NCBI RefSeq assembly: GCF_009928425.1
Contig: NZ_JAABNS010000001.1
Location: forward strand, 1,798,001 to 1,862,000
Direction: 5' to 3'
Source of the DNA: Pseudarthrobacter sp. ATCC 49987
Lineage (GTDB): Bacteria > Actinomycetota > Actinomycetes > Actinomycetales > Micrococcaceae
Length of the DNA stretch: 64,000 nucleotides
The translations under genes were made by a program, and so were the position numbers. The notes under the pieces are model-generated. The model was not told where the DNA came from, made no database searches, and saw nothing but the letters and a program-made list of their open reading frames with translations. Shown here piece by piece: positions 1 through 64,000 of the stretch (positions within the stretch are counted from its first letter, which is position 1; every line of letters starts with the position of its first letter).

Positions 1-647
1 TCCTTGCGCATCCGCCGTTCCTCCCAGACCATCAGCGCGTCGTGGGCGCCCATCCGGGTCAGCAGTGCGGCGATCGTGTCGCCGTCGCGGATGACCACGC
101 GGTCCACTCCCCTGACCTCGCGGGCCTTGGCCTGGATGCCGAGCCGGCGGGCAGCGCCGACGAGGGCCAGAGCGGACTCGGGCCCGGGGCAGGTGACCTC
201 CATGGCGGAGGAACGTCCGGGTTCCGTCAGGGAGCCGTGGGCCAGGAAGGCGCCGCGCCAGACGGCCTCGGCATCTGCGGCGGATCCGTTTACCACCACG
301 GACGGCAGCCCGCGGACCGGCCGTCCCCGGGCATCCAGCAGTCCGGTCTGGCGGGCGAGGGCTTCGCCGTCGCGCACCACCCGGACGACGTAGCGGCTGC
401 CGCGGCGCAGGCCGCCGCCGGACACGACGATGATTTCGCTCTGGTGCCCATAGACCTCGGCGATGGCGGCACGGAGCCGCCGCGCAGTCGAGGCGAGGTC
501 GACTTCGGCCTCGATCACGATCCGGCCGGAGATGATGTGGAGTCCCCCGGCGAAGCGAAGCATGGCGGACACTTCAGCCTTGCGGACCGAGGACTTCTTG
601 ATGTCCAGCCGGGAAAGTTCTTCCTTGACTGATGCTGTCAGTGCCAT
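1..647 (-). CDS. whiA: Sporulation-type transcription regulator WhiA (3' end beyond the window)
   Basis: Translating the minus strand from the ATG at 647-645 gives an open frame beginning [14 protein letters not shown] and running off the window edge, so only about 215 N-terminal residues are present. This is the LAGLIDADG-like N-terminal part of WhiA; the C-terminal helix-turn-helix is not in the window. WhiA regulates division and sporulation genes in actinobacteria and is near-universal in Gram-positive bacteria. It follows yvcK by 10 bases in the classical rapZ-yvcK-whiA order, which supports the identity and co-transcription. No lesion is visible. Confidence 0.93.
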
Positions 648-657
648 GGCACCTTTC

Positions 658-1677
658 CTACCTGTTCCCGAAAATGTCGTGGTACGCCGTTGCCAGACGC
701 AGCGGGTCGTGGATCGGCCGGCGGCTCGACGCCCCCACTTTACCCAACACCACCTCGGCGCCGAGCATCCCGGCCGCCTGTTCGAAGTCGGCGAGGTCGG
801 TTACGGACGCCGGATCGGCCAGGACGACGTCGATCGTGAAGTCCGGCGCGTACTCCCGGAGGACCCGCAGATGGTCGGCGGCGGACATTCCGAGGGTTTC
901 TTTGGTGTCCGTGGCGAGGTTCATGGTGAGGCACCGGCGGGCGGCCGTGTTGCAGAGCGCCTCGCGCATTTCCGGCAGCAGCAGGTGCGGCAGCACGGAC
1001 GTGTACCAGGAGCCCGGGCCGAGGATGACCCAGTCGGCCAGCTCGATCGCGGTGAGCGCCTCGATGCAGGCGGGGGCGTCCTCGGGAAGCAGCCGGACGC
1101 GTTCCAGTGAGCCGGCCACTGCGCACTTCGCCTGGCCGGTCAAGGTCTGCAGCACCGAGCTGCCGTCCGGGGCGGAGACGCGGACCTGGCCCTCGATGGT
1201 CAGCGGGACGCTGGACATCGGCAGGACCTCCCCGCGGGCGCCCAGCAGCGCGCCGGCCCATTTGAGGCCCGCCACGGTGTCGCCCAGGAGCTCCCAGAGC
1301 GTCACGATCAGCAGGTTGCCCATGGCGTGCTCGTCGAGGGAGCCGCCGCGGCCTTTGCCGGGCGCGAAGCGGTGCTGCATCACGTCGCGCCAGGTGCGGC
1401 CCCAGTCGGTGTCGTCACAGAGCGCGGAGAGGGCCATCCGGAGGTCTCCGGGCGGCAGGACGCCGTACTCCTCGCGCAGCCGTCCCGAGGATCCGCCGTC
1501 GTCCGCTACCGTGACGACGGCGGTCAGCTCGGACGTGAGCAGGCGCAGCGCGGACAGCGAGGCAGAGAGGCCGTGGCCGCCCCCGAGCGCAACGACAGAG
1601 GGGCCTTTGTCCTGCTGGCTGGCGAAGGCGGCGCTGGCCGGCGGGACGAGGGGCAACGGCCCGGTGAGCAGCGCCAT
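658..1677 (-). CDS. yvcK: YvcK/CofD-like gluconeogenesis factor
   Basis: The 339-residue protein has the nucleotide-sugar-binding Rossmann-like fold of the YvcK/CofD family. The glycine-rich loop GGGHGLSAS lies near residues 32-40 and the [13 protein letters not shown] motif near 57-70. Family members bind UDP-GlcNAc and link central carbon flux to cell-wall synthesis and cell shape; the mycobacterial homologue is CuvA. The ATG overlaps the rapZ stop as TAATG at 1675-1679, so the two genes are translationally coupled, and whiA follows after 10 bases. Length is normal. Confidence 0.95.
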
Positions 1678-2600
1678 TATTCGCGGCCCAGGTCCCGGTG
1701 GGTGGTGGTCACGGTGACGCGCGGGTACTGCGCGAGCCGGCGGGACAGCTCGACGGCGACAGCAACGGAGCGGTGCTTGCCGCCGGTGCAGCCCACGGCA
1801 ATGGTGGCGTAGTGCTTGTTCTCGCGGCGGTAGCCGTCCAGGACAGGCTCGAGGGCCAGCACATAGCGTTCCACGAAGTTACTGACGCCTTGTGCCTCCA
1901 GCACGTAGTCGCTGACGTCCTTGTCCAGCCCGGTGTGCGGACGAAGTGCCGGCACCCAGTGCGGGTTGGGGATAAACCGGGCGTCGGCGACGAAGTTGGC
2001 GTCTACCGGCAGCCCGTATTTGAACCCGAAGCTCATCACGTTGAGTCGAAGGGCCACGGGGCCCGTTTCGCTGAACAGTTCGGTGATCGCGGTGGCGAGT
2101 CCGTGGACGTTCAGCGCGGAGGTGTCCAGCACAATGTCGGCGGAGGTGCGGAGTTCGTGCAGCAGCTCGCGTTCGACGGCGATGCCGTCGAGGATCCTGC
2201 CGCCGCCCTGCAGGGGGTGGGGGCGCCGGCCCTGCTCGAACCGGCGGACCAGGACGTCGTCGTTCGCGTCCAGGAAGAGCACCCGGAATCCGATGCCACT
2301 GGCTTCCAGGTTGCGCAGGGCGGTGCGGATGTCCGCGAACAGTTCCTTGCTGCGGACGTCCATCACAACGGCGAGCTTCGAGATGGAACCCGGGGCGTGG
2401 GACACGATTTCCGCGAGTGTGCCGAGCATCTGCGGGGGAAGGTTTTCCACGACGTACCATCCGTGGTCCTCCAGTGCGTCCGACGCAGTGCTCCGGCCGG
2501 CTCCCGACATGCCGGTCACTACGAGCAGTTCCGCCTCAACGGGTTTGACCGGCGTCATGCCGTCCGTCTCCGTCCCGGATCCTGCCGTCGACTCTGCCAT
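1677..2600 (-). CDS. rapZ: RapZ-like nucleotide-binding protein (YvcJ)
   Basis: The 307-residue P-loop protein has Walker A GMSGAGRS near residues 30-37 and the C-terminal signature CTGGKHRSV near 271-279. RapZ is an RNase E adapter in enterobacteria; the Gram-positive homologue YvcJ is an NTPase whose RNA role is less clear. It is the first gene of the rapZ-yvcK-whiA run, downstream of uvrC across a gap of about 115 bases. An in-frame ATG 14 codons in (before TPVKP) is an alternative start, because the first 14 residues are low-complexity. Confidence 0.93.
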
Positions 2601-2646
2601 CAGTGAAGCCCCATTCTGCTGTGCTCTAGTTCTGCTAGGAAGCGTC

Positions 2647-2668
2647 CGCGGTGTGATGAATCACCGCG
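2647..2668. terminator. Hairpin between uvrC and rapZ
   Basis: CGCGGTG (2647-2653) and CACCGCG (2662-2668) form a perfect 7-bp stem with an 8-base loop, about 48 bases past the uvrC stop. There is no clear T-run. It could be a partial terminator or attenuator for uvrC, or a leader structure for rapZ. Confidence 0.45.
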
Positions 2669-2715
2669 CGTGCCGATTCCCAAGTCCTTACCCTAGCTAA
2701 GTTTCCCGGTGCTAG

Positions 2716-4743
2716 CTAAGTCTCCAGGATTTCGCCGGTGGTCATATTGATGGCGGGGACGGTGGCGGAGCCGGCGTCGTCGGTGAAGTGCCGGACGATC
2801 GCCTCTGCCAGGGACGGGCCGATCCCCCTGGCGCCGGTGAGTTCCTCGGCGCTGGCCGCCTTGATGCTTTTGACCGAGCCGAACTGGGCGAGCAGGGCCT
2901 TGCGCTTGGACTCGCCAAGGCCGGGCACACCGTCGAGCGCGGAGACGGTCATCGCCTTCCCGCGCTTCTGCCGGTGGAAGGAGATCGCGAAGCGGTGGGC
3001 CTCGTCGCGGATGCGCTGCAGCAGGTACAGCCCGGCGGACGCCCTCGGCAGGATCACCGGGAAGTCGCTGTCCGGCAGCCAGACCTCCTCGAGCCGTTTG
3101 GCGAGCCCGACGACGAACACATCGTCGATGCCCAGCTCGGCCAGGGCACGGGCGGCCGCGTTGACCTGAGGCTTGCCGCCGTCGACCACCACAAGATTGG
3201 GCGGGTAGGCGAATTTTGTCCGCGGCGCCGGGGTGGTGGTGTCGGCGACGGCAACGGAGGACGACGGCGCGACGGCGGCGTCCGCCGCGGCGTTGAGCAT
3301 GGCCTGGTGGCCCGGCTGCCGGGCGGCGTCGGCCTGGACCGTCTTCTCCTGCAGGTAGTTCCGGAAGCGCCGGGTCAGGACGTCATGCATGGCCGCCGTG
3401 TCGTCGGTCGCCGCGGCGCCGGTGACGGAGAACTTCCGGTAGTCGGACTTCTTCGGCAGGCCGTCCTCGACCACCACCATGGAGCCGACGACGTTGGTGC
3501 CCTGGACGTGGGAGATGTCGTAGCATTCGATCCGCATCAGCGCGACGGGCAACTCGAGGGCTTCCTGCAGTTCCTGCAGCGCCTGGGACCTCATGGTCAG
3601 GTCGCCTGCACGCCGGGATTTATGCAGCTTGAGGGCATGTTCGGCGTTGTCCCGGACAGTGGAGAGCAGGGCGGCCTTGTCGCCGCGCTGCGGCACCCGG
3701 ATGTCGACCCTCGCCCCGCGCAGACCGCTGAGCCATTGCGCCAGCTCGGCCGCATTGCTCGGCTCCGTCGGGACGAGGACCTCGCGCGGCAGCCGGCCCT
3801 GCAGTCCGGCCTCCTCGCCGTAGACCTGCTGGAGCAGATGCTCGACGAGGTCCGGGGTGGTGGAGTCCTCGACCTTTTCGACCACCCAGCCGCGCTGGCC
3901 CCGGATCCGGCCGCCGCGGACGTGGAAGACCTGCACGGCGGCCTCGAGCTCATCCTCGTGCAGGGCAAAGACGTCGGCATCGGTGCCCTCGGCCAGGACG
4001 ACGGCGTTCCGTTCGAACACCTTCTTGAGCGCGACGATGTCGTCACGGATCCGCGCGGCCCGCTCGTAGTCCAGTTCCGCCACGGCGGCGGCCATGTCCT
4101 TCTCCAGCCGGGTGACGAAAGGCTTGGCCTCGCCGCCCATGAACGTGCAGAAGTCCTCGGCCAGGGCGCGGTGGTCCTCGGCGGAGATGCGGCCGACGCA
4201 CGGTGCCGCGCATTTGTCGATGTAGCCGAGCAGGCAGGGCCTGCCGCTGGCTTCGGCCCGCTTCAGGACCCCGGCGCTGCAGCTGCGGACCGGGAACACG
4301 CGCAGCAGGGTGTCCATGGTGTCCCGGATGGCACCGGCGGTGTAGGGGCCGAAGTAGCGGGTGCCCTTGCGCCGCTCGCCGCGCAGGACCTGGACGCGCG
4401 GGTACTTCTCACCCATCGAGACGGCGAGGTACGGGTAGCTTTTGTCGTCCCGGAACATCACATTGAACCGGGGCTTGAATTCCTTGATCCAGGTGTATTC
4501 GAGCTGCAGCGACTCGAGTTCACTGCCGACGACGGTCCACTCGACGCTGCTGGCCGTATGGACCATTGCATACGTTTTGGGCAGCAGCCCTGCCGGGTTG
4601 GCGAAGTACGAGTTCAGCCTGGATCGGAGGTTTTTGGCCTTGCCGACATAGATGACCCGGCCGTGCGGGTCGCGGAAGCGGTACACGCCCGGATTGGTCG
4701 GAATTTCACCCGTCTGGGGTCGGTAACTCGCTGGATCTGCCAC
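2716..4743 (-). CDS. uvrC: UvrABC excinuclease subunit C
   Basis: The 675-residue UvrC makes the 3' and 5' incisions in nucleotide excision repair. The N-terminal GIY-YIG nuclease is visible (GVYRF near 19-23, [12 protein letters not shown] near 31-42). A UVR motif for UvrB contact lies near 212-240, followed by the RNase H-like incision domain and a C-terminal helix-hairpin-helix pair ([16 protein letters not shown]...[13 protein letters not shown]). The start is GTG (GTGGCAGATCC). uvrB and uvrA are in the same window but in other units. A 10-bp direct repeat CTAGCTAAGT (2693-2702, 2712-2721) overlaps the stop codon. Confidence 0.97.
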
Positions 4744-4752
4744 GGTTCAAGT

Positions 4753-5004
4753 CTACTGAGCCTGCAGCCGTGCCCGGGACGGTGCGGGCTGGTGGGAGCT
4801 GGCGGCGGGCGGGGCGGGCTGGATTTCAGGCGCGGCGAACAAAGCCCAGGGTGACGCGCCCGAACCTAAGGCTCCCATCGTCCGTGACTGCTCGTTTAAG
4901 TGGCGGAGGAGTTCCTCATCCACCCGGTGCCAGCTGATGTCCCGGTCGGCCGTCTCGAAGAATCCGTCCAAGGAGACCGACATCATGAGGATGATCTTGC
5001 GCAC
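4753..5004 (-). pseudogene. Truncated RibD/dihydrofolate-reductase-like remnant
   Basis: A GTG at 5004-5002, preceded by a strong GGAGGT ribosome-binding site at 5011-5016, opens a frame starting VRKIILMMSVSLDGFF. This is the characteristic N-terminus of the RibD C-terminal/DHFR-like family, normally about 180-190 residues. Resemblance stops after about 46 residues (near EQSRTMGAL); the remaining 37 are proline/alanine-rich and unrelated. This is the 5' end of a gene whose 3' three-quarters has been lost. The rest of the 544-base gap between uvrC and the DUF222 gene holds nothing I can identify. Confidence 0.6.
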
Positions 5005-5287
5005 GTGAGTACCTCCGGTGGCGGCGAACGGCGGCGCGGCCGCCGTCGTACGTTCCAGTGAAGCACCGCAGGATGCGGCAGAACAGGACATGATCCAGCC
5101 GGCAGCCTCAGCAAAGCCCATGGTCTGTTACTCCAGGGCGGCCCGTGGGCCACGTCGACTGCAGCAGCTGCAACCCCCAGGCAACTGTCCCCCACGAAAT
5201 TCAGAAAAACATGCCGGGCCAGACGTTCCTGGGCATCCAGTGCAGCTAGGCCCCCTTCTTGTCGGAGGTGCGCGCTAGTTTGGGTGT

Positions 5288-6958
5288 ATGGAAAGCACGG
5301 ACTGGAGTGCGGATGGCAGGGAGGCCCTGGTGGCTGTCGGGGTGTTGACTGTGGCGCTGGATTCCGTCGCCGGGGCCGGCGCTGACGGCGGTGGTCCGTC
5401 CGGGGCCAGCGCCGGCCGGGATGCTGGTCCGTTGGCGGACGATCCGTTGCGGGATCTTGCCGATGATTGCCTGGATGGCCTGGCCGAGGTCGCCCGGTGG
5501 GAGGCGCGGGCCGCGTCGTTGAAGGTGCGGCTGGGCGCGACCTATCTGCGGGCCACCGAAGCTGTGGCGGCCCCGGCGGTGGCCCCGCACGACGCCAAGT
5601 GCCAGGAGATGGCGGTGACGGCTGAGGTCGCGTGTGTCCTGACCGTGGGCGAACGGGTCGCCGGAGTCTTCCTGTCCGACTGCCAGGCGCTGACGAGGGG
5701 TTTGCCGCTGACCCTGGCGGCGCTGGCGGCGGGGAGGATTTCCTGGGCGCATGCCCGGATCATCGTCGACGAAACCAGCAGCCTGGACCCGGCCGGCGCG
5801 GCCGGGCTGGAAGCGCACTTCCTGGACCCGGCCGCACCGGACCCGGCCCGGGGCTGCCCGGCCGGGGAACTTGTCCCGTCCCGGTTCCGGGCCAAGGCCC
5901 GCACCTGGCGCGAACGCCACCACCGGGACAGCATCGAGACACGCCACACCAAGAGCGTTGCGGACCGGCGGGTCGAGTACCGCCCGGACTCCGACGGGAT
6001 GGCCTGGTTCTCCGCGTACCTGCCGGCCGATACCGCGGCGGGGATCTGGGACCGGACCACTTCCGCCGCCCGCGCCCTCCAGGGCCCGGACGAGGCCAGG
6101 ACCCTGACCCAGTTGCGCGCCGATGTCGCCGCGACCTGGCTGCTGAGCAGTGGACTCGCCGACGGCGAAGTGGCAGGCGGGGGTGTGCCGTCGCCGCGGG
6201 CGCAGGTCCTGATCACCGTCCCCGTCCTGTCCCTGCTCGGCGCGGGTGAGGAACCGGCGGTCCTGGACGGGTACGGGCCGATCCCGCCCTCGATGGCCCG
6301 CCGCCTCATCGCCGAAGGCGCGGATTCCTTCTACCGGGTCCTGGTGGACCCGCGGGACGGGGCGCCGCTGGAAATCGGCCGGTCCAGCTACCGGGTGCCG
6401 AAGGCAGTGCGGCAGTGGCTGCGGCTCCGCGACGGGAAGTGCCCCTTCCCGGGCTGCAACAACCAGTCCCTGGACAACGACGCCGACCACCTCCTGGCCT
6501 GGGCCGACGGAGGCACCACCGGGATCTCCAACCTCGGCCAGCCGTGCCGCAAACACCACGGCCTGAAACACAACTCAGCCTGGACACCGGCCGGAGCCAG
6601 CAAAGACGCACCGCCCGGCTGGACCTCACCATCCGGAAGGCACTACCCCAGCGAACAGCAGGACTGGGAACCACCCCACTGGCCACCCGGCATCCTGGAA
6701 ACGAACGGGCTCCTGGGCTGGGAACAGCCCTCGGATGAAGACATGAAACCAGGCGTGGACCCGCCACCGGACAATGATCTGGGCCTGCCGCCGGATCCCG
6801 GCCCTGATCCCGATTCCGAACTACCCCCGGACCCTTTCCCGGACTGGCACCTGTTTACGGCCGGGCACCCATGGCCCGCCCAAGACACGGACAACCCCGG
6901 CTGGAGAGAGCCACTCGACGAATCCACCCTGGAAAACTTCCATGCCCAACACGCCTGA
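5288..6958 (+). CDS. DUF222/13E12-type HNH endonuclease
   Basis: The 556-residue protein has an N-terminal helical DUF222 region and a C-terminal HNH domain. The HNH carries zinc-binding C385 and C390 (CPFPGC), D400-H401 (DADHLLAW), N415 and C420...H423-H424. A proline-rich, acidic tail of about 110 residues follows. The family is multi-copy in Arthrobacter and Mycobacterium (13E12 repeat proteins) and has no established function. It is a lone plus-strand gene converging on plsC. HNH residues look intact, so nuclease activity is plausible. Confidence 0.88.
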   Translation: MESTDWSADGREALVAVGVLTVALDSVAGAGADGGGPSGASAGRDAGPLADDPLRDLADDCLDGLAEVARWEARAASLKVRLGATYLRATEAVAAPAVAPHDAKCQEMAVTAEVACVLTVGERVAGVFLSDCQALTRGLPLTLAALAAGRISWAHARIIVDETSSLDPAGAAGLEAHFLDPAAPDPARGCPAGELVPSRFRAKARTWRERHHRDSIETRHTKSVADRRVEYRPDSDGMAWFSAYLPADTAAGIWDRTTSAARALQGPDEARTLTQLRADVAATWLLSSGLADGEVAGGGVPSPRAQVLITVPVLSLLGAGEEPAVLDGYGPIPPSMARRLIAEGADSFYRVLVDPRDGAPLEIGRSSYRVPKAVRQWLRLRDGKCPFPGCNNQSLDNDADHLLAWADGGTTGISNLGQPCRKHHGLKHNSAWTPAGASKDAPPGWTSPSGRHYPSEQQDWEPPHWPPGILETNGLLGWEQPSDEDMKPGVDPPPDNDLGLPPDPGPDPDSELPPDPFPDWHLFTAGHPWPAQDTDNPGWREPLDESTLENFHAQHA

Positions 6959-7009
6959 CCGCGGCGGAAATGGGCCAAGCCATCTCGCCCGCGGACTTCG
7001 GCAAAGTAG

Positions 7010-7678
7010 CTACTCGACGGTCTTGCTCTGGTTGTAGCTGGTGGAGCGTTCCTGGCCGCTGAGTGCGGCTATCGCATCCATAATGCGGTCTGTGGCCTGC
7101 CGGCGGGCGGGCAGGGAGTGGTCCGGCCCGGTCTTGTCGAAGTAGAGCGGTTCGCCGACCTTCATGGTGAAGTGCTGGGGTTTGACCGACTTACTGTCCG
7201 CCGGCTGCAGGTGCTCCGTGCCGATCAGTCCGACCGGGATGACAGGGGCGCCGGTGGTCAAAGCAAGCCAGCCGACGCCGGTGCGTCCGCGGTAGAGGAT
7301 GCCGTCGCGGGAACGTGTGCCCTCCGGGTAGATGCCAACGCCCTTGCCGGAGTCGAGAATTTCCAGCAGCGTCTTAAGCGCCTGGACGCTGGCGGCCTGC
7401 TCGCCGCGTTCCACCGGGATGGAGCCGACAGCCTCGAAGAAGGACTTCATCACCTTGCCCTTGACGCCGCCTGTGGTGAAATATTCCGCTTTGGCGAAGA
7501 ACGCCACGGGCCGGGGCATCAGCGCCTGGACTATCACGCTGTCCAGGAAGGACAGGTGGTTGGGGGCCACGATGAACGGACCCTCCTCGGGCACGTTGTC
7601 CAGTCCGATGACCGTGGGCCGGCAGGTCGAGGTCACGAGGCCCCGCGTGGTCCAGCGGATTGCATCAAACATTGCCAT
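7010..7678 (-). CDS. plsC: 1-acyl-sn-glycerol-3-phosphate acyltransferase
   Basis: The 222-residue PlsC-type acyltransferase would convert lysophosphatidate to phosphatidate at the membrane. The catalytic HX4D motif is NHLSFLDS (H41, D46), and the substrate-binding block YPEGTRSRDG lies near 117-126. The start overlaps the end of the HAD gene; the GTTTGA of that stop lies within the first codons here. ATG at 7678 or the in-frame ATG two codons later (MFDAIRW) could be used, both implying translational coupling. The symbol is a family assignment because paralogues are common in actinobacteria. Confidence 0.88.
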   Translation of the reverse strand: MAMFDAIRWTTRGLVTSTCRPTVIGLDNVPEEGPFIVAPNHLSFLDSVIVQALMPRPVAFFAKAEYFTTGGVKGKVMKSFFEAVGSIPVERGEQAASVQALKTLLEILDSGKGVGIYPEGTRSRDGILYRGRTGVGWLALTTGAPVIPVGLIGTEHLQPADSKSVKPQHFTMKVGEPLYFDKTGPDHSLPARRQATDRIMDAIAALSGQERSTSYNQSKTVE

Positions 7679-8441
7679 CGGTGCGCACCTCGATTACGGC
7701 GTTGTGGTTCTGGTCAGGGTTCACTGCATTTGGGGTCGCTGCGGCGTCCGGCACTTGATCCCGCCGGACTATGGTGTCGTGGAGTGCCGTGCTGCTGTGC
7801 ACGATCTCCACGGCGCCTGCGGCGTCCAGTTCACCGTCCGAAGCGAAGCCCCAGCCTACGCCGATGCAGTCCAAACCGTTGGCAGCCGCTCCGGCCACAT
7901 CCTGTGCGCGGTCCCCCACCATGACGGCATGCTGTGTGTCCAGGCCATGTCCGGTGGAGAGGTCCGCCAATGCCGCAGCCACGATGGAAGCCTTGCCCGA
8001 CGGCACCCCGGCTGCTGCCGCTTCGTCCGCGGCCGAGCCGCGGATAGTGTGGAACAGGACGGCAATGCCGTGGTACTCCAGGACAGTGCGGGCGATGCCT
8101 TCGGGCTTCTGGGTGGCGACTGCGAGGGGCCGTCCGGCCTCGACAAACGATTCCAGCAGCTCCCGGATTCCAGGGTAGAGCCTGCTTTGGGCGATTCCGG
8201 TGGCCCGGTAGTGGGCGCGGTAGATGCGGATGGCGTCGTCGAGTTGTTCGGCGGGGACCCCCGCGATGTCCGTGAGGGAATGGCTGAGTTTCGGGCCAAT
8301 CATCGCATCCATCCGGGCTTTGCCGGGAATGCCGAGTCCGAGCTCTGTGAGGGCCGCTGCGATTCCGTCCGATATTCCCTGCGCCGGGTCGACAAGAGTG
8401 CCGTCCAGGTCAAAGATCACGGGCACTGTTGTTTGGGTCAC
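7665..8441 (-). CDS. HAD-superfamily phosphatase (phosphoglycolate phosphatase-like)
   Basis: The 258-residue protein has motif I FDLDGTLVD (nucleophile D11, acid/base D13), a helical C1 cap, and motif IV VGDRAQDV near 192-199. It resembles Gph phosphoglycolate phosphatases and PpaX-like pyrophosphatases; the substrate cannot be decided from sequence. It is the upstream member of a two-gene minus-strand unit, overlapping plsC by 14 bases. Confidence 0.85.
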   Translation of the reverse strand: MTQTTVPVIFDLDGTLVDPAQGISDGIAAALTELGLGIPGKARMDAMIGPKLSHSLTDIAGVPAEQLDDAIRIYRAHYRATGIAQSRLYPGIRELLESFVEAGRPLAVATQKPEGIARTVLEYHGIAVLFHTIRGSAADEAAAAGVPSGKASIVAAALADLSTGHGLDTQHAVMVGDRAQDVAGAAANGLDCIGVGWGFASDGELDAAGAVEIVHSSTALHDTIVRRDQVPDAAATPNAVNPDQNHNAVIEVRTDGNV

Positions 8442-8511
8442 CGGCTTAGTTTCTCACGAGTCAACGGATGCCAGAAACTCGCATACCCCGGCGGGAATGT
8501 ATCTGCGGTGG

Positions 8512-8557
8512 CGGTGCCGGCGCCTCTGCGGCTTCTACCGCGCAGGCACCGGCACCG
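8512..8557 (-). terminator. uvrA terminator hairpin
   Basis: CGGTGCCGG (8512-8520) pairs perfectly with CCGGCACCG (8549-8557), with an inner CTGCGG / CCGCGCAG stem carrying a small bulge. It begins 8 bases past the uvrA TAA. Like many high-GC actinobacterial terminators it lacks a long T-run. Confidence 0.65.
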
Positions 8558-8565
8558 GGCCGGTC

Positions 8566-11550
8566 TTAGGCCAGGATGTCCGCCAGGAAGGCAGCCGTGT
8601 GGCTTTCCGTGGACTTGGCGACATGTTCCGGGGTTCCCGAGGCGACGATCCGGCCGCCGCCGGATCCGCCGTCCGGCCCCAGATCGACGATCCAGTCCGC
8701 GCTCTTGATGACATCAAGGTTGTGCTCGATCGTGATGACGGTGTTGCCCTTGTCCACGAGGCCCTGGAGGACCAGCAGCAGCTTCCGGATGTCCTCGAAG
8801 TGCAGGCCGGTGGTGGGCTCGTCCAGGACGTAGATGCTGCGGCCGTTGGAGCGCTTCTGCAGCTCGGCCGCGAGCTTCACGCGCTGCGCCTCGCCGCCGG
8901 AGAGCGTCGTCGCGGGCTGGCCCAGCCGGACATAGCCGAGTCCGACGTCGACGAGGGTGCGCAGGTGCCGGGCGATCGGCGTGAACGCCGCGAAGAACTC
9001 CGCGCCTTCCTCGATCGGCATATTCAGCACGTCGGCGATCGTCTTGCCCTTGTAGTGGACTTCCAGGGTTTCGCGGTTGTACCGGGCACCGTGGCACACC
9101 TCGCAGGGCACGTAGACGTCCGGCAGGAAGTTCATTTCGATCTTCAGCGTGCCGTCACCCGAGCAGGCCTCGCAGCGTCCGCCCTTGACGTTGAAGGAGA
9201 ACCGTCCCGGCAGGTAGCCGCGGACCTTGGCCTCGGTGGTGTCGGCGAACAGCTTGCGGATGTTGTCAAAGACGCCCGTGTAGGTGGCCGGGTTGGACCG
9301 CGGGGTGCGGCCGATGGGGCTCTGGTCGACGTGGACCACCTTATCGAGGTGTTCGAGCCCCTGGATGGACTTGTGCCGGCCCGCCACTTGCTTGGCGCCG
9401 TTGAGCTTGTTGGCCAGGACCTTGTAGAGGATCTCGTTGACCAGTGTGGACTTGCCCGAGCCGCTGACGCCGGTCACCGCGGTAAACAGTCCAAGCGGGA
9501 AGGTGGCATCCACGTTCAGGAGGTTGTTCTCCTTGGCGCCGACGACCTTCAGCTCACGCTTCTTGTCGTATTTGCGCCGCTTTTTGGGGATCTCAATCTT
9601 TTTCCGGCCGGAGAGGTAGTCGCCGGTGAGGGATTCGGTGTTCTCGAGCAGGTCCTTGTAGGAACCCGAGTGCACCACCATGCCGCCGTGTTCGCCGGCA
9701 CCCGGTCCGATATCCACCACCCAGTCGGCTTCCTGGATGGTGTCCTCATCGTGTTCCACCACGATCAGGGTGTTGCCGAGGTCCCGCAGCCGGGTCAGGG
9801 TTTCGATCAGGCGGCGGTTGTCGCGCTGGTGCAGGCCGATCGACGGCTCGTCCAGGACGTAGAGCACACCCACGAGGCCGGAGCCGATCTGGGTGGCCAG
9901 CCGGATGCGCTGGGCTTCGCCGCCGGACAGGGTGCCGGAAGGCCGCTCCAGATTCAGGTACTCCAGCCCGACGTCGAGCAGGAAGGTCAGACGGGCCTGG
10001 ATCTCCTTGAGGACCTGGTTCGCGATCTGGGCTTCGCGGCCGCTGAGTACGAGGTTGTCCAGGAAGTGGGCGCACTCGCGCATCGGCAGGGCGGCGACTT
10101 CGGCAATGGATTTGCCGTTGATCAGGACCGAGAGCGACGCCGGGTTCAGGCGTGCGCCGTTGCAGGCCGGGCACGGGATCTGCCGCATGTACTCCTCGTA
10201 GCGGTCCCGGGCCGAGTCCGAGTCCGTCTCGAGGTGTTTGCGGTGGACGTACTGGATGACGCCCTCGAAGCCTGTGCTGTATTTGCGTTCCCGGCCGAAG
10301 CGGTTGCGGTACTGCACCACAACTTTATGGTCCTTGCCGTGCAGCACGGTTTGGCGGGTGTCCTCGGAGAGCTTGTCCCACGGGGTTGTCATCGAGAAAC
10401 CGAGTTCCTTGGCGAGTCCGCCGAGCAAACGGTTCCAGTATTCTGTGGTTGCTGTGCCGAGTGACCAGGGGGCGATTGCTCCCTCCGAGAGGGACAGCTC
10501 ACCGTTCGGAATGATGAGTTCCTCATCGACCTCGAGCTTCGTGCCGATGCCGCTACAGGCCGAGCACGCGCCGAAGGGGTTGTTGAAGGAGAAGGAGCGC
10601 GGTTCGATCTCATCGATCGCGAGCGGGTGCTCATTGGGGCAGGCAAGGTTTTCGGAGAACGCCCTGATGCGTTCGGGATCGTCAGCGTCGAGGTCGACGA
10701 ATTCAGCGAGAATGCGTCCTTCGGCCAGGCCGAGGGCGGTTTCCACCGAGTCGGTGAGTCGCTGGCTGATGCCCTCCTTGACCACGAGGCGGTCCACGAC
10801 CACTTCGATGGTGTGCTTGAACTGTTTGCCCAGCTTGGGCGGATCGCTGAGCTGGATCAGCTTGTCATCGACCCGGGCGCGCGAGTAGCCCTTGGCAGTG
10901 AGTTCCTTGAACAGCTCGACGAATTCGCCCTTGCGGCCACGGACCACCGGGGCCAGGATCTGGAAGCGGGTCCCCTCGGGCAGTTCCAGCAGCTGGTCGA
11001 CGATCTGCTGCGGGGTCTGCTTCGCGACGGGCTCGCCGCAGACCGGGCAGTGCGGGCGGCCGACCCGGGCCCACAGGAGACGCATGTAGTCGTAGATCTC
11101 GGTGATGGTGCCCACCGTGGAGCGCGGGTTCTTGCTGGTGGACTTCTGGTCAATGGATACAGCGGGCGAGAGTCCCTCGATGAAGTCGACGTCGGGCTTG
11201 TCCACCTGTCCCAGGAACTGCCGGGCGTAGGCGGAGAGGGATTCGACGTAGCGGCGCTGGCCCTCGGCGAAAATCGTGTCGAACGCAAGGGAGGACTTGC
11301 CCGAGCCGGAGAGCCCCGTGAAGACGATCATGGAATCGCGGGGCAAGTCCAGGTCGACGTTGCGCAGGTTGTGTTCCCGCGCGCCTTTGACGACGAGCCG
11401 GGACATGTCCGGGCGCTTCACCGCGGGGCGGGAGTCCTCCCCGCGGCCGGGTTTTGCCGGACTCATCGGAACGGAGCCCATCGGGACGGAGCCCATTTGA
11501 ACGGAGGGCTGGGAATCAACGGCTGGATCTTCAGCTACGGCTTTAGGCAC
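8566..11550 (-). CDS. uvrA: UvrABC excinuclease subunit A
   Basis: The 994-residue damage-sensing ABC-type ATPase of nucleotide excision repair has two nucleotide-binding domains (Walker [10 protein letters not shown] and GVSGSGKST), two LSGGEAQR signatures and zinc modules ([13 protein letters not shown] with CEVCHG). Frame and length with the GTG at 11550 include a 48-residue N-terminal extension before the family start at M49 ([17 protein letters not shown]). The extension contains a [13 protein letters not shown] repeat, so the ATG at 11406 is an alternative start. A LexA-like box lies 14 bases before the GTG. Confidence 0.97.
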
Positions 11551-11564
11551 GCTATCAATGCTAA

Positions 11565-11580
11565 TCGAAAACTTCTTCGA
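11565..11580 (-). promoter_or_regulatory. LexA/SOS box before uvrA
   Basis: The 16-mer reads TCGAAGAAGTTTTCGA on the uvrA strand. It matches the actinobacterial SOS consensus TCGAAC-N4-GTTCGA at 10 of 12 fixed positions and keeps both outer TCGAA/TTCGA arms. It lies immediately upstream of uvrA, where LexA control is well known. No comparable site was found before uvrB or uvrC. Confidence 0.68.
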
Positions 11581-11639
11581 ATTTCTATTCCCGCCTGCGC
11601 CCCCGGCCGGGAAACGCCGCCCGATGTGCTACCGGAGAG

Positions 11640-12032
11640 TTACTCCCGGTCGTAGGCGGCGGCCAGCAACTGCACGGCTTCGGCAAAGCTGGCGCCCTGG
11701 GCCTTCGCAGCACGGGCGAACCCGGCCGCGGCGGCGGAGAGTGAACTCCAGGCCTCGTCCCGGGCGCACACCACCGTTCCGTTCCGGCCCCTGGTCACGA
11801 CGACGCCGGCCGCCTCCAGTTCCTTGTAGGCGCGGGCCACCGTGTGCGGCGCCACGCCCAGCTCGCCGGCAAGGCTCCGGACGGCAGGGAGCTTGGTCCC
11901 GGGCGCCAGGGTCCCGTTGTCGGCCCGTTCAATAATGGTGAGCCGGAGCTGATCAAACAGCGGGACGGAGCTGCCCGGATTGGGTCGCCAGGCACCGGGG
12001 AACGGGGAGGTTGATGCTTCGATGGCCGTCAC
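11640..12032 (-). CDS. YtrA-type short GntR regulator
   Basis: The 130-residue GntR protein has a winged-helix DNA-binding domain near residues 15-85 (PLFDQLRLTII; LPAVRSLAGELGVAPHTVARAYKELEAAGVV) and only a short helical tail. This is the layout of the YtrA subfamily, which usually controls adjacent ABC transporters. Its GTG overlaps the ABC gene stop by four bases (GTGA, 12029-12032), so it is the last gene of the exporter operon and is likely to control it in response to an exported compound or envelope stress. Confidence 0.87.
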   Translation of the reverse strand: MTAIEASTSPFPGAWRPNPGSSVPLFDQLRLTIIERADNGTLAPGTKLPAVRSLAGELGVAPHTVARAYKELEAAGVVVTRGRNGTVVCARDEAWSSLSAAAAGFARAAKAQGASFAEAVQLLAAAYDRE

Positions 12033-13975
12033 TTTCCCGGCTCCCGGGCGGGCTTGCCTTGTTCGCGGCGGGCGAACCGGGCCTCGTAAAGTTTCAGGTA
12101 CAGACCGCCCCCGGCCATGAGTTGGCGGTGCGTGCCCTGTTCAACGATGCGTCCTTGGTCCATGACCAGAATTAGATCAGCGTCCCGGACCGTGGACAAG
12201 CGGTGGGCGATGACGAAGCTGGTGCGTCCCTGCCGGAGACGCCGCATGGCATGCCGGATCTGCACCTCGGTGCGGCTGTCCACCGAACTGGTGGCCTCGT
12301 CGAGGACCAGGATGTTGCGGGCCGCCAGCTGCGCCCTGGCAATCGAGATGAGCTGGCGCTGGCCGCGGCTCAGTGAGTCGCCGTCGTTGCCGAGCATCGT
12401 GGCGTAGCCGCCGGGCAGGGCCCGGACGAACTGGTCCACATGGCTGGCCTGCGCCGCGGCAACGATCTTGGCGTCACCCGCGCCGGGGCGGCCGTACTCG
12501 ATGTTGTCGCGGATGCTGCCGGTGAAGAGCCAGGCGTCCTGCAGCACCGTGCCGAAGTTGGCCCGCAGTTCGTCGCGGGTCAGCTTGGCGATGTCCGCGC
12601 CGTCGACCGTGATCCGGCCGGAATCCAGTTCGTAGAAGCGCATCAGGAGGTTGACCACGGTGGTCTTGCCGGCACCGGTCTGCCCCACGATCGCCACGGT
12701 CTGGCCCGGTTCAACCGCGAAGGACAGGTCCTGGACCACCGGTGAGCCGGGGCTGTAGCCGAAGGTGACATGATCAAACGCGACCCGGCCGGCGGCGTCG
12801 GGCGGTGCATCGCCCGAACGGGCCGGCGCCGCACCCGCGGCAGTCTCCGCCGGGATCTCCGGCGCATCCAGGAGCTCAAAGACCCGCCCGGCCGACACGA
12901 GGCAGGACTGCAGAAGGGTCAGCATGCCGCCAATCTGCCCCATCGGCTGGCTGAAGAGCCTGCTGAGCTGGATGAAGGCCTGCAGGCCGCCGATGGTCAT
13001 GGCTCCGGCCAGGACCTGGAGGGCGCCGACGACTGCGACGGTGACGTAGTTGAGGTTGGACACAAACACCATCAGGGGCTGAACGACGCCGGACACGTAC
13101 TGGGCGTGGGTGCTGGCCCGGGCCAGTTTGTCGTTGCCGTCCTTGAAGCTGGCCGCGGCCGCCTCCTGCCGTCCGAAGGCCTTGACCACCTCGTGGCCGG
13201 TGAAGAACTCCTCCAGCTGCGCGTGAAGCTCGCCGGTAGTCCCCCATTGCTCGGTGAAGTGGGCCTGCGACTTCCGGGCCACGAGGACGGTGATGAGGGT
13301 GGACACCGGAACGGAGGCCAGCGCGATCACGTCCAGGACCGGGGAGAGCCACAGCATCATGGCCAGGGCCCCGGAGAGCATCAACAGCGACATGATCAGC
13401 TGGTTGAGCAGCTGGTTGAGCGCCTGGGCGACGTTGTCGACGTCGTTGGTGGCGCGGCTCAGCACGTCACCGCGGTGCTGCTCGTCGAAATGGCTGGACG
13501 GCAGGACGTGCAGTTTCCGCTCCACCGAAGCGCGCAGCCCGTAGCCCAGGCGCTGCACCGCCACGGCGGTCAGGGTTCCCTGGATCCAGCTGAAAACGGA
13601 GGCACCCAGGTACATGACGGACACCCCCGCCAGCAGGGCGGCCAGTTCGGCATGGTTGAAGGATCCCCCGACCACCCCCTCAACGACGACGTCGGTGGCG
13701 TCACCCAGCACTTTCGGCGCCGCAACGTTGAGCACCACAAAGGCGCACGTGGCGGCGATGACACCGGCCATCAGCCACTTCGACGGGCGCAGCAGTCCGA
13801 GCAGCCGACCGGCGGTGCGCCAGCGGAAACGGCTGCCCTTCGCGGCGTCCCCGGGGGCTGCCGCCGGGAGGGATTCGGGCCGGCCGCCCGACGGCGTGTC
13901 CACCGGCGCCTGGTCCCGGGCGTCGGAGGTGGTGGGGGTGTCCGTTCCGGCGCCGGGCGCCGGTTCCGGGGTCAC
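12029..13975 (-). CDS. ABC exporter half-transporter, catalytically competent subunit
   Basis: The 648-residue fused permease-ATPase begins with a proline-rich cytoplasmic leader of about 50 residues. A six-helix type 1 exporter domain and an NBD follow. The NBD has Walker A GQTGAGKT, signature LSRGQRQ, Walker [12 protein letters not shown] with the catalytic Glu, and H-loop IAHRLST. The upstream gene encodes a partner with degenerate catalytic residues, so the pair forms a TM287/288-type heterodimer. It overlaps both neighbours by four bases. The substrate is unknown; drugs or lipids are typical. Confidence 0.9.
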
Positions 13976-15726
13976 AGGGTCTCCTCGAGGACGAGCTGCG
14001 AGGCCGCGATCTCCTGGTAGCTCGGCGACGACTCCATCAGTTGCTGATGGGTTCCCTGCGCCACGAGCCGGCCGCCCTCGAGGACCAGGATCAGCCCCGC
14101 ATCCACGATCGTGGCGACCCGTTCGGCGACGATCAGGACGGTGGCTGTGCGCAGCAGCGGCCCCATCTCCTCGCGGAGCCGGTAGTCGGTGCCGTAGTCA
14201 AGCGCCGAGAAGCTGTCGTCGAACAAGTACACGGGAGCCTCGCGGAGCAGTGCCCGGGCGATGCACAGGCGCTGCCGCTGGCCGCCGGAAAAGTTCGTGC
14301 CGCCCTGGCTTACCGGTGACTGCAGCCCTTGCGGCAGCTTCCGGACGAACTCCTCGGCCTGCGCGCTTCCCAGCACCTGCCAGAGGTCCTCGTCCGTCGC
14401 GTCCGGCGCGCCCATTCTCAGGTTCCCGGCGAGCGTTCCGGAGAACAAATAGGAGTGCTGGGGTACGACGGCGATCAGGTTCCGCAGCGTTGCCAGGGGC
14501 AGGCTGCGCACATCGCGTCTGCCGATGCTGATGGCGCCGCCGGTGGCGTCCAGGAACCTGGGCAGCAGGTTCAGCAGGGTGGTTTTCCCGCTGCCCGTCG
14601 CGCCGATGACCGCCGTCACGGTCCCGGGAACGGCCGTGAAGCTGACGCCGTCGAGGACCGGTGCCTCGGCGCCGGGGTAGGCAAAGGATACGTTTCGGAA
14701 CTCCACGGCGTTGCCTTCGGGCGCAGCACCCCCCGGGCCGTCCGTGATCGACGGCGCGGTGTCGAGGACCGCCTGGATTCGTTCCGCGCAGGCAGCCGCG
14801 CGGGGGGCTGTCATGAAGACGTACATCGCCATCATGATCGCGATCAGGATCTGCAGGATGTAGGCGATGAACGCTGTCAGGGCGCCCAGCCGCATCTCAC
14901 CGGACTGGATCCGGTGGCCGCCGAACCAGACCACACCGACGGAGGAGAGATTGACCACGAGCATGATCAGCGGCATCATCCCGGCAACCAGCAGCGCAGA
15001 ATGCAGGTTGTTCCGGGTCAGTTCCTTGTTGGAGCCGTCGAAGCGCCGGATCTCGTGCCCTTGCCGCACAAAGCCACGGATGACGTTGGCGCCGATGATC
15101 TGCTCACGCAGGACCCGGCCGATCCGGTCGATGAGCTCCTGGCCCTGCCGGTAGAGCGGAATGAGCCGGCGCACGATCAGAACCATGATGACCGCAAGCA
15201 CCGGAATCACCGCGACGACGATGCCGGACAGGGCGATGTCCTGGTGCACGGCGAGCACGATGCCGCCAATGAAGATGGCAGGCGCTGCGACGAGCATCGT
15301 GAAAACGAGGACAACAAGGTTCTGGACCTGCGCGACGTCGTTGGTGGCCCGGGTCACAAGGCTGGCGGCACCGAACGCGCCGACTTCCTGGGAGGACATC
15401 GACTGCACCTTCGCAAACAGCTCTTCCCGCAGCTTCCGGCCAAGCTCCATCGCCACAACGGCGCCCAGATAGCCGGCGCCGATGGCCGCCGCAACCTGCA
15501 CACAGGCAATCGCGGCCATCCAGGAACCCAGCCTCAGGATCACCGGGACATTGCCAACGACGATTCCGCTGTCGATGATGCCCGCGTTCAGGGTGGGCAG
15601 GAGGAGGGTGGCCGTCGTCTGCACGAGCTGCAGGGCCACAATGGCCAGCACGGCACCTTTGTGGGCGGCCAACAGCCGGCCCGTCAGGCCAATAAGCACC
15701 GAACCTCCATCGCTAGACCAGGGCAC
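13972..15726 (-). CDS. ABC exporter half-transporter, degenerate-NBD subunit
   Basis: The 584-residue fused permease-ATPase has Walker A GATGSGKT and an intact FSGGQRQR signature. Walker B reads YLFDDSFSALD, with Asp in place of the catalytic Glu, and the switch segment reads VAERVAT, with Glu in place of the H-loop His. One composite ATP site of the heterodimer would therefore be non-hydrolytic, as in TM287/TM288. It is the first gene of the three-gene exporter-GntR operon; its stop overlaps the partner start (ATGA). Confidence 0.9.
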   Translation of the reverse strand: MPWSSDGGSVLIGLTGRLLAAHKGAVLAIVALQLVQTTATLLLPTLNAGIIDSGIVVGNVPVILRLGSWMAAIACVQVAAAIGAGYLGAVVAMELGRKLREELFAKVQSMSSQEVGAFGAASLVTRATNDVAQVQNLVVLVFTMLVAAPAIFIGGIVLAVHQDIALSGIVVAVIPVLAVIMVLIVRRLIPLYRQGQELIDRIGRVLREQIIGANVIRGFVRQGHEIRRFDGSNKELTRNNLHSALLVAGMMPLIMLVVNLSSVGVVWFGGHRIQSGEMRLGALTAFIAYILQILIAIMMAMYVFMTAPRAAACAERIQAVLDTAPSITDGPGGAAPEGNAVEFRNVSFAYPGAEAPVLDGVSFTAVPGTVTAVIGATGSGKTTLLNLLPRFLDATGGAISIGRRDVRSLPLATLRNLIAVVPQHSYLFSGTLAGNLRMGAPDATDEDLWQVLGSAQAEEFVRKLPQGLQSPVSQGGTNFSGGQRQRLCIARALLREAPVYLFDDSFSALDYGTDYRLREEMGPLLRTATVLIVAERVATIVDAGLILVLEGGRLVAQGTHQQLMESSPSYQEIAASQLVLEETL

Positions 15727-15805
15727 TGATCGGATCGTTCGCGGCAGCCGCCCCCACGCTGCCCCGACATTCTAACCACGCTCACACGGTGCTCCGTTGT
15801 CACCC

Positions 15806-15835
15806 GGTTCCGGACCCTCCGCCGGTCCGGAAACC
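15806..15835. terminator. tam-side hairpin terminator
   Basis: GGTTCCGGACC (15806-15816) pairs with GGTCCGGAAACC (15824-15835) with a single bulged A and a 7-base loop. It lies 9 bases past the tam stop and ahead of the ABC operon on the same strand. It probably ends tam transcription. Confidence 0.62.
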
Positions 15836-15843
15836 CCTGCGGA

Positions 15844-16623
15844 TCACTCCCGCTTGCGGGCGACCGCAAAGATCCGGCGGAACGGGAACACCGTGCCGTG
15901 CGGGCCGGCCGGGTAGGCCTCCGCCAGCAAGGCCGAGTATTGGGCTTCGAACGCGCGGGCATCCGCGGCGGACAGGGCGGCAAGGACCGGCCGGAGTCCG
16001 GTGCCGCGGACCCACTCCAGCACGGGGTTCGGACCGGGCAGGAGCTGGGAATAGGTGGTCTCCCACGCGTCCGCATCGCAGCCGGCGTCGAGCATGATGT
16101 TCAGGTAGTCGTCCGGCCCGCCCCCAACATCCTCGTGGCGCAGCACCCCGGCGAGCCGGCCCGCCCACGACCCGGACTCCGCAAGCCCGCGCATCAGCGT
16201 GTGCGAGGGCGAGTTGAAGTTGCCGGGCACCTGAAGCGCGAACCAGGCTCCGGGCCTGAGCGCGGCGAGCCAGCGGGCCAGCATGTCCCGGTGGCCGGGA
16301 ACCCACTGGAGGGCTGCGTTGGTGACAACGACGTCGGTGTCGCGGGAGGGCATCCAGCCGGCGATATCCGCCTGGCTGAACGAGAGATTGGCGAATTGAT
16401 CCGCATGGCCGCCGGACTGGGCCAGCATTTCCGCTGAGGAGTCCAGGCCCGTGACCTCTGCCGTGGGCCAGCGCCCGGCGAGGGTGGCCGTCAGGTTCCC
16501 GGGACCGCAGCCAAGGTCGACGACATGACGGGGCGCGTCCGCGTGGATCCGGGCCGTCAGGTCAAAGTAAGGCCTGTCCCGGTAGTCCCCAAACTGCACG
16601 TACTTGGCGGGATCCCATTTCAC
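15844..16623 (-). CDS. tam: Trans-aconitate 2-methyltransferase-like protein
   Basis: The 259-residue class I SAM-dependent methyltransferase has SAM-binding motif I VVDLGCGPGNLT near residues 34-45, an acidic motif II (TGLDSS) and the Tam-type N-terminus MKWDPAKYVQFGDYRDRPYFDL. The family methyl-esterifies trans-aconitate, removing a spontaneous by-product that inhibits aconitase. It is a single gene divergent from the helicase across 114 bases and is closed by a hairpin terminator. Confidence 0.85.
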   Translation of the reverse strand: MKWDPAKYVQFGDYRDRPYFDLTARIHADAPRHVVDLGCGPGNLTATLAGRWPTAEVTGLDSSAEMLAQSGGHADQFANLSFSQADIAGWMPSRDTDVVVTNAALQWVPGHRDMLARWLAALRPGAWFALQVPGNFNSPSHTLMRGLAESGSWAGRLAGVLRHEDVGGGPDDYLNIMLDAGCDADAWETTYSQLLPGPNPVLEWVRGTGLRPVLAALSAADARAFEAQYSALLAEAYPAGPHGTVFPFRRIFAVARKRE

Positions 16624-16737
16624 AGCTGTCCTCCAGTCACCGGCAACGATGCGCCGTCCGAAGCCTAACCCCGGCCGGAACAGCGGCCAAGGAGGCGCGC
16701 GACCCTACCGCGGCGACGGCCACTAAGCTGGTGAGCA

Positions 16738-19284
16738 ATGAAACTTGTTGATCAGCTCCCCGCACCGTCCGCCCGGGTCCCAGGCCGGACCGGCCTCGAC
16801 CCGGACGAGCTCTACACCCGCTTCGTCGAGTGGACGGAAACCCGCGGGCTGGCCCTGTACACCGCCCAGGACGAGGCCATCATGGAGCTTGCCTCCGGCG
16901 CCAACGTCATCCTGGCCACCCCCACCGGATCGGGAAAGTCACTCGTCGCGATCGCGGTCCACTTCCAGGCCATGGCCCGCGGGCAGCGGAGCTACTACAC
17001 CGCACCGATCAAGGCCCTCGTCTCGGAGAAGTTCTTCGCCCTGTGCGAGATCTTTGGCGCCGAGAACGTCGGCATGATCACCGGCGACTCCGGCGTCAAC
17101 CAGGATGCCCCGATCATCTGCTGCACGGCGGAGATCCTGGCCAACATCGCCCTCCGCGAGGGCGCCGCCGCCGAGCTCGGCGCCGTCATCATGGACGAGT
17201 TCCACTTCTACTCGGACCCGCAGCGCGGCTGGGCCTGGCAGGTCCCGCTGCTGGAGCTCCCCCAGGCGCAGTTCCTGCTGATGTCCGCCACGCTCGGCGA
17301 CGTCAGCCGCTTCGAAGCCGGCATCACGGGGCTGACCGGCCGCCCGACGACGACCGTCAGTTCGGTGGAGCGGCCCATCCCGCTGCACTACTACTACGAG
17401 CAGACGCCCGTGCACGAGACGCTCGAGGAACTCCTCGCCACGAAACAGGTGCCCGTCTACGTGGTGCATTTCAGCCAGGTGGAGGCGATCGACCGGGCCC
17501 AGAACCTCATGAGCATCAACGTCTGCACCCGCGAGGAGAAGGACAAAATCGCCGAGCTCATCGCCGGTTTCCGCTTCGCCGCAGGCTTCGGCAAGACCCT
17601 CAACCGGCTGGTCCGGCACGGCATCGGCGTCCACCACGCCGGGATGCTGCCGAAGTACCGCCGGCTCGTGGAGCAGCTCGCCCAGGCCGGGCTGCTCAAG
17701 GTCATCTGCGGTACCGACACGCTCGGCGTGGGCATCAACGTCCCCATCCGCACCGTGCTGCTCACTGCGCTGAGCAAGTACGACGGCGTCCGCACCCGGC
17801 TGCTGAACTCCCGCGAATTCCACCAGATTGCCGGCCGGGCAGGACGGGCCGGCTACGACACCGCCGGGACCGTCGTCGTGCAGGCCCCGGAGCATGTCAC
17901 CGAGAACGTCAAGGCGATGGCCAAGGCCACGGCCAAGTTCGGCGATGACCAGAAGAAGCTCCGCCAGGTGGTCAAAAAGAAGCCGCCGGAGGGCTTTGTG
18001 TCCTGGGGCGAACCGACCTACAAGCGCCTGGTGGAATCCGTCCCGGATCCGCTGACGTCGAGCTTCACCGTGACCCACGCGATGCTGATGAACCTGATGG
18101 AACGGCCGGGCGATCCGTTCCAGGCCGCCCGCCGGCTGCTCACCGAAAACCACGAGACCCGCTCCTCCCAGCTGCAGCTCATGCGGAAGGCCCTGGGCAT
18201 CTACCGTGAGCTCCTGGCAGCCGGTGTCGTGGAGCGGATCCCGCTTCAGGAGCAGGGCACCGACGGCCGCACCGTCCGGCTGACCGTCCATCTGCAGGCC
18301 AACTTTGCCCTGAACCAGCCGCTGTCCCCCTTTGCCCTCGCGGCGCTGGAGCTGCTGGATCCGGAGTCGCCGTCGTACGCCCTGGACGTTGTGTCCGTCA
18401 TCGAGTCGACGCTGGAGAAGCCCCGGCAGATCCTGTCCGCGCAGCTGAAGAAGGCGCGCGGCGAGGCCGTCGCCGCGATGAAGGCCGACGGGATCGACTA
18501 CGACCAGCGGATGGCCATGCTCGACGACGTCAGCTACCCGCAGCCACTCGCGGAGCTCCTCGGTGAGGCCTTCGACGTCTACCGCCGGGCCGCACCGTGG
18601 ATCGGTGACTTCGAACTCGCGCCCAAATCAATCGTCCGTGACATGTACGAACGGGCCATGAATTTCGGCGAGTTCGTCCAGTTCTACGGACTGGCCCGCT
18701 CCGAGGGGATCGTGCTGCGCTACCTGGCCGACGGCTTCAAGGCGCTGCGGCAGACCGTCCCCCAGGACGCCCTCCGCGAGGACCTCGAGGACCTCATCGC
18801 CTGGCTCGGCGAGCTGGTCCGCCAGGTCGACTCCAGCCTCCTCGATGAATGGGAGGAGCTCACCTCCGGCAAGGCCCCGACGCCGCACGACGCCCCGCCT
18901 CCCCCGCCTCCGTCGCTCACGTCCAACGTTCGGGCCTTCCGCGTGATGGTCCGCAACGAGATGTTCCGCCGGGTGGAGCTCTTCGCGGACGAGGACGCCA
19001 CCGCCCTTGGCGAGCTCGATTCCGGCTCCGGCTGGGACGCCGAACGCTGGGAGGACGTGCTGGATGACTACTTCGACGAACACGACGACATCGGCACCGG
19101 CCCGGACGCCCGCGGCCCGGGCCTGCTGATGATCACGGAGGAGCCGGGCCTGTGGAAGGTCCGGCAGATCTTTGAGGACCCGGCGGGCAACAATGACTGG
19201 GGCATCTCCGCGGCGGTGGACCTCGCGGCATCGGACGAGACCGGCACCGCTGTCGTGCGCGTGACGGACGTGAACCGGCTCTAG
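16738..19284 (+). CDS. Ski2-like DEXH helicase (DUF3516 type)
   Basis: The 848-residue SF2 helicase has Walker A ATPTGSGKS (60-68), motif II DEFH (153-156), SAT motif MSATLGD and motif VI QIAGRAGRAG near 364-373. A long C-terminal DUF3516 region follows. The architecture is Ski2/Mtr4-like and common in Actinobacteria; RNA unwinding in decay or quality control is inferred, not shown. It is first in a plus-strand run with GNAT and aminopeptidase genes. The C-terminal third contains a proline run (APTPHDAPPPPPPSL). Confidence 0.88.
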   Translation: MKLVDQLPAPSARVPGRTGLDPDELYTRFVEWTETRGLALYTAQDEAIMELASGANVILATPTGSGKSLVAIAVHFQAMARGQRSYYTAPIKALVSEKFFALCEIFGAENVGMITGDSGVNQDAPIICCTAEILANIALREGAAAELGAVIMDEFHFYSDPQRGWAWQVPLLELPQAQFLLMSATLGDVSRFEAGITGLTGRPTTTVSSVERPIPLHYYYEQTPVHETLEELLATKQVPVYVVHFSQVEAIDRAQNLMSINVCTREEKDKIAELIAGFRFAAGFGKTLNRLVRHGIGVHHAGMLPKYRRLVEQLAQAGLLKVICGTDTLGVGINVPIRTVLLTALSKYDGVRTRLLNSREFHQIAGRAGRAGYDTAGTVVVQAPEHVTENVKAMAKATAKFGDDQKKLRQVVKKKPPEGFVSWGEPTYKRLVESVPDPLTSSFTVTHAMLMNLMERPGDPFQAARRLLTENHETRSSQLQLMRKALGIYRELLAAGVVERIPLQEQGTDGRTVRLTVHLQANFALNQPLSPFALAALELLDPESPSYALDVVSVIESTLEKPRQILSAQLKKARGEAVAAMKADGIDYDQRMAMLDDVSYPQPLAELLGEAFDVYRRAAPWIGDFELAPKSIVRDMYERAMNFGEFVQFYGLARSEGIVLRYLADGFKALRQTVPQDALREDLEDLIAWLGELVRQVDSSLLDEWEELTSGKAPTPHDAPPPPPPSLTSNVRAFRVMVRNEMFRRVELFADEDATALGELDSGSGWDAERWEDVLDDYFDEHDDIGTGPDARGPGLLMITEEPGLWKVRQIFEDPAGNNDWGISAAVDLAASDETGTAVVRVTDVNRL

Positions 19285-19306
19285 GCGGCCCTAGTAAACT
19301 CGGAGA

Positions 19307-19807
19307 ATGAGTGTAATCCGGCCCGCGACGGCGAACGATGTCCCCGCAATCCTGCAGATGATCCATGACCTGGCTCTCTACGAGAAGGAACCGGACGCCG
19401 TCCGGAACACCCCGGAGATGCTTGCCGAGGTCCTGTTCGGCGAGAACCCGCGGGTATTCGCGGCAATGGCCGAGAACGGGGCCGGCGAGGTCCGGGGGTT
19501 CGCCCTCTGGTTCCTGAACTACTCCACATGGGAAGGCGTCCACGGCATCTACCTCGAGGACCTGTACGTGCGCCCGGAGGCCCGCGGCGAAGGCCACGGC
19601 AAGGCGCTCCTGCAGCACCTGGCCGAGACTGCCGTCGACCGCGGCTACGCGCGCGTCGAATGGAGCGTCCTCGACTGGAACGAGCCCTCCATCAATTTCT
19701 ACAAGAAACTCGGCGCCCACCCGATGCAGGAATGGTCCACCTTCCGGCTCACCGGCGAGGCGCTGGAAGCCTTCGGCGGCGCCCGGAAGGCCCAGGCCCG
19801 TGGCTGA
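19307..19807 (+). CDS. GNAT acetyltransferase (diamine acetyltransferase-like)
   Basis: The 166-residue GNAT-fold protein begins MSVIRPATANDVPAILQMI. It carries the acetyl-CoA loop YVRPEARGEGHGKALLQHL and the late motif WSVLDWNEPSINFYKKLGA, typical of spermidine/spermine or thialysine acetyltransferases. The substrate is unproven. An AGGAG-like site (CTCGGAGA) precedes the ATG. Its stop lies eight bases inside the next gene, indicating coupling with the aminopeptidase. Confidence 0.85.
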   Translation: MSVIRPATANDVPAILQMIHDLALYEKEPDAVRNTPEMLAEVLFGENPRVFAAMAENGAGEVRGFALWFLNYSTWEGVHGIYLEDLYVRPEARGEGHGKALLQHLAETAVDRGYARVEWSVLDWNEPSINFYKKLGAHPMQEWSTFRLTGEALEAFGGARKAQARG

Positions 19808-21185
19808 CCGGACAGTTGTTGACCGGACGGTTGCTGCCCTGTCCCGGGCGGACCTGCTGGAGGCCGCGCAGCCAACGGTCCCGCACACGGTCAAGTCGCG
19901 GCATGCCTATCGCGGGATGCGCACGGCGGAGCACTACTTCGAAGTGCCGCTGGACCACTTCGGCGGTGGTGCCGGCGAGACCATCACCGTCTTCGCCCGC
20001 GAATACGTTTCCGCGGACCACAGCGAGGAAGTGGCCGCCCAGCTCCCGTGGCTGCTGTACCTGCAGGGCGGGCCGGGCGGCCGCGGCAACCGGCTTCCCG
20101 CGCTCGGCGGCTGGAGCAAGGCCGCCGCGAAGGACTTCCGCATCCTCATGCTGGACCAGCGCGGCACCGGCCTGTCCGCTCCGATCGACCGCAACACGCT
20201 GCCGCTGCGCGGGAACGACGCCGACCAGGCGGACTACCTGGCGCACTTCCGGGCGGACTCGATCGTCGCCGACGCCGAGGCCATCCGGCTGGCCCTGGGC
20301 TCCGGGCCGTGGACGATCTACGGCCAGAGCTACGGCGGCTTCTGCGCCCTCACGTACCTCTCCTTCTCCCCGGACGGCCTGCGCGAGGCCCTGATCACGG
20401 GAGGCCTGGCCCCGCTGTCGGGTCCCGCGGACCGCGTCTACCAGGCCACCTTCCAGCGGGTGGCGGCACGCAACGCCGAGTACTTTGGACGGTACCCCGA
20501 GGACCGTGCGGCGGTCACCCGGATCGCCCGGCACCTGCGCGCCACGGAGGAATTCCTGCCCGACGGCGAACGGCTCACTGTGGAACGCTTCCAGATGGTC
20601 GGATCCTTCCTGGGCGGAAACACCCGGGTGGACGCCCTGCACCACCTGCTGGAGGACGCTTTCGTCGGCACACCCGGCGGCGACCGGCTTTCGGACGCCT
20701 TCCTGGACCAGGTCCGCGGGCTCGTGTCGCGCTCCGCCAATCCGTTGTACGCGCTCATGCACGAATCCATCTACGGCCAGGGCGAATCCACGGACTGGGC
20801 CGCCTGGCGGGTGCTGCAGGAATTCCCGGAGTTCTCCCCGGACGCCCCCGAGCCTTTGCTCACCGGCGAAATGGTCTATCCCTGGTACTTCGAGCAGGAT
20901 CCCGCCCTCCGGCCGCTGCGGAACGTTGCCCGGCTCCTCGCCGAAAAAGACGACTGGCCACCTCTCTACGATGCCGGACGGCTCGCACTCAACACGGTGC
21001 CGGTGGCCGCGGCCGTCTACACCGACGACATCTATGTTGACCGCGGACTCTCGCTCGGGACGGCCGCGGCCGTCCGCGGACTGCAGGTCTGGGAGTCAGC
21101 GGACTTCCACCATGACGGCATCGCGGACGACGGCGAAGGCATCTTCGCCCGGCTCCTTGGCTTGACCCGCTCCGTACGGGACTGA
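19800..21185 (+). CDS. Prolyl aminopeptidase-like alpha/beta hydrolase
   Basis: The 461-residue S33-type alpha/beta hydrolase has the oxyanion-hole segment LQGGPGGRG near residues 86-94, nucleophile elbow GQS177YGG, and a helical cap of the proline-iminopeptidase type. The family removes N-terminal residues, often Pro, from peptides; related sequences include tripeptidyl hydrolases. No signal peptide is visible, so it is probably cytoplasmic. The start is a GTG overlapping the GNAT gene by eight bases. Confidence 0.87.
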   Translation: MADRTVVDRTVAALSRADLLEAAQPTVPHTVKSRHAYRGMRTAEHYFEVPLDHFGGGAGETITVFAREYVSADHSEEVAAQLPWLLYLQGGPGGRGNRLPALGGWSKAAAKDFRILMLDQRGTGLSAPIDRNTLPLRGNDADQADYLAHFRADSIVADAEAIRLALGSGPWTIYGQSYGGFCALTYLSFSPDGLREALITGGLAPLSGPADRVYQATFQRVAARNAEYFGRYPEDRAAVTRIARHLRATEEFLPDGERLTVERFQMVGSFLGGNTRVDALHHLLEDAFVGTPGGDRLSDAFLDQVRGLVSRSANPLYALMHESIYGQGESTDWAAWRVLQEFPEFSPDAPEPLLTGEMVYPWYFEQDPALRPLRNVARLLAEKDDWPPLYDAGRLALNTVPVAAAVYTDDIYVDRGLSLGTAAAVRGLQVWESADFHHDGIADDGEGIFARLLGLTRSVRD

Positions 21186-21190
21186 GCCGA

Positions 21191-21218
21191 GGCGGCTGAC
21201 TCCGCCGGTCAGGCCGCC
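21191..21218. terminator. Bidirectional hairpin between convergent genes
   Basis: GGCGGC-TGAC (21191-21200) pairs with GTCA-GCCGCC (21208-21218) with one bulged G. It sits between the aminopeptidase stop and the MFS stop and partly overlaps the latter. A shared terminator is likely. Confidence 0.55.
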
Positions 21219-22573
21219 GCCAGGCTGCGGGCACGCAGGGCAGCGAGGAGGGCGACGGTGAACACCACCGCGGCGACGGCGGCTGCCGCCATGTTGAGGC
21301 CCGCATAGCCGACTCCGCTCATCACCAGCCCGGAGAACCCAGCGCCGACCGCGCCTGCGACGCCCATCATGGTGTCAGAGACGCCCTGGACGAGGACGCG
21401 GTCGTCTGCGCCGACGCTTTCGGCCAGCAGGGTGGAGCCGGCGATGGTCGCTGCGGACCAGCCCAGCCCAAGCAGCACCAGGCCGATGGTTACCAGGGCC
21501 GGTTCGGCCTGGCCGAAGCCGGCCACGAGGACTGAGACCAGGATCAGGCCGTGGCCCAGCAGGATGACCGGGAGCCGGCCCGCCTTGTCTGTCAGCCAGC
21601 CCATGACCGGTGAGAGCGCGTACATCCCGGCGATGTGCAGCGAGATGGTGAAGCCGATCAGGACCAGGACATCGGTGCTGGCAGCGTGCGCGTGGCCGGC
21701 CGGCATGTCCGCCAGCGGCCCCTCCGTCAGCAGTTGGAGGTGGAGGGGCGTCATCGACATCACGGCGGCCATGCAGCCATGGGCTGCAATAACCGCGAGC
21801 AGGGCCAGGCCTGCCCTTGGCGAGGCCCGGATGGCGCGCAGTCCGTGACGCAGGCCGTGTCGCCGCCGGCGTCCAGTAGTGCCCTTGGCCGGTGCGCCGT
21901 CGGCGGACGGTTCGCGGTCGGAACGGAGCCGGCCGGCGAGCAGCAACGGGTCCGGCCGCAGTCCGATGAGCAGGAGCAGCACGGCCAGCGCCAGCCCCGC
22001 CGTCGAGAACACAAAGGGCCCCGCCAGCGCCGGCAGGCCGAGGGCCTCCCCCACGAGTGCGCCAGGTCGGACCAGGTTGGGTCCGGCGACGGCGCCGATG
22101 GTCACGGCCCACACCACCACGGCCAGGGAACGGCCGCGGTGTTCCGGCTCGGCGAGGTCGACGGCGGCGAAGCGGGCCTGCAGGTTCGCTGCCGTGCCGA
22201 GTCCCAGCAGGGCAGCTGCCAGCAGCAGTACCGGGAACACGCCCGTCACCGTAGAGACGATCACCAGCACCGCGCCGGCCATCGCGGCGAGCAGGCCAAT
22301 GACGAGGGAGGCCCTCCGCCCGTGCCGTCCGGCAAGTCCGGCGAGGGGCAGGGCGGCCGCGGCGGCGCCGAGGGTCATGGTGGTGGTGACTGAACCGGCC
22401 CAGGCGTTCGAGCCGGAGAGCTGGACGGCCAGCAGGGACCCGACCGACAGGCTGGCGCCGCTGCCCACTCCGCTGAGGAGCTGGGCGCTGCTGAGCACCC
22501 AAACGGTACGGCGCTGGACCCGTTGCGGGTCCAGCGCCGTACCGTCTGCTGCTCTGGGTTCGAAGATTTTCAC
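21209..22573 (-). CDS. Major facilitator superfamily transporter
   Basis: The 454-residue protein has about 12 hydrophobic segments and a central basic loop (RSDREPSADGAPAKGTTGRRRRHGLRHGL). MFS signature-like blocks include GLAGRHGRRASLVIG in the loop 2-3 region. A drug or metabolite efflux role is inferred; no substrate is recognisable. The GTG start sits in the 3' arm of a CACGGT/ACCGTG inverted repeat (22571-22596), which could affect initiation. It lies 26 bases downstream of terC and may be read with it. Confidence 0.87.
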   Translation of the reverse strand: MKIFEPRAADGTALDPQRVQRRTVWVLSSAQLLSGVGSGASLSVGSLLAVQLSGSNAWAGSVTTTMTLGAAAAALPLAGLAGRHGRRASLVIGLLAAMAGAVLVIVSTVTGVFPVLLLAAALLGLGTAANLQARFAAVDLAEPEHRGRSLAVVVWAVTIGAVAGPNLVRPGALVGEALGLPALAGPFVFSTAGLALAVLLLLIGLRPDPLLLAGRLRSDREPSADGAPAKGTTGRRRRHGLRHGLRAIRASPRAGLALLAVIAAHGCMAAVMSMTPLHLQLLTEGPLADMPAGHAHAASTDVLVLIGFTISLHIAGMYALSPVMGWLTDKAGRLPVILLGHGLILVSVLVAGFGQAEPALVTIGLVLLGLGWSAATIAGSTLLAESVGADDRVLVQGVSDTMMGVAGAVGAGFSGLVMSGVGYAGLNMAAAAVAAVVFTVALLAALRARSLAAA

Positions 22574-22599
22574 GGTCCGAGCTTAGCCGAACCGTGAGG

Positions 22600-23628
22600 C
22601 TACTCCGCGTCAGTCAGGCTCTTGCGGGAGTCCTCTTCCAGCCGGGTGTCCAGCTTCGACTTTGCGGCCTTGGAGCTGATCAGGCTGGCGACGACGGCGA
22701 TGATGATGGTGCCGATGATCACCGCGAGGGAGACATACGTCGGGATCTCCGGAGCCCACTCGATGTGCTGGCCACCGTTGATGAACGGGAGTTCGTTGAC
22801 GTGCATGGCGTGCAGGATCAGCTTCACGCCGATGAACGCGAGGATCACGGACAGGGCGTGCTTCAGGTAGATCAGGCGGTTCATCAGCCCGCCGAGCAGG
22901 AAGTAGAGCTGCCGCAGGCCCATCAGGGCGAAGATGTTGGCGGTGAAGACAATGAAGGCGCTCTGGGTGAGGCCGAAGATGGCCGGGATGGAGTCCACTG
23001 CGAAGAGAAGGTCGGTCATGCCGATGGTCACGAAGACGATCAGCATGGGGGTGAAGACCTTTTTGCCGTCCACGACGGTGCGCAGCTTGCCGCCGTCGAA
23101 CTTCTCCGACATCGGCAGGACCTTGCGGATCCGGGCGATGAGCGGGTTTTCTTTGTCCTCCTCGTCTTCGCCCTCGTCCTGGGACTGCTTCCAGGCTGTC
23201 CAGAGCAGGAAGGCACCGAAGATGTAGAAGACCCAGCTGAACTGTTCGATCACGATCGCGCCGAGCAGGATGAAGATGCCGCGCAGGATCAGGGCGATGA
23301 TGATGCCCACCATGAGCACTTCCTGCTGGTACTTACGGGGTACCGAGAAGCGGGCCATGATGATGATGAAGACAAACAGGTTGTCGATGCTGAGGCTGTA
23401 TTCGGTCACCCAGCCGGCAATGAACTGTCCGCCGTACTCAGGGCCGGTGAAGGCGAACATGGCTCCGGCGAAGACCAGCGCGAGGGCGATATAGAACGAC
23501 ACCCACAGGCCGGCTTCCTTCATGGAGGGCTCATGCGGACGTTTCACCACCAGCAACAGGTCAATGGCCAGGATGATGCCGAGGGCGACAAAGGAGCCGA
23601 TCTCAAACCAGACGGGAAGTTCGGGCAC
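22600..23628 (-). CDS. TerC-family integral membrane protein, Mn2+-riboswitch associated
   Basis: The 342-residue protein has seven to eight membrane helices and TerC signature blocks: EYSLSIDNLFVFIIIM, with the conserved acidic/polar pair in a helix, and FAVDSIPAIFGLTQ. A charged loop (SQDEGEDEEDKENP) divides the halves. TerC proteins such as Alx, MeeY and YkoY are linked to manganese export or metallation of secreted proteins. The GTG start follows AAAGG. The upstream yybP-ykoY riboswitch strongly supports a manganese-related role rather than tellurite resistance. Confidence 0.92.
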   Translation of the reverse strand: MPELPVWFEIGSFVALGIILAIDLLLVVKRPHEPSMKEAGLWVSFYIALALVFAGAMFAFTGPEYGGQFIAGWVTEYSLSIDNLFVFIIIMARFSVPRKYQQEVLMVGIIIALILRGIFILLGAIVIEQFSWVFYIFGAFLLWTAWKQSQDEGEDEEDKENPLIARIRKVLPMSEKFDGGKLRTVVDGKKVFTPMLIVFVTIGMTDLLFAVDSIPAIFGLTQSAFIVFTANIFALMGLRQLYFLLGGLMNRLIYLKHALSVILAFIGVKLILHAMHVNELPFINGGQHIEWAPEIPTYVSLAVIIGTIIIAVVASLISSKAAKSKLDTRLEEDSRKSLTDAE

Positions 23629-23661
23629 GAAGATACCTTTCGCAGGGTGTGACGGTGCGGT

Positions 23662-23788
23662 GTAAGTCTCTCCGACTGGCCTGGCGGTCCGGTACTGCGT
23701 ACCTGGTACTTTTTGGCTGCCCGCTACGCCCGGCAGGGCATCTGTGCCGTGCGTGTTGACGATCGTAGCGCTTGGGATACTCCCCTAC
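23662..23788 (-). promoter_or_regulatory. yybP-ykoY manganese riboswitch before terC
   Basis: Read on the minus strand, the terC leader starts with GTAGGGGAGTA (23788-23778), contains CGTCAACACG, and ends with GGAGAGACTTAC (23673-23662). These are the conserved L1, CGUCA and L3/P1 blocks of the yybP-ykoY aptamer. GUAGG at the 5' end can pair with CUUAC at the 3' end to close P1, with one G-U pair. About 33 bases separate the aptamer from the GTG, room enough for ribosome-site control. Mn2+ sensing is established for the family. Confidence 0.85.
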
Positions 23789-23805
23789 GTCCGACCAACA
23801 TTACC

Positions 23806-25887
23806 TTAGGCGTGCCCTGCGGACTGCATCTGGCGCAGCTCCTTCTTGAGCTCCCCGACCTCGTCACGGAGCCGCGCGGCGAGCTCAAACTGGAGCTCCC
23901 CGGCGGCGGCATGCATCTGTTCGGTGAGTTGCTCGATCAGGCCGACAAGGTCCTCAGCCGGCGCTGCCGCCAGCCCGTCCGCCCGCACCTTGGCTCCGCC
24001 CTTGCCCTTGCCGCGCGCTTTGCCGGCGTTGGCGAGGAGCTCGCGGGTGTCGGCGTCCTCCTTGGCGATCTGGTCGGTGATGTCGGCGATCTTCTTCCGC
24101 AGCGGCTGCGGGTCGACGCCGTTTTCGGTGTTGTACGCCACCTGGATCGCGCGGCGGCGGTTGGTCTCGTCGATGGCCTTCGCCATCGAGTCGGTGATCC
24201 GGTCCGCGTACATGTGCACCTCGCCGGAGACGTTGCGGGCGGCGCGGCCGATGGTCTGGATCAGCGACGTCGCCGAGCGCAGGAAGCCTTCCTTGTCCGC
24301 ATCCAGGATGCTGACCAGGGACACTTCGGGCAGGTCCAGGCCCTCACGGAGGAGGTTAATGCCGACCAGCACGTCGAAGACGCCCATCCGGAGTTCACGG
24401 AGCAGCTCCACTCGGCGCAGCGTGTCCACGTCCGAGTGCAGGTATTCGACCTTGACACCGTGCCCCAGCAGATAGTCGGTGAGGTCCTCGGCCATCCGCT
24501 TGGTCAGGGTGGTGACCAGGATGCGTTCGTTCTTCGCAGTGCGGGTCTTGATCTCGCCGAGAAGGTCATCAATCTGGCCCTTCGTGGGCTTCACGATCAC
24601 CTCGGGGTCAATGAGCCCGGTGGGCCGGATGATCTGCTGGACGAAACCGTCGGACTTGCCGAGCTCGTACTTGCCCGGGGTGGCTGAGAGGTAGACGGTC
24701 TGGCCCACACGGTCCTGGAACTCGTCCCACTTGAGCGGCCGGTTGTCCATCGCCGAGGGCAGCCGGAAGCCGTGGTCCACGAGGTTGCGCTTGCGGGACA
24801 TGTCGCCCTCGTACATGGCGCCGATCTGCGGGACGGTGACGTGGGATTCGTCGATCACCAGGAGGAAGTCGTCCGGGAAGTAATCGATGAGGCAGTGCGG
24901 CGCTGTCCCGCGGGCGCGGCCGTCAATGTGGCTGGAGTAGTTTTCGATGCCGTTGCAGAAGCCCATCTGCTGCATCATTTCGAGGTCGTAGGTGGTGCGC
25001 ATCCGCAGCCGCTGCGCCTCGACGAGCTTGTTCTGGCTCTCCAGGACCTGGAGCCGCACGGCGAGCTCGTCCTCGATCCGCTTGATCGCCCGGCCCATGC
25101 GTTCCGGGCCGGCCACGTAGTGCGAGGCCGGGAAGACATACATCTCGGTCTCATCCCGGATGATTTCCCCGGTGAGCGGGTGCAGGGTGTAGATGTTCTC
25201 GATCTCGTCCCCGAAGAACTCGATCCGGATCGCAAGCTCCTCGTACATGGGGATGATTTCCACGGTGTCGCCGCGGACACGGAACGTGCCGCGGTGGAAG
25301 TCCATGTCGTTGCGGGAGTACTGCATGGAAACGAATTTCCGGAGCAGGTCATCGCGGTTCATTTCCGCCCCCTTGCGGAGTGTCACCATGCCGGCGATGT
25401 ACTCTTCCGGGGTGCCCAGGCCATAGATGCAGGACACCGTGGCGACGACGATGACGTCCCGGCGGGTCAGCAGCGCGTTGGTGGCGGAGTGCCGGAGCCG
25501 TTCGACTTCCTCGTTGACGGAGGAGTCCTTCTCGATGAAAGTGTCCGTCTGCGCCACGTAGGCTTCCGGCTGGTAGTAGTCATAGTAGGAGACGAAGTAC
25601 TCGACGGCGTTGTTCGGAAGCAGCTCGCGGAATTCGTTGACAAGCTGCGCCGCGAGGGTCTTGTTCTGCACCATCACCAGGGTGGGCCGCTGGACCTGTT
25701 CGATCAGCCACGCCGTCGTCGCGCTCTTGCCGGTACCGGTGGCGCCGAGCAGCACCACGTCCTTTTCTCCGTTTTTGATGCGTTCGGTCAGTTCAGCGAT
25801 CGCGGCCGGCTGGTCGCCGGCCGGCTGGAACTCGCTGATGACCTCGAAGGGCGCCACGACACGGTTGATCTGCTGGGCAAGACTCAT
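23806..25887 (-). CDS. uvrB: UvrABC excinuclease subunit B
   Basis: The 693-residue UvrB is the damage-verifying helicase-like subunit. Walker A is GATGTGKS near residues 48-55, the beta-hairpin region contains [14 protein letters not shown], helicase motifs III-VI are present ([22 protein letters not shown]), and a UVR motif closes the protein ([28 protein letters not shown]). It starts with ATG, 40 bases downstream of coaE on the same strand. No SOS box was visible in that short gap, so any LexA control would have to act upstream of coaE. Confidence 0.97.
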
Positions 25888-25927
25888 GTATCTAATCTAC
25901 CGCCGGCCCCCGACGCTGTGTCCTGAT

Positions 25928-27217
25928 TCAGCTTTGGGCGGTACCCGGGGTGGTATCGCCCGGGTCCGTCCCCGGCCGGTTCTCCAGCCGGTTCTCCGGT
26001 TCCGGGGCGCTGTACGACGGCGGTTTCCAGCCGGTGCGCTGCACCCACTCCTCCATCCGCACCGCGGCGTGCCCGGCGAACCAGGCTTCCTTGTCGGCAG
26101 CGTAGCCCGCAGTGGATTTGTCGACGCCGTGCAGCCTGGCGACCCGGCGCTTCTCGGCGAGGTAGTCAGCCCGGGCGACCGCGTCGTCGCGCAACCAGTC
26201 ACGGAAGCAGAGCGCGAACTGCCAGCCCGGGGATCCCACCGCCCGGACGTGGAGGTTGACCGCCCGCCCGGGGTCCGCGTTGCCGTGCAGCCGCTTTCGC
26301 CAGTCCGCCGGGTCGGGGTGCGGGGGCTTGGGGTTATCGGCGACAACGCCGGGCCAGGCGGGGAACCCGGCCTCCGCCAGCAGCGGCGCGATCCGGTCCG
26401 CGGCGGCCATGTCCTCCACGCCGAGCTGGAGGTCAAGAACGTCCTTCGCCGCGAGTCCAGGAACGGCAGTGGAACCGACATGGTCAAGGGCCAGGATGTC
26501 CGGCGCCGCGGCCGCCCGCAGGCGCGCGATGAACCGGGCGGCCTGCGCGGGCCAGTCCGGGTTGGCGGGAGTCAGCACCGGCCCGCCGGTCCGCGGCGCG
26601 AGGCGGCGCTTGGTCAGGTTCTCCGCGAACGGCGCGAGCCGGAACTTCCAGAGCCGGTCCACGGCGTCGCGGAGTTCCTCCTTGGATCCTGAGTTGTCCA
26701 GGACAACGTCTGCCGCTGCCAGCCGGTCCTGCCTGCCGGCCTGTGCGGCCATCCTGGCCTGCGCGTCCGCGGCGGTCATGTGCCGGTGCTGCATCATCCG
26801 TTGCACCCGGACAGCGTCCGGGGCGTCCACCACCACGACCAGGTGGAAATTGTGGCCCTGGCCGGTCTCGACGAGGAGCGGGATGTCCTGGACCACGACG
26901 CCGCCCTTCGGGGCCGCTGCGGCCAGCGCGGCGGCACGCTCCCGGACGAGGGGGTGGATGATGCTGTTGAGCACCGCGAGCCGATCCGGGTTGCCGAAGA
27001 CAAGGGCGCCGAGCTTCGGCCTGTCCAGGCCGCCGTCGTGCGTCAGGACGGCTTTGCTGAAAGCGTCCACCACCTTGGCGAGCCCCGGCGTTCCGGGCTC
27101 CACGACCTCGCGGGCCAGGGCGTCTGCGTCGATCACCACGGCACCGAGTTCGCGCAGGCGCGAGGCGGCCACTGACTTGCCTGAGGCGATGCCGCCCGTC
27201 AACCCGATTTTCAGCAC
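25928..27217 (-). CDS. coaE: Dephospho-CoA kinase fused to a GrpB/UPF0157 domain
   Basis: The 429-residue two-domain protein has CoaE in residues 1 to about 200 (Walker A GLTGGIASGKS near 5-15), which phosphorylates dephospho-CoA in the last step of CoA synthesis. A GrpB/UPF0157 nucleotidyltransferase-like domain follows from about residue 214 (LTPANPDWPAQAARF; LDHVGSTAVPGLAAKDVLDLQL). The same fusion is known in mycobacteria, where the extra domain affects folding. The C-terminus is proline-rich. It is divergent from YigZ with 22 bases between starts. Confidence 0.93.
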   Translation of the reverse strand: MLKIGLTGGIASGKSVAASRLRELGAVVIDADALAREVVEPGTPGLAKVVDAFSKAVLTHDGGLDRPKLGALVFGNPDRLAVLNSIIHPLVRERAAALAAAAPKGGVVVQDIPLLVETGQGHNFHLVVVVDAPDAVRVQRMMQHRHMTAADAQARMAAQAGRQDRLAAADVVLDNSGSKEELRDAVDRLWKFRLAPFAENLTKRRLAPRTGGPVLTPANPDWPAQAARFIARLRAAAAPDILALDHVGSTAVPGLAAKDVLDLQLGVEDMAAADRIAPLLAEAGFPAWPGVVADNPKPPHPDPADWRKRLHGNADPGRAVNLHVRAVGSPGWQFALCFRDWLRDDAVARADYLAEKRRVARLHGVDKSTAGYAADKEAWFAGHAAVRMEEWVQRTGWKPPSYSAPEPENRLENRPGTDPGDTTPGTAQS

Positions 27218-27239
27218 CCCACCAGACTAAACTGATCCG

Positions 27240-27938
27240 GTGGCTGATGATGCGGTTTTCCCGGAGAGCAGGGCCACCGTTTACACCACGCTGGCGGCAG
27301 GCCTGGAGTTCCGCCACGAGCTCGAGGTCAAACGCTCCCGCTTCATCACCGTGCTGCACCGCACCGCGGACGAGGAGAGCGCACGGTCGGTCCTGGCCGG
27401 GCTGCGCCGGGAATTTTACGACGCGCGGCACCACTGCTCCGCGTTCGTGCTCGGTCCGGACCGCGACGTCCAGCGCTCCAACGACGATGGCGAGCCGTCC
27501 GGCACCGCGGGCATCCCGATGCTCGATGCGCTGCTGAAACGCGAAAGCGCGCCCGGTGTCACTGACCTCAGCGACGTGACCGCCGTCGTGGTGCGGTACT
27601 TCGGCGGGATCCTGCTCGGCGCCGGCGGACTGGTCCGGGCCTACTCGGAATCCGTGTCCGCGGCACTGGACCGGGCGCCGCTGGTGCAACGCCGGCGGCT
27701 GCGGATCTGCTCGGTCACCGTTCCGCACACTGCGGCCGGGCGGCTGGAAAATGACCTGCGCGCCGCGGGATATGTCATGGCCGAAACCAGTTACGAGGCG
27801 CAAACTACTGTCCTGAGGTTAGCCCTGCCGGATGATCCGGCAGATCTTGCCCGGGCGGCCGAACGGCTCGCCGCCTTGTCTGCCGGAACCGCCGAATTGC
27901 TGCCTGGAGAAACGGAGTGGATCGATGTCCCGCACTGA
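27240..27938 (+). CDS. YigZ/IMPACT family protein
   Basis: The 232-residue protein has the UPF0029/IMPACT signature DDGEPSGTAGIPMLDALL near residues 82-99, plus YFGGILLGAGGLVRAY. A ferredoxin-like DUF1949 region lies at the C-terminus. Bacterial members such as YigZ and YvyE are linked to translation or ribosome-associated functions by structure only. The start is GTG. It overlaps the following GNAT gene by 14 bases. Confidence 0.88.
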   Translation: MADDAVFPESRATVYTTLAAGLEFRHELEVKRSRFITVLHRTADEESARSVLAGLRREFYDARHHCSAFVLGPDRDVQRSNDDGEPSGTAGIPMLDALLKRESAPGVTDLSDVTAVVVRYFGGILLGAGGLVRAYSESVSAALDRAPLVQRRRLRICSVTVPHTAAGRLENDLRAAGYVMAETSYEAQTTVLRLALPDDPADLARAAERLAALSAGTAELLPGETEWIDVPH

Positions 27939-28464
27939 GTCCTCCGATGCCGCTGAGCCCACCCCCGCCGCTGTCCGCCTCGTCGATGTCTCCGAGGCGG
28001 TCCTGGAGCAACTCCTGACCGTGGCGATCCAGGACGCCGACGCCGACGAGGTAACCCCTCCCCTGGGCAGCGCCGCCGGCTGGAACTCGGACCGGATCAG
28101 CTGGTTCCGCGAATACCACCATGCGGCGGCCGGACTCGACGGGCCTGCACAGCAGAAGAGCTGGGCCATCAGCTCCGACGGGGAACTGGCAGGATCCATC
28201 CGGCTCAAGCGGACCGGGGCAGGCGCGCTGGAAACAGGAATCTGGCTCGGCCGCAGCTTCCGGGGCAGGGGCATCGCCCGGGAGGCCCTTCGCCTCGTGA
28301 TCGACCGGGCCGCGGCGTCCGGGGCTTCGGTGCTGGAGGCCGACACAACGGCCGGGAATGCCGCGGCACTGGTCCTCCTGCGCTCAGCCGGGGCCGAGCT
28401 GGAGGAAGGCGAAGCCTCCGATGCCGCCGCGGTCCCGGTCAAGGCCAGGATCGCGCTGCGCTAG
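27925..28464 (+). CDS. GNAT acetyltransferase (RimJ/RimL-like)
   Basis: The open frame extends upstream, but the ATG at 27925 (MSRTESSDAAEPTP) inside the end of YigZ is the sensible start, giving 179 residues. GNAT features are SWAISSDGELAGSIRL, ETGIWLGRSFRGRGIAREALRLVI (acetyl-CoA loop) and EADTTAGNAAALVLLRSAG. The fold suggests N-terminal or small-molecule acetylation; the substrate is unknown. It is the last plus-strand gene before the repeat-filled gap. Confidence 0.83.
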   Translation: MSRTESSDAAEPTPAAVRLVDVSEAVLEQLLTVAIQDADADEVTPPLGSAAGWNSDRISWFREYHHAAAGLDGPAQQKSWAISSDGELAGSIRLKRTGAGALETGIWLGRSFRGRGIAREALRLVIDRAAASGASVLEADTTAGNAAALVLLRSAGAELEEGEASDAAAVPVKARIALR

Positions 28465-28471
28465 GGTCCGC

Positions 28472-28840
28472 GTGCCCACCCGCCCGGCCCGCCACTGGAC
28501 ATGCCCCGTGCATGGCCACGAAGCCACCGGGGGACATGCCACACGCTGGCCGCAGACCTTGGACTTAGTCCCATTGTGCCCACCCGCAGGCGCCACGACT
28601 GGACATGTCCCGTGCTGGGCCTCGCGTCCAAGGACTGCACATGCCCCACGCTGGCCGCAGACCTTGGACATAGTCCCATTGTGCCCACCCGCCGGGGCCA
28701 AAGTTGGACATGTCCCGTTCTGGGCTTCGCGTCCAAGGACGGCACATGCCCCACGCTGGCCCCAGACCTTGGACATAGTCCCACTGTGCCCACCCGCACG
28801 CGCCACGACTGGACATGTCCCCGCCCATGGCTACGTGGCC
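28472..28840. repeat. 105-bp tandem array of palindromic GGRCATG elements
   Basis: Three tandem units start at 28472 (104 bp), 28576 and 28681 (105 bp each), with a partial fourth at 28786. Each begins GTGCCCACCCGC and ends in GGACATAGTCCCAYT. The second and third differ at about 11 positions, six of them in a 13-bp segment just before GGACATGTCC. Within the array are three full copies of an 81-bp symmetric element (28531-28611, 28636-28716, 28741-28821), each with boxes at +1, +30 and +70; a half copy lies at 28497. Because 105 is a multiple of three, several frames are open on both strands. Confidence 0.9.
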
Positions 28841-28870
28841 GCGGCCGCAATTTCACCCGGCGTCGTCGAC

Positions 28871-29017
28871 CTAGATGGTGGACTGCATCCGGGCACCTGC
28901 CTCGAGGGAAGCCGCCACGGCGAGGACTACGAGTTCCGGTGCTTTTGAGGAATTCAGCACGTTGATCGGGGTGTTCTCGAACTTGAACTCAGTCGAGGCA
29001 TCATCGTCGAATGCCGC
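28871..29017 (-). pseudogene. Possible 3' remnant of an unidentified gene
   Basis: On the minus strand, the stretch ending at the TAG (28871-28873) encodes about 48 residues with coding-like codon choice and ordinary protein composition (AAFDDDASTEFKFEN; APELVVLAVAASLEAGA). Upstream, the frame runs straight into the palindromic repeats, where it becomes Cys/His/Trp-rich and implausible. This looks like the C-terminal end of a lost gene whose 5' boundary coincides with an element at 29018. I do not recognise the family. Confidence 0.35.
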
Positions 29018-29098
29018 CGGACATGCTCCCCCGTAGGGAATGCGAAAGGACATAGTGGCCACATGTCCGACGTCGGGAGCCGGAACTGGACATGTCCC
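29018..29098. repeat. Palindromic GGRCATG element, copy 4
   Basis: This is a single 81-bp copy with left box GGACATG at 29019, a core beginning GGACATA at 29048 and ending ATGTCC at 29068, and right box GGACATGTCCC at 29088-29098. The box offsets (29 and 40 bases) equal those of the tandem array and the 50-kb copy. The outer boxes and core share the centre 29058. Confidence 0.85.
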
Positions 29099-29162
29099 CT
29101 CGCCGCGACCAGCCGGCGGCCGGGCATGCTCCCCCGGCGCGGCACGGAACCACCAGCAGCTC

Positions 29163-29243
29163 TGGGCATGTCCCGCCCCAGGCCCGAAGGTTGGACATAG
29201 AGCCCACATGTTCAATGGCAGCACCCACCACTGGGCATGCCCC
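29163..29243. repeat. Palindromic GGRCATG element, copy 5, with duplicated right box
   Basis: The left box is GGGCATGTCCC at 29164, the core runs from GGACATA at 29193 to ATGTTC at 29213, and the right box GGGCATGCCCC starts at 29233. The symmetry centre is 29203. The right-box region is duplicated 33 bases downstream: a 21-base direct repeat starting CAGCACCCACC occupies 29219-29239 and 29252-29272. Another GGGCATG box lies at 29295. Confidence 0.82.
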
Positions 29244-29273
29244 CCTGGGCACAGCACCCACCACTGGGCATGT

Positions 29274-29297
29274 CCCCGTGGGCCTAAACCCACGGGG
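29274..29297. terminator. Perfect 9-bp hairpin in the repeat region
   Basis: CCCCGTGGG (29274-29282) and CCCACGGGG (29289-29297) form a perfect stem with loop CCTAAA. It lies between palindromic boxes, downstream of rpsA on the minus strand. Terminator function is possible, but it may simply be part of the repeat family. Confidence 0.45.
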
Positions 29298-29315
29298 CAT
29301 GTCCCACAACGCAAA

Positions 29316-29341
29316 GTGGCCGCCCCCACAGGGACGGCCAC
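29316..29341 (-). terminator. rpsA terminator candidate
   Basis: On the minus strand, GTGGCCG and CGGCCAC form a perfect 7-bp stem with a 12-base loop, followed by TTTGCGTT. It is about 70 bases past the rpsA stop and is the best intrinsic-terminator candidate for that gene, with a short T-run. Confidence 0.55.
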
Positions 29342-29367
29342 CTTGACGGTGCTACTTCAAGCTACGA

Positions 29368-29412
29368 ACTGCCAAGCCCCGGGGATCGTACTCCCCGGGA
29401 ACCAGTGGCAGT
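29368..29412 (-). terminator. Long two-part hairpin reaching into the rpsA stop codon
   Basis: The inner stem pairs CCCGGGGA (29378-29385) with TCCCCGGG (29392-29399), perfect over 8 bp with a 6-base loop. An outer stem pairs ACTGCCA (29368-29374) with TGGCAGT (29406-29412). The outer arm ends at the last base of the rpsA TAA. There is no T-run, so 3'-end protection or termination assistance are both possible. Confidence 0.55.
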
Positions 29413-30893
29413 TAGTTGCCGGTCAGCTTCTCGCGCAGTGCTGCAAGAGCCTCGTCTGAAGCGAGCGTGCCGCCACCGGTGGTGGACTCGGCTGCAGCCG
29501 GCTCGGAGGAGTAGCTGGTGGTGCCGGAGTCGCTCTCACCGGACGTTGCAGCTGCAGCGTCGTCGGCAGCGTGCTGGGCAACCTGCTTCTTGTGGGCTTC
29601 CCAGCGGGTCTGGGCGTCAGCGTACTGCTGCTCCCAGGCGGCGCGCTGCGTCTCGTAGCCTTCAAGCCACTCGTTGGACTCCGGATCGAAGCCCTCCGGG
29701 TACTTGTAGTTGCCCTCTTCGTCGTACTCAGCGGCCATGCCGTAGAGAGCCGGGTCGAATTCGGTGGACTCGGCGTCGACGCCCTCGTTGGCCTGCTTGA
29801 GGGACAGCGAGATGCGGCGGCGTTCGAGGTCGATGTCGATGACCTTGACGAACAGCTCGTCACCAACGGAGACAACCTGCTCGGCCAGCTCAACGTGGCG
29901 CACGGCGAGCTCGGAGATGTGGACCAGGCCTTCGATGCCGTCTTCAACGCGAACGAACGCGCCGAACGGAACCAGCTTGGTGACCTTACCCGGAACAACC
30001 TGCCCGAGGGCGTGGGTGCGGGCGAAGGTCTGCCACGGATCTTCCTGCGTAGCCTTGAGCGACAGGGACACACGCTCGCGGTCCAGGTCGACCTCGAGGA
30101 CCTCGACGGTGACTTCCTGGCCAACTTCGACAACCTCGGACGGGTGGTCGATGTGCTTCCAGGACAGCTCGGAAACGTGAACGAGGCCGTCTACGCCGCC
30201 CAGGTCCACGAAGGCACCAAAGTTGACGATGGAGGAAACGACGCCGGGACGAACCTGGCCCTTTTCCAGCTTGTTGAGGAACGTGGAGCGGACCTCGGAC
30301 TGGGTCTGCTCGAGCCATGCACGGCGGGACAGCACAACGTTGTTGCGGTTCTTGTCCAGCTCGATGATTTTGGCTTCGATCTTCTGACCGATGTACGGAG
30401 CAAGGTCGCGCACACGCCGCATCTCGACGAGGGATGCGGGCAGGAAGCCGCGCAGACCGATGTCGAGGATAAGACCACCCTTGACAACCTCGATGACGGT
30501 ACCGGTGACGACACCGTCTTCTTCCTTGACCTTCTCGATGTCGCCCCAGGCACGCTCGTACTGAGCGCGCTTCTTGGAGAGGATCAGGCGGCCTTCTTTG
30601 TCTTCCTTGGTGAGCACCAGGGCTTCGACGAGATCGCCAACGGAGACGACGTCTCCGGGATCAACGTCGTGCTTGATGGACAGCTCGCGGGAGGGAATGA
30701 CACCTTCGGTCTTGTAACCGATGTCGAGCAGAACTTCGTCGCGGTCGACCTTGACGACGGTACCTTCGACGAGGTCTCCGTCGTTGAAGTACTTGATGGT
30801 GGCGTCGACTGCTGCGAGGAAGTCCTCAGCGGTACCGATGTCGTTAATAGCGACTACGGGGGTACCGGGCTTCTCGGTGGAGGTGATGGTCAT
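29412..30893 (-). CDS. rpsA: 30S ribosomal protein S1
   Basis: The 493-residue S1 has four S1/OB-fold RNA-binding repeats (near 37-106, 120-188, 208-276 and 293-362) and an acidic, disordered C-terminal tail rich in Ala, Ser and Thr. S1 recruits mRNA to the 30S subunit. Four repeats and this length are usual for actinobacteria, against six in E. coli. The ATG is preceded by GGAG about 10 bases upstream. A promoter-like pair and a hairpin lie in the 210-base leader region. Confidence 0.97.
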   Translation of the reverse strand: MTITSTEKPGTPVVAINDIGTAEDFLAAVDATIKYFNDGDLVEGTVVKVDRDEVLLDIGYKTEGVIPSRELSIKHDVDPGDVVSVGDLVEALVLTKEDKEGRLILSKKRAQYERAWGDIEKVKEEDGVVTGTVIEVVKGGLILDIGLRGFLPASLVEMRRVRDLAPYIGQKIEAKIIELDKNRNNVVLSRRAWLEQTQSEVRSTFLNKLEKGQVRPGVVSSIVNFGAFVDLGGVDGLVHVSELSWKHIDHPSEVVEVGQEVTVEVLEVDLDRERVSLSLKATQEDPWQTFARTHALGQVVPGKVTKLVPFGAFVRVEDGIEGLVHISELAVRHVELAEQVVSVGDELFVKVIDIDLERRRISLSLKQANEGVDAESTEFDPALYGMAAEYDEEGNYKYPEGFDPESNEWLEGYETQRAAWEQQYADAQTRWEAHKKQVAQHAADDAAAATSGESDSGTTSYSSEPAAAESTTGGGTLASDEALAALREKLTGN

Positions 30894-30944
30894 GTAGTAG
30901 GGGCTCCGTTGTGGATAGTTAGTCGGTCAGGCGAACCGCTGCGT

Positions 30945-30961
30945 CCGGGTCGGCGACCCGG
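30945..30961 (-). promoter_or_regulatory. rpsA leader hairpin
   Basis: CCGGGTC (30945-30951) and GACCCGG (30955-30961) form a perfect 7-bp stem with a GGC loop in the presumed rpsA 5' leader, about 52 bases before the ATG. S1 autoregulates through its leader in other bacteria; here that is only a suggestion. Confidence 0.4.
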
Positions 30962-31036
30962 GCACAGAACACGGCATATCGCCGGGTCATCCTGATTTGT
31001 GGATTGAAGATGCGCGCACGTAGTACACGCCCGTTT

Positions 31037-31066
31037 AGTCTAGTCGTATACGGCAACGCCGGTCAA
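31037..31066 (-). promoter_or_regulatory. Putative rpsA promoter
   Basis: On the minus strand, TTGACC (31066-31061) and TAGACT (31042-31037) are separated by 18 bases. The -35 matches 5 of 6 and the -10 matches 4 of 6 consensus positions. It is placed about 145 bases ahead of rpsA, in the gap after eis. Confidence 0.55.
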
Positions 31067-31103
31067 AGCGCAACGGGACCGCGCAACTGGACGGCGGAGG
31101 CCA

Positions 31104-32393
31104 CTAAAAATGCGTCAGGCAGTGCGCTGCGCGTTCGACGGCGAACATGAGTCGCGCTGTCCGCGCGGCCCCGGGAGTGTGCTCGGCGATCCGGCCGGCG
31201 GCCGTCAGCGTCACCGGGCAGACAGCGCCCAGATAGATGGATCCCAGTTCCGCGGCGTCGAGGGTAAGGTCCGGTTCGGCGCCTTCCGGAGCAGCCGCAA
31301 CCCGCGCTTCGCCGGCGCTCACGCCCAGGGTGAACGTGCCGGCCGCGAAGCCCAGGGTATCGGTGACGCGCAGGACCAGGCTGCCGTCCGCTGCATAGCG
31401 TCGCGCACCCAGGGCCTTAACTGTGTCCAGGATCCGGAGCCAGAGCATGTCCCCGTTCTCGGAGGACTCGATGCAGCGCGGATCCTCCAGGGCCCACGTC
31501 AGCGGATCGTCCACGGGGGCTTCGGCCCATGTGACCCGCTGGACGAGGTCGAGGCTGCCGAGGAACTGCCACAGCTCCAGGTAGCCGGACTCGGTGGCCG
31601 CCACGAGGTCGATGACGTCCATGGTGTGGGGCTTGGTGTCCCAGCCGGAGAACTTGTAGGCGACATAGCCGTCCACCACGCCGTCGGCGTCGTAGTGCAG
31701 GGCGCAGCGGATCGACTCGTCCTCCGCGCCGTCCCTGCCGAGGGTTCCCGAACTGCGCTGCCGGTACGCGTCCTGCCGCACGATCGACCCCGGGGTGACC
31801 CGGTGGACGCGGTCGAACACCCCCGGTGCCAGCTCCAGCAGGACCTTCCGGTCAGCGATGTCCACGGTGCCGGTCGGATTGTGCCGGAGCCGGAAGCGCG
31901 GGCCGGTGTCGACCTTGATGCTGCGCTCAAACGTCGCGACGCCGAAGCCGAACCGCCCGTAGATGGCGGCCTCCGACGCCGTCAGGGCAGCGATCGCCAG
32001 GCCGTCGGCTTTCGACGCGGCCAGGTCCTCTGTCATCATCCGGCGCAGGAGCCCCTGGCGGCGGTGGGTTCCGCGGACGGTCACGGCGGTGATCAGCTGC
32101 GCTTCGAGCTGCCTGCCGTAGCCCACGTTCAGGTCCTTGCGCAGGGTCCCGAAAGTTGCCACGGGAATGTCGGCCGACAGGGAGTGGGCTGCGACGGCAC
32201 CGGCCTGGTAGACCCCGGTCATTTCACGGTTGTCCACGCGGTACGTGGCCATGACCTTGTCCACGAACTCGTCCTTGTGCCGCTCGTCGTAGAACCCGAC
32301 GCCGACACCGCGCAGCCAGGAAACCCCCAGCGCGTAGTCCGGTTCGCCTTTTTCGGCTGCACGGAACCGCCGGAGCTCGTAATTCTCTGCCAT
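31104..32393 (-). CDS. Eis-type GNAT N-acetyltransferase
   Basis: The 429-residue protein has the Eis layout. Its N-terminal GNAT domain carries the acetyl-CoA loop [17 protein letters not shown], and a second GNAT-like region and a SCP2-like C-terminal domain follow. The C-terminus ends in a Phe carboxylate (THF), as in Eis, where the terminal carboxylate is catalytic. Eis proteins acetylate aminoglycosides and protein lysines at several positions. It lies between polA and rpsA on the same strand; a hairpin separates it from polA. Confidence 0.88.
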   Translation of the reverse strand: MAENYELRRFRAAEKGEPDYALGVSWLRGVGVGFYDERHKDEFVDKVMATYRVDNREMTGVYQAGAVAAHSLSADIPVATFGTLRKDLNVGYGRQLEAQLITAVTVRGTHRRQGLLRRMMTEDLAASKADGLAIAALTASEAAIYGRFGFGVATFERSIKVDTGPRFRLRHNPTGTVDIADRKVLLELAPGVFDRVHRVTPGSIVRQDAYRQRSSGTLGRDGAEDESIRCALHYDADGVVDGYVAYKFSGWDTKPHTMDVIDLVAATESGYLELWQFLGSLDLVQRVTWAEAPVDDPLTWALEDPRCIESSENGDMLWLRILDTVKALGARRYAADGSLVLRVTDTLGFAAGTFTLGVSAGEARVAAAPEGAEPDLTLDAAELGSIYLGAVCPVTLTAAGRIAEHTPGAARTARLMFAVERAAHCLTHF

Positions 32394-32422
32394 GTGTTCT
32401 CCCCCTGGAATTCCTGCGGTGC

Positions 32423-32447
32423 CCGGAACCCCTTGGAGGGGCCCCGG
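32423..32447 (-). terminator. polA terminator candidate
   Basis: CCGG-AA-CCCCT pairs with AGGGG-CC-CCGG around a TGG loop (32423-32447), with a symmetric 2x2 internal loop. It sits about 20 bases past the polA stop. No T-run is present. Confidence 0.5.
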
Positions 32448-32467
32448 AGACCGCGCTGAATGGACGG

Positions 32468-35314
32468 CTAGTGCCCTGCCTCGTACCAGCTGGAACCGAT
32501 GCCGATCTGCACGTCCAGCGGAACGGTGAGGCTGGCGGCCGAGCCCATCTGCTCCGTCACGAGCTTCTCCACGGCCTCACGCTCGCCAGGGGCCACTTCG
32601 AGGACCAGTTCATCATGGACCTGGAGCAGCATCCGGGATTTCAGGCCCTGTTCGGCCAGCGCGCCGGAGACGCCCAGCATGGCGCGCTTGATGATGTCCG
32701 CGGCCGAGCCCTGGATGGGCGAGTTCAAGGCCACCCGTTCGGCAATTTCGCGAAGCTGGCGGTCGGTGCTGGTCAGGTCCGGCAGGTAGCGGCGCCGCCC
32801 TTCGATGGTGGCGGTGTAGCCGTCGATCCGGGCCTGCTCCACAACGCCGCGGAGGTAGTCGCGGACCGCCCCGAAACGCTCGAAGTACTCCTTCATGAGC
32901 GTCCGGGCCTCGTCCACGGAGATCTCCAGCTGCTTGGACAGTCCGAACGACGTCAGCCCGTAGGCCAGGCCGTAGGACATGGCCTTGACCTTGGACCGCA
33001 TCGCGCTGGTGACCTCGGCCGGGGGCACATGGAAGATGTGCGAGCCGACGTAGCGGTGCAGGTCCTCGCCCTCCTTGTAGGCCTGGATCAGCCCGGGGTC
33101 GCCGGAAAGGTGGGCCATGATCCGCATTTCGATCTGCGAATAGTCGGCGGACAGCATGCAGTCGTAGCCGTCGCTCACGACGAAGATGCTCCGCACGCGG
33201 CGGCCTTCCTCGCTGCGGACCGGGATGTTCTGCAGGTTCGGGTTGTTGGAGGAGATCCGCCCGGTGGCGGCCACGTTCTGGGCGTAGGTGGTGTGGATCC
33301 GGCCGTCCTCGGCCACGGACTTCTTCAACGATTCGACCATCTGCCGCAGCTTCGCGGATTCCCGGTGGGCCATGAGCTGGACCAGGAATTCGTGGCCGGT
33401 CTTTTCCAGCAGGTTCTTCAGCGAGGCGGCGTCGGTGGTGTAGCCGGACTTGATCTTCTTGGTCTTGGGCAGGCCCAGTTCCTCGAACAGCACCGTCTGC
33501 AGCTGCTTGGGCGAGCCGAGGTTCACCTCGTGCCCGATCGCGGCGAACGCCAGCTCCTGGGCGTTGTCGATCACCTTGGCCAGGTCCGCGAGCTGCTCGT
33601 TCATCCGGTCCATGGACACGGCGATGCCGTCAAGTTCCATCCGGGCCAGCACCCGGCTGACCGGCAGTTCCAGGCTGGTCAGCAGCTCCTGCGCCTGCCG
33701 GACCCTCAGCTCCGTTTCGAAGTGGTGGCTCAAGGCGAACACGACGGCGGCCTGCTGCACGAGCGCGCCGGTTGCGGCGCCGTCGTCCTCTCCCCCGAAG
33801 GCGAGCTCCAGTTGTCCGGTTTTAGCGGCCTCCGTGGAAACCGTCATCTTGAGGTGGTGCTGCGCGAGCTCGGCGAGTTCGTAGCTGCGGCGGTCCGGCT
33901 GGATCAGGTAGCCGGAAATCGAGGTGTCGTCCACGACGCCGTCCAGCCCGAGGCCACGGGCGGTAAAGGCCTTCAGCGCGGCCTTGAAGCCGTGTGTGAC
34001 CTTGGCTGCCTCCGGATCCAGCAGCCAGCCGGCCAGCACGGACTCGGCCGCGGCGTCGAGCGCCGTGAGATCGATGTAGGCCGCAGAATCCTTGCGGAGC
34101 ACGGCGATGGCCGGGGCGTCGTCGACGATGCGGCCCGGCGCGAAGTCGACGGCGAGGGCGGAGCGGTGGCCCTTGCCGGCATCGAAGAACGCCTTGAGCT
34201 CCGCCGCGTCACTGAGGGTGGAGAATTCCGGGACTTCGATGCTGTCCTGCTCGGCGTCCTCGGCTTCGTTGCCGTAGAGGGCGAACAGCCTGGTGCGGAG
34301 GGTCTTGAACTCCAGCCGGTCAAAGATCTCCTCGATCGCATCGTGGTCCGGGCGGGGCTCCTCCAGCTCCTTGAGCGAGACGGGCAGTTCCAGGTCGGTC
34401 AGGAGGCGGTTCAGCCGGCGGTTCCGCTTGACGGACTCGATGTGCTCCCGGAGGGCGTCGCCCACCTTGCCGCCGATCGAGTCGAGGTTCGCCAGGATTC
34501 CTTCGAGGCCGCCGTACAGGTTGATCCACTTGGCCGCGGTTTTGGGCCCGACGCCGGGGACACCGGGAAGGTTGTCGGCCGACTCCCCGACCAGGGCGGC
34601 GAGGTCCGAATACTGCGGGGGCGTGACGAAGTACTTGGCCTCGATGGCCTCGGCGTCCATCCGCGGGATATTGCTCACTCCGGTCTTCGGGTAGAGCACG
34701 AAGACGTTGTCCGTGATGAGCTGGAAGGTGTCGCGGTCGCCGGAGACGAGCAGCACTTCGTAGCCCGCGGCCTCGCCCTGGGCGGCCAGCGTGGCCAGAA
34801 CGTCGTCAGCTTCGAAGCCGGGCATGCTGATGGTCTTGATGCCCCAGGCCGTCATGACCTTCTCGATCAGGTCGATCTGCCCGCTGAACTCCCGGGGCGT
34901 CTCGTTCCGGCCGCCCTTGTAGCCGTCGTATTCGGCCTTGCGGAACGTCGTGTCGTCGGAGACGTCGAACGCCACGGCAACGTGCGTGGGCTTCTGCTCT
35001 TTGATCAGGTTGATCAGCATGGAGGTGAAGCCGTGGACGGCGTTGGTGTGCTGGCCCGTCGACGTGGCGAAATTCTCGGCCGGCAGCGCATAAAAGGCCC
35101 GGAAGGCCATTGAGTGGCCGTCGAGGACCAGCAGCCGGGGCTGGTCGGTGATGGGCACCACCGGGGCCTCTGTGGCGGAGACCTCCGCAATGGCGCGGCG
35201 GGTCTTCCTGGCGGGCTCGGCGACGAGGACGGAGGCAGTGCCGGGGGCAGGTGCCGGGTCTGCCGCGGTGTCTGCCGAAAGGGGGGAAGGGGCCGGTTTG
35301 GTAGTTTCGCTCAC
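32468..35314 (-). CDS. polA: DNA polymerase I
   Basis: The start is set at the GTG at 35314 (VSETTKPAP), giving 948 residues. The longer frame from 35350 would overlap the divergent thioesterase start. A proline/alanine-rich leader of about 55 residues is followed by the 5'-nuclease domain (LLVLDGHSMAFRAFYALP). A 3'-5' exonuclease-like domain follows, then the family A polymerase with motif A SADYSQIEMRIMAHLSGD, motif B region AYGLTSFGLSKQL and motif C LLQVHDELVLE. The exonuclease-like segment reads ALAVDFAPG where active enzymes have an Asp-x-Glu pair, so proofreading is probably absent. Confidence 0.95.
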   Translation of the reverse strand: MSETTKPAPSPLSADTAADPAPAPGTASVLVAEPARKTRRAIAEVSATEAPVVPITDQPRLLVLDGHSMAFRAFYALPAENFATSTGQHTNAVHGFTSMLINLIKEQKPTHVAVAFDVSDDTTFRKAEYDGYKGGRNETPREFSGQIDLIEKVMTAWGIKTISMPGFEADDVLATLAAQGEAAGYEVLLVSGDRDTFQLITDNVFVLYPKTGVSNIPRMDAEAIEAKYFVTPPQYSDLAALVGESADNLPGVPGVGPKTAAKWINLYGGLEGILANLDSIGGKVGDALREHIESVKRNRRLNRLLTDLELPVSLKELEEPRPDHDAIEEIFDRLEFKTLRTRLFALYGNEAEDAEQDSIEVPEFSTLSDAAELKAFFDAGKGHRSALAVDFAPGRIVDDAPAIAVLRKDSAAYIDLTALDAAAESVLAGWLLDPEAAKVTHGFKAALKAFTARGLGLDGVVDDTSISGYLIQPDRRSYELAELAQHHLKMTVSTEAAKTGQLELAFGGEDDGAATGALVQQAAVVFALSHHFETELRVRQAQELLTSLELPVSRVLARMELDGIAVSMDRMNEQLADLAKVIDNAQELAFAAIGHEVNLGSPKQLQTVLFEELGLPKTKKIKSGYTTDAASLKNLLEKTGHEFLVQLMAHRESAKLRQMVESLKKSVAEDGRIHTTYAQNVAATGRISSNNPNLQNIPVRSEEGRRVRSIFVVSDGYDCMLSADYSQIEMRIMAHLSGDPGLIQAYKEGEDLHRYVGSHIFHVPPAEVTSAMRSKVKAMSYGLAYGLTSFGLSKQLEISVDEARTLMKEYFERFGAVRDYLRGVVEQARIDGYTATIEGRRRYLPDLTSTDRQLREIAERVALNSPIQGSAADIIKRAMLGVSGALAEQGLKSRMLLQVHDELVLEVAPGEREAVEKLVTEQMGSAASLTVPLDVQIGIGSSWYEAGH

Positions 35315-35333
35315 AGGTGCCAGCCTAGTTCCC

Positions 35334-35798
35334 ATGAAGGACAATTTCACGCCGGGCCCGTACGCGGCCGAACTGGCGGCTGCCGGGGTTCCCGAGGAAA
35401 TGCATGGCTGGCTTGGACACTACGGCGTGGGAGCCCTGGTGGTGAAGATGGGGATCCATTTCCTGGAGATGAGTCCCGAACGCACGGTTGGCACGATGCC
35501 GGTGGAAGGCAACACCCAGGTGGCCGGGATCCTGCACGGCGGCGCCCACGTGGTGCTGGCCGAAACCCTGGGTTCCTTTGCCGCCGGAATGCACGCCGGG
35601 CCCAAGCGCCAGGCCCTGGGAATTGACGTCAGCGCAACGCATCACCGGGCCATCACCGCGGGCACGGTGACCGGCACGTGCACGGCAATCCACCTTGGCC
35701 GCACCCTCACCACACACGAGATCGTCATGACGGACGAGCAGGGCCGCCGGCTGTCAACGGCGCGCATCACCAACCTGATCCGCGACATCGCCGGGTAG
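35334..35798 (+). CDS. PaaI-type hotdog thioesterase
   Basis: The start is at the ATG at 35334 (MKDNFTPGPYAAEL), giving 154 residues; the upstream frame overlaps polA. The hotdog-fold signature GNTQVAGILHGGAHVVLAET contains the HGG motif. The family hydrolyses acyl-CoA thioesters, often aryl-CoAs such as 1,4-dihydroxy-2-naphthoyl- or hydroxyphenylacetyl-CoA. The exact substrate is unknown. Only 19 bases separate its start from the divergent polA GTG, so the promoters must overlap coding sequence. Confidence 0.85.
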   Translation: MKDNFTPGPYAAELAAAGVPEEMHGWLGHYGVGALVVKMGIHFLEMSPERTVGTMPVEGNTQVAGILHGGAHVVLAETLGSFAAGMHAGPKRQALGIDVSATHHRAITAGTVTGTCTAIHLGRTLTTHEIVMTDEQGRRLSTARITNLIRDIAG

Positions 35799-35812
35799 GC
35801 ACCGCACAGGGT

Positions 35813-36364
35813 CTAAGCCGGGCTGCTCCCGAACCGGTACCGCAGCTCCACGATGCCCCGCCCCAGGGTGTGCGACGAAACCAGCTCCAGAGGCGGCGTC
35901 GGTCCGGCCATGGGCAGCACCGCTTTGCCGTTGCCGAGCACCACGGGGATGATCGAAATGATGATCTCGTCGAGCGCGCCCGCGTCCGCGAACTGGGCCG
36001 CAAGGACACCTCCGCCGACGATCCAGACGTTCCGGCCTGCCGCTTCGGCTTTGAGGTCCTCGACGAATTCAACGACGGGCCCCCGGACAAACGTCACGTC
36101 CGCTCCCCGGGGGGCCGAGAGTTCGTGGTGCGTGAAAACCCAGCACGGCGTCGAGGGATACGGCCAGGTGCCGGGTTCGTGCTTCCGCAGCCAGGCGTAG
36201 GTGTCGCCGCCCATCACGATGCAGCCGACGTCGGCCATAAAGGCGTCGTAGCTTTCCTTGCCGCCGGCGAAACCGTCGAACTGGAGCAACCAGTCCAGTT
36301 CGTCATCAGCGGTGGCAATGAATCCGTCCAGCGAGGACGCGACAAAATACTGGAATCCAGGCAT
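35813..36364 (-). CDS. RibD C-terminal/dihydrofolate-reductase-like protein
   Basis: The 183-residue intact member of the RibD_C/YyaP family begins FQYFVASSLDGFIAT. It has the NADPH-binding block VWIVGGGVLAAQFADAGALDEIIISIIPVVLGNG and motif GCIVMGGDTYAW. The family is related to the reductase domain of riboflavin synthesis, but most stand-alone members have no known substrate. It converges on the thioesterase with 14 bases between stops. Two other partial members of the family appear in this window (near 5.0 and 63.05 kb). Confidence 0.85.
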   Translation of the reverse strand: MPGFQYFVASSLDGFIATADDELDWLLQFDGFAGGKESYDAFMADVGCIVMGGDTYAWLRKHEPGTWPYPSTPCWVFTHHELSAPRGADVTFVRGPVVEFVEDLKAEAAGRNVWIVGGGVLAAQFADAGALDEIIISIIPVVLGNGKAVLPMAGPTPPLELVSSHTLGRGIVELRYRFGSSPA

Positions 36365-36425
36365 GGCCCCAGCCTAGCCAATCCCGGACGGGCTGCCCAT
36401 CCTCCGCGCTGCTTCCGGGAACGCG

Positions 36426-36647
36426 CTACTTGCTGAAGTAGGGAATGATCAGGTACAGCCCGAACAGCACGGCGAGGCCGCACAGGCCAAAGCACGCGTA
36501 GGCGAGCGGCCGGACCCACGCCGGCTTCCGTTCACTGACGTCGCCGGCGATGGCCGTGAGACGGACCCCCAGGGCGTACAGGACGACGACGGTCACTGCA
36601 GCGACGAGCGTTGCGCCCGCCACTTGAACCAGTTCCAGCCACTTCAT
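36426..36647 (-). CDS. Small two-helix membrane protein coupled to the phosphate transporter
   Basis: The 73-residue protein has two hydrophobic segments (ATLVAAVTVVVLYALGV and AYACFGLCGLAVLFGLYLII) joined by a charged loop (AGDVSERKPAWVRP). Its ATG overlaps the Pit stop as TAATG, so it is translationally coupled to the transporter. An accessory or stabilising role in phosphate transport is inferred from this coupling alone. Confidence 0.75.
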   Translation of the reverse strand: MKWLELVQVAGATLVAAVTVVVLYALGVRLTAIAGDVSERKPAWVRPLAYACFGLCGLAVLFGLYLIIPYFSK

Positions 36648-37858
36648 TAAACTTCGCCCTTCGACTTGTCGTTGGCGCGGCTGACGGCCAGCGCCTTCTT
36701 CCTGCGGAAGCGCACTGCTGCGCCGGCTTCTTCAACTTCGACGGCGTTGTGGTGCCCGACGTGCGACTTCTTCGAGTGGAGGAACATGTAGGTCACGGCC
36801 GCGGTCCCGGCCGCGGCGGCGATGATCACCCCGCCGACGCCGGTCTTCACGAGCAGCGCCGTCAGGGCCCCCACAATCCCGGCAGCCGGCAGCGTGAAGA
36901 GCCAGCCGAGCGCAATCTTTCCGGCGGTTCCCCACCGGACGGTGGTGCCGCGGCGGCCCATGCCCGAACCGATGACGGAGCCGGACGCCACCTGGGTGGT
37001 GGACAGTGCAAACCCGAGGTGCGAGGACGCCAGGATGGCGGACGCCGTGCTGCTTTCGGCGGCGAAGCCCTGGGCCGGCTTAACGTCCGTGAGTCCGGAT
37101 CCCATGGTACGGATGATCCGCCAGCCACCGGAGTAGGTGCCAATCGCGATGGCGAGGGCGCAGGAAGCGATGACCCAGAACGGAGGTCCGGAGCCGGGCT
37201 GCTGGGTGCCGGCGGCGATCAGCACAAGCGTGATGATGCCCATGGTCTTTTGTGCGTCGTTGGTGCCGTGGGCGAGGGCAACGAGGCTGGACGTGAAGAT
37301 TTGGCCAGTGCGGAAGCCACCGCGCTTCTGCGTGAGCTTGCTGCCGGTTTCGGGGTCGTGGCGGGAGGTGAGTGCGTAGGCCAGTTTGGTGCAAAGGTAC
37401 GCTACGCCGCCGGCGATGATCGGCGCGAAGATCGCCGGGAGGATCACCTTCTGCATGAGGCTCTCGAAGTTCACCGAGTGGATGCCGATGCCGGCGATGG
37501 CCGCGCCGATCAGGCCGCCGAAGAGCGCGTGCGAGGAACTCGACGGCAGGCCCTTCAGCCAGGTGATCATGTTCCAGAGGATGGCGCCCATGAGGCCCGC
37601 GAAGATGATTTCCGGTGTGATCTGGATCCCGTCGGATCCTTCCTTGATGATGCCGCCCGAGACGGTCTTGGCCACTTCCGTGGACAGGAATGCACCCACC
37701 AGGTTCAGCACGGCCGCGAGGGCTACTGCCGTTTTGGGTTTGATGGCACCGGTGGCGATGGGGGTGGCCATCGCGTTGGCCGTGTCGTGAAATCCGTTCG
37801 TGAAGTCAAAGAAAAGCGCCAGCGCTATTACCAGCGCCACCATGATGGTGATTTCCAC
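36647..37858 (-). CDS. PiT-family inorganic phosphate transporter
   Basis: The 403-residue PiT permease has the duplicated family signature near the ends: FDFTNGFHDTANAMATPIATGAI at residues 18-40 and ALAHGTNDAQKTMGIITL in the middle. About ten membrane segments are predicted by eye, with a basic C-terminal tail. It should import phosphate, usually as a metal-phosphate complex with H+. The GTG start follows a weak ribosome site. The 197-base upstream region contains no convincing PHO box. Confidence 0.9.
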   Translation of the reverse strand: MEITIMVALVIALALFFDFTNGFHDTANAMATPIATGAIKPKTAVALAAVLNLVGAFLSTEVAKTVSGGIIKEGSDGIQITPEIIFAGLMGAILWNMITWLKGLPSSSSHALFGGLIGAAIAGIGIHSVNFESLMQKVILPAIFAPIIAGGVAYLCTKLAYALTSRHDPETGSKLTQKRGGFRTGQIFTSSLVALAHGTNDAQKTMGIITLVLIAAGTQQPGSGPPFWVIASCALAIAIGTYSGGWRIIRTMGSGLTDVKPAQGFAAESSTASAILASSHLGFALSTTQVASGSVIGSGMGRRGTTVRWGTAGKIALGWLFTLPAAGIVGALTALLVKTGVGGVIIAAAAGTAAVTYMFLHSKKSHVGHHNAVEVEEAGAAVRFRRKKALAVSRANDKSKGEV

Positions 37859-38055
37859 CTGTTGCCCAATCTGCAGAGTCGACGGTCAGCGGTTTCATTC
37901 CCCGTTGCCACAACATTCGTACGGAGTTAACCGGGCGGGAGTGCAGCGTTCAGCATAGTAGCCTGACGACATAAAGCGTACGGGGCAAAGACATCAGGGC
38001 AAAACAAGCGCCGGACGCACGCAGCCCCGCGGTTTCCTGCTGCACCAGGGGTCCG

Positions 38056-38739
38056 TCAGCCCTGCTGGAGGTCGGGTGCCCTCCCGGCGTCAATCATCCC
38101 GGCGATCCTCTCCTCCAGCGCGGCAAGTGCAGCGTCCGGCAGCACAATGAGCCCGTCCAGTTGGCGGCGCGCCCGCTTGTACGCGGTTTGCCGCTCCGCC
38201 GGTGTGGCGGCAGCGTCCGCCGCGATCCGCAGCAGCTTCCGGGCTGTCGCCAGGCGCTCCCGTTCCGGACCGGTGAAGTTGCTGTCCCTGATCCTCCGCG
38301 CTTCCCGCTCCGCGACGTCGAAGGCGAGTTCGAAGCCGTGCACCGCTTCGCGGTACTCCGCCAGCCGCGCCGCCGTCGTGATATCCCCGGGTGTCCGCGG
38401 CCGCAAGGCGTCGGCCATCCGTTTGGCGCGCAGGAAAGCCACCGTCAATGGCTCGCGCACATCGGTCATGACCGGAAAGTCGATGAGTTTGCCCACGTCG
38501 AGTTCGTAATCGAGCCACCGCCGGTTGACGGCGTCGTGGCCCTCCATGAGCTGCCCGACCTCGGACCGGCTGGCCTGCTCCACGTCGGCCGCCTGGTTCC
38601 GGAGTTTGTAGAGTTCCACCCGGCGCCGGTGACGGCGTTCACTGGCCCTGGACCAGGACCGCGCCCAGCCTCCGAACAGTCCGCTCAGCGGGAAAATGAG
38701 CCACCAGAAGTGACCGACAAAATCGAAGACGGGTTCCAC
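38056..38739 (-). CDS. Membrane-anchored hypothetical protein
   Basis: The frame extends to 38889 but would then cross the USP terminator. The GTG at 38739 (VEPVFDFVGHFWW) gives 227 residues starting with one hydrophobic segment (FVGHFWWLIFPLSGLFGGW), followed by a basic stretch and a helical, charged cytoplasmic body. No catalytic motif is recognisable. It reads as a single-pass membrane protein with a coiled-coil-like domain. Its function is unknown. Confidence 0.72.
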   Translation of the reverse strand: MEPVFDFVGHFWWLIFPLSGLFGGWARSWSRASERRHRRRVELYKLRNQAADVEQASRSEVGQLMEGHDAVNRRWLDYELDVGKLIDFPVMTDVREPLTVAFLRAKRMADALRPRTPGDITTAARLAEYREAVHGFELAFDVAEREARRIRDSNFTGPERERLATARKLLRIAADAAATPAERQTAYKRARRQLDGLIVLPDAALAALEERIAGMIDAGRAPDLQQG

Positions 38740-38784
38740 TGGATCATCCTCCCACCCGGCCGGGGAAGCCTCAAGGGTCGTCCC

Positions 38785-38818
38785 GCAGAAAGGCCCCTTC
38801 AGGGAGGGGCCTTTCTGC
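38785..38818 (-). terminator. Strong terminator after the universal stress gene
   Basis: GCAGAAAGGCCCCT (38785-38798) and AGGGGCCTTTCTGC (38805-38818) form a perfect 14-bp stem with a 6-base loop, 22 bases past the USP stop. It has the longest perfect stem of any terminator candidate in the window and supports the shorter start for the downstream gene. Confidence 0.8.
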
Positions 38819-38840
38819 AGACGATTTTCTGCGCTACCGG

Positions 38841-39707
38841 TCAGTCCTCGTGCTTGACCTTGTGCACCCGGGTCACGATGGTCGGGCACGGCACGTTGAG
38901 GAGTACGGCGTGGGCTGTGGAGCCGAGCAACATCCGGGAGAAGCCTCCGCGGCCACGGCTGCCCACCACGAGAAGCCGGGCGTCCTTGGCGGCTTCGACG
39001 AGGGCTTTGGCGGGTTCGGTGTCGGTCTCCAGTCGCTGGTGGACGACGAGGTCCGGGTACTTGTCGCCCAGCCCGGCGACGGATTCGGCCAGGACGATCC
39101 GGTCCTCCTCGAGGATGGTTTCGGCGAGCCCGCTGTTCGGCAGCTGGTTTTCGACCCAGCGCGCCGGCCTGCGGAAGGCGAGGACCACGGTCAGCTCGTC
39201 ACCGCCCCGGTCTGCTTCCGCCGCGGCGAAGCTCACGGCCTGCAGGGACTCTTCGGAGCCGTCCACACCAACCACCACTCCGTGGTCTCCGCCGCGTTTC
39301 AGCGGGATCACTGCTGCAGGGATTTCCGAGGCGGAGACGATCTGCAGGGCACGGTCCGTCATTGGACCGCCGTCCATCCAATGCTTGTCATGCTCGCCGA
39401 CGACCACCATGGACGCTTCCTTGGAAACCTCCCGCAGGACCGAGCCGCCGCTGCCATGACGGAGCTGGATGTCCACCTTGACGTCGGGCGCCTGCTCGCT
39501 GGCGCTGGCCTGTGCCTTCTGGAGCAGCTCCATACCCGATTGCCTGATGAACTCGTGGTACTGGAAATCCGGGGACATCCAGCGGTCGTCCACCGCGTGG
39601 ATGGCGATGACCGGAAGCTTGTCCCGGGCCGCCCGCTCCAGGGCCCACGTCAGCGCGGCCTCGCTTCCGGCCGATCCGTTAATGCCGACGACAATTGGTT
39701 TGTTCAT
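38841..39707 (-). CDS. Tandem-domain universal stress protein
   Basis: The start is at the ATG at 39707 (MNKPIVVGINGSAGSE), preceded by AGCAGGA, giving 288 residues. There are two UspA domains: IVVGINGSAGSEAALTWAL and GVVVGVDGSEESLQAVSFA. Each has an ATP-binding glycine motif (VVVGEHDK... and VVGSRGRGGFSRMLLGSTAH). Actinobacterial tandem USPs are typical targets of DosR/DevR under hypoxia or stress. A DosR-like box lies about 112 bases upstream, in the divergent region shared with the 39869 gene. Confidence 0.9.
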   Translation of the reverse strand: MNKPIVVGINGSAGSEAALTWALERAARDKLPVIAIHAVDDRWMSPDFQYHEFIRQSGMELLQKAQASASEQAPDVKVDIQLRHGSGGSVLREVSKEASMVVVGEHDKHWMDGGPMTDRALQIVSASEIPAAVIPLKRGGDHGVVVGVDGSEESLQAVSFAAAEADRGGDELTVVLAFRRPARWVENQLPNSGLAETILEEDRIVLAESVAGLGDKYPDLVVHQRLETDTEPAKALVEAAKDARLLVVGSRGRGGFSRMLLGSTAHAVLLNVPCPTIVTRVHKVKHED

Positions 39708-39819
39708 TCTGAATCCTGCTCTTTTCCGTGGCGCGGTCTGTTCTGCATCGCATGATCCGGGCGGCAGCACCAAGAGGCCGCCGACACTTCAGTGTGCGCC
39801 GGGAGGGCACCGCCGGTTA

Positions 39820-39833
39820 GGGCCTTAAGCCCC
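39820..39833. promoter_or_regulatory. DosR/DevR-like box between USP and the toroid-repeat gene
   Basis: GGGCCTTAAGCCCC on the plus strand reads GGGGCTTAAGGCCC on the minus strand. It matches about 15 of 20 positions of the mycobacterial DosR consensus TTSGGGACTWWAGTCCCSAA when flanks are included. It lies about 35 bases before the plus-strand ATG and 112 before the USP start. Confidence 0.5.
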
Positions 39834-39868
39834 TCACTCGCCATTGCCCGCCTGCGTAGCGTCGAGCC

Positions 39869-40864
39869 ATGAACCAGGATGCGTGGCTGTCCGCCATTGC
39901 GTGGTTGGCGGCATCCCCGGAACCTGCCGTGCGCCGCGCGGCGCAGCTGGACTTCCTCGGCACCCCGTGGTCCGAAGGCTCCGTAACCAACGGCAGGATC
40001 GTGTCCTCCCTGTTGTCCGGCCAACAGCCCGACGGCGGCTTCGGGGTCCATCCCTACCGGAAATGGACGGGCGCGCACTGGCGGCTCGTCTCCCTCGTCG
40101 ACCTCGGCGTCACAGCGGCGGACGCACCGGCACTGCTGGACGCCGCCGGGTCGGTGCTCGGGTGGCTGCACGGCGACCAGCACCGGAGCCAGATCCGTGT
40201 CATCAACGGACTCACCCGACGCTGCGCATCGCAGGAAGGAAACGCCCTCTACGTCTGCAGCCGGTTGGGAATGGCATCGGATCCCCGGGTGGCTCAACTG
40301 GCCCACGACCTGGTGCTCTGGCAATGGCCCGACGGCGGCTGGAACTGTGACGTCGGCGCGAGCGGGCGCCGTTCCTCCTTCCATGAGACGCTGCCCGCCG
40401 CCAAGGGGCTCTACGCGTTCTGCAAAGCCACGGGCGCTCCTGCGGCCCGAGCGGCCGCCGAACGGGCGGCCGAGCTGTTGCTGGCACACCGGCTCTTCAA
40501 ATCCTCCTCGACCGGGCGGCCGATCGACCCGCGGTGGCTCAAGCTTCGGTACCCGGAGTTCTGGCACTACGGCATCCTCCCGGCCCTGCTGCTGCTGTCC
40601 CGAATGGGGCTGTCGGGAGACCCCCGCGCCCTTGAGGCCACCGAGCTGCTGCGAAGCAAGATGCTGCCGGACGGACGGTGGCCGGTCGAGGGTGCCTGGT
40701 GGTCCCCGCCGGGGGCTGAGGGCCAGACTGACGTGACTGACTGGGGCCGGACGGGGCCGAACGAATTCGTGACTCTCAGCGCCGTGCGGATCCTCGCCGC
40801 CGGCCCGTCGGGGCCGGCCGGGGGCACCACGCAGGACGCCGGCGGCACCCGGTCCCATGCGTGA
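39869..40864 (+). CDS. Prenyltransferase/squalene-cyclase-repeat-like protein
   Basis: The 331-residue alpha-helical protein contains QW/PFTB-like repeats QQPDGGFGVHPY near 51-62 and WQWPDGGWNCDVG near 151-163. These occur in the alpha/alpha toroids of terpene cyclases and prenyltransferases. The catalytic Asp-rich DXDD motif is not seen, and the protein is about half the size of a squalene-hopene cyclase, so enzymatic terpene cyclisation is unlikely. Divergent from the USP gene with a DosR-like box between them, it may be stress-induced. Confidence 0.65.
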   Translation: MNQDAWLSAIAWLAASPEPAVRRAAQLDFLGTPWSEGSVTNGRIVSSLLSGQQPDGGFGVHPYRKWTGAHWRLVSLVDLGVTAADAPALLDAAGSVLGWLHGDQHRSQIRVINGLTRRCASQEGNALYVCSRLGMASDPRVAQLAHDLVLWQWPDGGWNCDVGASGRRSSFHETLPAAKGLYAFCKATGAPAARAAAERAAELLLAHRLFKSSSTGRPIDPRWLKLRYPEFWHYGILPALLLLSRMGLSGDPRALEATELLRSKMLPDGRWPVEGAWWSPPGAEGQTDVTDWGRTGPNEFVTLSAVRILAAGPSGPAGGTTQDAGGTRSHA

Positions 40865-40894
40865 CGTGCAGGCGCGCCAGGGGTTCCTGGTGCG

Positions 40895-41290
40895 GTGTTG
40901 GGCTATGCGCAGGCCCGTGTGCTCAATGGCGTCCTGCCCCGGCTGCCGGTGCGTGGATGGACTGCCCGGACGGCTCTGGCCGCACCAGTCGCCTGGCTGA
41001 TCGGCGTGTCCGCCGCAGGGTCCTCCGAGGTGTGGCTGGGGTGGCCCGCCGCCCTCCAGTTGGCGGCTGGCCTTCCTGCTGCGCTGCTCCTGCTGTGTTC
41101 ACTGGGACTGGCGCAATGGCCTGAACTGCTGCGGCATATCCCCCGGAGTGGCTGGTGGGTCGCCGGCAGCGCCGTCGCCTGGTGCGCGGGTTGGCGTCTT
41201 CTTCGCCGTCGCGCCGCCGCTGTGTGATGGGCCGGCTGCTGCAGCACGTGCCACGACCCTCATGGGAGTCCTCCTGAACAACGCCTTTAG
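40895..41290 (+). pseudogene. Frameshifted multi-pass membrane protein
   Basis: From the GTG at 40895 the frame encodes VLGYAQARVLNGVLPRLP followed by hydrophobic helices and QWPELLRHIPRSGWWVAGSAVAWCAG. It then turns basic (WRLLRRRAAAV) and stops at 41227. In the next frame, from about 41185, the sequence continues as GARVGVFFAVAPPLCDGP, a natural continuation of the helix. A single indel near 41185-41205 therefore seems to have broken the gene. The rest of the gap up to 41327 shows no other gene. Function unknown. Confidence 0.55.
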
Positions 41291-41327
41291 CCAGCCGGCC
41301 GCCCCCGGCCCGCTCCGGGACGGCGGA

Positions 41328-42641
41328 TTAGAAGCCGGTCGGTTCCGTCTCGAATTCGGGTTCCCGCGGCGGCCCTTCATGGTGCACCGGACGCAGGGCG
41401 TGGGTGTCCTCGAACCAGATCAGCGCGTCGTAGCGCTCCCCCATCCGGGTCGGAACGTAGTTCCCGAGCTCCCGCTGCGGATGATAGACCACACCGATGG
41501 CGCGGTGGCCAAGCCAGGTGGAAAGCCACGGTCCCGACCTGTCTTCCCCGAACTCCAGCACCGACGGCACCCCCAGGGCCTCGTGGAGGAAGTCTTCGTG
41601 GCTGCCCGGGCGCGCGGGCGGCAACGGCAGGATCCGCTCCGGACTGCCCCAGGCTTCCGCGGCGATCACCTCGCCCCGGTGGCAGGCCAGGCCCACCAGC
41701 ATCACGCCTTCCGCGGCATGCCGTTCGCGCAGCAATTGCCCCACATTGATGAGGCCGTCCTGGGCCATGTCCGTGGCCCGGGCATCCCCCACGTGGGTAT
41801 TGTGCTCCCAAATGAGGCCCTTCGAGTCGGGACCCAGGTGCCTGCTGAGGCGGTCTATGGTGTCGGCCATATGGTGGTCCCGGACGTTCCAGGACTGGCG
41901 GTCGCCGCGAACCATGATCCGGTAATAGTGCTCGGCGTTGGCCGCCACCTCGGCGTTCTGCACCGCGTCGAACGCTTCTTCATCATGGCCGCCCGGACTG
42001 GACACCCGGCTCCTGACCTCGGTGAGGAGGGCGATGACGTCAGCTTCGCAGGACTCGGGCACCAGCCGAGTGCTCCAGGCGTACTTGTGCGGGTCCTCGT
42101 GGTGGGGCAGGAAGCACTGCCAGGCGCGCATGGCGGCGGGGACGGCGTCGGGCACATTTTCCTGGAGCCAGCCGATGATCTCGCGGAGCGAATCCCACAG
42201 CGAGTACACATCCAGCCCGTAGAAACCGACCCGCTGGCTCATCGGCCGGCGGAGATTCCACGTTCGCAGCCAGTCCAGGAACGCCGCAACTTCCTCGTTT
42301 GCCCACATCCAGGTGGGCCAGCGCTCAAAGCCGCCGAGAAGGGCGTGGACGCCCTGCTCCTGCCCGGCCTCGCCCCGCACCCAGCGGTTGATCCGCCAGC
42401 AGTCGGGCCAGTCCCCCTCCACCCCGATCCAGTTGTAGCCTTCCTCTTCGATGAGGCGCCTGCTGAGGGTGTCACGCCAGGTGTAGAACTCGTGCGTGCC
42501 GTGGGAGGCTTCGCCGATCGCGACAAAACGGCAGTCCGCCGCCCGCCGCACCAGCCCGTTGAGGTCCCGGTCCGTCTTCAGCTGCCGGGCCAGCGAGTGG
42601 ATTTCGGCCAGTACCGGGGCCTTTCCGACGCCGGAGGTCAC
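41328..42641 (-). CDS. Erythromycin esterase-family protein
   Basis: The 437-residue member of the Ere family has the active-site block FVAIGEASHGTHEFY (E44, H47, E51). Later conserved pieces are WVEGDWPDC-like GVEGDWPDCWRINRW and IWEHNTHVGDARATDM. Family enzymes open macrolide lactones, but most chromosomal members are not proven resistance genes. The start overlaps the stop of the beta-CASP hydrolase by four bases. In actinobacteria this pairing is commonly seen within stress (USP) clusters, which fits the neighbours here. Confidence 0.87.
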   Translation of the reverse strand: MTSGVGKAPVLAEIHSLARQLKTDRDLNGLVRRAADCRFVAIGEASHGTHEFYTWRDTLSRRLIEEEGYNWIGVEGDWPDCWRINRWVRGEAGQEQGVHALLGGFERWPTWMWANEEVAAFLDWLRTWNLRRPMSQRVGFYGLDVYSLWDSLREIIGWLQENVPDAVPAAMRAWQCFLPHHEDPHKYAWSTRLVPESCEADVIALLTEVRSRVSSPGGHDEEAFDAVQNAEVAANAEHYYRIMVRGDRQSWNVRDHHMADTIDRLSRHLGPDSKGLIWEHNTHVGDARATDMAQDGLINVGQLLRERHAAEGVMLVGLACHRGEVIAAEAWGSPERILPLPPARPGSHEDFLHEALGVPSVLEFGEDRSGPWLSTWLGHRAIGVVYHPQRELGNYVPTRMGERYDALIWFEDTHALRPVHHEGPPREPEFETEPTGF

Positions 42642-44020
42642 CGGGGCTCCTCGATGGAGATCGTTTCGAGGTGCTCGGGGACACGCGCACGCCAGCCCAG
42701 TTCGCGTTTGATCCTGATGCGCAGGGCATCCGACGCTTCCGGTTCACCGTGGGTGATGTAGGTCATCCGGGGTTCCCTTTCTGCGGCTTTCATCCATGCC
42801 ATCAGTCCGTCGGTGTCCGCATGCGCGGACAGGCTCTCCATCTGGATCACTTCAGCCCGGACCAAGACGTCTTCGCCGTAGATGCGCAGCTCGCGCTCGC
42901 CGGCTGCCAGCGTGGCACCGCGGGTGCCGCCGGCCTGGAAGCCGCTGAGGATCACCGCGTTCTTCGGATCGGGCCCGTAGGCGGCCAGATGGTGGAGGAT
43001 CCTTCCTCCGGTGAGCATTCCGGACGCGGAGATGATGACCATCGGGCCGCCGCGGAGGTTCAACAGCTTGGATTCATCGACCGAGCGGGTCAGCTTGGCC
43101 ACTTTGTACATGTTCATGTAGTCCTGCTCTTTCAGCCGGTGCTCCTCGGGGTGCCGCTGGTACATCCCGGAGGCGTCAATGGCCATGGGGCTGTTGAGGT
43201 ACACCGGGATGTCCGGGATCAGGTGCTTGCTGCGGAGGCGGGACAGGTACAGCATGAGGGTTTCAGCGCGGCCGACGGCGAACGCGGCGAACAGCACCAC
43301 GCCGCCGCGTTTCGCGACCCGGTTGATGATGTCCCCCAGCTGCTTTTCCGGATCCACTGTGGAGTGTTTCCGGTTCCCGTAGGTCGACTCCGTCACCAGC
43401 ACATCGGTCGTACCCAGGGGCCGTGGCGGGTACATCAGGGGGTCATCCGACCGGCCCAGGTCCCCGGTAAAGTGCACCGAGTGGGAGCCCGTCCGCACGT
43501 GGACCTGGGCGGCGCCCAGGATATGCCCGGCCGGGACGAACGTCATTTCCATCCCCCCGCCAAGGTCCACGGGAACGTCGAAATCGTGGATCTTGAAGCT
43601 GTTGAGGGACTTCACCGCGTCGGCCGCGGTGTAGAGCGGCAGCGCAGGACTGTGCCGGGAGGATCCCCGGTGTGTCGCGTAGCGGGCCTCCTCCTCCTGC
43701 AGGTAGCCGCTGTCCGGGAGGATCAGCTTGCACAGGTCCGTGGTGCCGTCGGTGGCGATGACGGGACCGCTGAACCCGTCCCGCACCAGAGCGGGTACGT
43801 AGCCGGTGTGGTCCAGGTGTGCATGGGTCAGGACCACGGCGTCGATCGAGGAGGGCCGGACCGGGAAAGGCGCCCGGTTGCGTTCGCGGCTTCGTTTATA
43901 GCCTTGGAAGAGCCCACAGTCGACCAGCACGCGTTTACCGCCGGCCTCAAGCAGGTACCTCGAGCCGGTGACCGTGTCGGTGGCTCCAAGGAAACGGAGG
44001 GTGGGCTGCTGGTGCTTCAT
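42638..44020 (-). CDS. Metallo-beta-lactamase/beta-CASP hydrolase (CPSF73-like RNase)
   Basis: The start is at the ATG at 44020 (MKHQQPTLRFLG) after GGGAGC, giving 460 residues. The metal motif HAHLDH (H66, H68, D70, H71) sits in a metallo-beta-lactamase fold. A beta-CASP insert and the C-terminal motif B/C blocks (VIISASGMLTGGRILHHL; SLSAHADTDGL) follow. This is the YSH1/CPSF73-type class of RNA nucleases rather than RNase J itself. It leads the two-gene operon with the Ere-family gene, and a DosR-like box lies about 113 bases upstream. Confidence 0.9.
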   Translation of the reverse strand: MKHQQPTLRFLGATDTVTGSRYLLEAGGKRVLVDCGLFQGYKRSRERNRAPFPVRPSSIDAVVLTHAHLDHTGYVPALVRDGFSGPVIATDGTTDLCKLILPDSGYLQEEEARYATHRGSSRHSPALPLYTAADAVKSLNSFKIHDFDVPVDLGGGMEMTFVPAGHILGAAQVHVRTGSHSVHFTGDLGRSDDPLMYPPRPLGTTDVLVTESTYGNRKHSTVDPEKQLGDIINRVAKRGGVVLFAAFAVGRAETLMLYLSRLRSKHLIPDIPVYLNSPMAIDASGMYQRHPEEHRLKEQDYMNMYKVAKLTRSVDESKLLNLRGGPMVIISASGMLTGGRILHHLAAYGPDPKNAVILSGFQAGGTRGATLAAGERELRIYGEDVLVRAEVIQMESLSAHADTDGLMAWMKAAEREPRMTYITHGEPEASDALRIRIKRELGWRARVPEHLETISIEEPR

Positions 44021-44133
44021 GGTGCTCCCGATCCCGCATGACCGGCCTGGAATGGCCTGCATCGACACGAAACGGCGCGGCTGATCCGCGCAGGCGTTGA
44101 CCCTAGCTTCCGCCCGTGCCGGGCCCGCCCCTA

Positions 44134-44147
44134 GGGCCAAAAGTCAC
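44134..44147 (-). promoter_or_regulatory. DosR/DevR-like box before the beta-CASP gene
   Basis: On the minus strand GTGACTTTTGGCCC, in the context TTCGTGACTTTTGGCCCTAG, matches about 15 of 20 DosR consensus positions. It lies 113 bases before the beta-CASP start, nearly the same distance as the box before USP. Confidence 0.48.
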
Positions 44148-44221
44148 GAACGGCCCGGGTCAGGCCCGCGCGCAGCCGCCCGCAGCAGGGATGGCCCGGC
44201 ACCGGTAGGATTTTTCCCGGC

Positions 44222-44235
44222 GGGACCGTTGGCCC
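44222..44235 (+). promoter_or_regulatory. DosR/DevR-like box before the acyl-CoA ligase
   Basis: GGGACCGTTGGCCC keeps the GGGAC...GNCCC dyad of DosR/DevR sites, with about 12 of 20 consensus positions. It lies 37 bases before the ligase ATG, the same position as the box before the 39869 gene. Confidence 0.42.
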
Positions 44236-44272
44236 GCGAATACCCGGCGGCTCGCAGCGGCAAGGACTGATC

Positions 44273-46060
44273 ATGAAGAAGAAATCCACGCGGACGGCCT
44301 CCCCCGGGACGTCCGCGGAGTCCACGGCACATCAATCTGGGCAGCCCTGGCGTGAACGCCCGTGGACCCGTTCCTATGGGCCGGGGGTTCCGGCGCACCT
44401 GGTGTTGCCCAAGGGCTCGCTCGTGGACCTCGTGGACAGCTCCGTGCGCCGCTACGGGTCGAAGACCGCCCTGGAGTTCTTCGGTGCGCGCACCAGCTAC
44501 CGCGAGCTTGGCACGCTGATCAGCAGGGCGGCCGCCGGACTGGAGAAGCTCGGCGTCAAGGCCGGCGACAGGGTGGCCCTGGTGCTGCCGAACTGCCCGC
44601 AGCACATCGTTGCCTTCCATGCCGTGCTGCGCCTCGGCGCCGTCGTGGTCGAACACAATCCTCTCTACACGGAGCGGGAACTGCGCCACCAGTTCGAGGA
44701 CCACGGGGCCGTCGTCGCGATCGTCTGGGACAAGGCCGTGGAGCGGGTCCGCCAGCTGCCGGCCGACGTCGGGCTCCGCAGCATCGTCTCGGTGGAGCTC
44801 ATCCCCGCGATGCCGCTGCTGCAGCGGCTCGCGCTGCGGCTTCCGGTTCCGGCGGCCCGCAAGGCCCGTGCCGCGCTTTCCGGAGCCAAGGACCAGCCGA
44901 AGGGCCGGCAGGCTCCGGCCGCGCGGCCCGTGCTGCCGTGGCGGAAGCTCCTCGACGCCGGCGAGCTCAGGAAGAAACATCCGCGCCCGGGGGCCCAGGA
45001 CCTCGCCGTCCTCCAGTACACCTCCGGCACCACCGGGCTGCCCAAGGCGGCCATGCTCAGCCACGCGAATCTGCAGGCCAATGCCGCGCAGGGCCGGGCC
45101 TGGGTGCCGGGGCTCAAGGACGGCCGGGAAACTGTGTACGCGGTGCTGCCGATGTTCCACGCCTACGGCCTGACGCTCTGCATGACGTTCGCCCTCAGCA
45201 TCGGCGCGAAGCTGGTCCTGTTCCCCAAGTTCGATGTCGACCTCGTGCTGAAGGCGCTCAAGAAGTCCCCCGCGACGTTCCTGCCGGCCGTGCCGCCGAT
45301 TTATGACCGGATCGCCGCCGCGGCGGCGGAACGCGGCATCGGGCTGGAAAGCATCCGCTTCTCGATCTCGGGCGCCATGAACCTGCCGACGTCGACCGTG
45401 GAGACTTGGGAGAAAGCGACCGGCGGCTACCTGATCGAGGGCTACGGCCTGACCGAAACCTCGCCGATCGCGATTGGCAACCCGTTCGGCCCCAGCCGCA
45501 AGCCGGGCACGGTGGGGGTCCCGTTCCCGCTGACCGACATCCGGGTGGTGGACCCCCGGAACGTCGCGCTGGACCGCGCCCCGGGTGAGGAGGGGGAACT
45601 CCTGATCCGCGGCCCGCAGGTGTTCGCCGGCTACTGGAACCGGCCCGAGGAGACCGAGGACGCCCTGCTCGACGGCGGCTGGTTCCGCACCGGCGACATC
45701 GTCTCGGTGGACGACGACTACTTCGTCACGATCCGGGATCGGATCAAGGAACTGATCATCACGGGAGGCTTCAACGTCTCGCCCAGTGAGGTGGAGGACG
45801 TCATTGCCACCTTCCCGGGCGTTTCGGAAGTCTCGGTGGTTGGGATGCCCCGGCCGGGAGGCGGCGAGGACGTCGTCGCCGCCGTGGTGCCGATCCCGGG
45901 CACCACCATCGATGCCGACGCGCTCGTTGCCTTTGCCCGGAAGCAGCTGACCGCCTACAAGGTGCCGCGCCGGGTGGTGGTGCTCGATTCCCTTCCCCGC
46001 TCGCTCATCGGCAAGGTCCTCCGCCGCGAGATCCGGGATAACCTCGTGGCCGGGCGCTGA
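44273..46060 (+). CDS. Long-chain fatty-acid-CoA ligase-like AMP-forming enzyme
   Basis: The 595-residue ANL-superfamily enzyme has P-loop A3 YTSGTTGLPKAAMLSH near 249-264, A5 GYGLTETSP near 391-399, and A7/A8 motifs GWFRTGDIVSVDDD and RIKELIITGGFNVSPSEVE with the catalytic C-terminal Lys (SLIGKVLRRE). It should activate fatty acids as acyl-AMP and then acyl-CoA. The start ATGAAGAAGAAATCC has a basic leader. It is divergent from the beta-CASP operon across a 252-base region with two DosR-like boxes. Confidence 0.9.
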   Translation: MKKKSTRTASPGTSAESTAHQSGQPWRERPWTRSYGPGVPAHLVLPKGSLVDLVDSSVRRYGSKTALEFFGARTSYRELGTLISRAAAGLEKLGVKAGDRVALVLPNCPQHIVAFHAVLRLGAVVVEHNPLYTERELRHQFEDHGAVVAIVWDKAVERVRQLPADVGLRSIVSVELIPAMPLLQRLALRLPVPAARKARAALSGAKDQPKGRQAPAARPVLPWRKLLDAGELRKKHPRPGAQDLAVLQYTSGTTGLPKAAMLSHANLQANAAQGRAWVPGLKDGRETVYAVLPMFHAYGLTLCMTFALSIGAKLVLFPKFDVDLVLKALKKSPATFLPAVPPIYDRIAAAAAERGIGLESIRFSISGAMNLPTSTVETWEKATGGYLIEGYGLTETSPIAIGNPFGPSRKPGTVGVPFPLTDIRVVDPRNVALDRAPGEEGELLIRGPQVFAGYWNRPEETEDALLDGGWFRTGDIVSVDDDYFVTIRDRIKELIITGGFNVSPSEVEDVIATFPGVSEVSVVGMPRPGGGEDVVAAVVPIPGTTIDADALVAFARKQLTAYKVPRRVVVLDSLPRSLIGKVLRREIRDNLVAGR

Positions 46061-46069
46061 ACCGGCGGA

Positions 46070-46588
46070 CTACCGCTGCCGGCCGTCCGCCCGGGGGTTG
46101 AGTCCCGCGATTGCCGTCGACAGGACAGTGGCGAAACCGCACCACGCAGCGTAGGGGGCCAGGGACATGCCGGCGCGGCGGTTGAGTTTGTACGTCCGCC
46201 GCACCAGGTCGGCGCTGCTCGCCGTCAGCACGGCGCACTCCGCCGCAGCCAGCCATGGCCTGCGGCTGCGCCAGAAGAGCCAACTCCACCCGGCATTGAG
46301 GACGAGGTTCGCGACCAGGGCACCCTGATAAGCGCGGATCTGCCGCTGTGCGGTCTTGCCGCGGGGGATGTCGGATACGTCGTTGCTGTCCAGTGCGACA
46401 GCCGAGCTCACTGCGAGGTCCGCGTAGAGCGCTGTCCAGACCACCGGGAAGGCGATGGCGGGCGGCTGCCAGTCCGGTTTGCGCAGCCGCCGGTACCAGC
46501 CGCTGTCCGGATCCGTCGCCACTCCGCCGGCCGCCGCCGTCGCGGCGGTCGCAGCCGCAGTCCACACCACTGTCATCGGTCTCATCAC
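46070..46588 (-). CDS. TspO/MBR-family membrane protein
   Basis: The 172-residue protein has five hydrophobic helices. TspO signatures are WYRRLRKPDWQPPAIAFPVVWTALY and NLVLNAGWSWLFWRSRRPWLA. TspO proteins bind porphyrins and cholesterol-like ligands and respond to stress. Initiation is either at GTG 46588, overlapping the upstream stop by four bases, or at the ATG one codon later. It is coupled to the dienelactone-hydrolase-like gene. A redox or tetrapyrrole role is inferred. Confidence 0.88.
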   Translation of the reverse strand: MMRPMTVVWTAAATAATAAAGGVATDPDSGWYRRLRKPDWQPPAIAFPVVWTALYADLAVSSAVALDSNDVSDIPRGKTAQRQIRAYQGALVANLVLNAGWSWLFWRSRRPWLAAAECAVLTASSADLVRRTYKLNRRAGMSLAPYAAWCGFATVLSTAIAGLNPRADGRQR

Positions 46589-47409
46589 TTCTCCTCGGGT
46601 TTCGTCGTTGACGCGGGATCCGGGCGCAGCCGCTCGCCAATAAACTCGATGGTCCGGTCCAGCGCGGCCTTCGTCGGGTGGCCGGGAGTGTCCACCAGGT
46701 CCACGGTCAGGACGCAGTGCGCTGACTGGGCAATCCCAAACGGGTTGCCGGGCGAAGAATCGACCTCAATGCCTTCGAAGCCCGCACCGAATTCGCGCCG
46801 CAGGGTGGCGAAGCGCTCCGCCGGACACCCCCGGTCATTGCTGAACCGCAGCCCCAGGATCCGGAGCCCATGGCTGGTCCGGTCCTTCATCCGTGCCAGC
46901 TCTTCGTCGTCCAGCCCGACGGCGGCCCGCCGCCGCGCGGTCAGGCCCGCCGGGAGCGCTGGCTGGCTCATGACCGGGGCCAGGACGGCGGGTTCCAGGG
47001 CCATGGCGAGGGCGAAGCTGCCCGTCATGCACATCCCGATTGCCCCGACGCCGGGACCGCCGCACTCCTGGTGTGCCTGGGCAGCAAGGGCGCGCAGCCA
47101 ACCCGTCGCCGGGCTGCTCCGGTTCGCCAGCACAGCGAATTCACGGGAGATGCAGACCTTCGCGATGGACTTCACGATTCCCTCGCCTGCTTTTCCGCCG
47201 GGCCGCCCGAACATGGAAGGAAGGTAGACGGTGTAGCCCCGCGCGATCAGGCGCCGGGCGAGGCCCAGCACCCCGGGGTGGATGCCGGGGATCTCGTGGA
47301 TCAGGACCACGGCCGGGCCCGCTCCTGCCCGGAAAACCTGGTGCTGGATGCCCCCGTGGCTGAAGGTCGACTCGGTGAAGCCCTCCAGCGTTTCCTGTTG
47401 CTCCGGCAT
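46585..47409 (-). CDS. Dienelactone hydrolase-family protein
   Basis: The start is at the ATG at 47409 (MPEQQETLEGFTEST), giving 274 residues; the longer frame from 47532 is low-complexity. The alpha/beta-hydrolase has VVLIHEIPGIHPGVL and the nucleophile elbow GMC127MTG, with Cys as in dienelactone hydrolases. Substrates other than dienelactones are common in the family. It is the first gene of the unit with tspO, divergent from the YdeP-type oxidoreductase. Confidence 0.83.
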   Translation of the reverse strand: MPEQQETLEGFTESTFSHGGIQHQVFRAGAGPAVVLIHEIPGIHPGVLGLARRLIARGYTVYLPSMFGRPGGKAGEGIVKSIAKVCISREFAVLANRSSPATGWLRALAAQAHQECGGPGVGAIGMCMTGSFALAMALEPAVLAPVMSQPALPAGLTARRRAAVGLDDEELARMKDRTSHGLRILGLRFSNDRGCPAERFATLRREFGAGFEGIEVDSSPGNPFGIAQSAHCVLTVDLVDTPGHPTKAALDRTIEFIGERLRPDPASTTKPEEK

Positions 47410-47538
47410 GCAGGGCCCCTTCGGTTCCGGGACGGCACTCTCTGTTGCGCTGCGGCCGCCCCGCCTACCGCACATGCTACGGACCTGGGGCGCCGCCGTC
47501 GACGGCAGATCCCTTGCGGCGCTCCGGACCAACTGATA

Positions 47539-47553
47539 GGCCTGATACAGGCC
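47539..47553. promoter_or_regulatory. Inverted repeat in the divergent hydrolase/oxidoreductase promoter region
   Basis: GGCCTG-ATA-CAGGCC is a perfect 6-bp dyad in the 214-base divergent region before the YdeP-type gene. Because both genes read away from it, it is more likely an operator than a terminator. No regulator is assigned. Confidence 0.35.
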
Positions 47554-47623
47554 AAAAGGTAGTGTGCTTGGTAGTAGCGAAGCACCAGCCTGAACAGGCG
47601 GTGGTTGCAGAAGGGAAGTTCAC

Positions 47624-49975
47624 GTGAGCCGCAAGAATCCCAAGGTCGAGGAATACGACGAAAAGGACCTCGAGGTCGGGGACGGTCCAAAGGACTGGGC
47701 CGCCGGCATCCCCGGGGTGCTGCACTCCATGGAGCCCGCGATTAAACACATGGGCGTGAACCGGACGCGCAAAACCGTCCTGGCGATGAACCAGAAGGAC
47801 GGCTTCGACTGCCCCAGCTGTGCCTGGCCGGACCCGAACCACCGCAAGGCGTTCGAGTTCTGTGAAAACGGCGCCAAGGCAGTCACCTGGGAGGCCACCC
47901 CGGTGGTGATTGGCACCGGGTTCTGGGCGGAGCATTCGGTCAGCGAGCTGCGGACCCGCTCCGAGTACTGGCTGGGTATGCAGGGCCGGCTCACTGAGCC
48001 GGTGCACAAGCCGGCGGGAGAGGACCACTACAAGCCGGTGTCCTGGCCCGAGTCGATCCGGATCATCGCGGACAAGCTCAAGAGCCTGGACTCGCCCGAC
48101 GAGGCCGCTTTCTACACCAGCGGCCGTACCTCCAACGAGGCGGCCTTCCTCTACCAGCTGATGGTCCGCGGCTACGGCACCAACAACCTGCCGGACTGCT
48201 CCAACATGTGCCACGAGTCCTCCGGCTGGGGGATGGGCCAGACCATTGGCATCGGCAAGGCAACTGTCAGCTTCGACGATTACGCCAAAGCGGACCTGAT
48301 CATCATCATGGGGCAGAACCCGGGCACGAACCACCCGCGCATGCTCACCGAGTTGGAGGCGTGCAAGGAGAACGGCGGCGAAATCGTTGCCGTCAATCCC
48401 CTGCCGGAGGCCGGCTTGCGCCGGTACAAGAATCCGCAGAAGGTCAAAGGCATCGTGGGCCGCGGCACGGAGATCGCGGACCAGTTCCTGCATATCCGCA
48501 TCGGCGGAGACATGGCACTGCTGCAGGCGGTCTCCAAGCGGGTCCTCGACGCTGAGGCGAAGAACCCCGGCACCGTCCTGGACCACGCCTTCCTCGCCGA
48601 GCACTGCGAAGGGCTTGAGGAGCTCAGGGAGCACCTTGCCCTGCTGGACGAGCAGGCGGTGCTGGAGGCGACCGGCCTGCGCAGCGGGGAGATCGACGAG
48701 CTTGCCGCCCGTTACTTGAAGGCCGACAAGGTCATCATCACCTGGGCCATGGGGATCACGCAGCAGAAAAAGGGCGTGGCAACGATCAAGGAGATCATCA
48801 ACCTGCTCCTGCTGCGCGGCAACATGGGCAAGCCCGGCGCCGGCGCCTCCCCCATCCGGGGCCACAGCAACGTCCAGGGCGACCGCACCATGGGCATCTG
48901 GGAGCAGATGCCGCAGTCCTTCATGGACTCCCTCGGCGAGGAGTTCGGCTTCGAGCCGCCCCGCGACCACGGTGTCGACGCCGTCGAAACCATCAACAAG
49001 ATGCGCGACGGCGGGATCAAGGCTTTCGTGGCGCTCGGCGGAAACTTCGTCGGCGCCATGTCGGACACGAACGCCACCGAGGCCGCCATGGAAAGCACCG
49101 AACTCTCGGTGCAGATTTCCACGAAACTCAACCGCTCCCACACGGTCACGGGTGCCGAAGCGCTGATTCTGCCCACGATGGGGCGGACGGAGATCGACAT
49201 CCAGGAGTCGGGACCTCAGTTCGTTTCGGTGGAGGACACCGTGTGCGCCGTGCACCCCTCCTGGGGCAGCGTGGAACCGGTCTCGCACAACCTGCTCTCC
49301 GAGCCGGCGATTGTCAGCAGGCTCGGCAAAGCGCTGGTCGGCGACAAAGTCAGGGCCGATTGGGACGGTTTCGAAAAGAACTACGACCTGATCCGCGACC
49401 ACATCTCGCGGGTCGTCGGCGGCTGCGAGGACTACAACGAGCGGATCCGCCACGAAGGCGGCTTCATCCTGGCGAACGGGCCGCGGGATTCGCGCACGTT
49501 CCCGACACCGACGGGCAAGGCTGTGCTGACCGTCAACGACCTCGAGCACGTGGAGAAGCCGGAGGGCACGCTGATCCTGCAGAGCATGCGCTCCCATGAC
49601 CAGTTCAACACCACCATCTACGGCCACAACGACCGGTACCGGGGCATCAAGAAGGGCCGCAATGTGGTCTTCGTGAACCCGGACGACATCACGGAACTGG
49701 GCCTGGCCGACGGTATGTTCGTGGATATCCGGGGCGAGTACAAGGACGGCGTGGAGCGCATGGTCCGGAAGTTCCGGGTGGTTTCCTACCCGAGCGCGCG
49801 CGGCTGTGCGGCCGGCTATTACCCGGAAGCCAACGTGCTGGTTCCGTTGAATCACACGGCCGAAGGCAGCAACACGCCGGTATCCAAGGCCGTCATCGTC
49901 AGGCTGGAGCCCAGCGCGGACCAGACCCCGGACGGCTCGACCACCCTGGCGTCCGGCGCGGCCCAGCCGCGGTAG
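47624..49975 (+). CDS. FdhF/YdeP-family molybdopterin oxidoreductase
   Basis: The 783-residue member of the DMSO-reductase superfamily has CPSCAWPD near 63-70. The likely Mo-ligating Cys196 lies in NMCHESSG, and cofactor-binding blocks IIIMGQNPGTNHPRML and LLLLRGNMGKPGAGASPIRGHSNVQGD follow. YdeP proteins resemble formate dehydrogenase H but lack its 4Fe-4S segment and selenocysteine. Their reaction is unresolved, with acid-resistance links in E. coli. The GTG start follows GAAGGGAAG. It lies next to cox and DUF6457 genes, so molybdenum cofactor supply is shared. Confidence 0.88.
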   Translation: MSRKNPKVEEYDEKDLEVGDGPKDWAAGIPGVLHSMEPAIKHMGVNRTRKTVLAMNQKDGFDCPSCAWPDPNHRKAFEFCENGAKAVTWEATPVVIGTGFWAEHSVSELRTRSEYWLGMQGRLTEPVHKPAGEDHYKPVSWPESIRIIADKLKSLDSPDEAAFYTSGRTSNEAAFLYQLMVRGYGTNNLPDCSNMCHESSGWGMGQTIGIGKATVSFDDYAKADLIIIMGQNPGTNHPRMLTELEACKENGGEIVAVNPLPEAGLRRYKNPQKVKGIVGRGTEIADQFLHIRIGGDMALLQAVSKRVLDAEAKNPGTVLDHAFLAEHCEGLEELREHLALLDEQAVLEATGLRSGEIDELAARYLKADKVIITWAMGITQQKKGVATIKEIINLLLLRGNMGKPGAGASPIRGHSNVQGDRTMGIWEQMPQSFMDSLGEEFGFEPPRDHGVDAVETINKMRDGGIKAFVALGGNFVGAMSDTNATEAAMESTELSVQISTKLNRSHTVTGAEALILPTMGRTEIDIQESGPQFVSVEDTVCAVHPSWGSVEPVSHNLLSEPAIVSRLGKALVGDKVRADWDGFEKNYDLIRDHISRVVGGCEDYNERIRHEGGFILANGPRDSRTFPTPTGKAVLTVNDLEHVEKPEGTLILQSMRSHDQFNTTIYGHNDRYRGIKKGRNVVFVNPDDITELGLADGMFVDIRGEYKDGVERMVRKFRVVSYPSARGCAAGYYPEANVLVPLNHTAEGSNTPVSKAVIVRLEPSADQTPDGSTTLASGAAQPR

Positions 49976-49987
49976 GTCCCACCCCAC

Positions 49988-50068
49988 GGGACATGCCCCA
50001 CCCTGGCCGCGGCCACTGGACATAATGCCTATATGTCCATCCGTGGGCACAAGAGGAGGGCATGTCCC
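49988..50068. repeat. Palindromic GGRCATG element, copy 6 (distant)
   Basis: The left box GGGACATGCCC starts at 49988, the core runs GGACATA (50018) to TATGTCC (50038), and the right box GGGCATGTCCC occupies 50058-50068. All are symmetric about 50028; the outer inverted repeat extends with CCCC/GGGG to 49982-50074. The segment CCCCACSCTGGCCGC next to the left box is shared with the 28.5-kb array, with identical spacing. It lies between the convergent stops of the YdeP-type and DUF6457 genes and may also act as a terminator. Confidence 0.9.
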
Positions 50069-50118
50069 ACGGGGGGCGAGCGCCATCCGCAGTGCGCAGT
50101 GCGGGGTGGCTGCCGCGG

Positions 50119-50436
50119 CTATTGGGCCCGCTTGGCCCAGCCTTCTTCGTCGGGGCCGCCGGACTCGCCGTGCTCACAGAGCTCGATGACTTTGTTGGAC
50201 GCAGCGTGGACTGCGTCCTGGGTGCTCTTCCGGCCATCGGTCGACGCGGTACCCGCGGCGTAGCCGACGATGAAGGCGCTGATGGCATCCGCGTGCGGCC
50301 CGACGGCCTTGAGCGACTCGTCCGCGAGCTGGACGATCTTCTCGTGGTCCACTTCCAGGTCAAGGATCTGCAGCGCCTGGATCAGGCGGGCACTCCAGTG
50401 CCGCAGTGAGCTGTCTTCGTCCCGGGGCAAAGTCAT
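50119..50436 (-). CDS. DUF6457 protein
   Basis: The 105-residue protein starts at the ATG at 50436 (MTLPRDEDSSLRHW) with a clear AGGAG seven bases upstream; the long upstream frame is not coding. The helical domain LQILDLEVDHEKIVQLADESLKAVGPHADAISAFIVGYAAG matches DUF6457, which in actinobacteria often sits beside or fused to MobA-type molybdopterin nucleotidyltransferases. A role in molybdoenzyme maturation is inferred from that and from the flanking YdeP and cox genes. Confidence 0.75.
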   Translation of the reverse strand: MTLPRDEDSSLRHWSARLIQALQILDLEVDHEKIVQLADESLKAVGPHADAISAFIVGYAAGTASTDGRKSTQDAVHAASNKVIELCEHGESGGPDEEGWAKRAQ

Positions 50437-50546
50437 TATTACTCCTCTTCGTAGGGGTGCGTCTGTCGATCGTCGTCCCCCACAAGGGGTAGCACCCACA
50501 CCCACGTTTCGCAACGCGACACAGGCAAACCCTTCTCGGGGATTCC

Positions 50547-51542
50547 TCAGCTCCACAGCGCGACGTGGAACTTCGACCCGCGGCGTTCCAGGCCCCGCGG
50601 GCCGCCGGGGGCGACCATCGCGGCGGTCGCATCTGCCGTGCCGGCGAAGCGCTGGAGCGTCCGCGCCATCGTGGTGGTCCGGTGGTTGTCCAGGGTGCTC
50701 GCCCACCACAGGCCGGTGACCGGTGTCCCGACGACGGGCAGCCGGACGAGGACCCCGCTCTGCAGTTCGGCCCGGACGATATGGCCGAGCGCCAGCATGA
50801 TGCCTTCCCCCGCCCGCGCCGCCGCCAACGCTTCCGTCTCGCTGCTGAGCCGGATGATCTCCGGCACCACCCCCGTCGATGCCAGCCAGCGGCCCTCCTC
50901 CGAGCTTTCCTGGATCCCCGCCGGTCCGGCAAACCACGGCCGGTCCAGCAGCCGGGCCACGGAGACCGGTCCTGGCAACCGGGCCAGCGGATGCCCCGAC
51001 GCCGCGACCAGGGCGCGCTGGTAGCGCAGGAACGGAACGCAGTCCAGGCCCGGATGGGTCCCGGCAGTCCCCACGGGGGCGACCGGCAGCACCGGCCGGG
51101 CACCCAGGGCGACGTCGTACGCCCGTTCCTGCAGGAGCGAGGCAAGGTCCTCCGCGGCCTCCACCACGACATCCACCGAAGCGCCGGGAACACGCTTGGT
51201 AAAAAGGTCCAGCAGCCGGCCGGCCGCATGTTCAGCGAAGGGTGCGGTGGCCACAATCTTCAGCCGCCCGGCGTCGTTCTTGGCGTTGGCGACTTCCCAG
51301 CGGGCCTGGTCCGCCAGCCCGACAATGTCCTGGGCATAGTCGGCCAGGGCGCGGCCGCCCGGAGTCAGGGCGATGCCGCCGGCAGCGCGCACGAAGAGCG
51401 GGTCGCCAAGGTCCTGCCGGAGCGCCGCCAGGGCAGCGGACACCGCCGGTTCGCTGACTCCGAGGGTCTCCGCGGCAGCGTGCAGCGAGCCCAGGCGGGC
51501 GACCAGGGCGAACGTGCGGAGCTGGCTCAATGTCATCGCCAC
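50547..51542 (-). CDS. LysR-family regulator of the cox operon
   Basis: The 331-residue protein has an N-terminal winged helix (LSQLRTFALVARLGSLHAAAETLGVSEPAVSAALAAL, residues 5-41) and a periplasmic-binding-like effector domain. The start is the GTG at 51542 or the ATG two codons on. It is divergent from coxM; a perfect dyad CGTCATAA-N8-TTATGACG (51545-51568) abuts its start. This is the textbook LysR arrangement, so autorepression and CO- or substrate-responsive activation of coxMSL are likely. Confidence 0.9.
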   Translation of the reverse strand: MAMTLSQLRTFALVARLGSLHAAAETLGVSEPAVSAALAALRQDLGDPLFVRAAGGIALTPGGRALADYAQDIVGLADQARWEVANAKNDAGRLKIVATAPFAEHAAGRLLDLFTKRVPGASVDVVVEAAEDLASLLQERAYDVALGARPVLPVAPVGTAGTHPGLDCVPFLRYQRALVAASGHPLARLPGPVSVARLLDRPWFAGPAGIQESSEEGRWLASTGVVPEIIRLSSETEALAAARAGEGIMLALGHIVRAELQSGVLVRLPVVGTPVTGLWWASTLDNHRTTTMARTLQRFAGTADATAAMVAPGGPRGLERRGSKFHVALWS

Positions 51543-51544
51543 CG

Positions 51545-51568
51545 CGTCATAACCTTTCGCTTATGACG
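51545..51568. promoter_or_regulatory. LysR operator between lysR-type gene and coxM
   Basis: CGTCATAA (51545-51552), spacer CCTTTCGC, TTATGACG (51561-51568) is a perfect 8-8-8 inverted repeat containing the ATAA...TTAT core usual for LysR-type sites. It begins three bases upstream of the regulator GTG and ends four bases before a TTGACA. Confidence 0.75.
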
Positions 51569-51571
51569 ATA

Positions 51572-51600
51572 TTGACACTCCGTATCTCACGGGGCAAGAC
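51572..51600 (+). promoter_or_regulatory. Putative coxM promoter
   Basis: TTGACA at 51572-51577 is a perfect -35. The -10 at the usual 17-base spacing (CAAGAC, 51595-51600) is poor, as expected for an activator-dependent promoter. The LysR operator lies just upstream, at the classical activation position. Confidence 0.45.
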
Positions 51601-51656
51601 TTGCCTCAAACCGGCGCTGCGCGACGTTGCCAGCGCCCTGGAGTGAGGTAGGGACT

Positions 51657-52535
51657 ATGCAGATTCCGGCTCCTTTCGACTATGTGCGGGCCACGTCCGT
51701 GGACAACGCCCTGGAACTCCTCTCCCGCCACGGTCCGGAGTCGCGGGTCGTCGCCGGGGGCCACAGCCTCCTGCCGATGATGAAGCTCCGGCTCTCCCGG
51801 CCCGAATGGCTGATCGACATCAACGACCTCTACGAACTCGACTTCATCCTTCGCGACGGCGACAAGCTCCGCATCGGCGCGCTGACGCGCCACACAACGC
51901 TCCTGGAGTCGGACGAGATCTTTGCGCTCTTCCCCATCGTCCGGGACGCAGAATCCGTGATCGCCGACCCGGTCGTGCGCAACCGGGGAACTATTGGCGG
52001 ATCACTCTGCCAGGCCGACCCGGCCGAGGACCTGTCCACGGTCTGCGACGTGATGGGTGCCGAAGCCGTGATCCGTGGACCGGCCGGCGAGCGCATCCTG
52101 GCCATGGCTGACTTCCACCGCGGGCCCTATGAGACGGCGGTGGGCCAGGACGAACTGCTGTGCGAGCTCCGCTTCCCGATCCGCCCCCGTTCGGGCAGCG
52201 CCTACGAGAAGGTTGAACGCCGGGTCGGCGACTGGGCAGTCGGCGCCGCCGGCGCGTCCGTGACGCTCGCTGCGGACGGCACCATCGCCGACGCCGCCGT
52301 CGGGCTCACCGCACTCGGCCTCGACCGCACGGTCGCCGGGGTCACCGAACTGCTCCGTGGCCAGCAGCCCCGGGAGGAACTGTTCGTGGAGGCAGGACGG
52401 CTCGCCGCGGAAGCCTGCGACCCGGTGGCCGACCAGCGCGGCCCGATTGACTACAAACGGCACCTCGCCGACGAACTCACCCGGCGGGTGCTCCGGCAAG
52501 CGTGTGCCCGCGCCGCCCAGACACAGGAAGGCTGA
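51657..52535 (+). CDS. coxM: Aerobic CO dehydrogenase medium (FAD) subunit
   Basis: The start is at the ATG at 51657 (MQIPAPFDYVRATSVD) after GAGGTAGGG, giving 292 residues. FAD-binding motifs are AGGHSLLPMMKLR near 33-45 and TIGGSLCQADPAED near 118-131, typical of CoxM and xanthine-dehydrogenase FAD subunits. It passes electrons from the iron-sulfur subunit to quinone. It is the first gene of the cox operon; coxS starts six bases after its stop. The M-S-L order is that of form I CO dehydrogenases. Confidence 0.92.
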   Translation: MQIPAPFDYVRATSVDNALELLSRHGPESRVVAGGHSLLPMMKLRLSRPEWLIDINDLYELDFILRDGDKLRIGALTRHTTLLESDEIFALFPIVRDAESVIADPVVRNRGTIGGSLCQADPAEDLSTVCDVMGAEAVIRGPAGERILAMADFHRGPYETAVGQDELLCELRFPIRPRSGSAYEKVERRVGDWAVGAAGASVTLAADGTIADAAVGLTALGLDRTVAGVTELLRGQQPREELFVEAGRLAAEACDPVADQRGPIDYKRHLADELTRRVLRQACARAAQTQEG

Positions 52536-52540
52536 AGCGG

Positions 52541-53097
52541 ATGCAGATCAGCATGACCGTCAACGGCAACGAAGTCACGTCCGACGTTGAGCCCCGTGTG
52601 CTCCTGGTCCACTACATCCGCGAGGTCCTTGGCCTGACCGGCACCCACTGGGGCTGCGACACCACGAACTGCGGAACCTGCGTGGTCCTGATGGACGGCC
52701 AGCCGGTGAAGTCCTGCACGGTGCTCGCTGCGATGGCCGCGGGCCACGACATCCGCACGGTCGAGGGGCTGGCCACCGGCGCCACCCTCGACCCCGTCCA
52801 GCAAGGCTTTATGGAGGAGCACGGGTTGCAGTGCGGTTTCTGCACCCCCGGCATGATGTTGACTGCCCGCGCCCTGCTCGACAAGAACCCGCATCCGGAC
52901 ACCACCGAGATCCGGCAGGCCATTTCGGGCCAGATCTGCCGGTGCACCGGCTACGCCACGATCGTCCGGTCGGTGCAGTGGGCGGCAGCCCACCCGGCCG
53001 GCGGAGACAGTGACGCCACGGCAGACGAGGTCATCGACGGCACGGACACCGTGGTTGAGGACATCGCAGCGCAGACACAAGACACAGAGGTGAAGGC

Positions 53098-53101
<4 letters not shown>
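52541..53101 (+). CDS. coxS: Aerobic CO dehydrogenase small (2Fe-2S) subunit
   Basis: The start is at the ATG at 52541 (MQISMTVNGNEV), giving 186 residues. The plant-type 2Fe-2S cluster cysteines are C39, C44, C47 and C59; the second cluster cysteines are C98, C101, C133 and C135 (QCGFC, CRCTGY). Both clusters of the xanthine-oxidase family are intact. The C-terminal 35 residues form an acidic tail beyond the usual end of CoxS, rich in Asp, Glu and Thr. The stop overlaps the coxL start (ATGA). Confidence 0.92.
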
Positions 53102-55491
<2,390 letters not shown>

Positions 55492-55492
55492 C

Positions 55493-56419
55493 ATGACACC
55501 GACTGGAGAATCCCTTGGGGCCCGGGCGAATGACCTCGCCTCCCGCCGCGAGCCGTTCGTGCACGCCACGGTGGTCCGCGCCCAGCACCCCACCAGCGCC
55601 CACGCCGGGGACACGGCCCTGATCCTGCCCGGCGGCGAGATCCAGGGCTTCGTCGGCGGGAACTGCGTCGAGTTCGCGGTGCGGGAGTACAGCATGCAGG
55701 TCCTGGCCTCGCAGGAACCCCTGCTGCTGCGCGTTGTCCCCGGCGAGCCGTCCCGCAGCGCCGAGGAAGGCGCGGTTGAGGTCTCCAATCCCTGCCTGAG
55801 CGGCGGGGCGATCGAGATCTTCCTCCAGCCGCGCATCCCGGCGCCCCGGGTATTGGTGGTCGGCACCACGCCCGTGGCCCAGGCGCTGGAGACCCTCGGC
55901 TCGGGTGTCGGGCTGGCGGTAGAACTCACGGACGGGGAATCGGCGGCCCCCCGGTCCGACGACGCGGCGCTGATTGTGGCCTCGCACGGCAAGGCAGAGG
56001 AGTCCGCCCTCGAGGCCGCCCTGCGCGCCGGAGTGCCGTATGTCGCGCTGGTGGCCAGCGGGACGCGGGGTGCCGCGGTGCTGGAATCCCTCGACGTCGA
56101 CCCCGCGCAGCGCTCGCGCGTCTTCACCCCGGCCGGACTGCAGCTGGGCGCCCGCACCCCCGGCGAGATCGCCCTCTCGATCCTGGCCCAGCTCATCCAG
56201 GAACGGGCGAAGACCCGGCACCCGGCCCCGGCGGCACCGGTTGCGACGCCGGCAGCAGAAGCCCCGGCGACGGCGATTGATCCTGTCTGCGGCATGACCG
56301 TCGCGGCGCTGGACTCCTCGATCCACCTCGAGCACAACGGTGTGACCGTATACTTCTGCTCGCCCGGCTGCCGGGCCGCCTTCCGCAAAGATCCGGAGCG
56401 CTATGCCCTCACTCTCTGA
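55493..56419 (+). CDS. XdhC-family protein fused to a YHS metal-binding domain
   Basis: The 308-residue protein has an XdhC/CoxI-like N-terminal part (GGNCVEFAVREY near 60-71) and a Rossmann-like region. A Pro/Ala linker leads to a C-terminal YHS domain (about 263-308) with C266 (DPVCGM), C289 and C293. XdhC proteins insert sulfurated molybdopterin into Mo hydroxylases; YHS domains bind heavy metals. The combination beside a Cu-Mo enzyme suggests cofactor or copper loading of CoxL. It overlaps the next gene by 17 bases. Confidence 0.85.
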   Translation: MTPTGESLGARANDLASRREPFVHATVVRAQHPTSAHAGDTALILPGGEIQGFVGGNCVEFAVREYSMQVLASQEPLLLRVVPGEPSRSAEEGAVEVSNPCLSGGAIEIFLQPRIPAPRVLVVGTTPVAQALETLGSGVGLAVELTDGESAAPRSDDAALIVASHGKAEESALEAALRAGVPYVALVASGTRGAAVLESLDVDPAQRSRVFTPAGLQLGARTPGEIALSILAQLIQERAKTRHPAPAAPVATPAAEAPATAIDPVCGMTVAALDSSIHLEHNGVTVYFCSPGCRAAFRKDPERYALTL

Positions 56420-57053
56420 ACGCCTACCCGCGCAGCACCCGACGGCGGGGCTGATCCTGGCGGCCGGGGCGTCGCGGCGCCTGGGCCGGCCCAAGCAGTT
56501 GCTGCCCTACGGCCGCGGGGTACTCCTCGACGCCGTGCTGGCCGCCGCCCGGGACTGCGGCTTTGACCAGACGGTGCTTGCCCTGGGAGGTTCGGCCGCG
56601 GAAGTCCAGCGCACGGTCGACACCACCGGCTGCCAGATCGTGCTCAACCCGGACTTCGGCGCGGGCTGTTCCTCCTCGATCGCGTCCGGCCTCGCCGCAC
56701 TCCACCCGGACGCGGACGCCGTGGTCCTGCTGCTCGGTGACCAGCCCGGCGTCCGCTCCGTCGACGCCCGCGCCCTGCTGGAGCTCCTGTTCCGGGGCAA
56801 GGCAACCGGCCGGCAGGACGCCCCGGGGATCGCCGTCTGCCGGTACGACGACGGTGTCGGCCATCCCCTGGCGTTCACCCGCCGGATGCTCCCGGACCTG
56901 GCCTCCCTGCACGGCGACAAGGCAGTCTGGAAGCTACTGGAGCAGCGGGCGGCCGACGCCGTCGAACTTCGCGTTCCAGGTCCTGTCCCGCTCGACGTCG
57001 ACACGGACGAGGACTACCGCCTTGTCCTGGCGGGACTGGAGGGCGCGCTGTGA
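56403..57053 (+). CDS. MobA/MocA-like molybdopterin nucleotidyltransferase
   Basis: The 216-residue NTP-transferase has the nucleotide-binding loop LILAAGASRRLGRPKQLLPYG near residues 17-37 and LLLGDQPGVRS near 107-117. This is the MocA/PucB class that makes molybdopterin cytosine dinucleotide, the cofactor form used by CO dehydrogenases. The location inside the cox operon, overlapping XdhC-YHS by 17 bases and the MoxR gene by four, supports that role. CTP rather than GTP specificity is inferred from context. Confidence 0.85.
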   Translation: MPSLSERLPAQHPTAGLILAAGASRRLGRPKQLLPYGRGVLLDAVLAAARDCGFDQTVLALGGSAAEVQRTVDTTGCQIVLNPDFGAGCSSSIASGLAALHPDADAVVLLLGDQPGVRSVDARALLELLFRGKATGRQDAPGIAVCRYDDGVGHPLAFTRRMLPDLASLHGDKAVWKLLEQRAADAVELRVPGPVPLDVDTDEDYRLVLAGLEGAL

Positions 57054-57973
57054 ACACGGCGGCGCGCACCGGCGCGGAGGAGGATGTGCAGCGCAGGGTT
57101 CCCGACGTCCCGTCCCTGATCTCGGCGCTGGACAGCGGTGACTACCTGGCCGACGTCGGACTCGCTACAGCACTCTTCCTGGCGGTCCGGCTCCCGCAGC
57201 CTCTTTTGCTGGAGGGCGAGGCGGGCGTCGGCAAGACCGAGGCGGCGAAGGCCCTGGCCCAGCTGCTGGACACGCCGCTGTACCGGCTGCAGTGCTACGA
57301 GGGAATCGACGCCGGCGAGGCCCTCTACGAGTGGAACCACCAGCGGCAGCTGCTCGGGATCCGGCTGGCGGAAGTCCGGGACGCCTCGGTCACCGAAACC
57401 GACCTCTTCGGCCCGGAGTACCTGCTGCGCCGGCCGCTGCTGCAGGCGATCGAACATCCCGGCCCGCGCCCCGCAGTCCTCCTGCTGGACGAGATCGACC
57501 GGGCCGACGCCGAGTTCGAGGCCTTCACGTTCGAACTGCTCGCCGAGGCCGCAGTCACCATCCCGGAACTGGGCACCATCCGGGCCACCCATCCCCCGAT
57601 CGTCATCCTGACCTCCAACCGGACGAGGGACCTGCACGATGCCCTGACCCGGCGCTGCCTCTACCACTGGATCGATTACCCGGGACCCGGGCGCATCGCG
57701 GAAATCGTCCGACGCCGCGTTCCCGCCAGCAGCGGACCGCTGGCCCTGCAGGCCGCCGCGGTGATCACCAGGCTGCGCACGCTGGACCTGGCAAAGCCGC
57801 CGGGGATCTCCGAGGCCATCGACTGGGTGTCCGCCCTCGCCGTGCTCGGTATCGGGCACATTGACGCCGCGACGGCGGACCAAACCCTCGGCTCGATCGT
57901 CAAGAACCGCGACGACCTGGAACTGGTCGGCGCCCGCGGGGCGGACTGGCTCGTGGCCGGCACGGGCGGGTGA
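57050..57973 (+). CDS. coxD: MoxR/CoxD-type AAA+ ATPase
   Basis: The 307-residue MoxR-class AAA+ has Walker A GEAGVGKT (56-63), Walker B LLLDEIDRAD near 145-154 and sensor 1 ILTSNRTRDL near 186-195. CoxD is required in Oligotropha for building the CuSMo active site, acting with a VWA partner. It overlaps coxE by four bases, the usual coxDE pairing. Confidence 0.9.
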   Translation: MNTAARTGAEEDVQRRVPDVPSLISALDSGDYLADVGLATALFLAVRLPQPLLLEGEAGVGKTEAAKALAQLLDTPLYRLQCYEGIDAGEALYEWNHQRQLLGIRLAEVRDASVTETDLFGPEYLLRRPLLQAIEHPGPRPAVLLLDEIDRADAEFEAFTFELLAEAAVTIPELGTIRATHPPIVILTSNRTRDLHDALTRRCLYHWIDYPGPGRIAEIVRRRVPASSGPLALQAAAVITRLRTLDLAKPPGISEAIDWVSALAVLGIGHIDAATADQTLGSIVKNRDDLELVGARGADWLVAGTGG

Positions 57974-59247
57974 ACCCATTGAATGCCGGAACCGCGCCGC
58001 TCACCGCCGCCGCTCACCCCACGGTCGAGGCGGCCGCCCTGGCCGCGGCGTTCATCACCGCCCTGCGCCGGGCCGGACTGTCGTGTTCCCCGGACCGGGC
58101 AGTCCGGCTGGCCGAAGGCCTCCGACTGATCCCACCAGGCGACGTCGAGACGCTGTACTGGGCATCCCGGGTGGTGCTGGTGTCAGCGCACGGGCAGCTG
58201 CCGGTGTTCGACGCCGTCTTCGCTGCGGTGTTCCGCGGAGCGTTTGACCCCGCCGCGCCGCCACGCACCACCGCTGCCCCCGCTGCGTCGCCGCCCGCAG
58301 CCCCTGAAGAGGCACGCACCCGGCCCTCACCGGCTGAGGATCGCGCCCCCGGGCAGGGACCGGCGCACCCGCGGACGGCACCGGCGGTTGCCTCCGCGGG
58401 ACCGGAGAGCAGCAGGGACGAGGACGTCGCGGAACGGGAGGCGGTGCTGGCCATGGCCTCCGCCGAGGAACGCCTGCACCGGATGGCGTTCGCACAGCTC
58501 ACCGAGGCTGAAGTCCTGGAGGTCAGGCGGCTGGCGTCCCGGCTGCTGCTCGCGACACCTACGCGTTTGAGCCGCCGCACCCGCAAGTCCACCCACAGCA
58601 GCGCCCGCCTGGATGTCCGCGCCACGGTCCGCGCGGCGCGGCGCTCCGGCACCGACACGACCCGGCTGCTCTACGCCCGGCGCCGCGAGCAGCGCCGCAA
58701 GCTGGTGATGCTTTGCGATGTCTCCGGGTCCATGGAACCGTATGCGCGGATCTTCGTCTCGCTGCTGCAGGGAGCGGTGGCCACCGCCGGCGCCGAGGCC
58801 TTCGTCTTTTCCACCCGGCTGACGCGCCTGACCCGGCAGCTGGCGCTGCGGGATCCGGACGAGGCGCTGTCCCGGGCGGCGGAGGCCGCGCCGGATTGGG
58901 CCGGCGGCACCCGTCTTGCCGACAGCATCCGGCACTTCGTCGACGAACACGGCCGCCGCGGGCTGGCCCGCGGCGCGGTGGTGGTGATCGTCTCGGACGG
59001 CTGGGCCCAGGAGGACCCCGAACAGGTCGCGGCCCAGATGGCGCGGCTGCGCCGACTGGCCCACCGGATCGTCTGGGTCAATCCACGCAAGGCATCCCCG
59101 GGCTACAGTCCACTGGCGGGCGGCATGGCGGCGGCCCTGCCATACTGCGACGCTTTCGTCAGCGGACACAGCTACACGGCTTTGGCAGAGGTGGCAGCCG
59201 CAATCCGCGGCGACGGCCAGTCATCACTCAAGGGAAGAGGGAACTAA
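57970..59247 (+). CDS. coxE: CoxE VWA-domain protein
   Basis: The 425-residue protein has a proline/alanine-rich segment near 95-140 and a C-terminal VWA domain with MIDAS motif D250-V-S252-G-S254 (CDVSGSMEPYARIF). VWA CoxE proteins pair with the CoxD ATPase to complete the CO dehydrogenase copper-sulfur site. It starts with GTG overlapping coxD, and its TAA overlaps the coxG ATG (TAATG). Confidence 0.9.
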   Translation: MNPLNAGTAPLTAAAHPTVEAAALAAAFITALRRAGLSCSPDRAVRLAEGLRLIPPGDVETLYWASRVVLVSAHGQLPVFDAVFAAVFRGAFDPAAPPRTTAAPAASPPAAPEEARTRPSPAEDRAPGQGPAHPRTAPAVASAGPESSRDEDVAEREAVLAMASAEERLHRMAFAQLTEAEVLEVRRLASRLLLATPTRLSRRTRKSTHSSARLDVRATVRAARRSGTDTTRLLYARRREQRRKLVMLCDVSGSMEPYARIFVSLLQGAVATAGAEAFVFSTRLTRLTRQLALRDPDEALSRAAEAAPDWAGGTRLADSIRHFVDEHGRRGLARGAVVVIVSDGWAQEDPEQVAAQMARLRRLAHRIVWVNPRKASPGYSPLAGGMAAALPYCDAFVSGHSYTALAEVAAAIRGDGQSSLKGRGN

Positions 59248-60062
59248 TGCAGATCGACAGCACTTTCTCGGTCGTCGCACCGATCGACACCGTCTGGGAC
59301 ACCATCATGGACTTTGAACGGGTGGCCGGCTGCGTCCCCGGCGCCAGGATCCTGAACAAGCTTTCCGACGACGCCTACCAGGTGGGCATGACCGTAAAAC
59401 TGGGCCCGGTCAACATGCAGTACAAAGGGCTGCTCAACGTCATCGAGCGCAACGCCGCTGAACACCGGGCCGTTTTCGGCGGCAAGGCCCAGGAGACCCG
59501 CGGCCAGGGCACCGCTGACGCCACGGTGACCCTGCTCCTGACGGAAGAGTCAGGCGGCACCACCCGCGGCACCGTCAACGCCGAGCTGTCCCTTTCCGGC
59601 AAGGCCGCCGCGATGGGCAAGGGCGTGATTGGCAGCGTCACCGAACAGATGATGGCCCTGTTCGCCGGCAATCTGCAGGCCATGATCGCCACGCCCGGTG
59701 CCCCCGGCACCGTTCCAGCGGGCGGTTTGCCCGGTCTCGATGCGGAGGCGGAAGCGCAGGCGGCCGCGGCCAAGGTCTCCGGAGCGACCATACCGGCCCC
59801 GGCGTCGGAACTTCCGGGCCTTCCACCGGGCGCTGTGCCCGCCGCGGCCCGGCCGTCCCCCGCGCCCGCACCATCCCCCGCGCCCGCCGGCAGCCTGGAC
59901 GCCCTCAGCCTCGCCAAGGGGATCGCGGCCGAGCAGCTCTCCAGCCCCGTGAAGGTCCTGGCGCTCGTGGCGGTCGTGGCATGCGCCTCCTACTGGGCCG
60001 GCCGCCTGTCCGCCTTCCGGCTGATCCGGGCGATCGGAAGGCTGAAGTCCGACCGTGCGTGA
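59247..60062 (+). CDS. coxG: CoxG membrane-anchored SRPBCC protein
   Basis: The ATG at 59247 (MQIDSTFSVVAPIDTVWDTIMDFERVAGCVPGA) gives 271 residues. An SRPBCC/START-like domain spans about 1-150, and a Pro/Ala linker of about 70 residues follows. A single C-terminal membrane helix (VKVLALVAVVACASYWAGRL) precedes a basic end. CoxG recruits CO dehydrogenase to the membrane and supplies menaquinone in recent mycobacterial work, which fits this layout well. Confidence 0.9.
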   Translation: MQIDSTFSVVAPIDTVWDTIMDFERVAGCVPGARILNKLSDDAYQVGMTVKLGPVNMQYKGLLNVIERNAAEHRAVFGGKAQETRGQGTADATVTLLLTEESGGTTRGTVNAELSLSGKAAAMGKGVIGSVTEQMMALFAGNLQAMIATPGAPGTVPAGGLPGLDAEAEAQAAAAKVSGATIPAPASELPGLPPGAVPAAARPSPAPAPSPAPAGSLDALSLAKGIAAEQLSSPVKVLALVAVVACASYWAGRLSAFRLIRAIGRLKSDRA

Positions 60063-61182
60063 TGTCCTGGCAGCCATGATGCCGGGCTGGCACAAGGGTG
60101 ACACTGCCGGCCTGGCCACCGTGGTGAGCACCTTCAAGTCAGCCCCGCGCCTCCCGGGGGCGTCCATGCTCGTCACCGCCGAGGGGGAAGCCGTCGGCTC
60201 GGTTTCCGGCGGCTGTGTCGAGGGCGCCGTGTACGAGCTCGCCACGCAGGTCAAGGCGGACGGCACCCCGGTCCTGGTGCGCTACGGGATCAGCGACGAC
60301 GACGCGTTCGCCGTCGGCCTGACCTGCGGCGGGATCATCGACATCTTCGTCGAGCCGGTATCCCGGCAAGCCTTCGCCGAACTCGACGCCGTCCGGCAGG
60401 ACATCGCCGACGGACGGCGGGTTGGGGTTGCCACGGTGATCGAACACCCGGACAGCAGCTGGCTGGGCCGGCACCTGATCGTGCGGCCGTCGGACTTCGA
60501 GGGCGACCTCGGATCCGAGCGGGCCAACCTCGCCGTGGGCGACGACACCCAGGGCCTGCTCGCCGCGGGCCGCTCCGGCATCCTGAGCTACGGTCCCGAC
60601 GGGGAGCGGCTGGACGCCGGGATGCGGGTCTTTTTCGCGAGCTACGCCCCGCCGCCGCGAATGCTCGTCTTCGGCGCCATCGATTTCGCCTCAGCGCTGG
60701 CCGGGCTGGGCACCTTCCTGGGCTACCGCGTCACGGTGTGCGATGCCCGGGCCGTTTTCGCTACCCCGGCGCGGTTTCCCGACGCCGCGGAGGTCGTCAA
60801 CGCCTGGCCGCACCGCTACCTCGCCGAGCAGTTGGACAAGGGCCTGGTGGATGAACGCACCGTCATGTGCGTCCTCACGCACGATCCAAAATTCGACATT
60901 CCGCTGCTGGACGTTGCCCTGCGCGGCCGGCCGATCGCCTTCATCGGTGCCATGGGTTCGCGCCGGACCCATGCCGACCGGATCGCGAGGCTGCGGGAGG
61001 CGGGCCTGAGCGAGGACGCGTTGGCGCGGCTGCACAGCCCGGTGGGCCTTGACCTTGGGGCCCGGACCCCCGAGGAGACAGCGGTGTCCATCGCGGCGGA
61101 GTTCATCGCCAAGCAGTGGAACGGGAGCGGGGAGCCCCTGCGCCAGCTCGACGAGCGCATCCACCACGACGAGCAGCAGTGA
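60055..61182 (+). CDS. coxF: XdhC/CoxF-family maturation protein
   Basis: The 375-residue full-length XdhC family protein has N-terminal GSVSGGCVEGAVYE with conserved C54 and a Rossmann domain (MLVFGAIDFASALAGLGTFLGYRVTVCDAR). The C-terminal signature is MGSRRTHADRIARLREAG. XdhC/CoxF proteins bind molybdopterin cofactor and assist its sulfuration and insertion. The GTG start overlaps coxG by eight bases. This is the second XdhC-type protein in the operon; only the other carries a YHS domain. Confidence 0.87.
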   Translation: MRDVLAAMMPGWHKGDTAGLATVVSTFKSAPRLPGASMLVTAEGEAVGSVSGGCVEGAVYELATQVKADGTPVLVRYGISDDDAFAVGLTCGGIIDIFVEPVSRQAFAELDAVRQDIADGRRVGVATVIEHPDSSWLGRHLIVRPSDFEGDLGSERANLAVGDDTQGLLAAGRSGILSYGPDGERLDAGMRVFFASYAPPPRMLVFGAIDFASALAGLGTFLGYRVTVCDARAVFATPARFPDAAEVVNAWPHRYLAEQLDKGLVDERTVMCVLTHDPKFDIPLLDVALRGRPIAFIGAMGSRRTHADRIARLREAGLSEDALARLHSPVGLDLGARTPEETAVSIAAEFIAKQWNGSGEPLRQLDERIHHDEQQ

Positions 61183-61192
61183 GCGGACACCG

Positions 61193-61867
61193 TTGATCGA
61201 GAATGATCTCCTGCGCTGGGGACTGGCGGCACCGCTGCTGGCAGCGTCGCTCTATGCGTTGTTCCGCGCGGGCCGCAAGTCGCCGCCGGCCATCCGGGCC
61301 GGTTTCGGACTCCATGCCGCCATGATGACGGCCATGGTGCTGATGCTCGCCCCCGGACTCCAGTGGCCCGCACTGCCCCAGGTGTTCGTCTTCGGCCTGG
61401 CCGCCTGGTGGTTCGTCCTCCGCGCCGTCTCCCGGCGCCCCGCGCCCCATTCGAGGCCGCCCGAACACGTTCCCGAAAGACCCGGGCACGGCCGCCCTGA
61501 GGGCCAGTCCGGCCGCGGCAGCTTGCTCTACCACGCGCTGACGATGGCTGCCATGGCGTATATGCCCGCGGCCATGGATGTCCGCAGTGCCCACGGCCCG
61601 GAAGCTGCCGGCGTCGAGGCTACCGGCATCCTGGGCCAGGCGGCGCACCACGGCGGTGCCGCACTGGCAGGGTTGCCGATGCAGGGTCCGATCCAGGCCT
61701 GGGGCAGCCAGGCTGCGCTGGTTCTGGCCGTGGCATTCGGTCTGGCAGCTGCCGTGTGGGCCGTATTCCTGCTCCGGTCCCACACGGGCCGGGACCGTGG
61801 CGGCACAGGCCTGGAACTCGTGGGGGCGGCCTCGATGGCAGTGATGTTCGCGGCGCTCGCGGCGTGA
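61193..61867 (+). CDS. DUF5134-like membrane protein at the end of the cox operon
   Basis: The frame opens upstream inside coxF, but the best start is the TTG at 61193 (LIENDLLRWGLAAPLL), giving 224 residues. There are about six hydrophobic segments. His-rich positions near helix ends (FGLHAAMMTAMVLML; YHALTMAAMAYMP; QAAHHGG) suggest metal or heme contacts, as in DUF5134 and copper-related membrane proteins. It follows coxF by 10 bases and is probably the last gene of the operon. Confidence 0.68.
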   Translation: MIENDLLRWGLAAPLLAASLYALFRAGRKSPPAIRAGFGLHAAMMTAMVLMLAPGLQWPALPQVFVFGLAAWWFVLRAVSRRPAPHSRPPEHVPERPGHGRPEGQSGRGSLLYHALTMAAMAYMPAAMDVRSAHGPEAAGVEATGILGQAAHHGGAALAGLPMQGPIQAWGSQAALVLAVAFGLAAAVWAVFLLRSHTGRDRGGTGLELVGAASMAVMFAALAA

Positions 61868-61933
61868 CGCCGCCGCGGGGCTCGAGTTAGCCGGACAGCC
61901 CGGGCGGGCCGCCGTCGGGCGTAAGCTCGTCCC

Positions 61934-62554
61934 ATGGCGAGATACTTCGATGTTCACCCCGAAAACCCCCAGGCCCGCTCCATCAGCCAGGCCGTGGAAA
62001 TCGTCCGTTCCGGCGGCCTGATCGCTTATCCCACCGACTCCTGTTACGCCCTCGGAGCGCAGATCGGGAACAAGGAGGCGCTCGACCGGATCAGGGCCAT
62101 CCGCCATCTCGATGCCAAGCACCACTTCACGCTGGTCTGCAAGGACTTCGCGCAATTGGGGCAGTTTGTGCAGATCGACAACGATGTGTTCCGGAGCATC
62201 AAGGCTGTCACTCCCGGAAGCTACACCTTCATCCTGCCTGCCACCAAGGAGGTTCCCAGGCGGCTGCTGCACCCGAAGAAGAAGACAGTGGGCGTGCGCA
62301 TCCCCGACAACCGGGTGGTCCAGGCACTGCTGGCAGAACTGGGCGAGCCGCTGCTCTCCAGCACCCTGTTGCTGCCGGACGAGGAGGAACCGCTGACCCA
62401 GGGCTGGGAAATCAAGGAACGGCTGGAGCACGTGGTGGACGCCGTGATTGATTCCGGGGACTGCGGCGCGGAGCCGACGACAGTGATCGACTACTCCAGC
62501 GGCGTGGCCGAAGTCGTCCGCCGCGGCATGGGCGACCCGTCCCGGTTCGAATAG
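61934..62554 (+). CDS. YciO/YrdC/Sua5-family L-threonylcarbamoyladenylate synthase-like protein
   Basis: The 206-residue YrdC-fold protein has AVEIVRSGGLIAYPTDSCYALGAQIGNKEALDRIRAIR near the N-terminus and a threonine/ATP pocket (HHFTLVCKDFAQLGQF). It is closer to YciO than to essential Sua5 by length and by the absence of a Sua5 C-terminal domain. YrdC-type proteins make threonylcarbamoyl-AMP for tRNA t6A; YciO activity is weaker or uncertain. It is a single plus-strand gene. Confidence 0.87.
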   Translation: MARYFDVHPENPQARSISQAVEIVRSGGLIAYPTDSCYALGAQIGNKEALDRIRAIRHLDAKHHFTLVCKDFAQLGQFVQIDNDVFRSIKAVTPGSYTFILPATKEVPRRLLHPKKKTVGVRIPDNRVVQALLAELGEPLLSSTLLLPDEEEPLTQGWEIKERLEHVVDAVIDSGDCGAEPTTVIDYSSGVAEVVRRGMGDPSRFE

Positions 62555-62568
62555 GTCCTTCCGGGACC
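62554..62568. terminator. Short bidirectional hairpin
   Basis: GGTCC-TTCCG-GGACC is a perfect 5-bp stem between the convergent stops of the YciO-like gene and the small membrane gene. It is weak alone but well placed. Confidence 0.4.
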
Positions 62569-62856
62569 CTACGCGGACGCGATTGCGGTTGACCCCGCGG
62601 TGTCCGACGCCCGGTTCCGCAGCCAGCGGCGTGACAGGTCTATTGCCGCGATGATTCCCGCGAGCGGTGTGAGCACAGCAGCGGCGTAGACGAACAACAG
62701 CCAGCTGAGCGTGGTCAGCAGCGTCTGGTGGTCGCTCAGGAGGGACAGCCCGCCGAAGAGCCCGAGGCCCCAGAACAGGGCCACTCCGGCCAGCACGGCC
62801 GCGGCGGGAAAGTACTCGCTCGTGACAATGCTTTTGACAATACTCAAGGTTTTCAT
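62569..62856 (-). CDS. Small two-helix membrane protein
   Basis: The 95-residue protein has two hydrophobic segments (FPAAAVLAGVALFWGLGLFGGL and LLFVYAAAVLTPLAGIIAAI) and a strong GGAGGG ribosome site just before the ATG. There is no recognisable motif. It is a real small gene by codon use and ribosome site; function unknown. Confidence 0.72.
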   Translation of the reverse strand: MKTLSIVKSIVTSEYFPAAAVLAGVALFWGLGLFGGLSLLSDHQTLLTTLSWLLFVYAAAVLTPLAGIIAAIDLSRRWLRNRASDTAGSTAIASA

Positions 62857-63044
62857 GGACCCTCCTCATGCCTGGCGGAGGGGAAGAGTCCGCCGGGGTC
62901 ATTCCAAGTATGGGGCCCGCCAGGCTCGGATTTTCGACGAAATCCCGGCACGTGACGAAGCTAACTTTGCTGCCCTGGCACGACGGCGACGTCTGCCGCA
63001 CCGCTCGGCAGGACCGGGACGCCGAGTGGTGGCATGATGGGCGA

Positions 63045-63270
63045 ATGAGCGGCGTCACGTGCGATCTGACCATCTCCCTTGTCGGGTCCGCGGTCGGCCC
63101 GAAGCCACGGCACTTGCCTCGTTTGTCTCAGCTTCCGATCAGGCGCGGGGAAGTCCCGACACCCGAATCGACGAGCTCACGCAGTTGGCGGGCGGCGGTG
63201 CGTGGCTCTTTGGAAGTGTCTCCCAACTGGTCCGCGTTTCAGGCGAGATCGTTCGAGCACTGGAGTAAAA
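63045..63270 (+). pseudogene. Decayed RibD/DHFR-like fragment and frameshifted continuation
   Basis: From the ATG near 63046 one frame reads MSGVTCDLTISLVGSAVGPKP, which resembles the RibD/DHFR-family N-terminus (VTCDLTISLDGFVAGP) with substitutions, but soon loses sense. A different frame then reads ATALASFVSASDQARGSPDT through GEIVRALE and stops at 63268. I read this as one or two broken genes with frameshifts. The preceding 62857-63044 shows nothing I can name. Confidence 0.4.
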
Positions 63271-63289
63271 CCGGGCCGCTGCCGGACGT

Positions 63290-63425
63290 CCGCGTTTCCT
63301 CGGGACTGAGGTCCAGCCGACCTGCCGTCGACCATCTCGCGCACAATGTCGAGATGGCCGGCGTGCACGGAAGTCTCAACAAGTACGCGAAACACGATCC
63401 AGTCCGTCGACCGTTCGGAACACAT
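63290..63425 (-). pseudogene. DinB/DUF664 C-terminal fragment
   Basis: A minus-strand frame opening at 63425 encodes STDWIVFRVLVETSVHAGHL followed by DIVREMVDGRSAGPQ. This matches the C-terminal part of DinB/DUF664 proteins, including the metal-site HAGH. The N-terminal two-thirds is missing; an in-frame stop lies just upstream of the ATG. It is a gene remnant rather than a functional DinB protein. Confidence 0.55.
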
Positions 63426-63469
63426 GCTGGCGCTCGTTCGCTAACTGTGCGCGAGCAGGTGTGCTTCGC

Positions 63470-63868
63470 TCAGGGCCCGGCTTCGTATCCGATGAGCCAG
63501 TGAAGTCCGTGGCGATCTATTACCTGGCCGTCCGAAGCGCCCCAAGGCTTCGGAGCAAGGGGGTCCACCACCCGGCCGCCGACCGCAAGTTTGTCGAACC
63601 ACTCATGGAGAACTGAGGGCTCGGCGGTCCCCAGCAGGGAGAGCATGACACCTTCGAGCCGGACACTTTTCTGGCCTGCGGCCGCGTCCGATCCCGCCAA
63701 AGCAACTAGGCCGTTGAGCATTCCGTGAGCTATAGCGTCTGGGGGGCCGTCGCTGCGACTGAAGTCATCATAGGTGTGCAAGGAGAGCTCTCCGCCGAAA
63801 ACGTCCGCGTAGAAGCCGAGCGCTTCACGCGTGCCCGGGAAACTGACATAGATCTGCGGCGCCGTCAT
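63470..63868 (-). CDS. VOC/PhnB-like protein
   Basis: The start is at the ATG at 63868 (MTAPQIYVSFPGTREALGFY), giving 132 residues. The vicinal-oxygen-chelate fold has FYADVFGGELSLHTYDDF, LLGTAEPSVLHEWFDKLAVGGRVVDPLAPKPWGASDGQVIDRHGLHWLIGY; the PWG...G..DR.G..W pattern is PhnB/YjdN-like. Many members have no assigned activity. The remaining 132 bases to the window end contain no gene I can support. Confidence 0.82.
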   Translation of the reverse strand: MTAPQIYVSFPGTREALGFYADVFGGELSLHTYDDFSRSDGPPDAIAHGMLNGLVALAGSDAAAGQKSVRLEGVMLSLLGTAEPSVLHEWFDKLAVGGRVVDPLAPKPWGASDGQVIDRHGLHWLIGYEAGP

Positions 63869-64000
63869 GTGCACAGCATACAGACACCGCCCACCCGCCC
63901 CTTCAGCCGCAACTTTCCTCCACATCCCGCCAACCATGCATCAGGCGCAATCGGGCACGTATCGGTAGTTTGCGGACTAGCTTTTGAACGAATAGCTCTT

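Follow-up and report, generated by a model that had tools for sequence, protein, structure and literature searches.

A dispersed 79-bp palindromic element of Arthrobacter and Pseudarthrobacter and its probable pairing with an AbiEi/Vsr-like nuclease gene

Introduction

The best-known short bacterial repeat that lives with an enzyme of its own is the REPIN, which is partnered by the RAYT. Palindromic sites are also found in the nucleoid, where they are bound by SlmA, Noc and MatP, and Vsr acts in mismatch repair. Binding to several inverted repeats has been described for proteins related to AbiEi, the antitoxin of a type IV toxin-antitoxin (TA) system; the targets of Rv2827c are four inverted repeats that lie upstream of its own gene, and the cooperativity of binding is positive for AbiEi and negative for Rv2827c (PMC7319586). 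The genus treated here is present in the RepRanger paper as one table row, that of Arthrobacter livingstonensis (PMC12306157).

Here we describe a compound palindromic element that is scattered through genomes of this group. We consider it likely that the elements are the dispersed duplex binding arrays of the product of a clade-specific AbiEi/Vsr-like nuclease gene, and that array and gene form a pair resembling that of REPIN and RAYT. The window referred to below is the whole stretch of 64,000 nucleotides that was analysed (G000:C1:1798001-1862000, where G000 is its own genome).

Architecture and distribution of the element

The element is 79 bp long and reads GGACATGCCC-19 nt-GGACATA-N7-TATGTCC-19 nt-GGGCATGTCC, i.e., it is made up of an outer palindrome, a core dyad and a second outer palindrome, with symmetry about the core. 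A preliminary description had listed five copies in the window, with the core 29 bases after the left box and the right box 40 bases further on, and re-reading of the sequence reproduced both positions and spacing (Table 1). It had also held that every copy carries GGRCATG boxes around a GGACATA core; this is true of the layout, but 3 of the 15 boxes deviate in sequence, those at 28637 and 28742 being GCACATG and the core at 28561 being GGACTTA. Because of these deviations the strict pattern fits only the copies at 29019 and 29164 among those listed. It also fits an unlisted copy at 49989-50067, on both strands, and gave 0 matches in 100 shuffles.

Table 1. Repeat elements, satellite boxes and nearby genes (positions in the window unless a contig is named)
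Feature	Position	Strand	Remarks
Element copy 1	28532..28610	no strand	4 of the 34 specified positions mismatched
Element copy 2	28637..28715	no strand	3 mismatches
Element copy 3	28742..28820	no strand	3 mismatches
105-bp tandem repeat	28472-28821		contains element copies 1-3
Element copy 4	29019..29097	no strand	2 mismatches
Element copy 5	29164..29242	no strand	2 mismatches
Element copy 6	49989..50067	no strand	perfect match; convergent genes either side; absent from the preliminary description
Satellite palindromic box	28497..28506		outside elements
Satellite box, imperfect palindrome	29122..29131		outside elements
Satellite box	29266..29275		33 bp after preceding box
Satellite box	29295..29304		29 bp beyond box 29266..29275
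Left neighbour gene	27925..28464	+	convergent; no NCBIfam match, GNAT-like on reading alone; in-house start, ORF open from 27832
Right neighbour gene, 30S ribosomal protein S1 (rpsA)	29412..30893	-	convergent; NF005911, 946 bits
G+C-rich hairpin	29313..29345	-	in the gap that separates rpsA from the elements, directly after the rpsA stop codon; by eye
Class I nuclease gene, own genome	G000:C1:812550-813356		outside the window; beside typA, between two arrays

Genomes were scanned with up to 3 mismatches allowed across the 34 specified positions and with the reversed pattern as a control. The own genome (4.4 Mb) contains 31 such places, five of them inside the window, against 0 for the control, which bears out the suggestion of a genuine multicopy family with conserved spacing; the window copy at 28532, with 4 mismatches, lies outside the 31. 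These copies are spread all round the chromosome. Sites of the own genome that were found through the exact core alone had both boxes at the same spacing in 5/5 distinct cases. When the core was ignored, box-to-box distances in the loci examined were 69 bp in 91 cases, 68 bp in 2 and 70 bp in none, a count that is not fully independent as most of these loci were retrieved by a core-plus-one-box pattern. The window also has two solitary palindromic boxes, at 11401-11410 and 55425-55434, which read GGRCATG on both strands and lack the remaining parts of the element.

A scan of related genomes for copies, proposed at the outset, covered 198 genomes of the genus, and 51 of them have the strict half-pattern, in which the core is accompanied by a single box. 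A wider draw of 295 genomes from 32 genera of the family, with 1 mismatch allowed, gave 7 genomes of 2 genera, the second genus being represented by a single genome, G231. The half-pattern was missing from 6 genomes of other families, and 0 stretches with the core-plus-box pattern were found among viral contigs. The pattern scan returned at least 120 stretches, and Arthrobacter and Pseudarthrobacter are the hosts named among the matches listed. An element is also present on a contig titled Ramlibacter (L117), which is probably a binning error. Ten other element-bearing genomes have 10 to 41 places each at up to 3 mismatches, the counts per genome being complete. The strict pattern overlooks diverged sets, since G053 scores 0 with it yet has 20 places at up to 3 mismatches. 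G115, G030, G069 and G119 remain at 0 even so; the zero of G030 is explained by a core spacer of 6 rather than 7. Rescanning 12 genomes negative for both the strict pattern and the class I gene described below, at up to 3 mismatches under the N7 model, found none.

Helical phasing and conservation

The arrangement of boxes around the elements follows the turn of the double helix. Distances from satellite boxes to outer boxes cluster at 22-23, 32-33, 42-43, 52, 61-64, 93 and 103-105 bp, with a best period of 10.2 bp (n=305, R 0.61), and the spacing from element to element in tandems has a similar phase of about 10.2 bp (n=85, R 0.57). With each distance counted once, at 10.5 bp, p is 2e-3 for the satellite boxes and 4e-4 for the element-to-element spacing; smaller phasing p-values are inflated because the copies are related. 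Out-of-phase peaks also occur among the satellite distances, at 29 bp (13) and 35 bp (11). A constant helical phase points to a protein on duplex DNA, as is expected for such binding, and the multi-site protein target that the preliminary description had put forward is therefore likely.

The spacers have a symmetric consensus, the half-element reading approximately GGACATGCCCa.CccT.G...C.A.gAaTGGACATAgTgc, and extended palindromes were noticed in G012 and G005. Base-pair covariation was sought in the spacers of 173 elements thinned to 91, and none was found; the best register within a spacer reached z 2.9 (3 pairs) and the best between left and right spacers z 2.2. Six positions beside the core have a mild surplus of pairs, 292 where 258 would be expected. 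A separate pair count left out 2 of 137 cores because their boxes were out of place. The boxes and core are silent on covariation because they are nearly invariant. An Rfam search of the window gave 0 matches. The folded RNA or DNA structure that had also been proposed is thus not borne out, and the elements look like duplex DNA bound by protein, not folded RNA.

Orthologous intergenic regions were identified by synteny at 6 sites, with both neighbours required to be more than 60% identical. At least 1 element is present in 22/22 of these regions, and the number of copies per site varies. Identity over 7 orthologous pairs (one of three tandem copies being chosen at site L042) is 0.95 in the boxes, 0.89 in the core arms, 0.61 in the spacers and 0.40 in the flanks, compared with 0.48 in the spacers and 0.37 in the flanks of unrelated copies from the own genome (210 pairs). 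The boxes, at 0.95 against 0.40 for the flanks, have been held in place while their surroundings came near saturation. The sites are so stable across species that ongoing mobility is not visible, and no dated empty site was found.

A nuclease gene between two arrays

When the genes adjacent to elements were grouped, one family emerged with elements on both sides. Its class I protein has 269 aa and is made up of an AbiEi-type winged helix (HTH) and a predicted Vsr-like (PD-(D/E)XK) endonuclease domain. AbiEi_4 (PF13338) is matched by 16/16 homologues at E<=0.01 (best 9.5e-9), and MTES_1575 by 15/16 at the same cut-off, in matches that are weak but consistent; that of the L109 protein scores 33.1 bits, under the 38.2-bit cut-off. 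DUF559 is matched weakly by 6/16. In the nuclease part, E172, D199, E209, D211, H216, D225, R228 and N230 are invariant across the 16 homologues, whose identity goes down to 32%. The median dN/dS is 0.11 (330 pairs with dS<1.5), which indicates purifying selection. A search of PDB sequences with the protein gave no match, and a PDB profile search gave only rows at E 0.34-0.5, with V-type ATPase subunits on top and, in the next rows, two abortive-infection proteins aligned on the N-terminal domain. Public sources name such proteins 'type IV TA AbiEi antitoxin domain-containing protein' or very-short-patch-repair protein. Homologues were matched in 14 of 31 sampled genera of the family, and typA (TIGR01394) is near the gene in 38/39 class I and 16/16 class II loci.

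Upstream of the nuclease genes there is a further motif, TTNTNCACATAG, which in many homologues takes the DnaA-box-like form TTGTCCACA. It stands about 60 nt before the start codon at a nearly constant distance (e.g., L109, L224 and L271). CACATA occurs at -70..-45 in 55 of 78 nuclease loci, some genomes being present twice among the 78, compared with 6 of 663 other genes.

Of 35 class I loci, 32 have boxes both upstream and downstream of the gene, and the remaining three have them on a single side. The two-sided arrangement was found at 12 of 511 other genes, in loci selected for elements, and at 0 of 48 genes in the window. Loci of genomes present twice were excluded from these tallies, and the comparisons of upstream with downstream flanks given below also dropped loci with short flanks. 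Scored over the 198 genomes, 46 have both gene and elements, 5 have elements only, 3 have the class I gene only and 144 have neither; the three scored as gene only do carry elements on closer look. The gene is thus present in 46 of 51 element-bearing genomes against 3 of 147 others, and it is broken in 3 of the 46. The Fisher p of 1e-35 applies to the genomes as scored and ignores relatedness, a caution required because the class I gene and the arrays are each a trait of clades.

The five element-bearing genomes in which no class I gene was found (G049, G051, G078, G137 and G140) have best matches at E 1e-19 to 1e-43, and two of them are less than 85% complete while one has 7% contamination. 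In four of the five, some 1.5 kb around typA held no gene and no boxes, one of these loci being truncated by a contig end; a short gene remnant may be present in these genomes. In G056, G198 and G151 (L316, L317 and L235) the nuclease gene appears to be split over two frames or broken, and the arrays remain, with 37 places in G056 and 10 in G198 at up to 3 mismatches. In G231, the representative of another genus, the sole nuclease match is interrupted by a contig end and begins 110 bp from an element of the same layout, with typA on the same contig. The protein is nearer to class I (44-51 of 88) than to class II (31-40 of 88-89).

Co-variation of arrays with nuclease clades

The nuclease matches listed for the 198 genomes fall into two identity classes, after which identity drops to 38% and less. 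Among these matches, class I comprises 46 at 70% or more, a further two with frameshifts at 73-76% and a broken one at 63%, and class II lies at 48-55% (47-55% elsewhere). Class II loci have a palindrome of their own, of type TGYGCAGGGRCAGTCCCTGCRCA, on both sides in 7/16, on one side in 3/16 and on neither in 6/16, and this type was found beside class I genes in 0/39 loci. A scan of 14 class II genomes gave 67 places for it, against 4 for the reversed control, and 10 other genomes gave 13 places against 7 for the control. Its count does not exceed background in several of the class II genomes (G139, G092 and G133). There is also a subclass within class I. The core is of the N6 type in all four flanks of the nuclease genes of G030 and G097. 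Wherever a core is present in the flanks of the remaining class I genes, N7 fits best or equally well. G030 and G097 group together in the nuclease tree with moderate support (89/92), G097 being on a long branch.

Similarity of the upstream to the downstream flank exceeds z 4 in 7/16 class II loci and 11/17 distant loci, compared with 9/144 control genes. Each of the 11 distant homologue or paralogue loci with matching flanks has a private sequence, and several of these are plainly palindromic. A paralogue in the own genome (L271, G000:C1:462500-467500), 31% identical, has a different repeat of the GTGTCRAAGTGCCCC type on both sides, which was not seen elsewhere in 222 kb of that genome. In G211, two paralogues (L282 and L281) are flanked by different palindromes, GGTTGGTGAGCATAAGGCCTTATGCTCACCAACC and AGACCCATAACTGTTATGGGTCT.

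Proposed relationship and a host-protein alternative

The nuclease protein is the putative binder of the arrays, a role suggested by its neighbourhood and by co-variation. Its AbiEi-type domain would bind cooperatively to GGACAT half-sites that share one face of the helix; each element offers four of these, and the satellite boxes offer more. Several half-sites in each element would suit a family whose members bind sets of inverted repeats with positive or negative cooperativity. Arrays flanking the nuclease gene may serve to autoregulate it. Judging from the conserved residues, the protein is predicted to cleave, and its nuclease domain would nick or cut the arrays so that repair from another copy leads to local multiplication, i.e., tandem copies. 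On rare occasions the same cut-and-repair might establish an array at another intergenic position, which is the role proposed for RAYTs in the spread of REPINs. This spread is the weakest step of the proposal, because the sites are stable across species and the arrays persist where the gene is broken or was not found. More generally, we lean slightly toward the view that repeat/enzyme partnerships of another kind evolved in bacteria a second time, independently, and that in them each homologue keeps private duplex palindromic arrays on both sides of its gene, scattered over the genome in at least two classes, with homologues within one genome differing in their arrays.

Alternatively, the arrays may be sites of another chromosomal protein of the host, with a part in nucleoid organisation, replication or segregation, and the nuclease locus may be merely one settled site among them. 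The constancy of sites between species and the conserved boxes resemble host-level selection, sites lie all round the chromosome, and phasing reveals a binder, not its identity. A host role kept by selection would explain the stability of the sites at least as well, and it could coexist with the pairing. Nonetheless, we regard this as unlikely given that 144 of the 198 genomes of the genus have neither a strict match nor a class I gene, that the gene is so regularly flanked on both sides (also beside the homologue in another genus), and that other nuclease clades often have flanking palindromes of their own.

Genomic context and further alternatives

The position of the elements relative to genes bears on three other explanations. 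Context was counted over 80 listed stretches, the window and L032-L051, with genes called by an in-house script. Of 119 clusters, 44 lie between convergent genes, 48 between tandem genes and 9 between divergent genes, 6 overlap called genes and 12 are at locus ends; the last two groups were omitted from the orientation tally, which comprises 101 clusters. Gene junctions of 100 bp or more in these loci, element-bearing ones included, are convergent in 69 cases, tandem in 184 and divergent in 110 (n=363). Convergent enrichment has a p of 1.5e-6 and divergent depletion a p of 4.6e-6, with loci of related genomes counted separately. The region downstream of rpsA has elements in 15 of 17 class I genomes, the exceptions being G053 and G005, in both of which no GNAT-like neighbour was found. 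In the window, the G+C-rich hairpin of Table 1 is perhaps the rpsA terminator; a consensus terminator scan, which requires a T run, and a promoter scan found none in 28400-29500.

If the HTH protein were a regulator, the dispersed elements would be the operators of its regulon. It has an AbiEi_4 domain, there is an element upstream of its gene, and the promoters of AbiEi-family antitoxin genes contain sets of 23-bp inverted repeats to which the antitoxins themselves bind; autoregulation at the nuclease gene itself is possible. A regulon is very improbable all the same, since the elements avoid promoters, as the orientation tally makes clear. Slightly less credit again can be given to a non-autonomous transposon, whether a MITE or a REP/BIME moved by a Y1 transposase, even though the copies are intergenic, 3'-biased, many, palindromic and locally tandem. 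The associated Y1/REP-type transposase envisaged by the preliminary description did not materialise, as Y1_Tnp (PF01797) is present in 0/13 genomes whereas 5/14 control genomes are positive. Genes between neighbouring copies, searched for a transposase, are only ordinary-looking genes, and a Pfam scan of 10 neighbour families found no transposase; moreover, the internal core is conserved as well as the ends are, and sites are common to several species. Least probable of all is a folded RNA, either a transcription terminator or a 3'UTR hairpin, which would suit the position downstream of genes and the self-complementary core and boxes and has its single hint in the pair surplus beside the core, but which is opposed by spacers with no surplus Watson-Crick pairs, by the empty Rfam and terminator searches, and by a phase of about 10 bp that is without evident meaning for RNA.

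Comparison with known systems

The pair of array and nuclease gene, which we prefer to these alternatives, is like REP/REPIN-RAYT systems in several respects. As reported for those systems (PMC2817692; PMC3116915), the enzyme gene lies between two repeat copies, the arrangement of 32/35 class I loci here, repeat and enzyme co-vary, and either of them predicts the presence of the other; our own co-variation comparison covers two main classes and one subclass, with 6/16 class II loci lacking the palindrome. There are three differences. The RAYT is a Y1 (HUH) transposase, the defining mark of REP-RAYT systems, of which the 13 genomes searched have none, and the protein described here is a predicted AbiEi-HTH/Vsr-like endonuclease; REPs form stem-loops, where these elements look like phased duplex sites whose spacers show no covariation; and REPINs exceed 100 copies per genome, compared with tens here at the thresholds used (31 in the own genome, 10-41 in ten others). 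The REP/BIME-like character first suggested for the repeat thus holds for the enzyme gene between two copies, the co-variation and the co-occurrence, but not for the enzyme, which is unrelated to that of REPs.

Likeness to the AbiEi antitoxins of type IV TA systems lies in the N-terminal AbiEi winged helix and in several inverted repeats beside the gene, which in known members are bound by the protein, and the differences lie in the C-terminal Vsr-like nuclease domain and in sites that are dispersed genome-wide. AbiE toxin-antitoxin systems have an adjacent nucleotidyltransferase toxin, and the one small neighbouring gene scanned here (L049:5814-6200) had no Pfam match. The protein resembles the Vsr-like, DUF559 and MTES_1575 endonucleases through weak, consistent matches and through conserved acidic, His and Arg residues, and we found no report in the open-licence literature of dispersed palindromic arrays for them. 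Iteron arrays and nucleoid palindromes are similar in that phased or dispersed palindromic sites serve one protein, but the element described here is compound, with four half-sites in a fixed 79-bp layout, is patchy within the genus and is linked to a nuclease gene.

No description of a partnership between palindromic arrays and a nuclease was found in the open-licence literature, and with the reservation that this is the literature searched, the pairing of an AbiEi-HTH/Vsr-like nuclease with arrays appears to be new. It suggests what an intergenic repeat of Arthrobacter, nameless so far, is likely to be and, if true, it would give a first testable role to a family of proteins whose annotation at present goes no further than AbiEi antitoxin-domain or very-short-patch-repair protein. 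If any repeat/enzyme pair is taken to be of one kind with REPIN and RAYT, the array and nuclease described here are a variant of that kind; if the proposal is true, they would be a convergent pair built on another enzyme and on helically phased duplex sites, and such partnerships would be a recurrent outcome.
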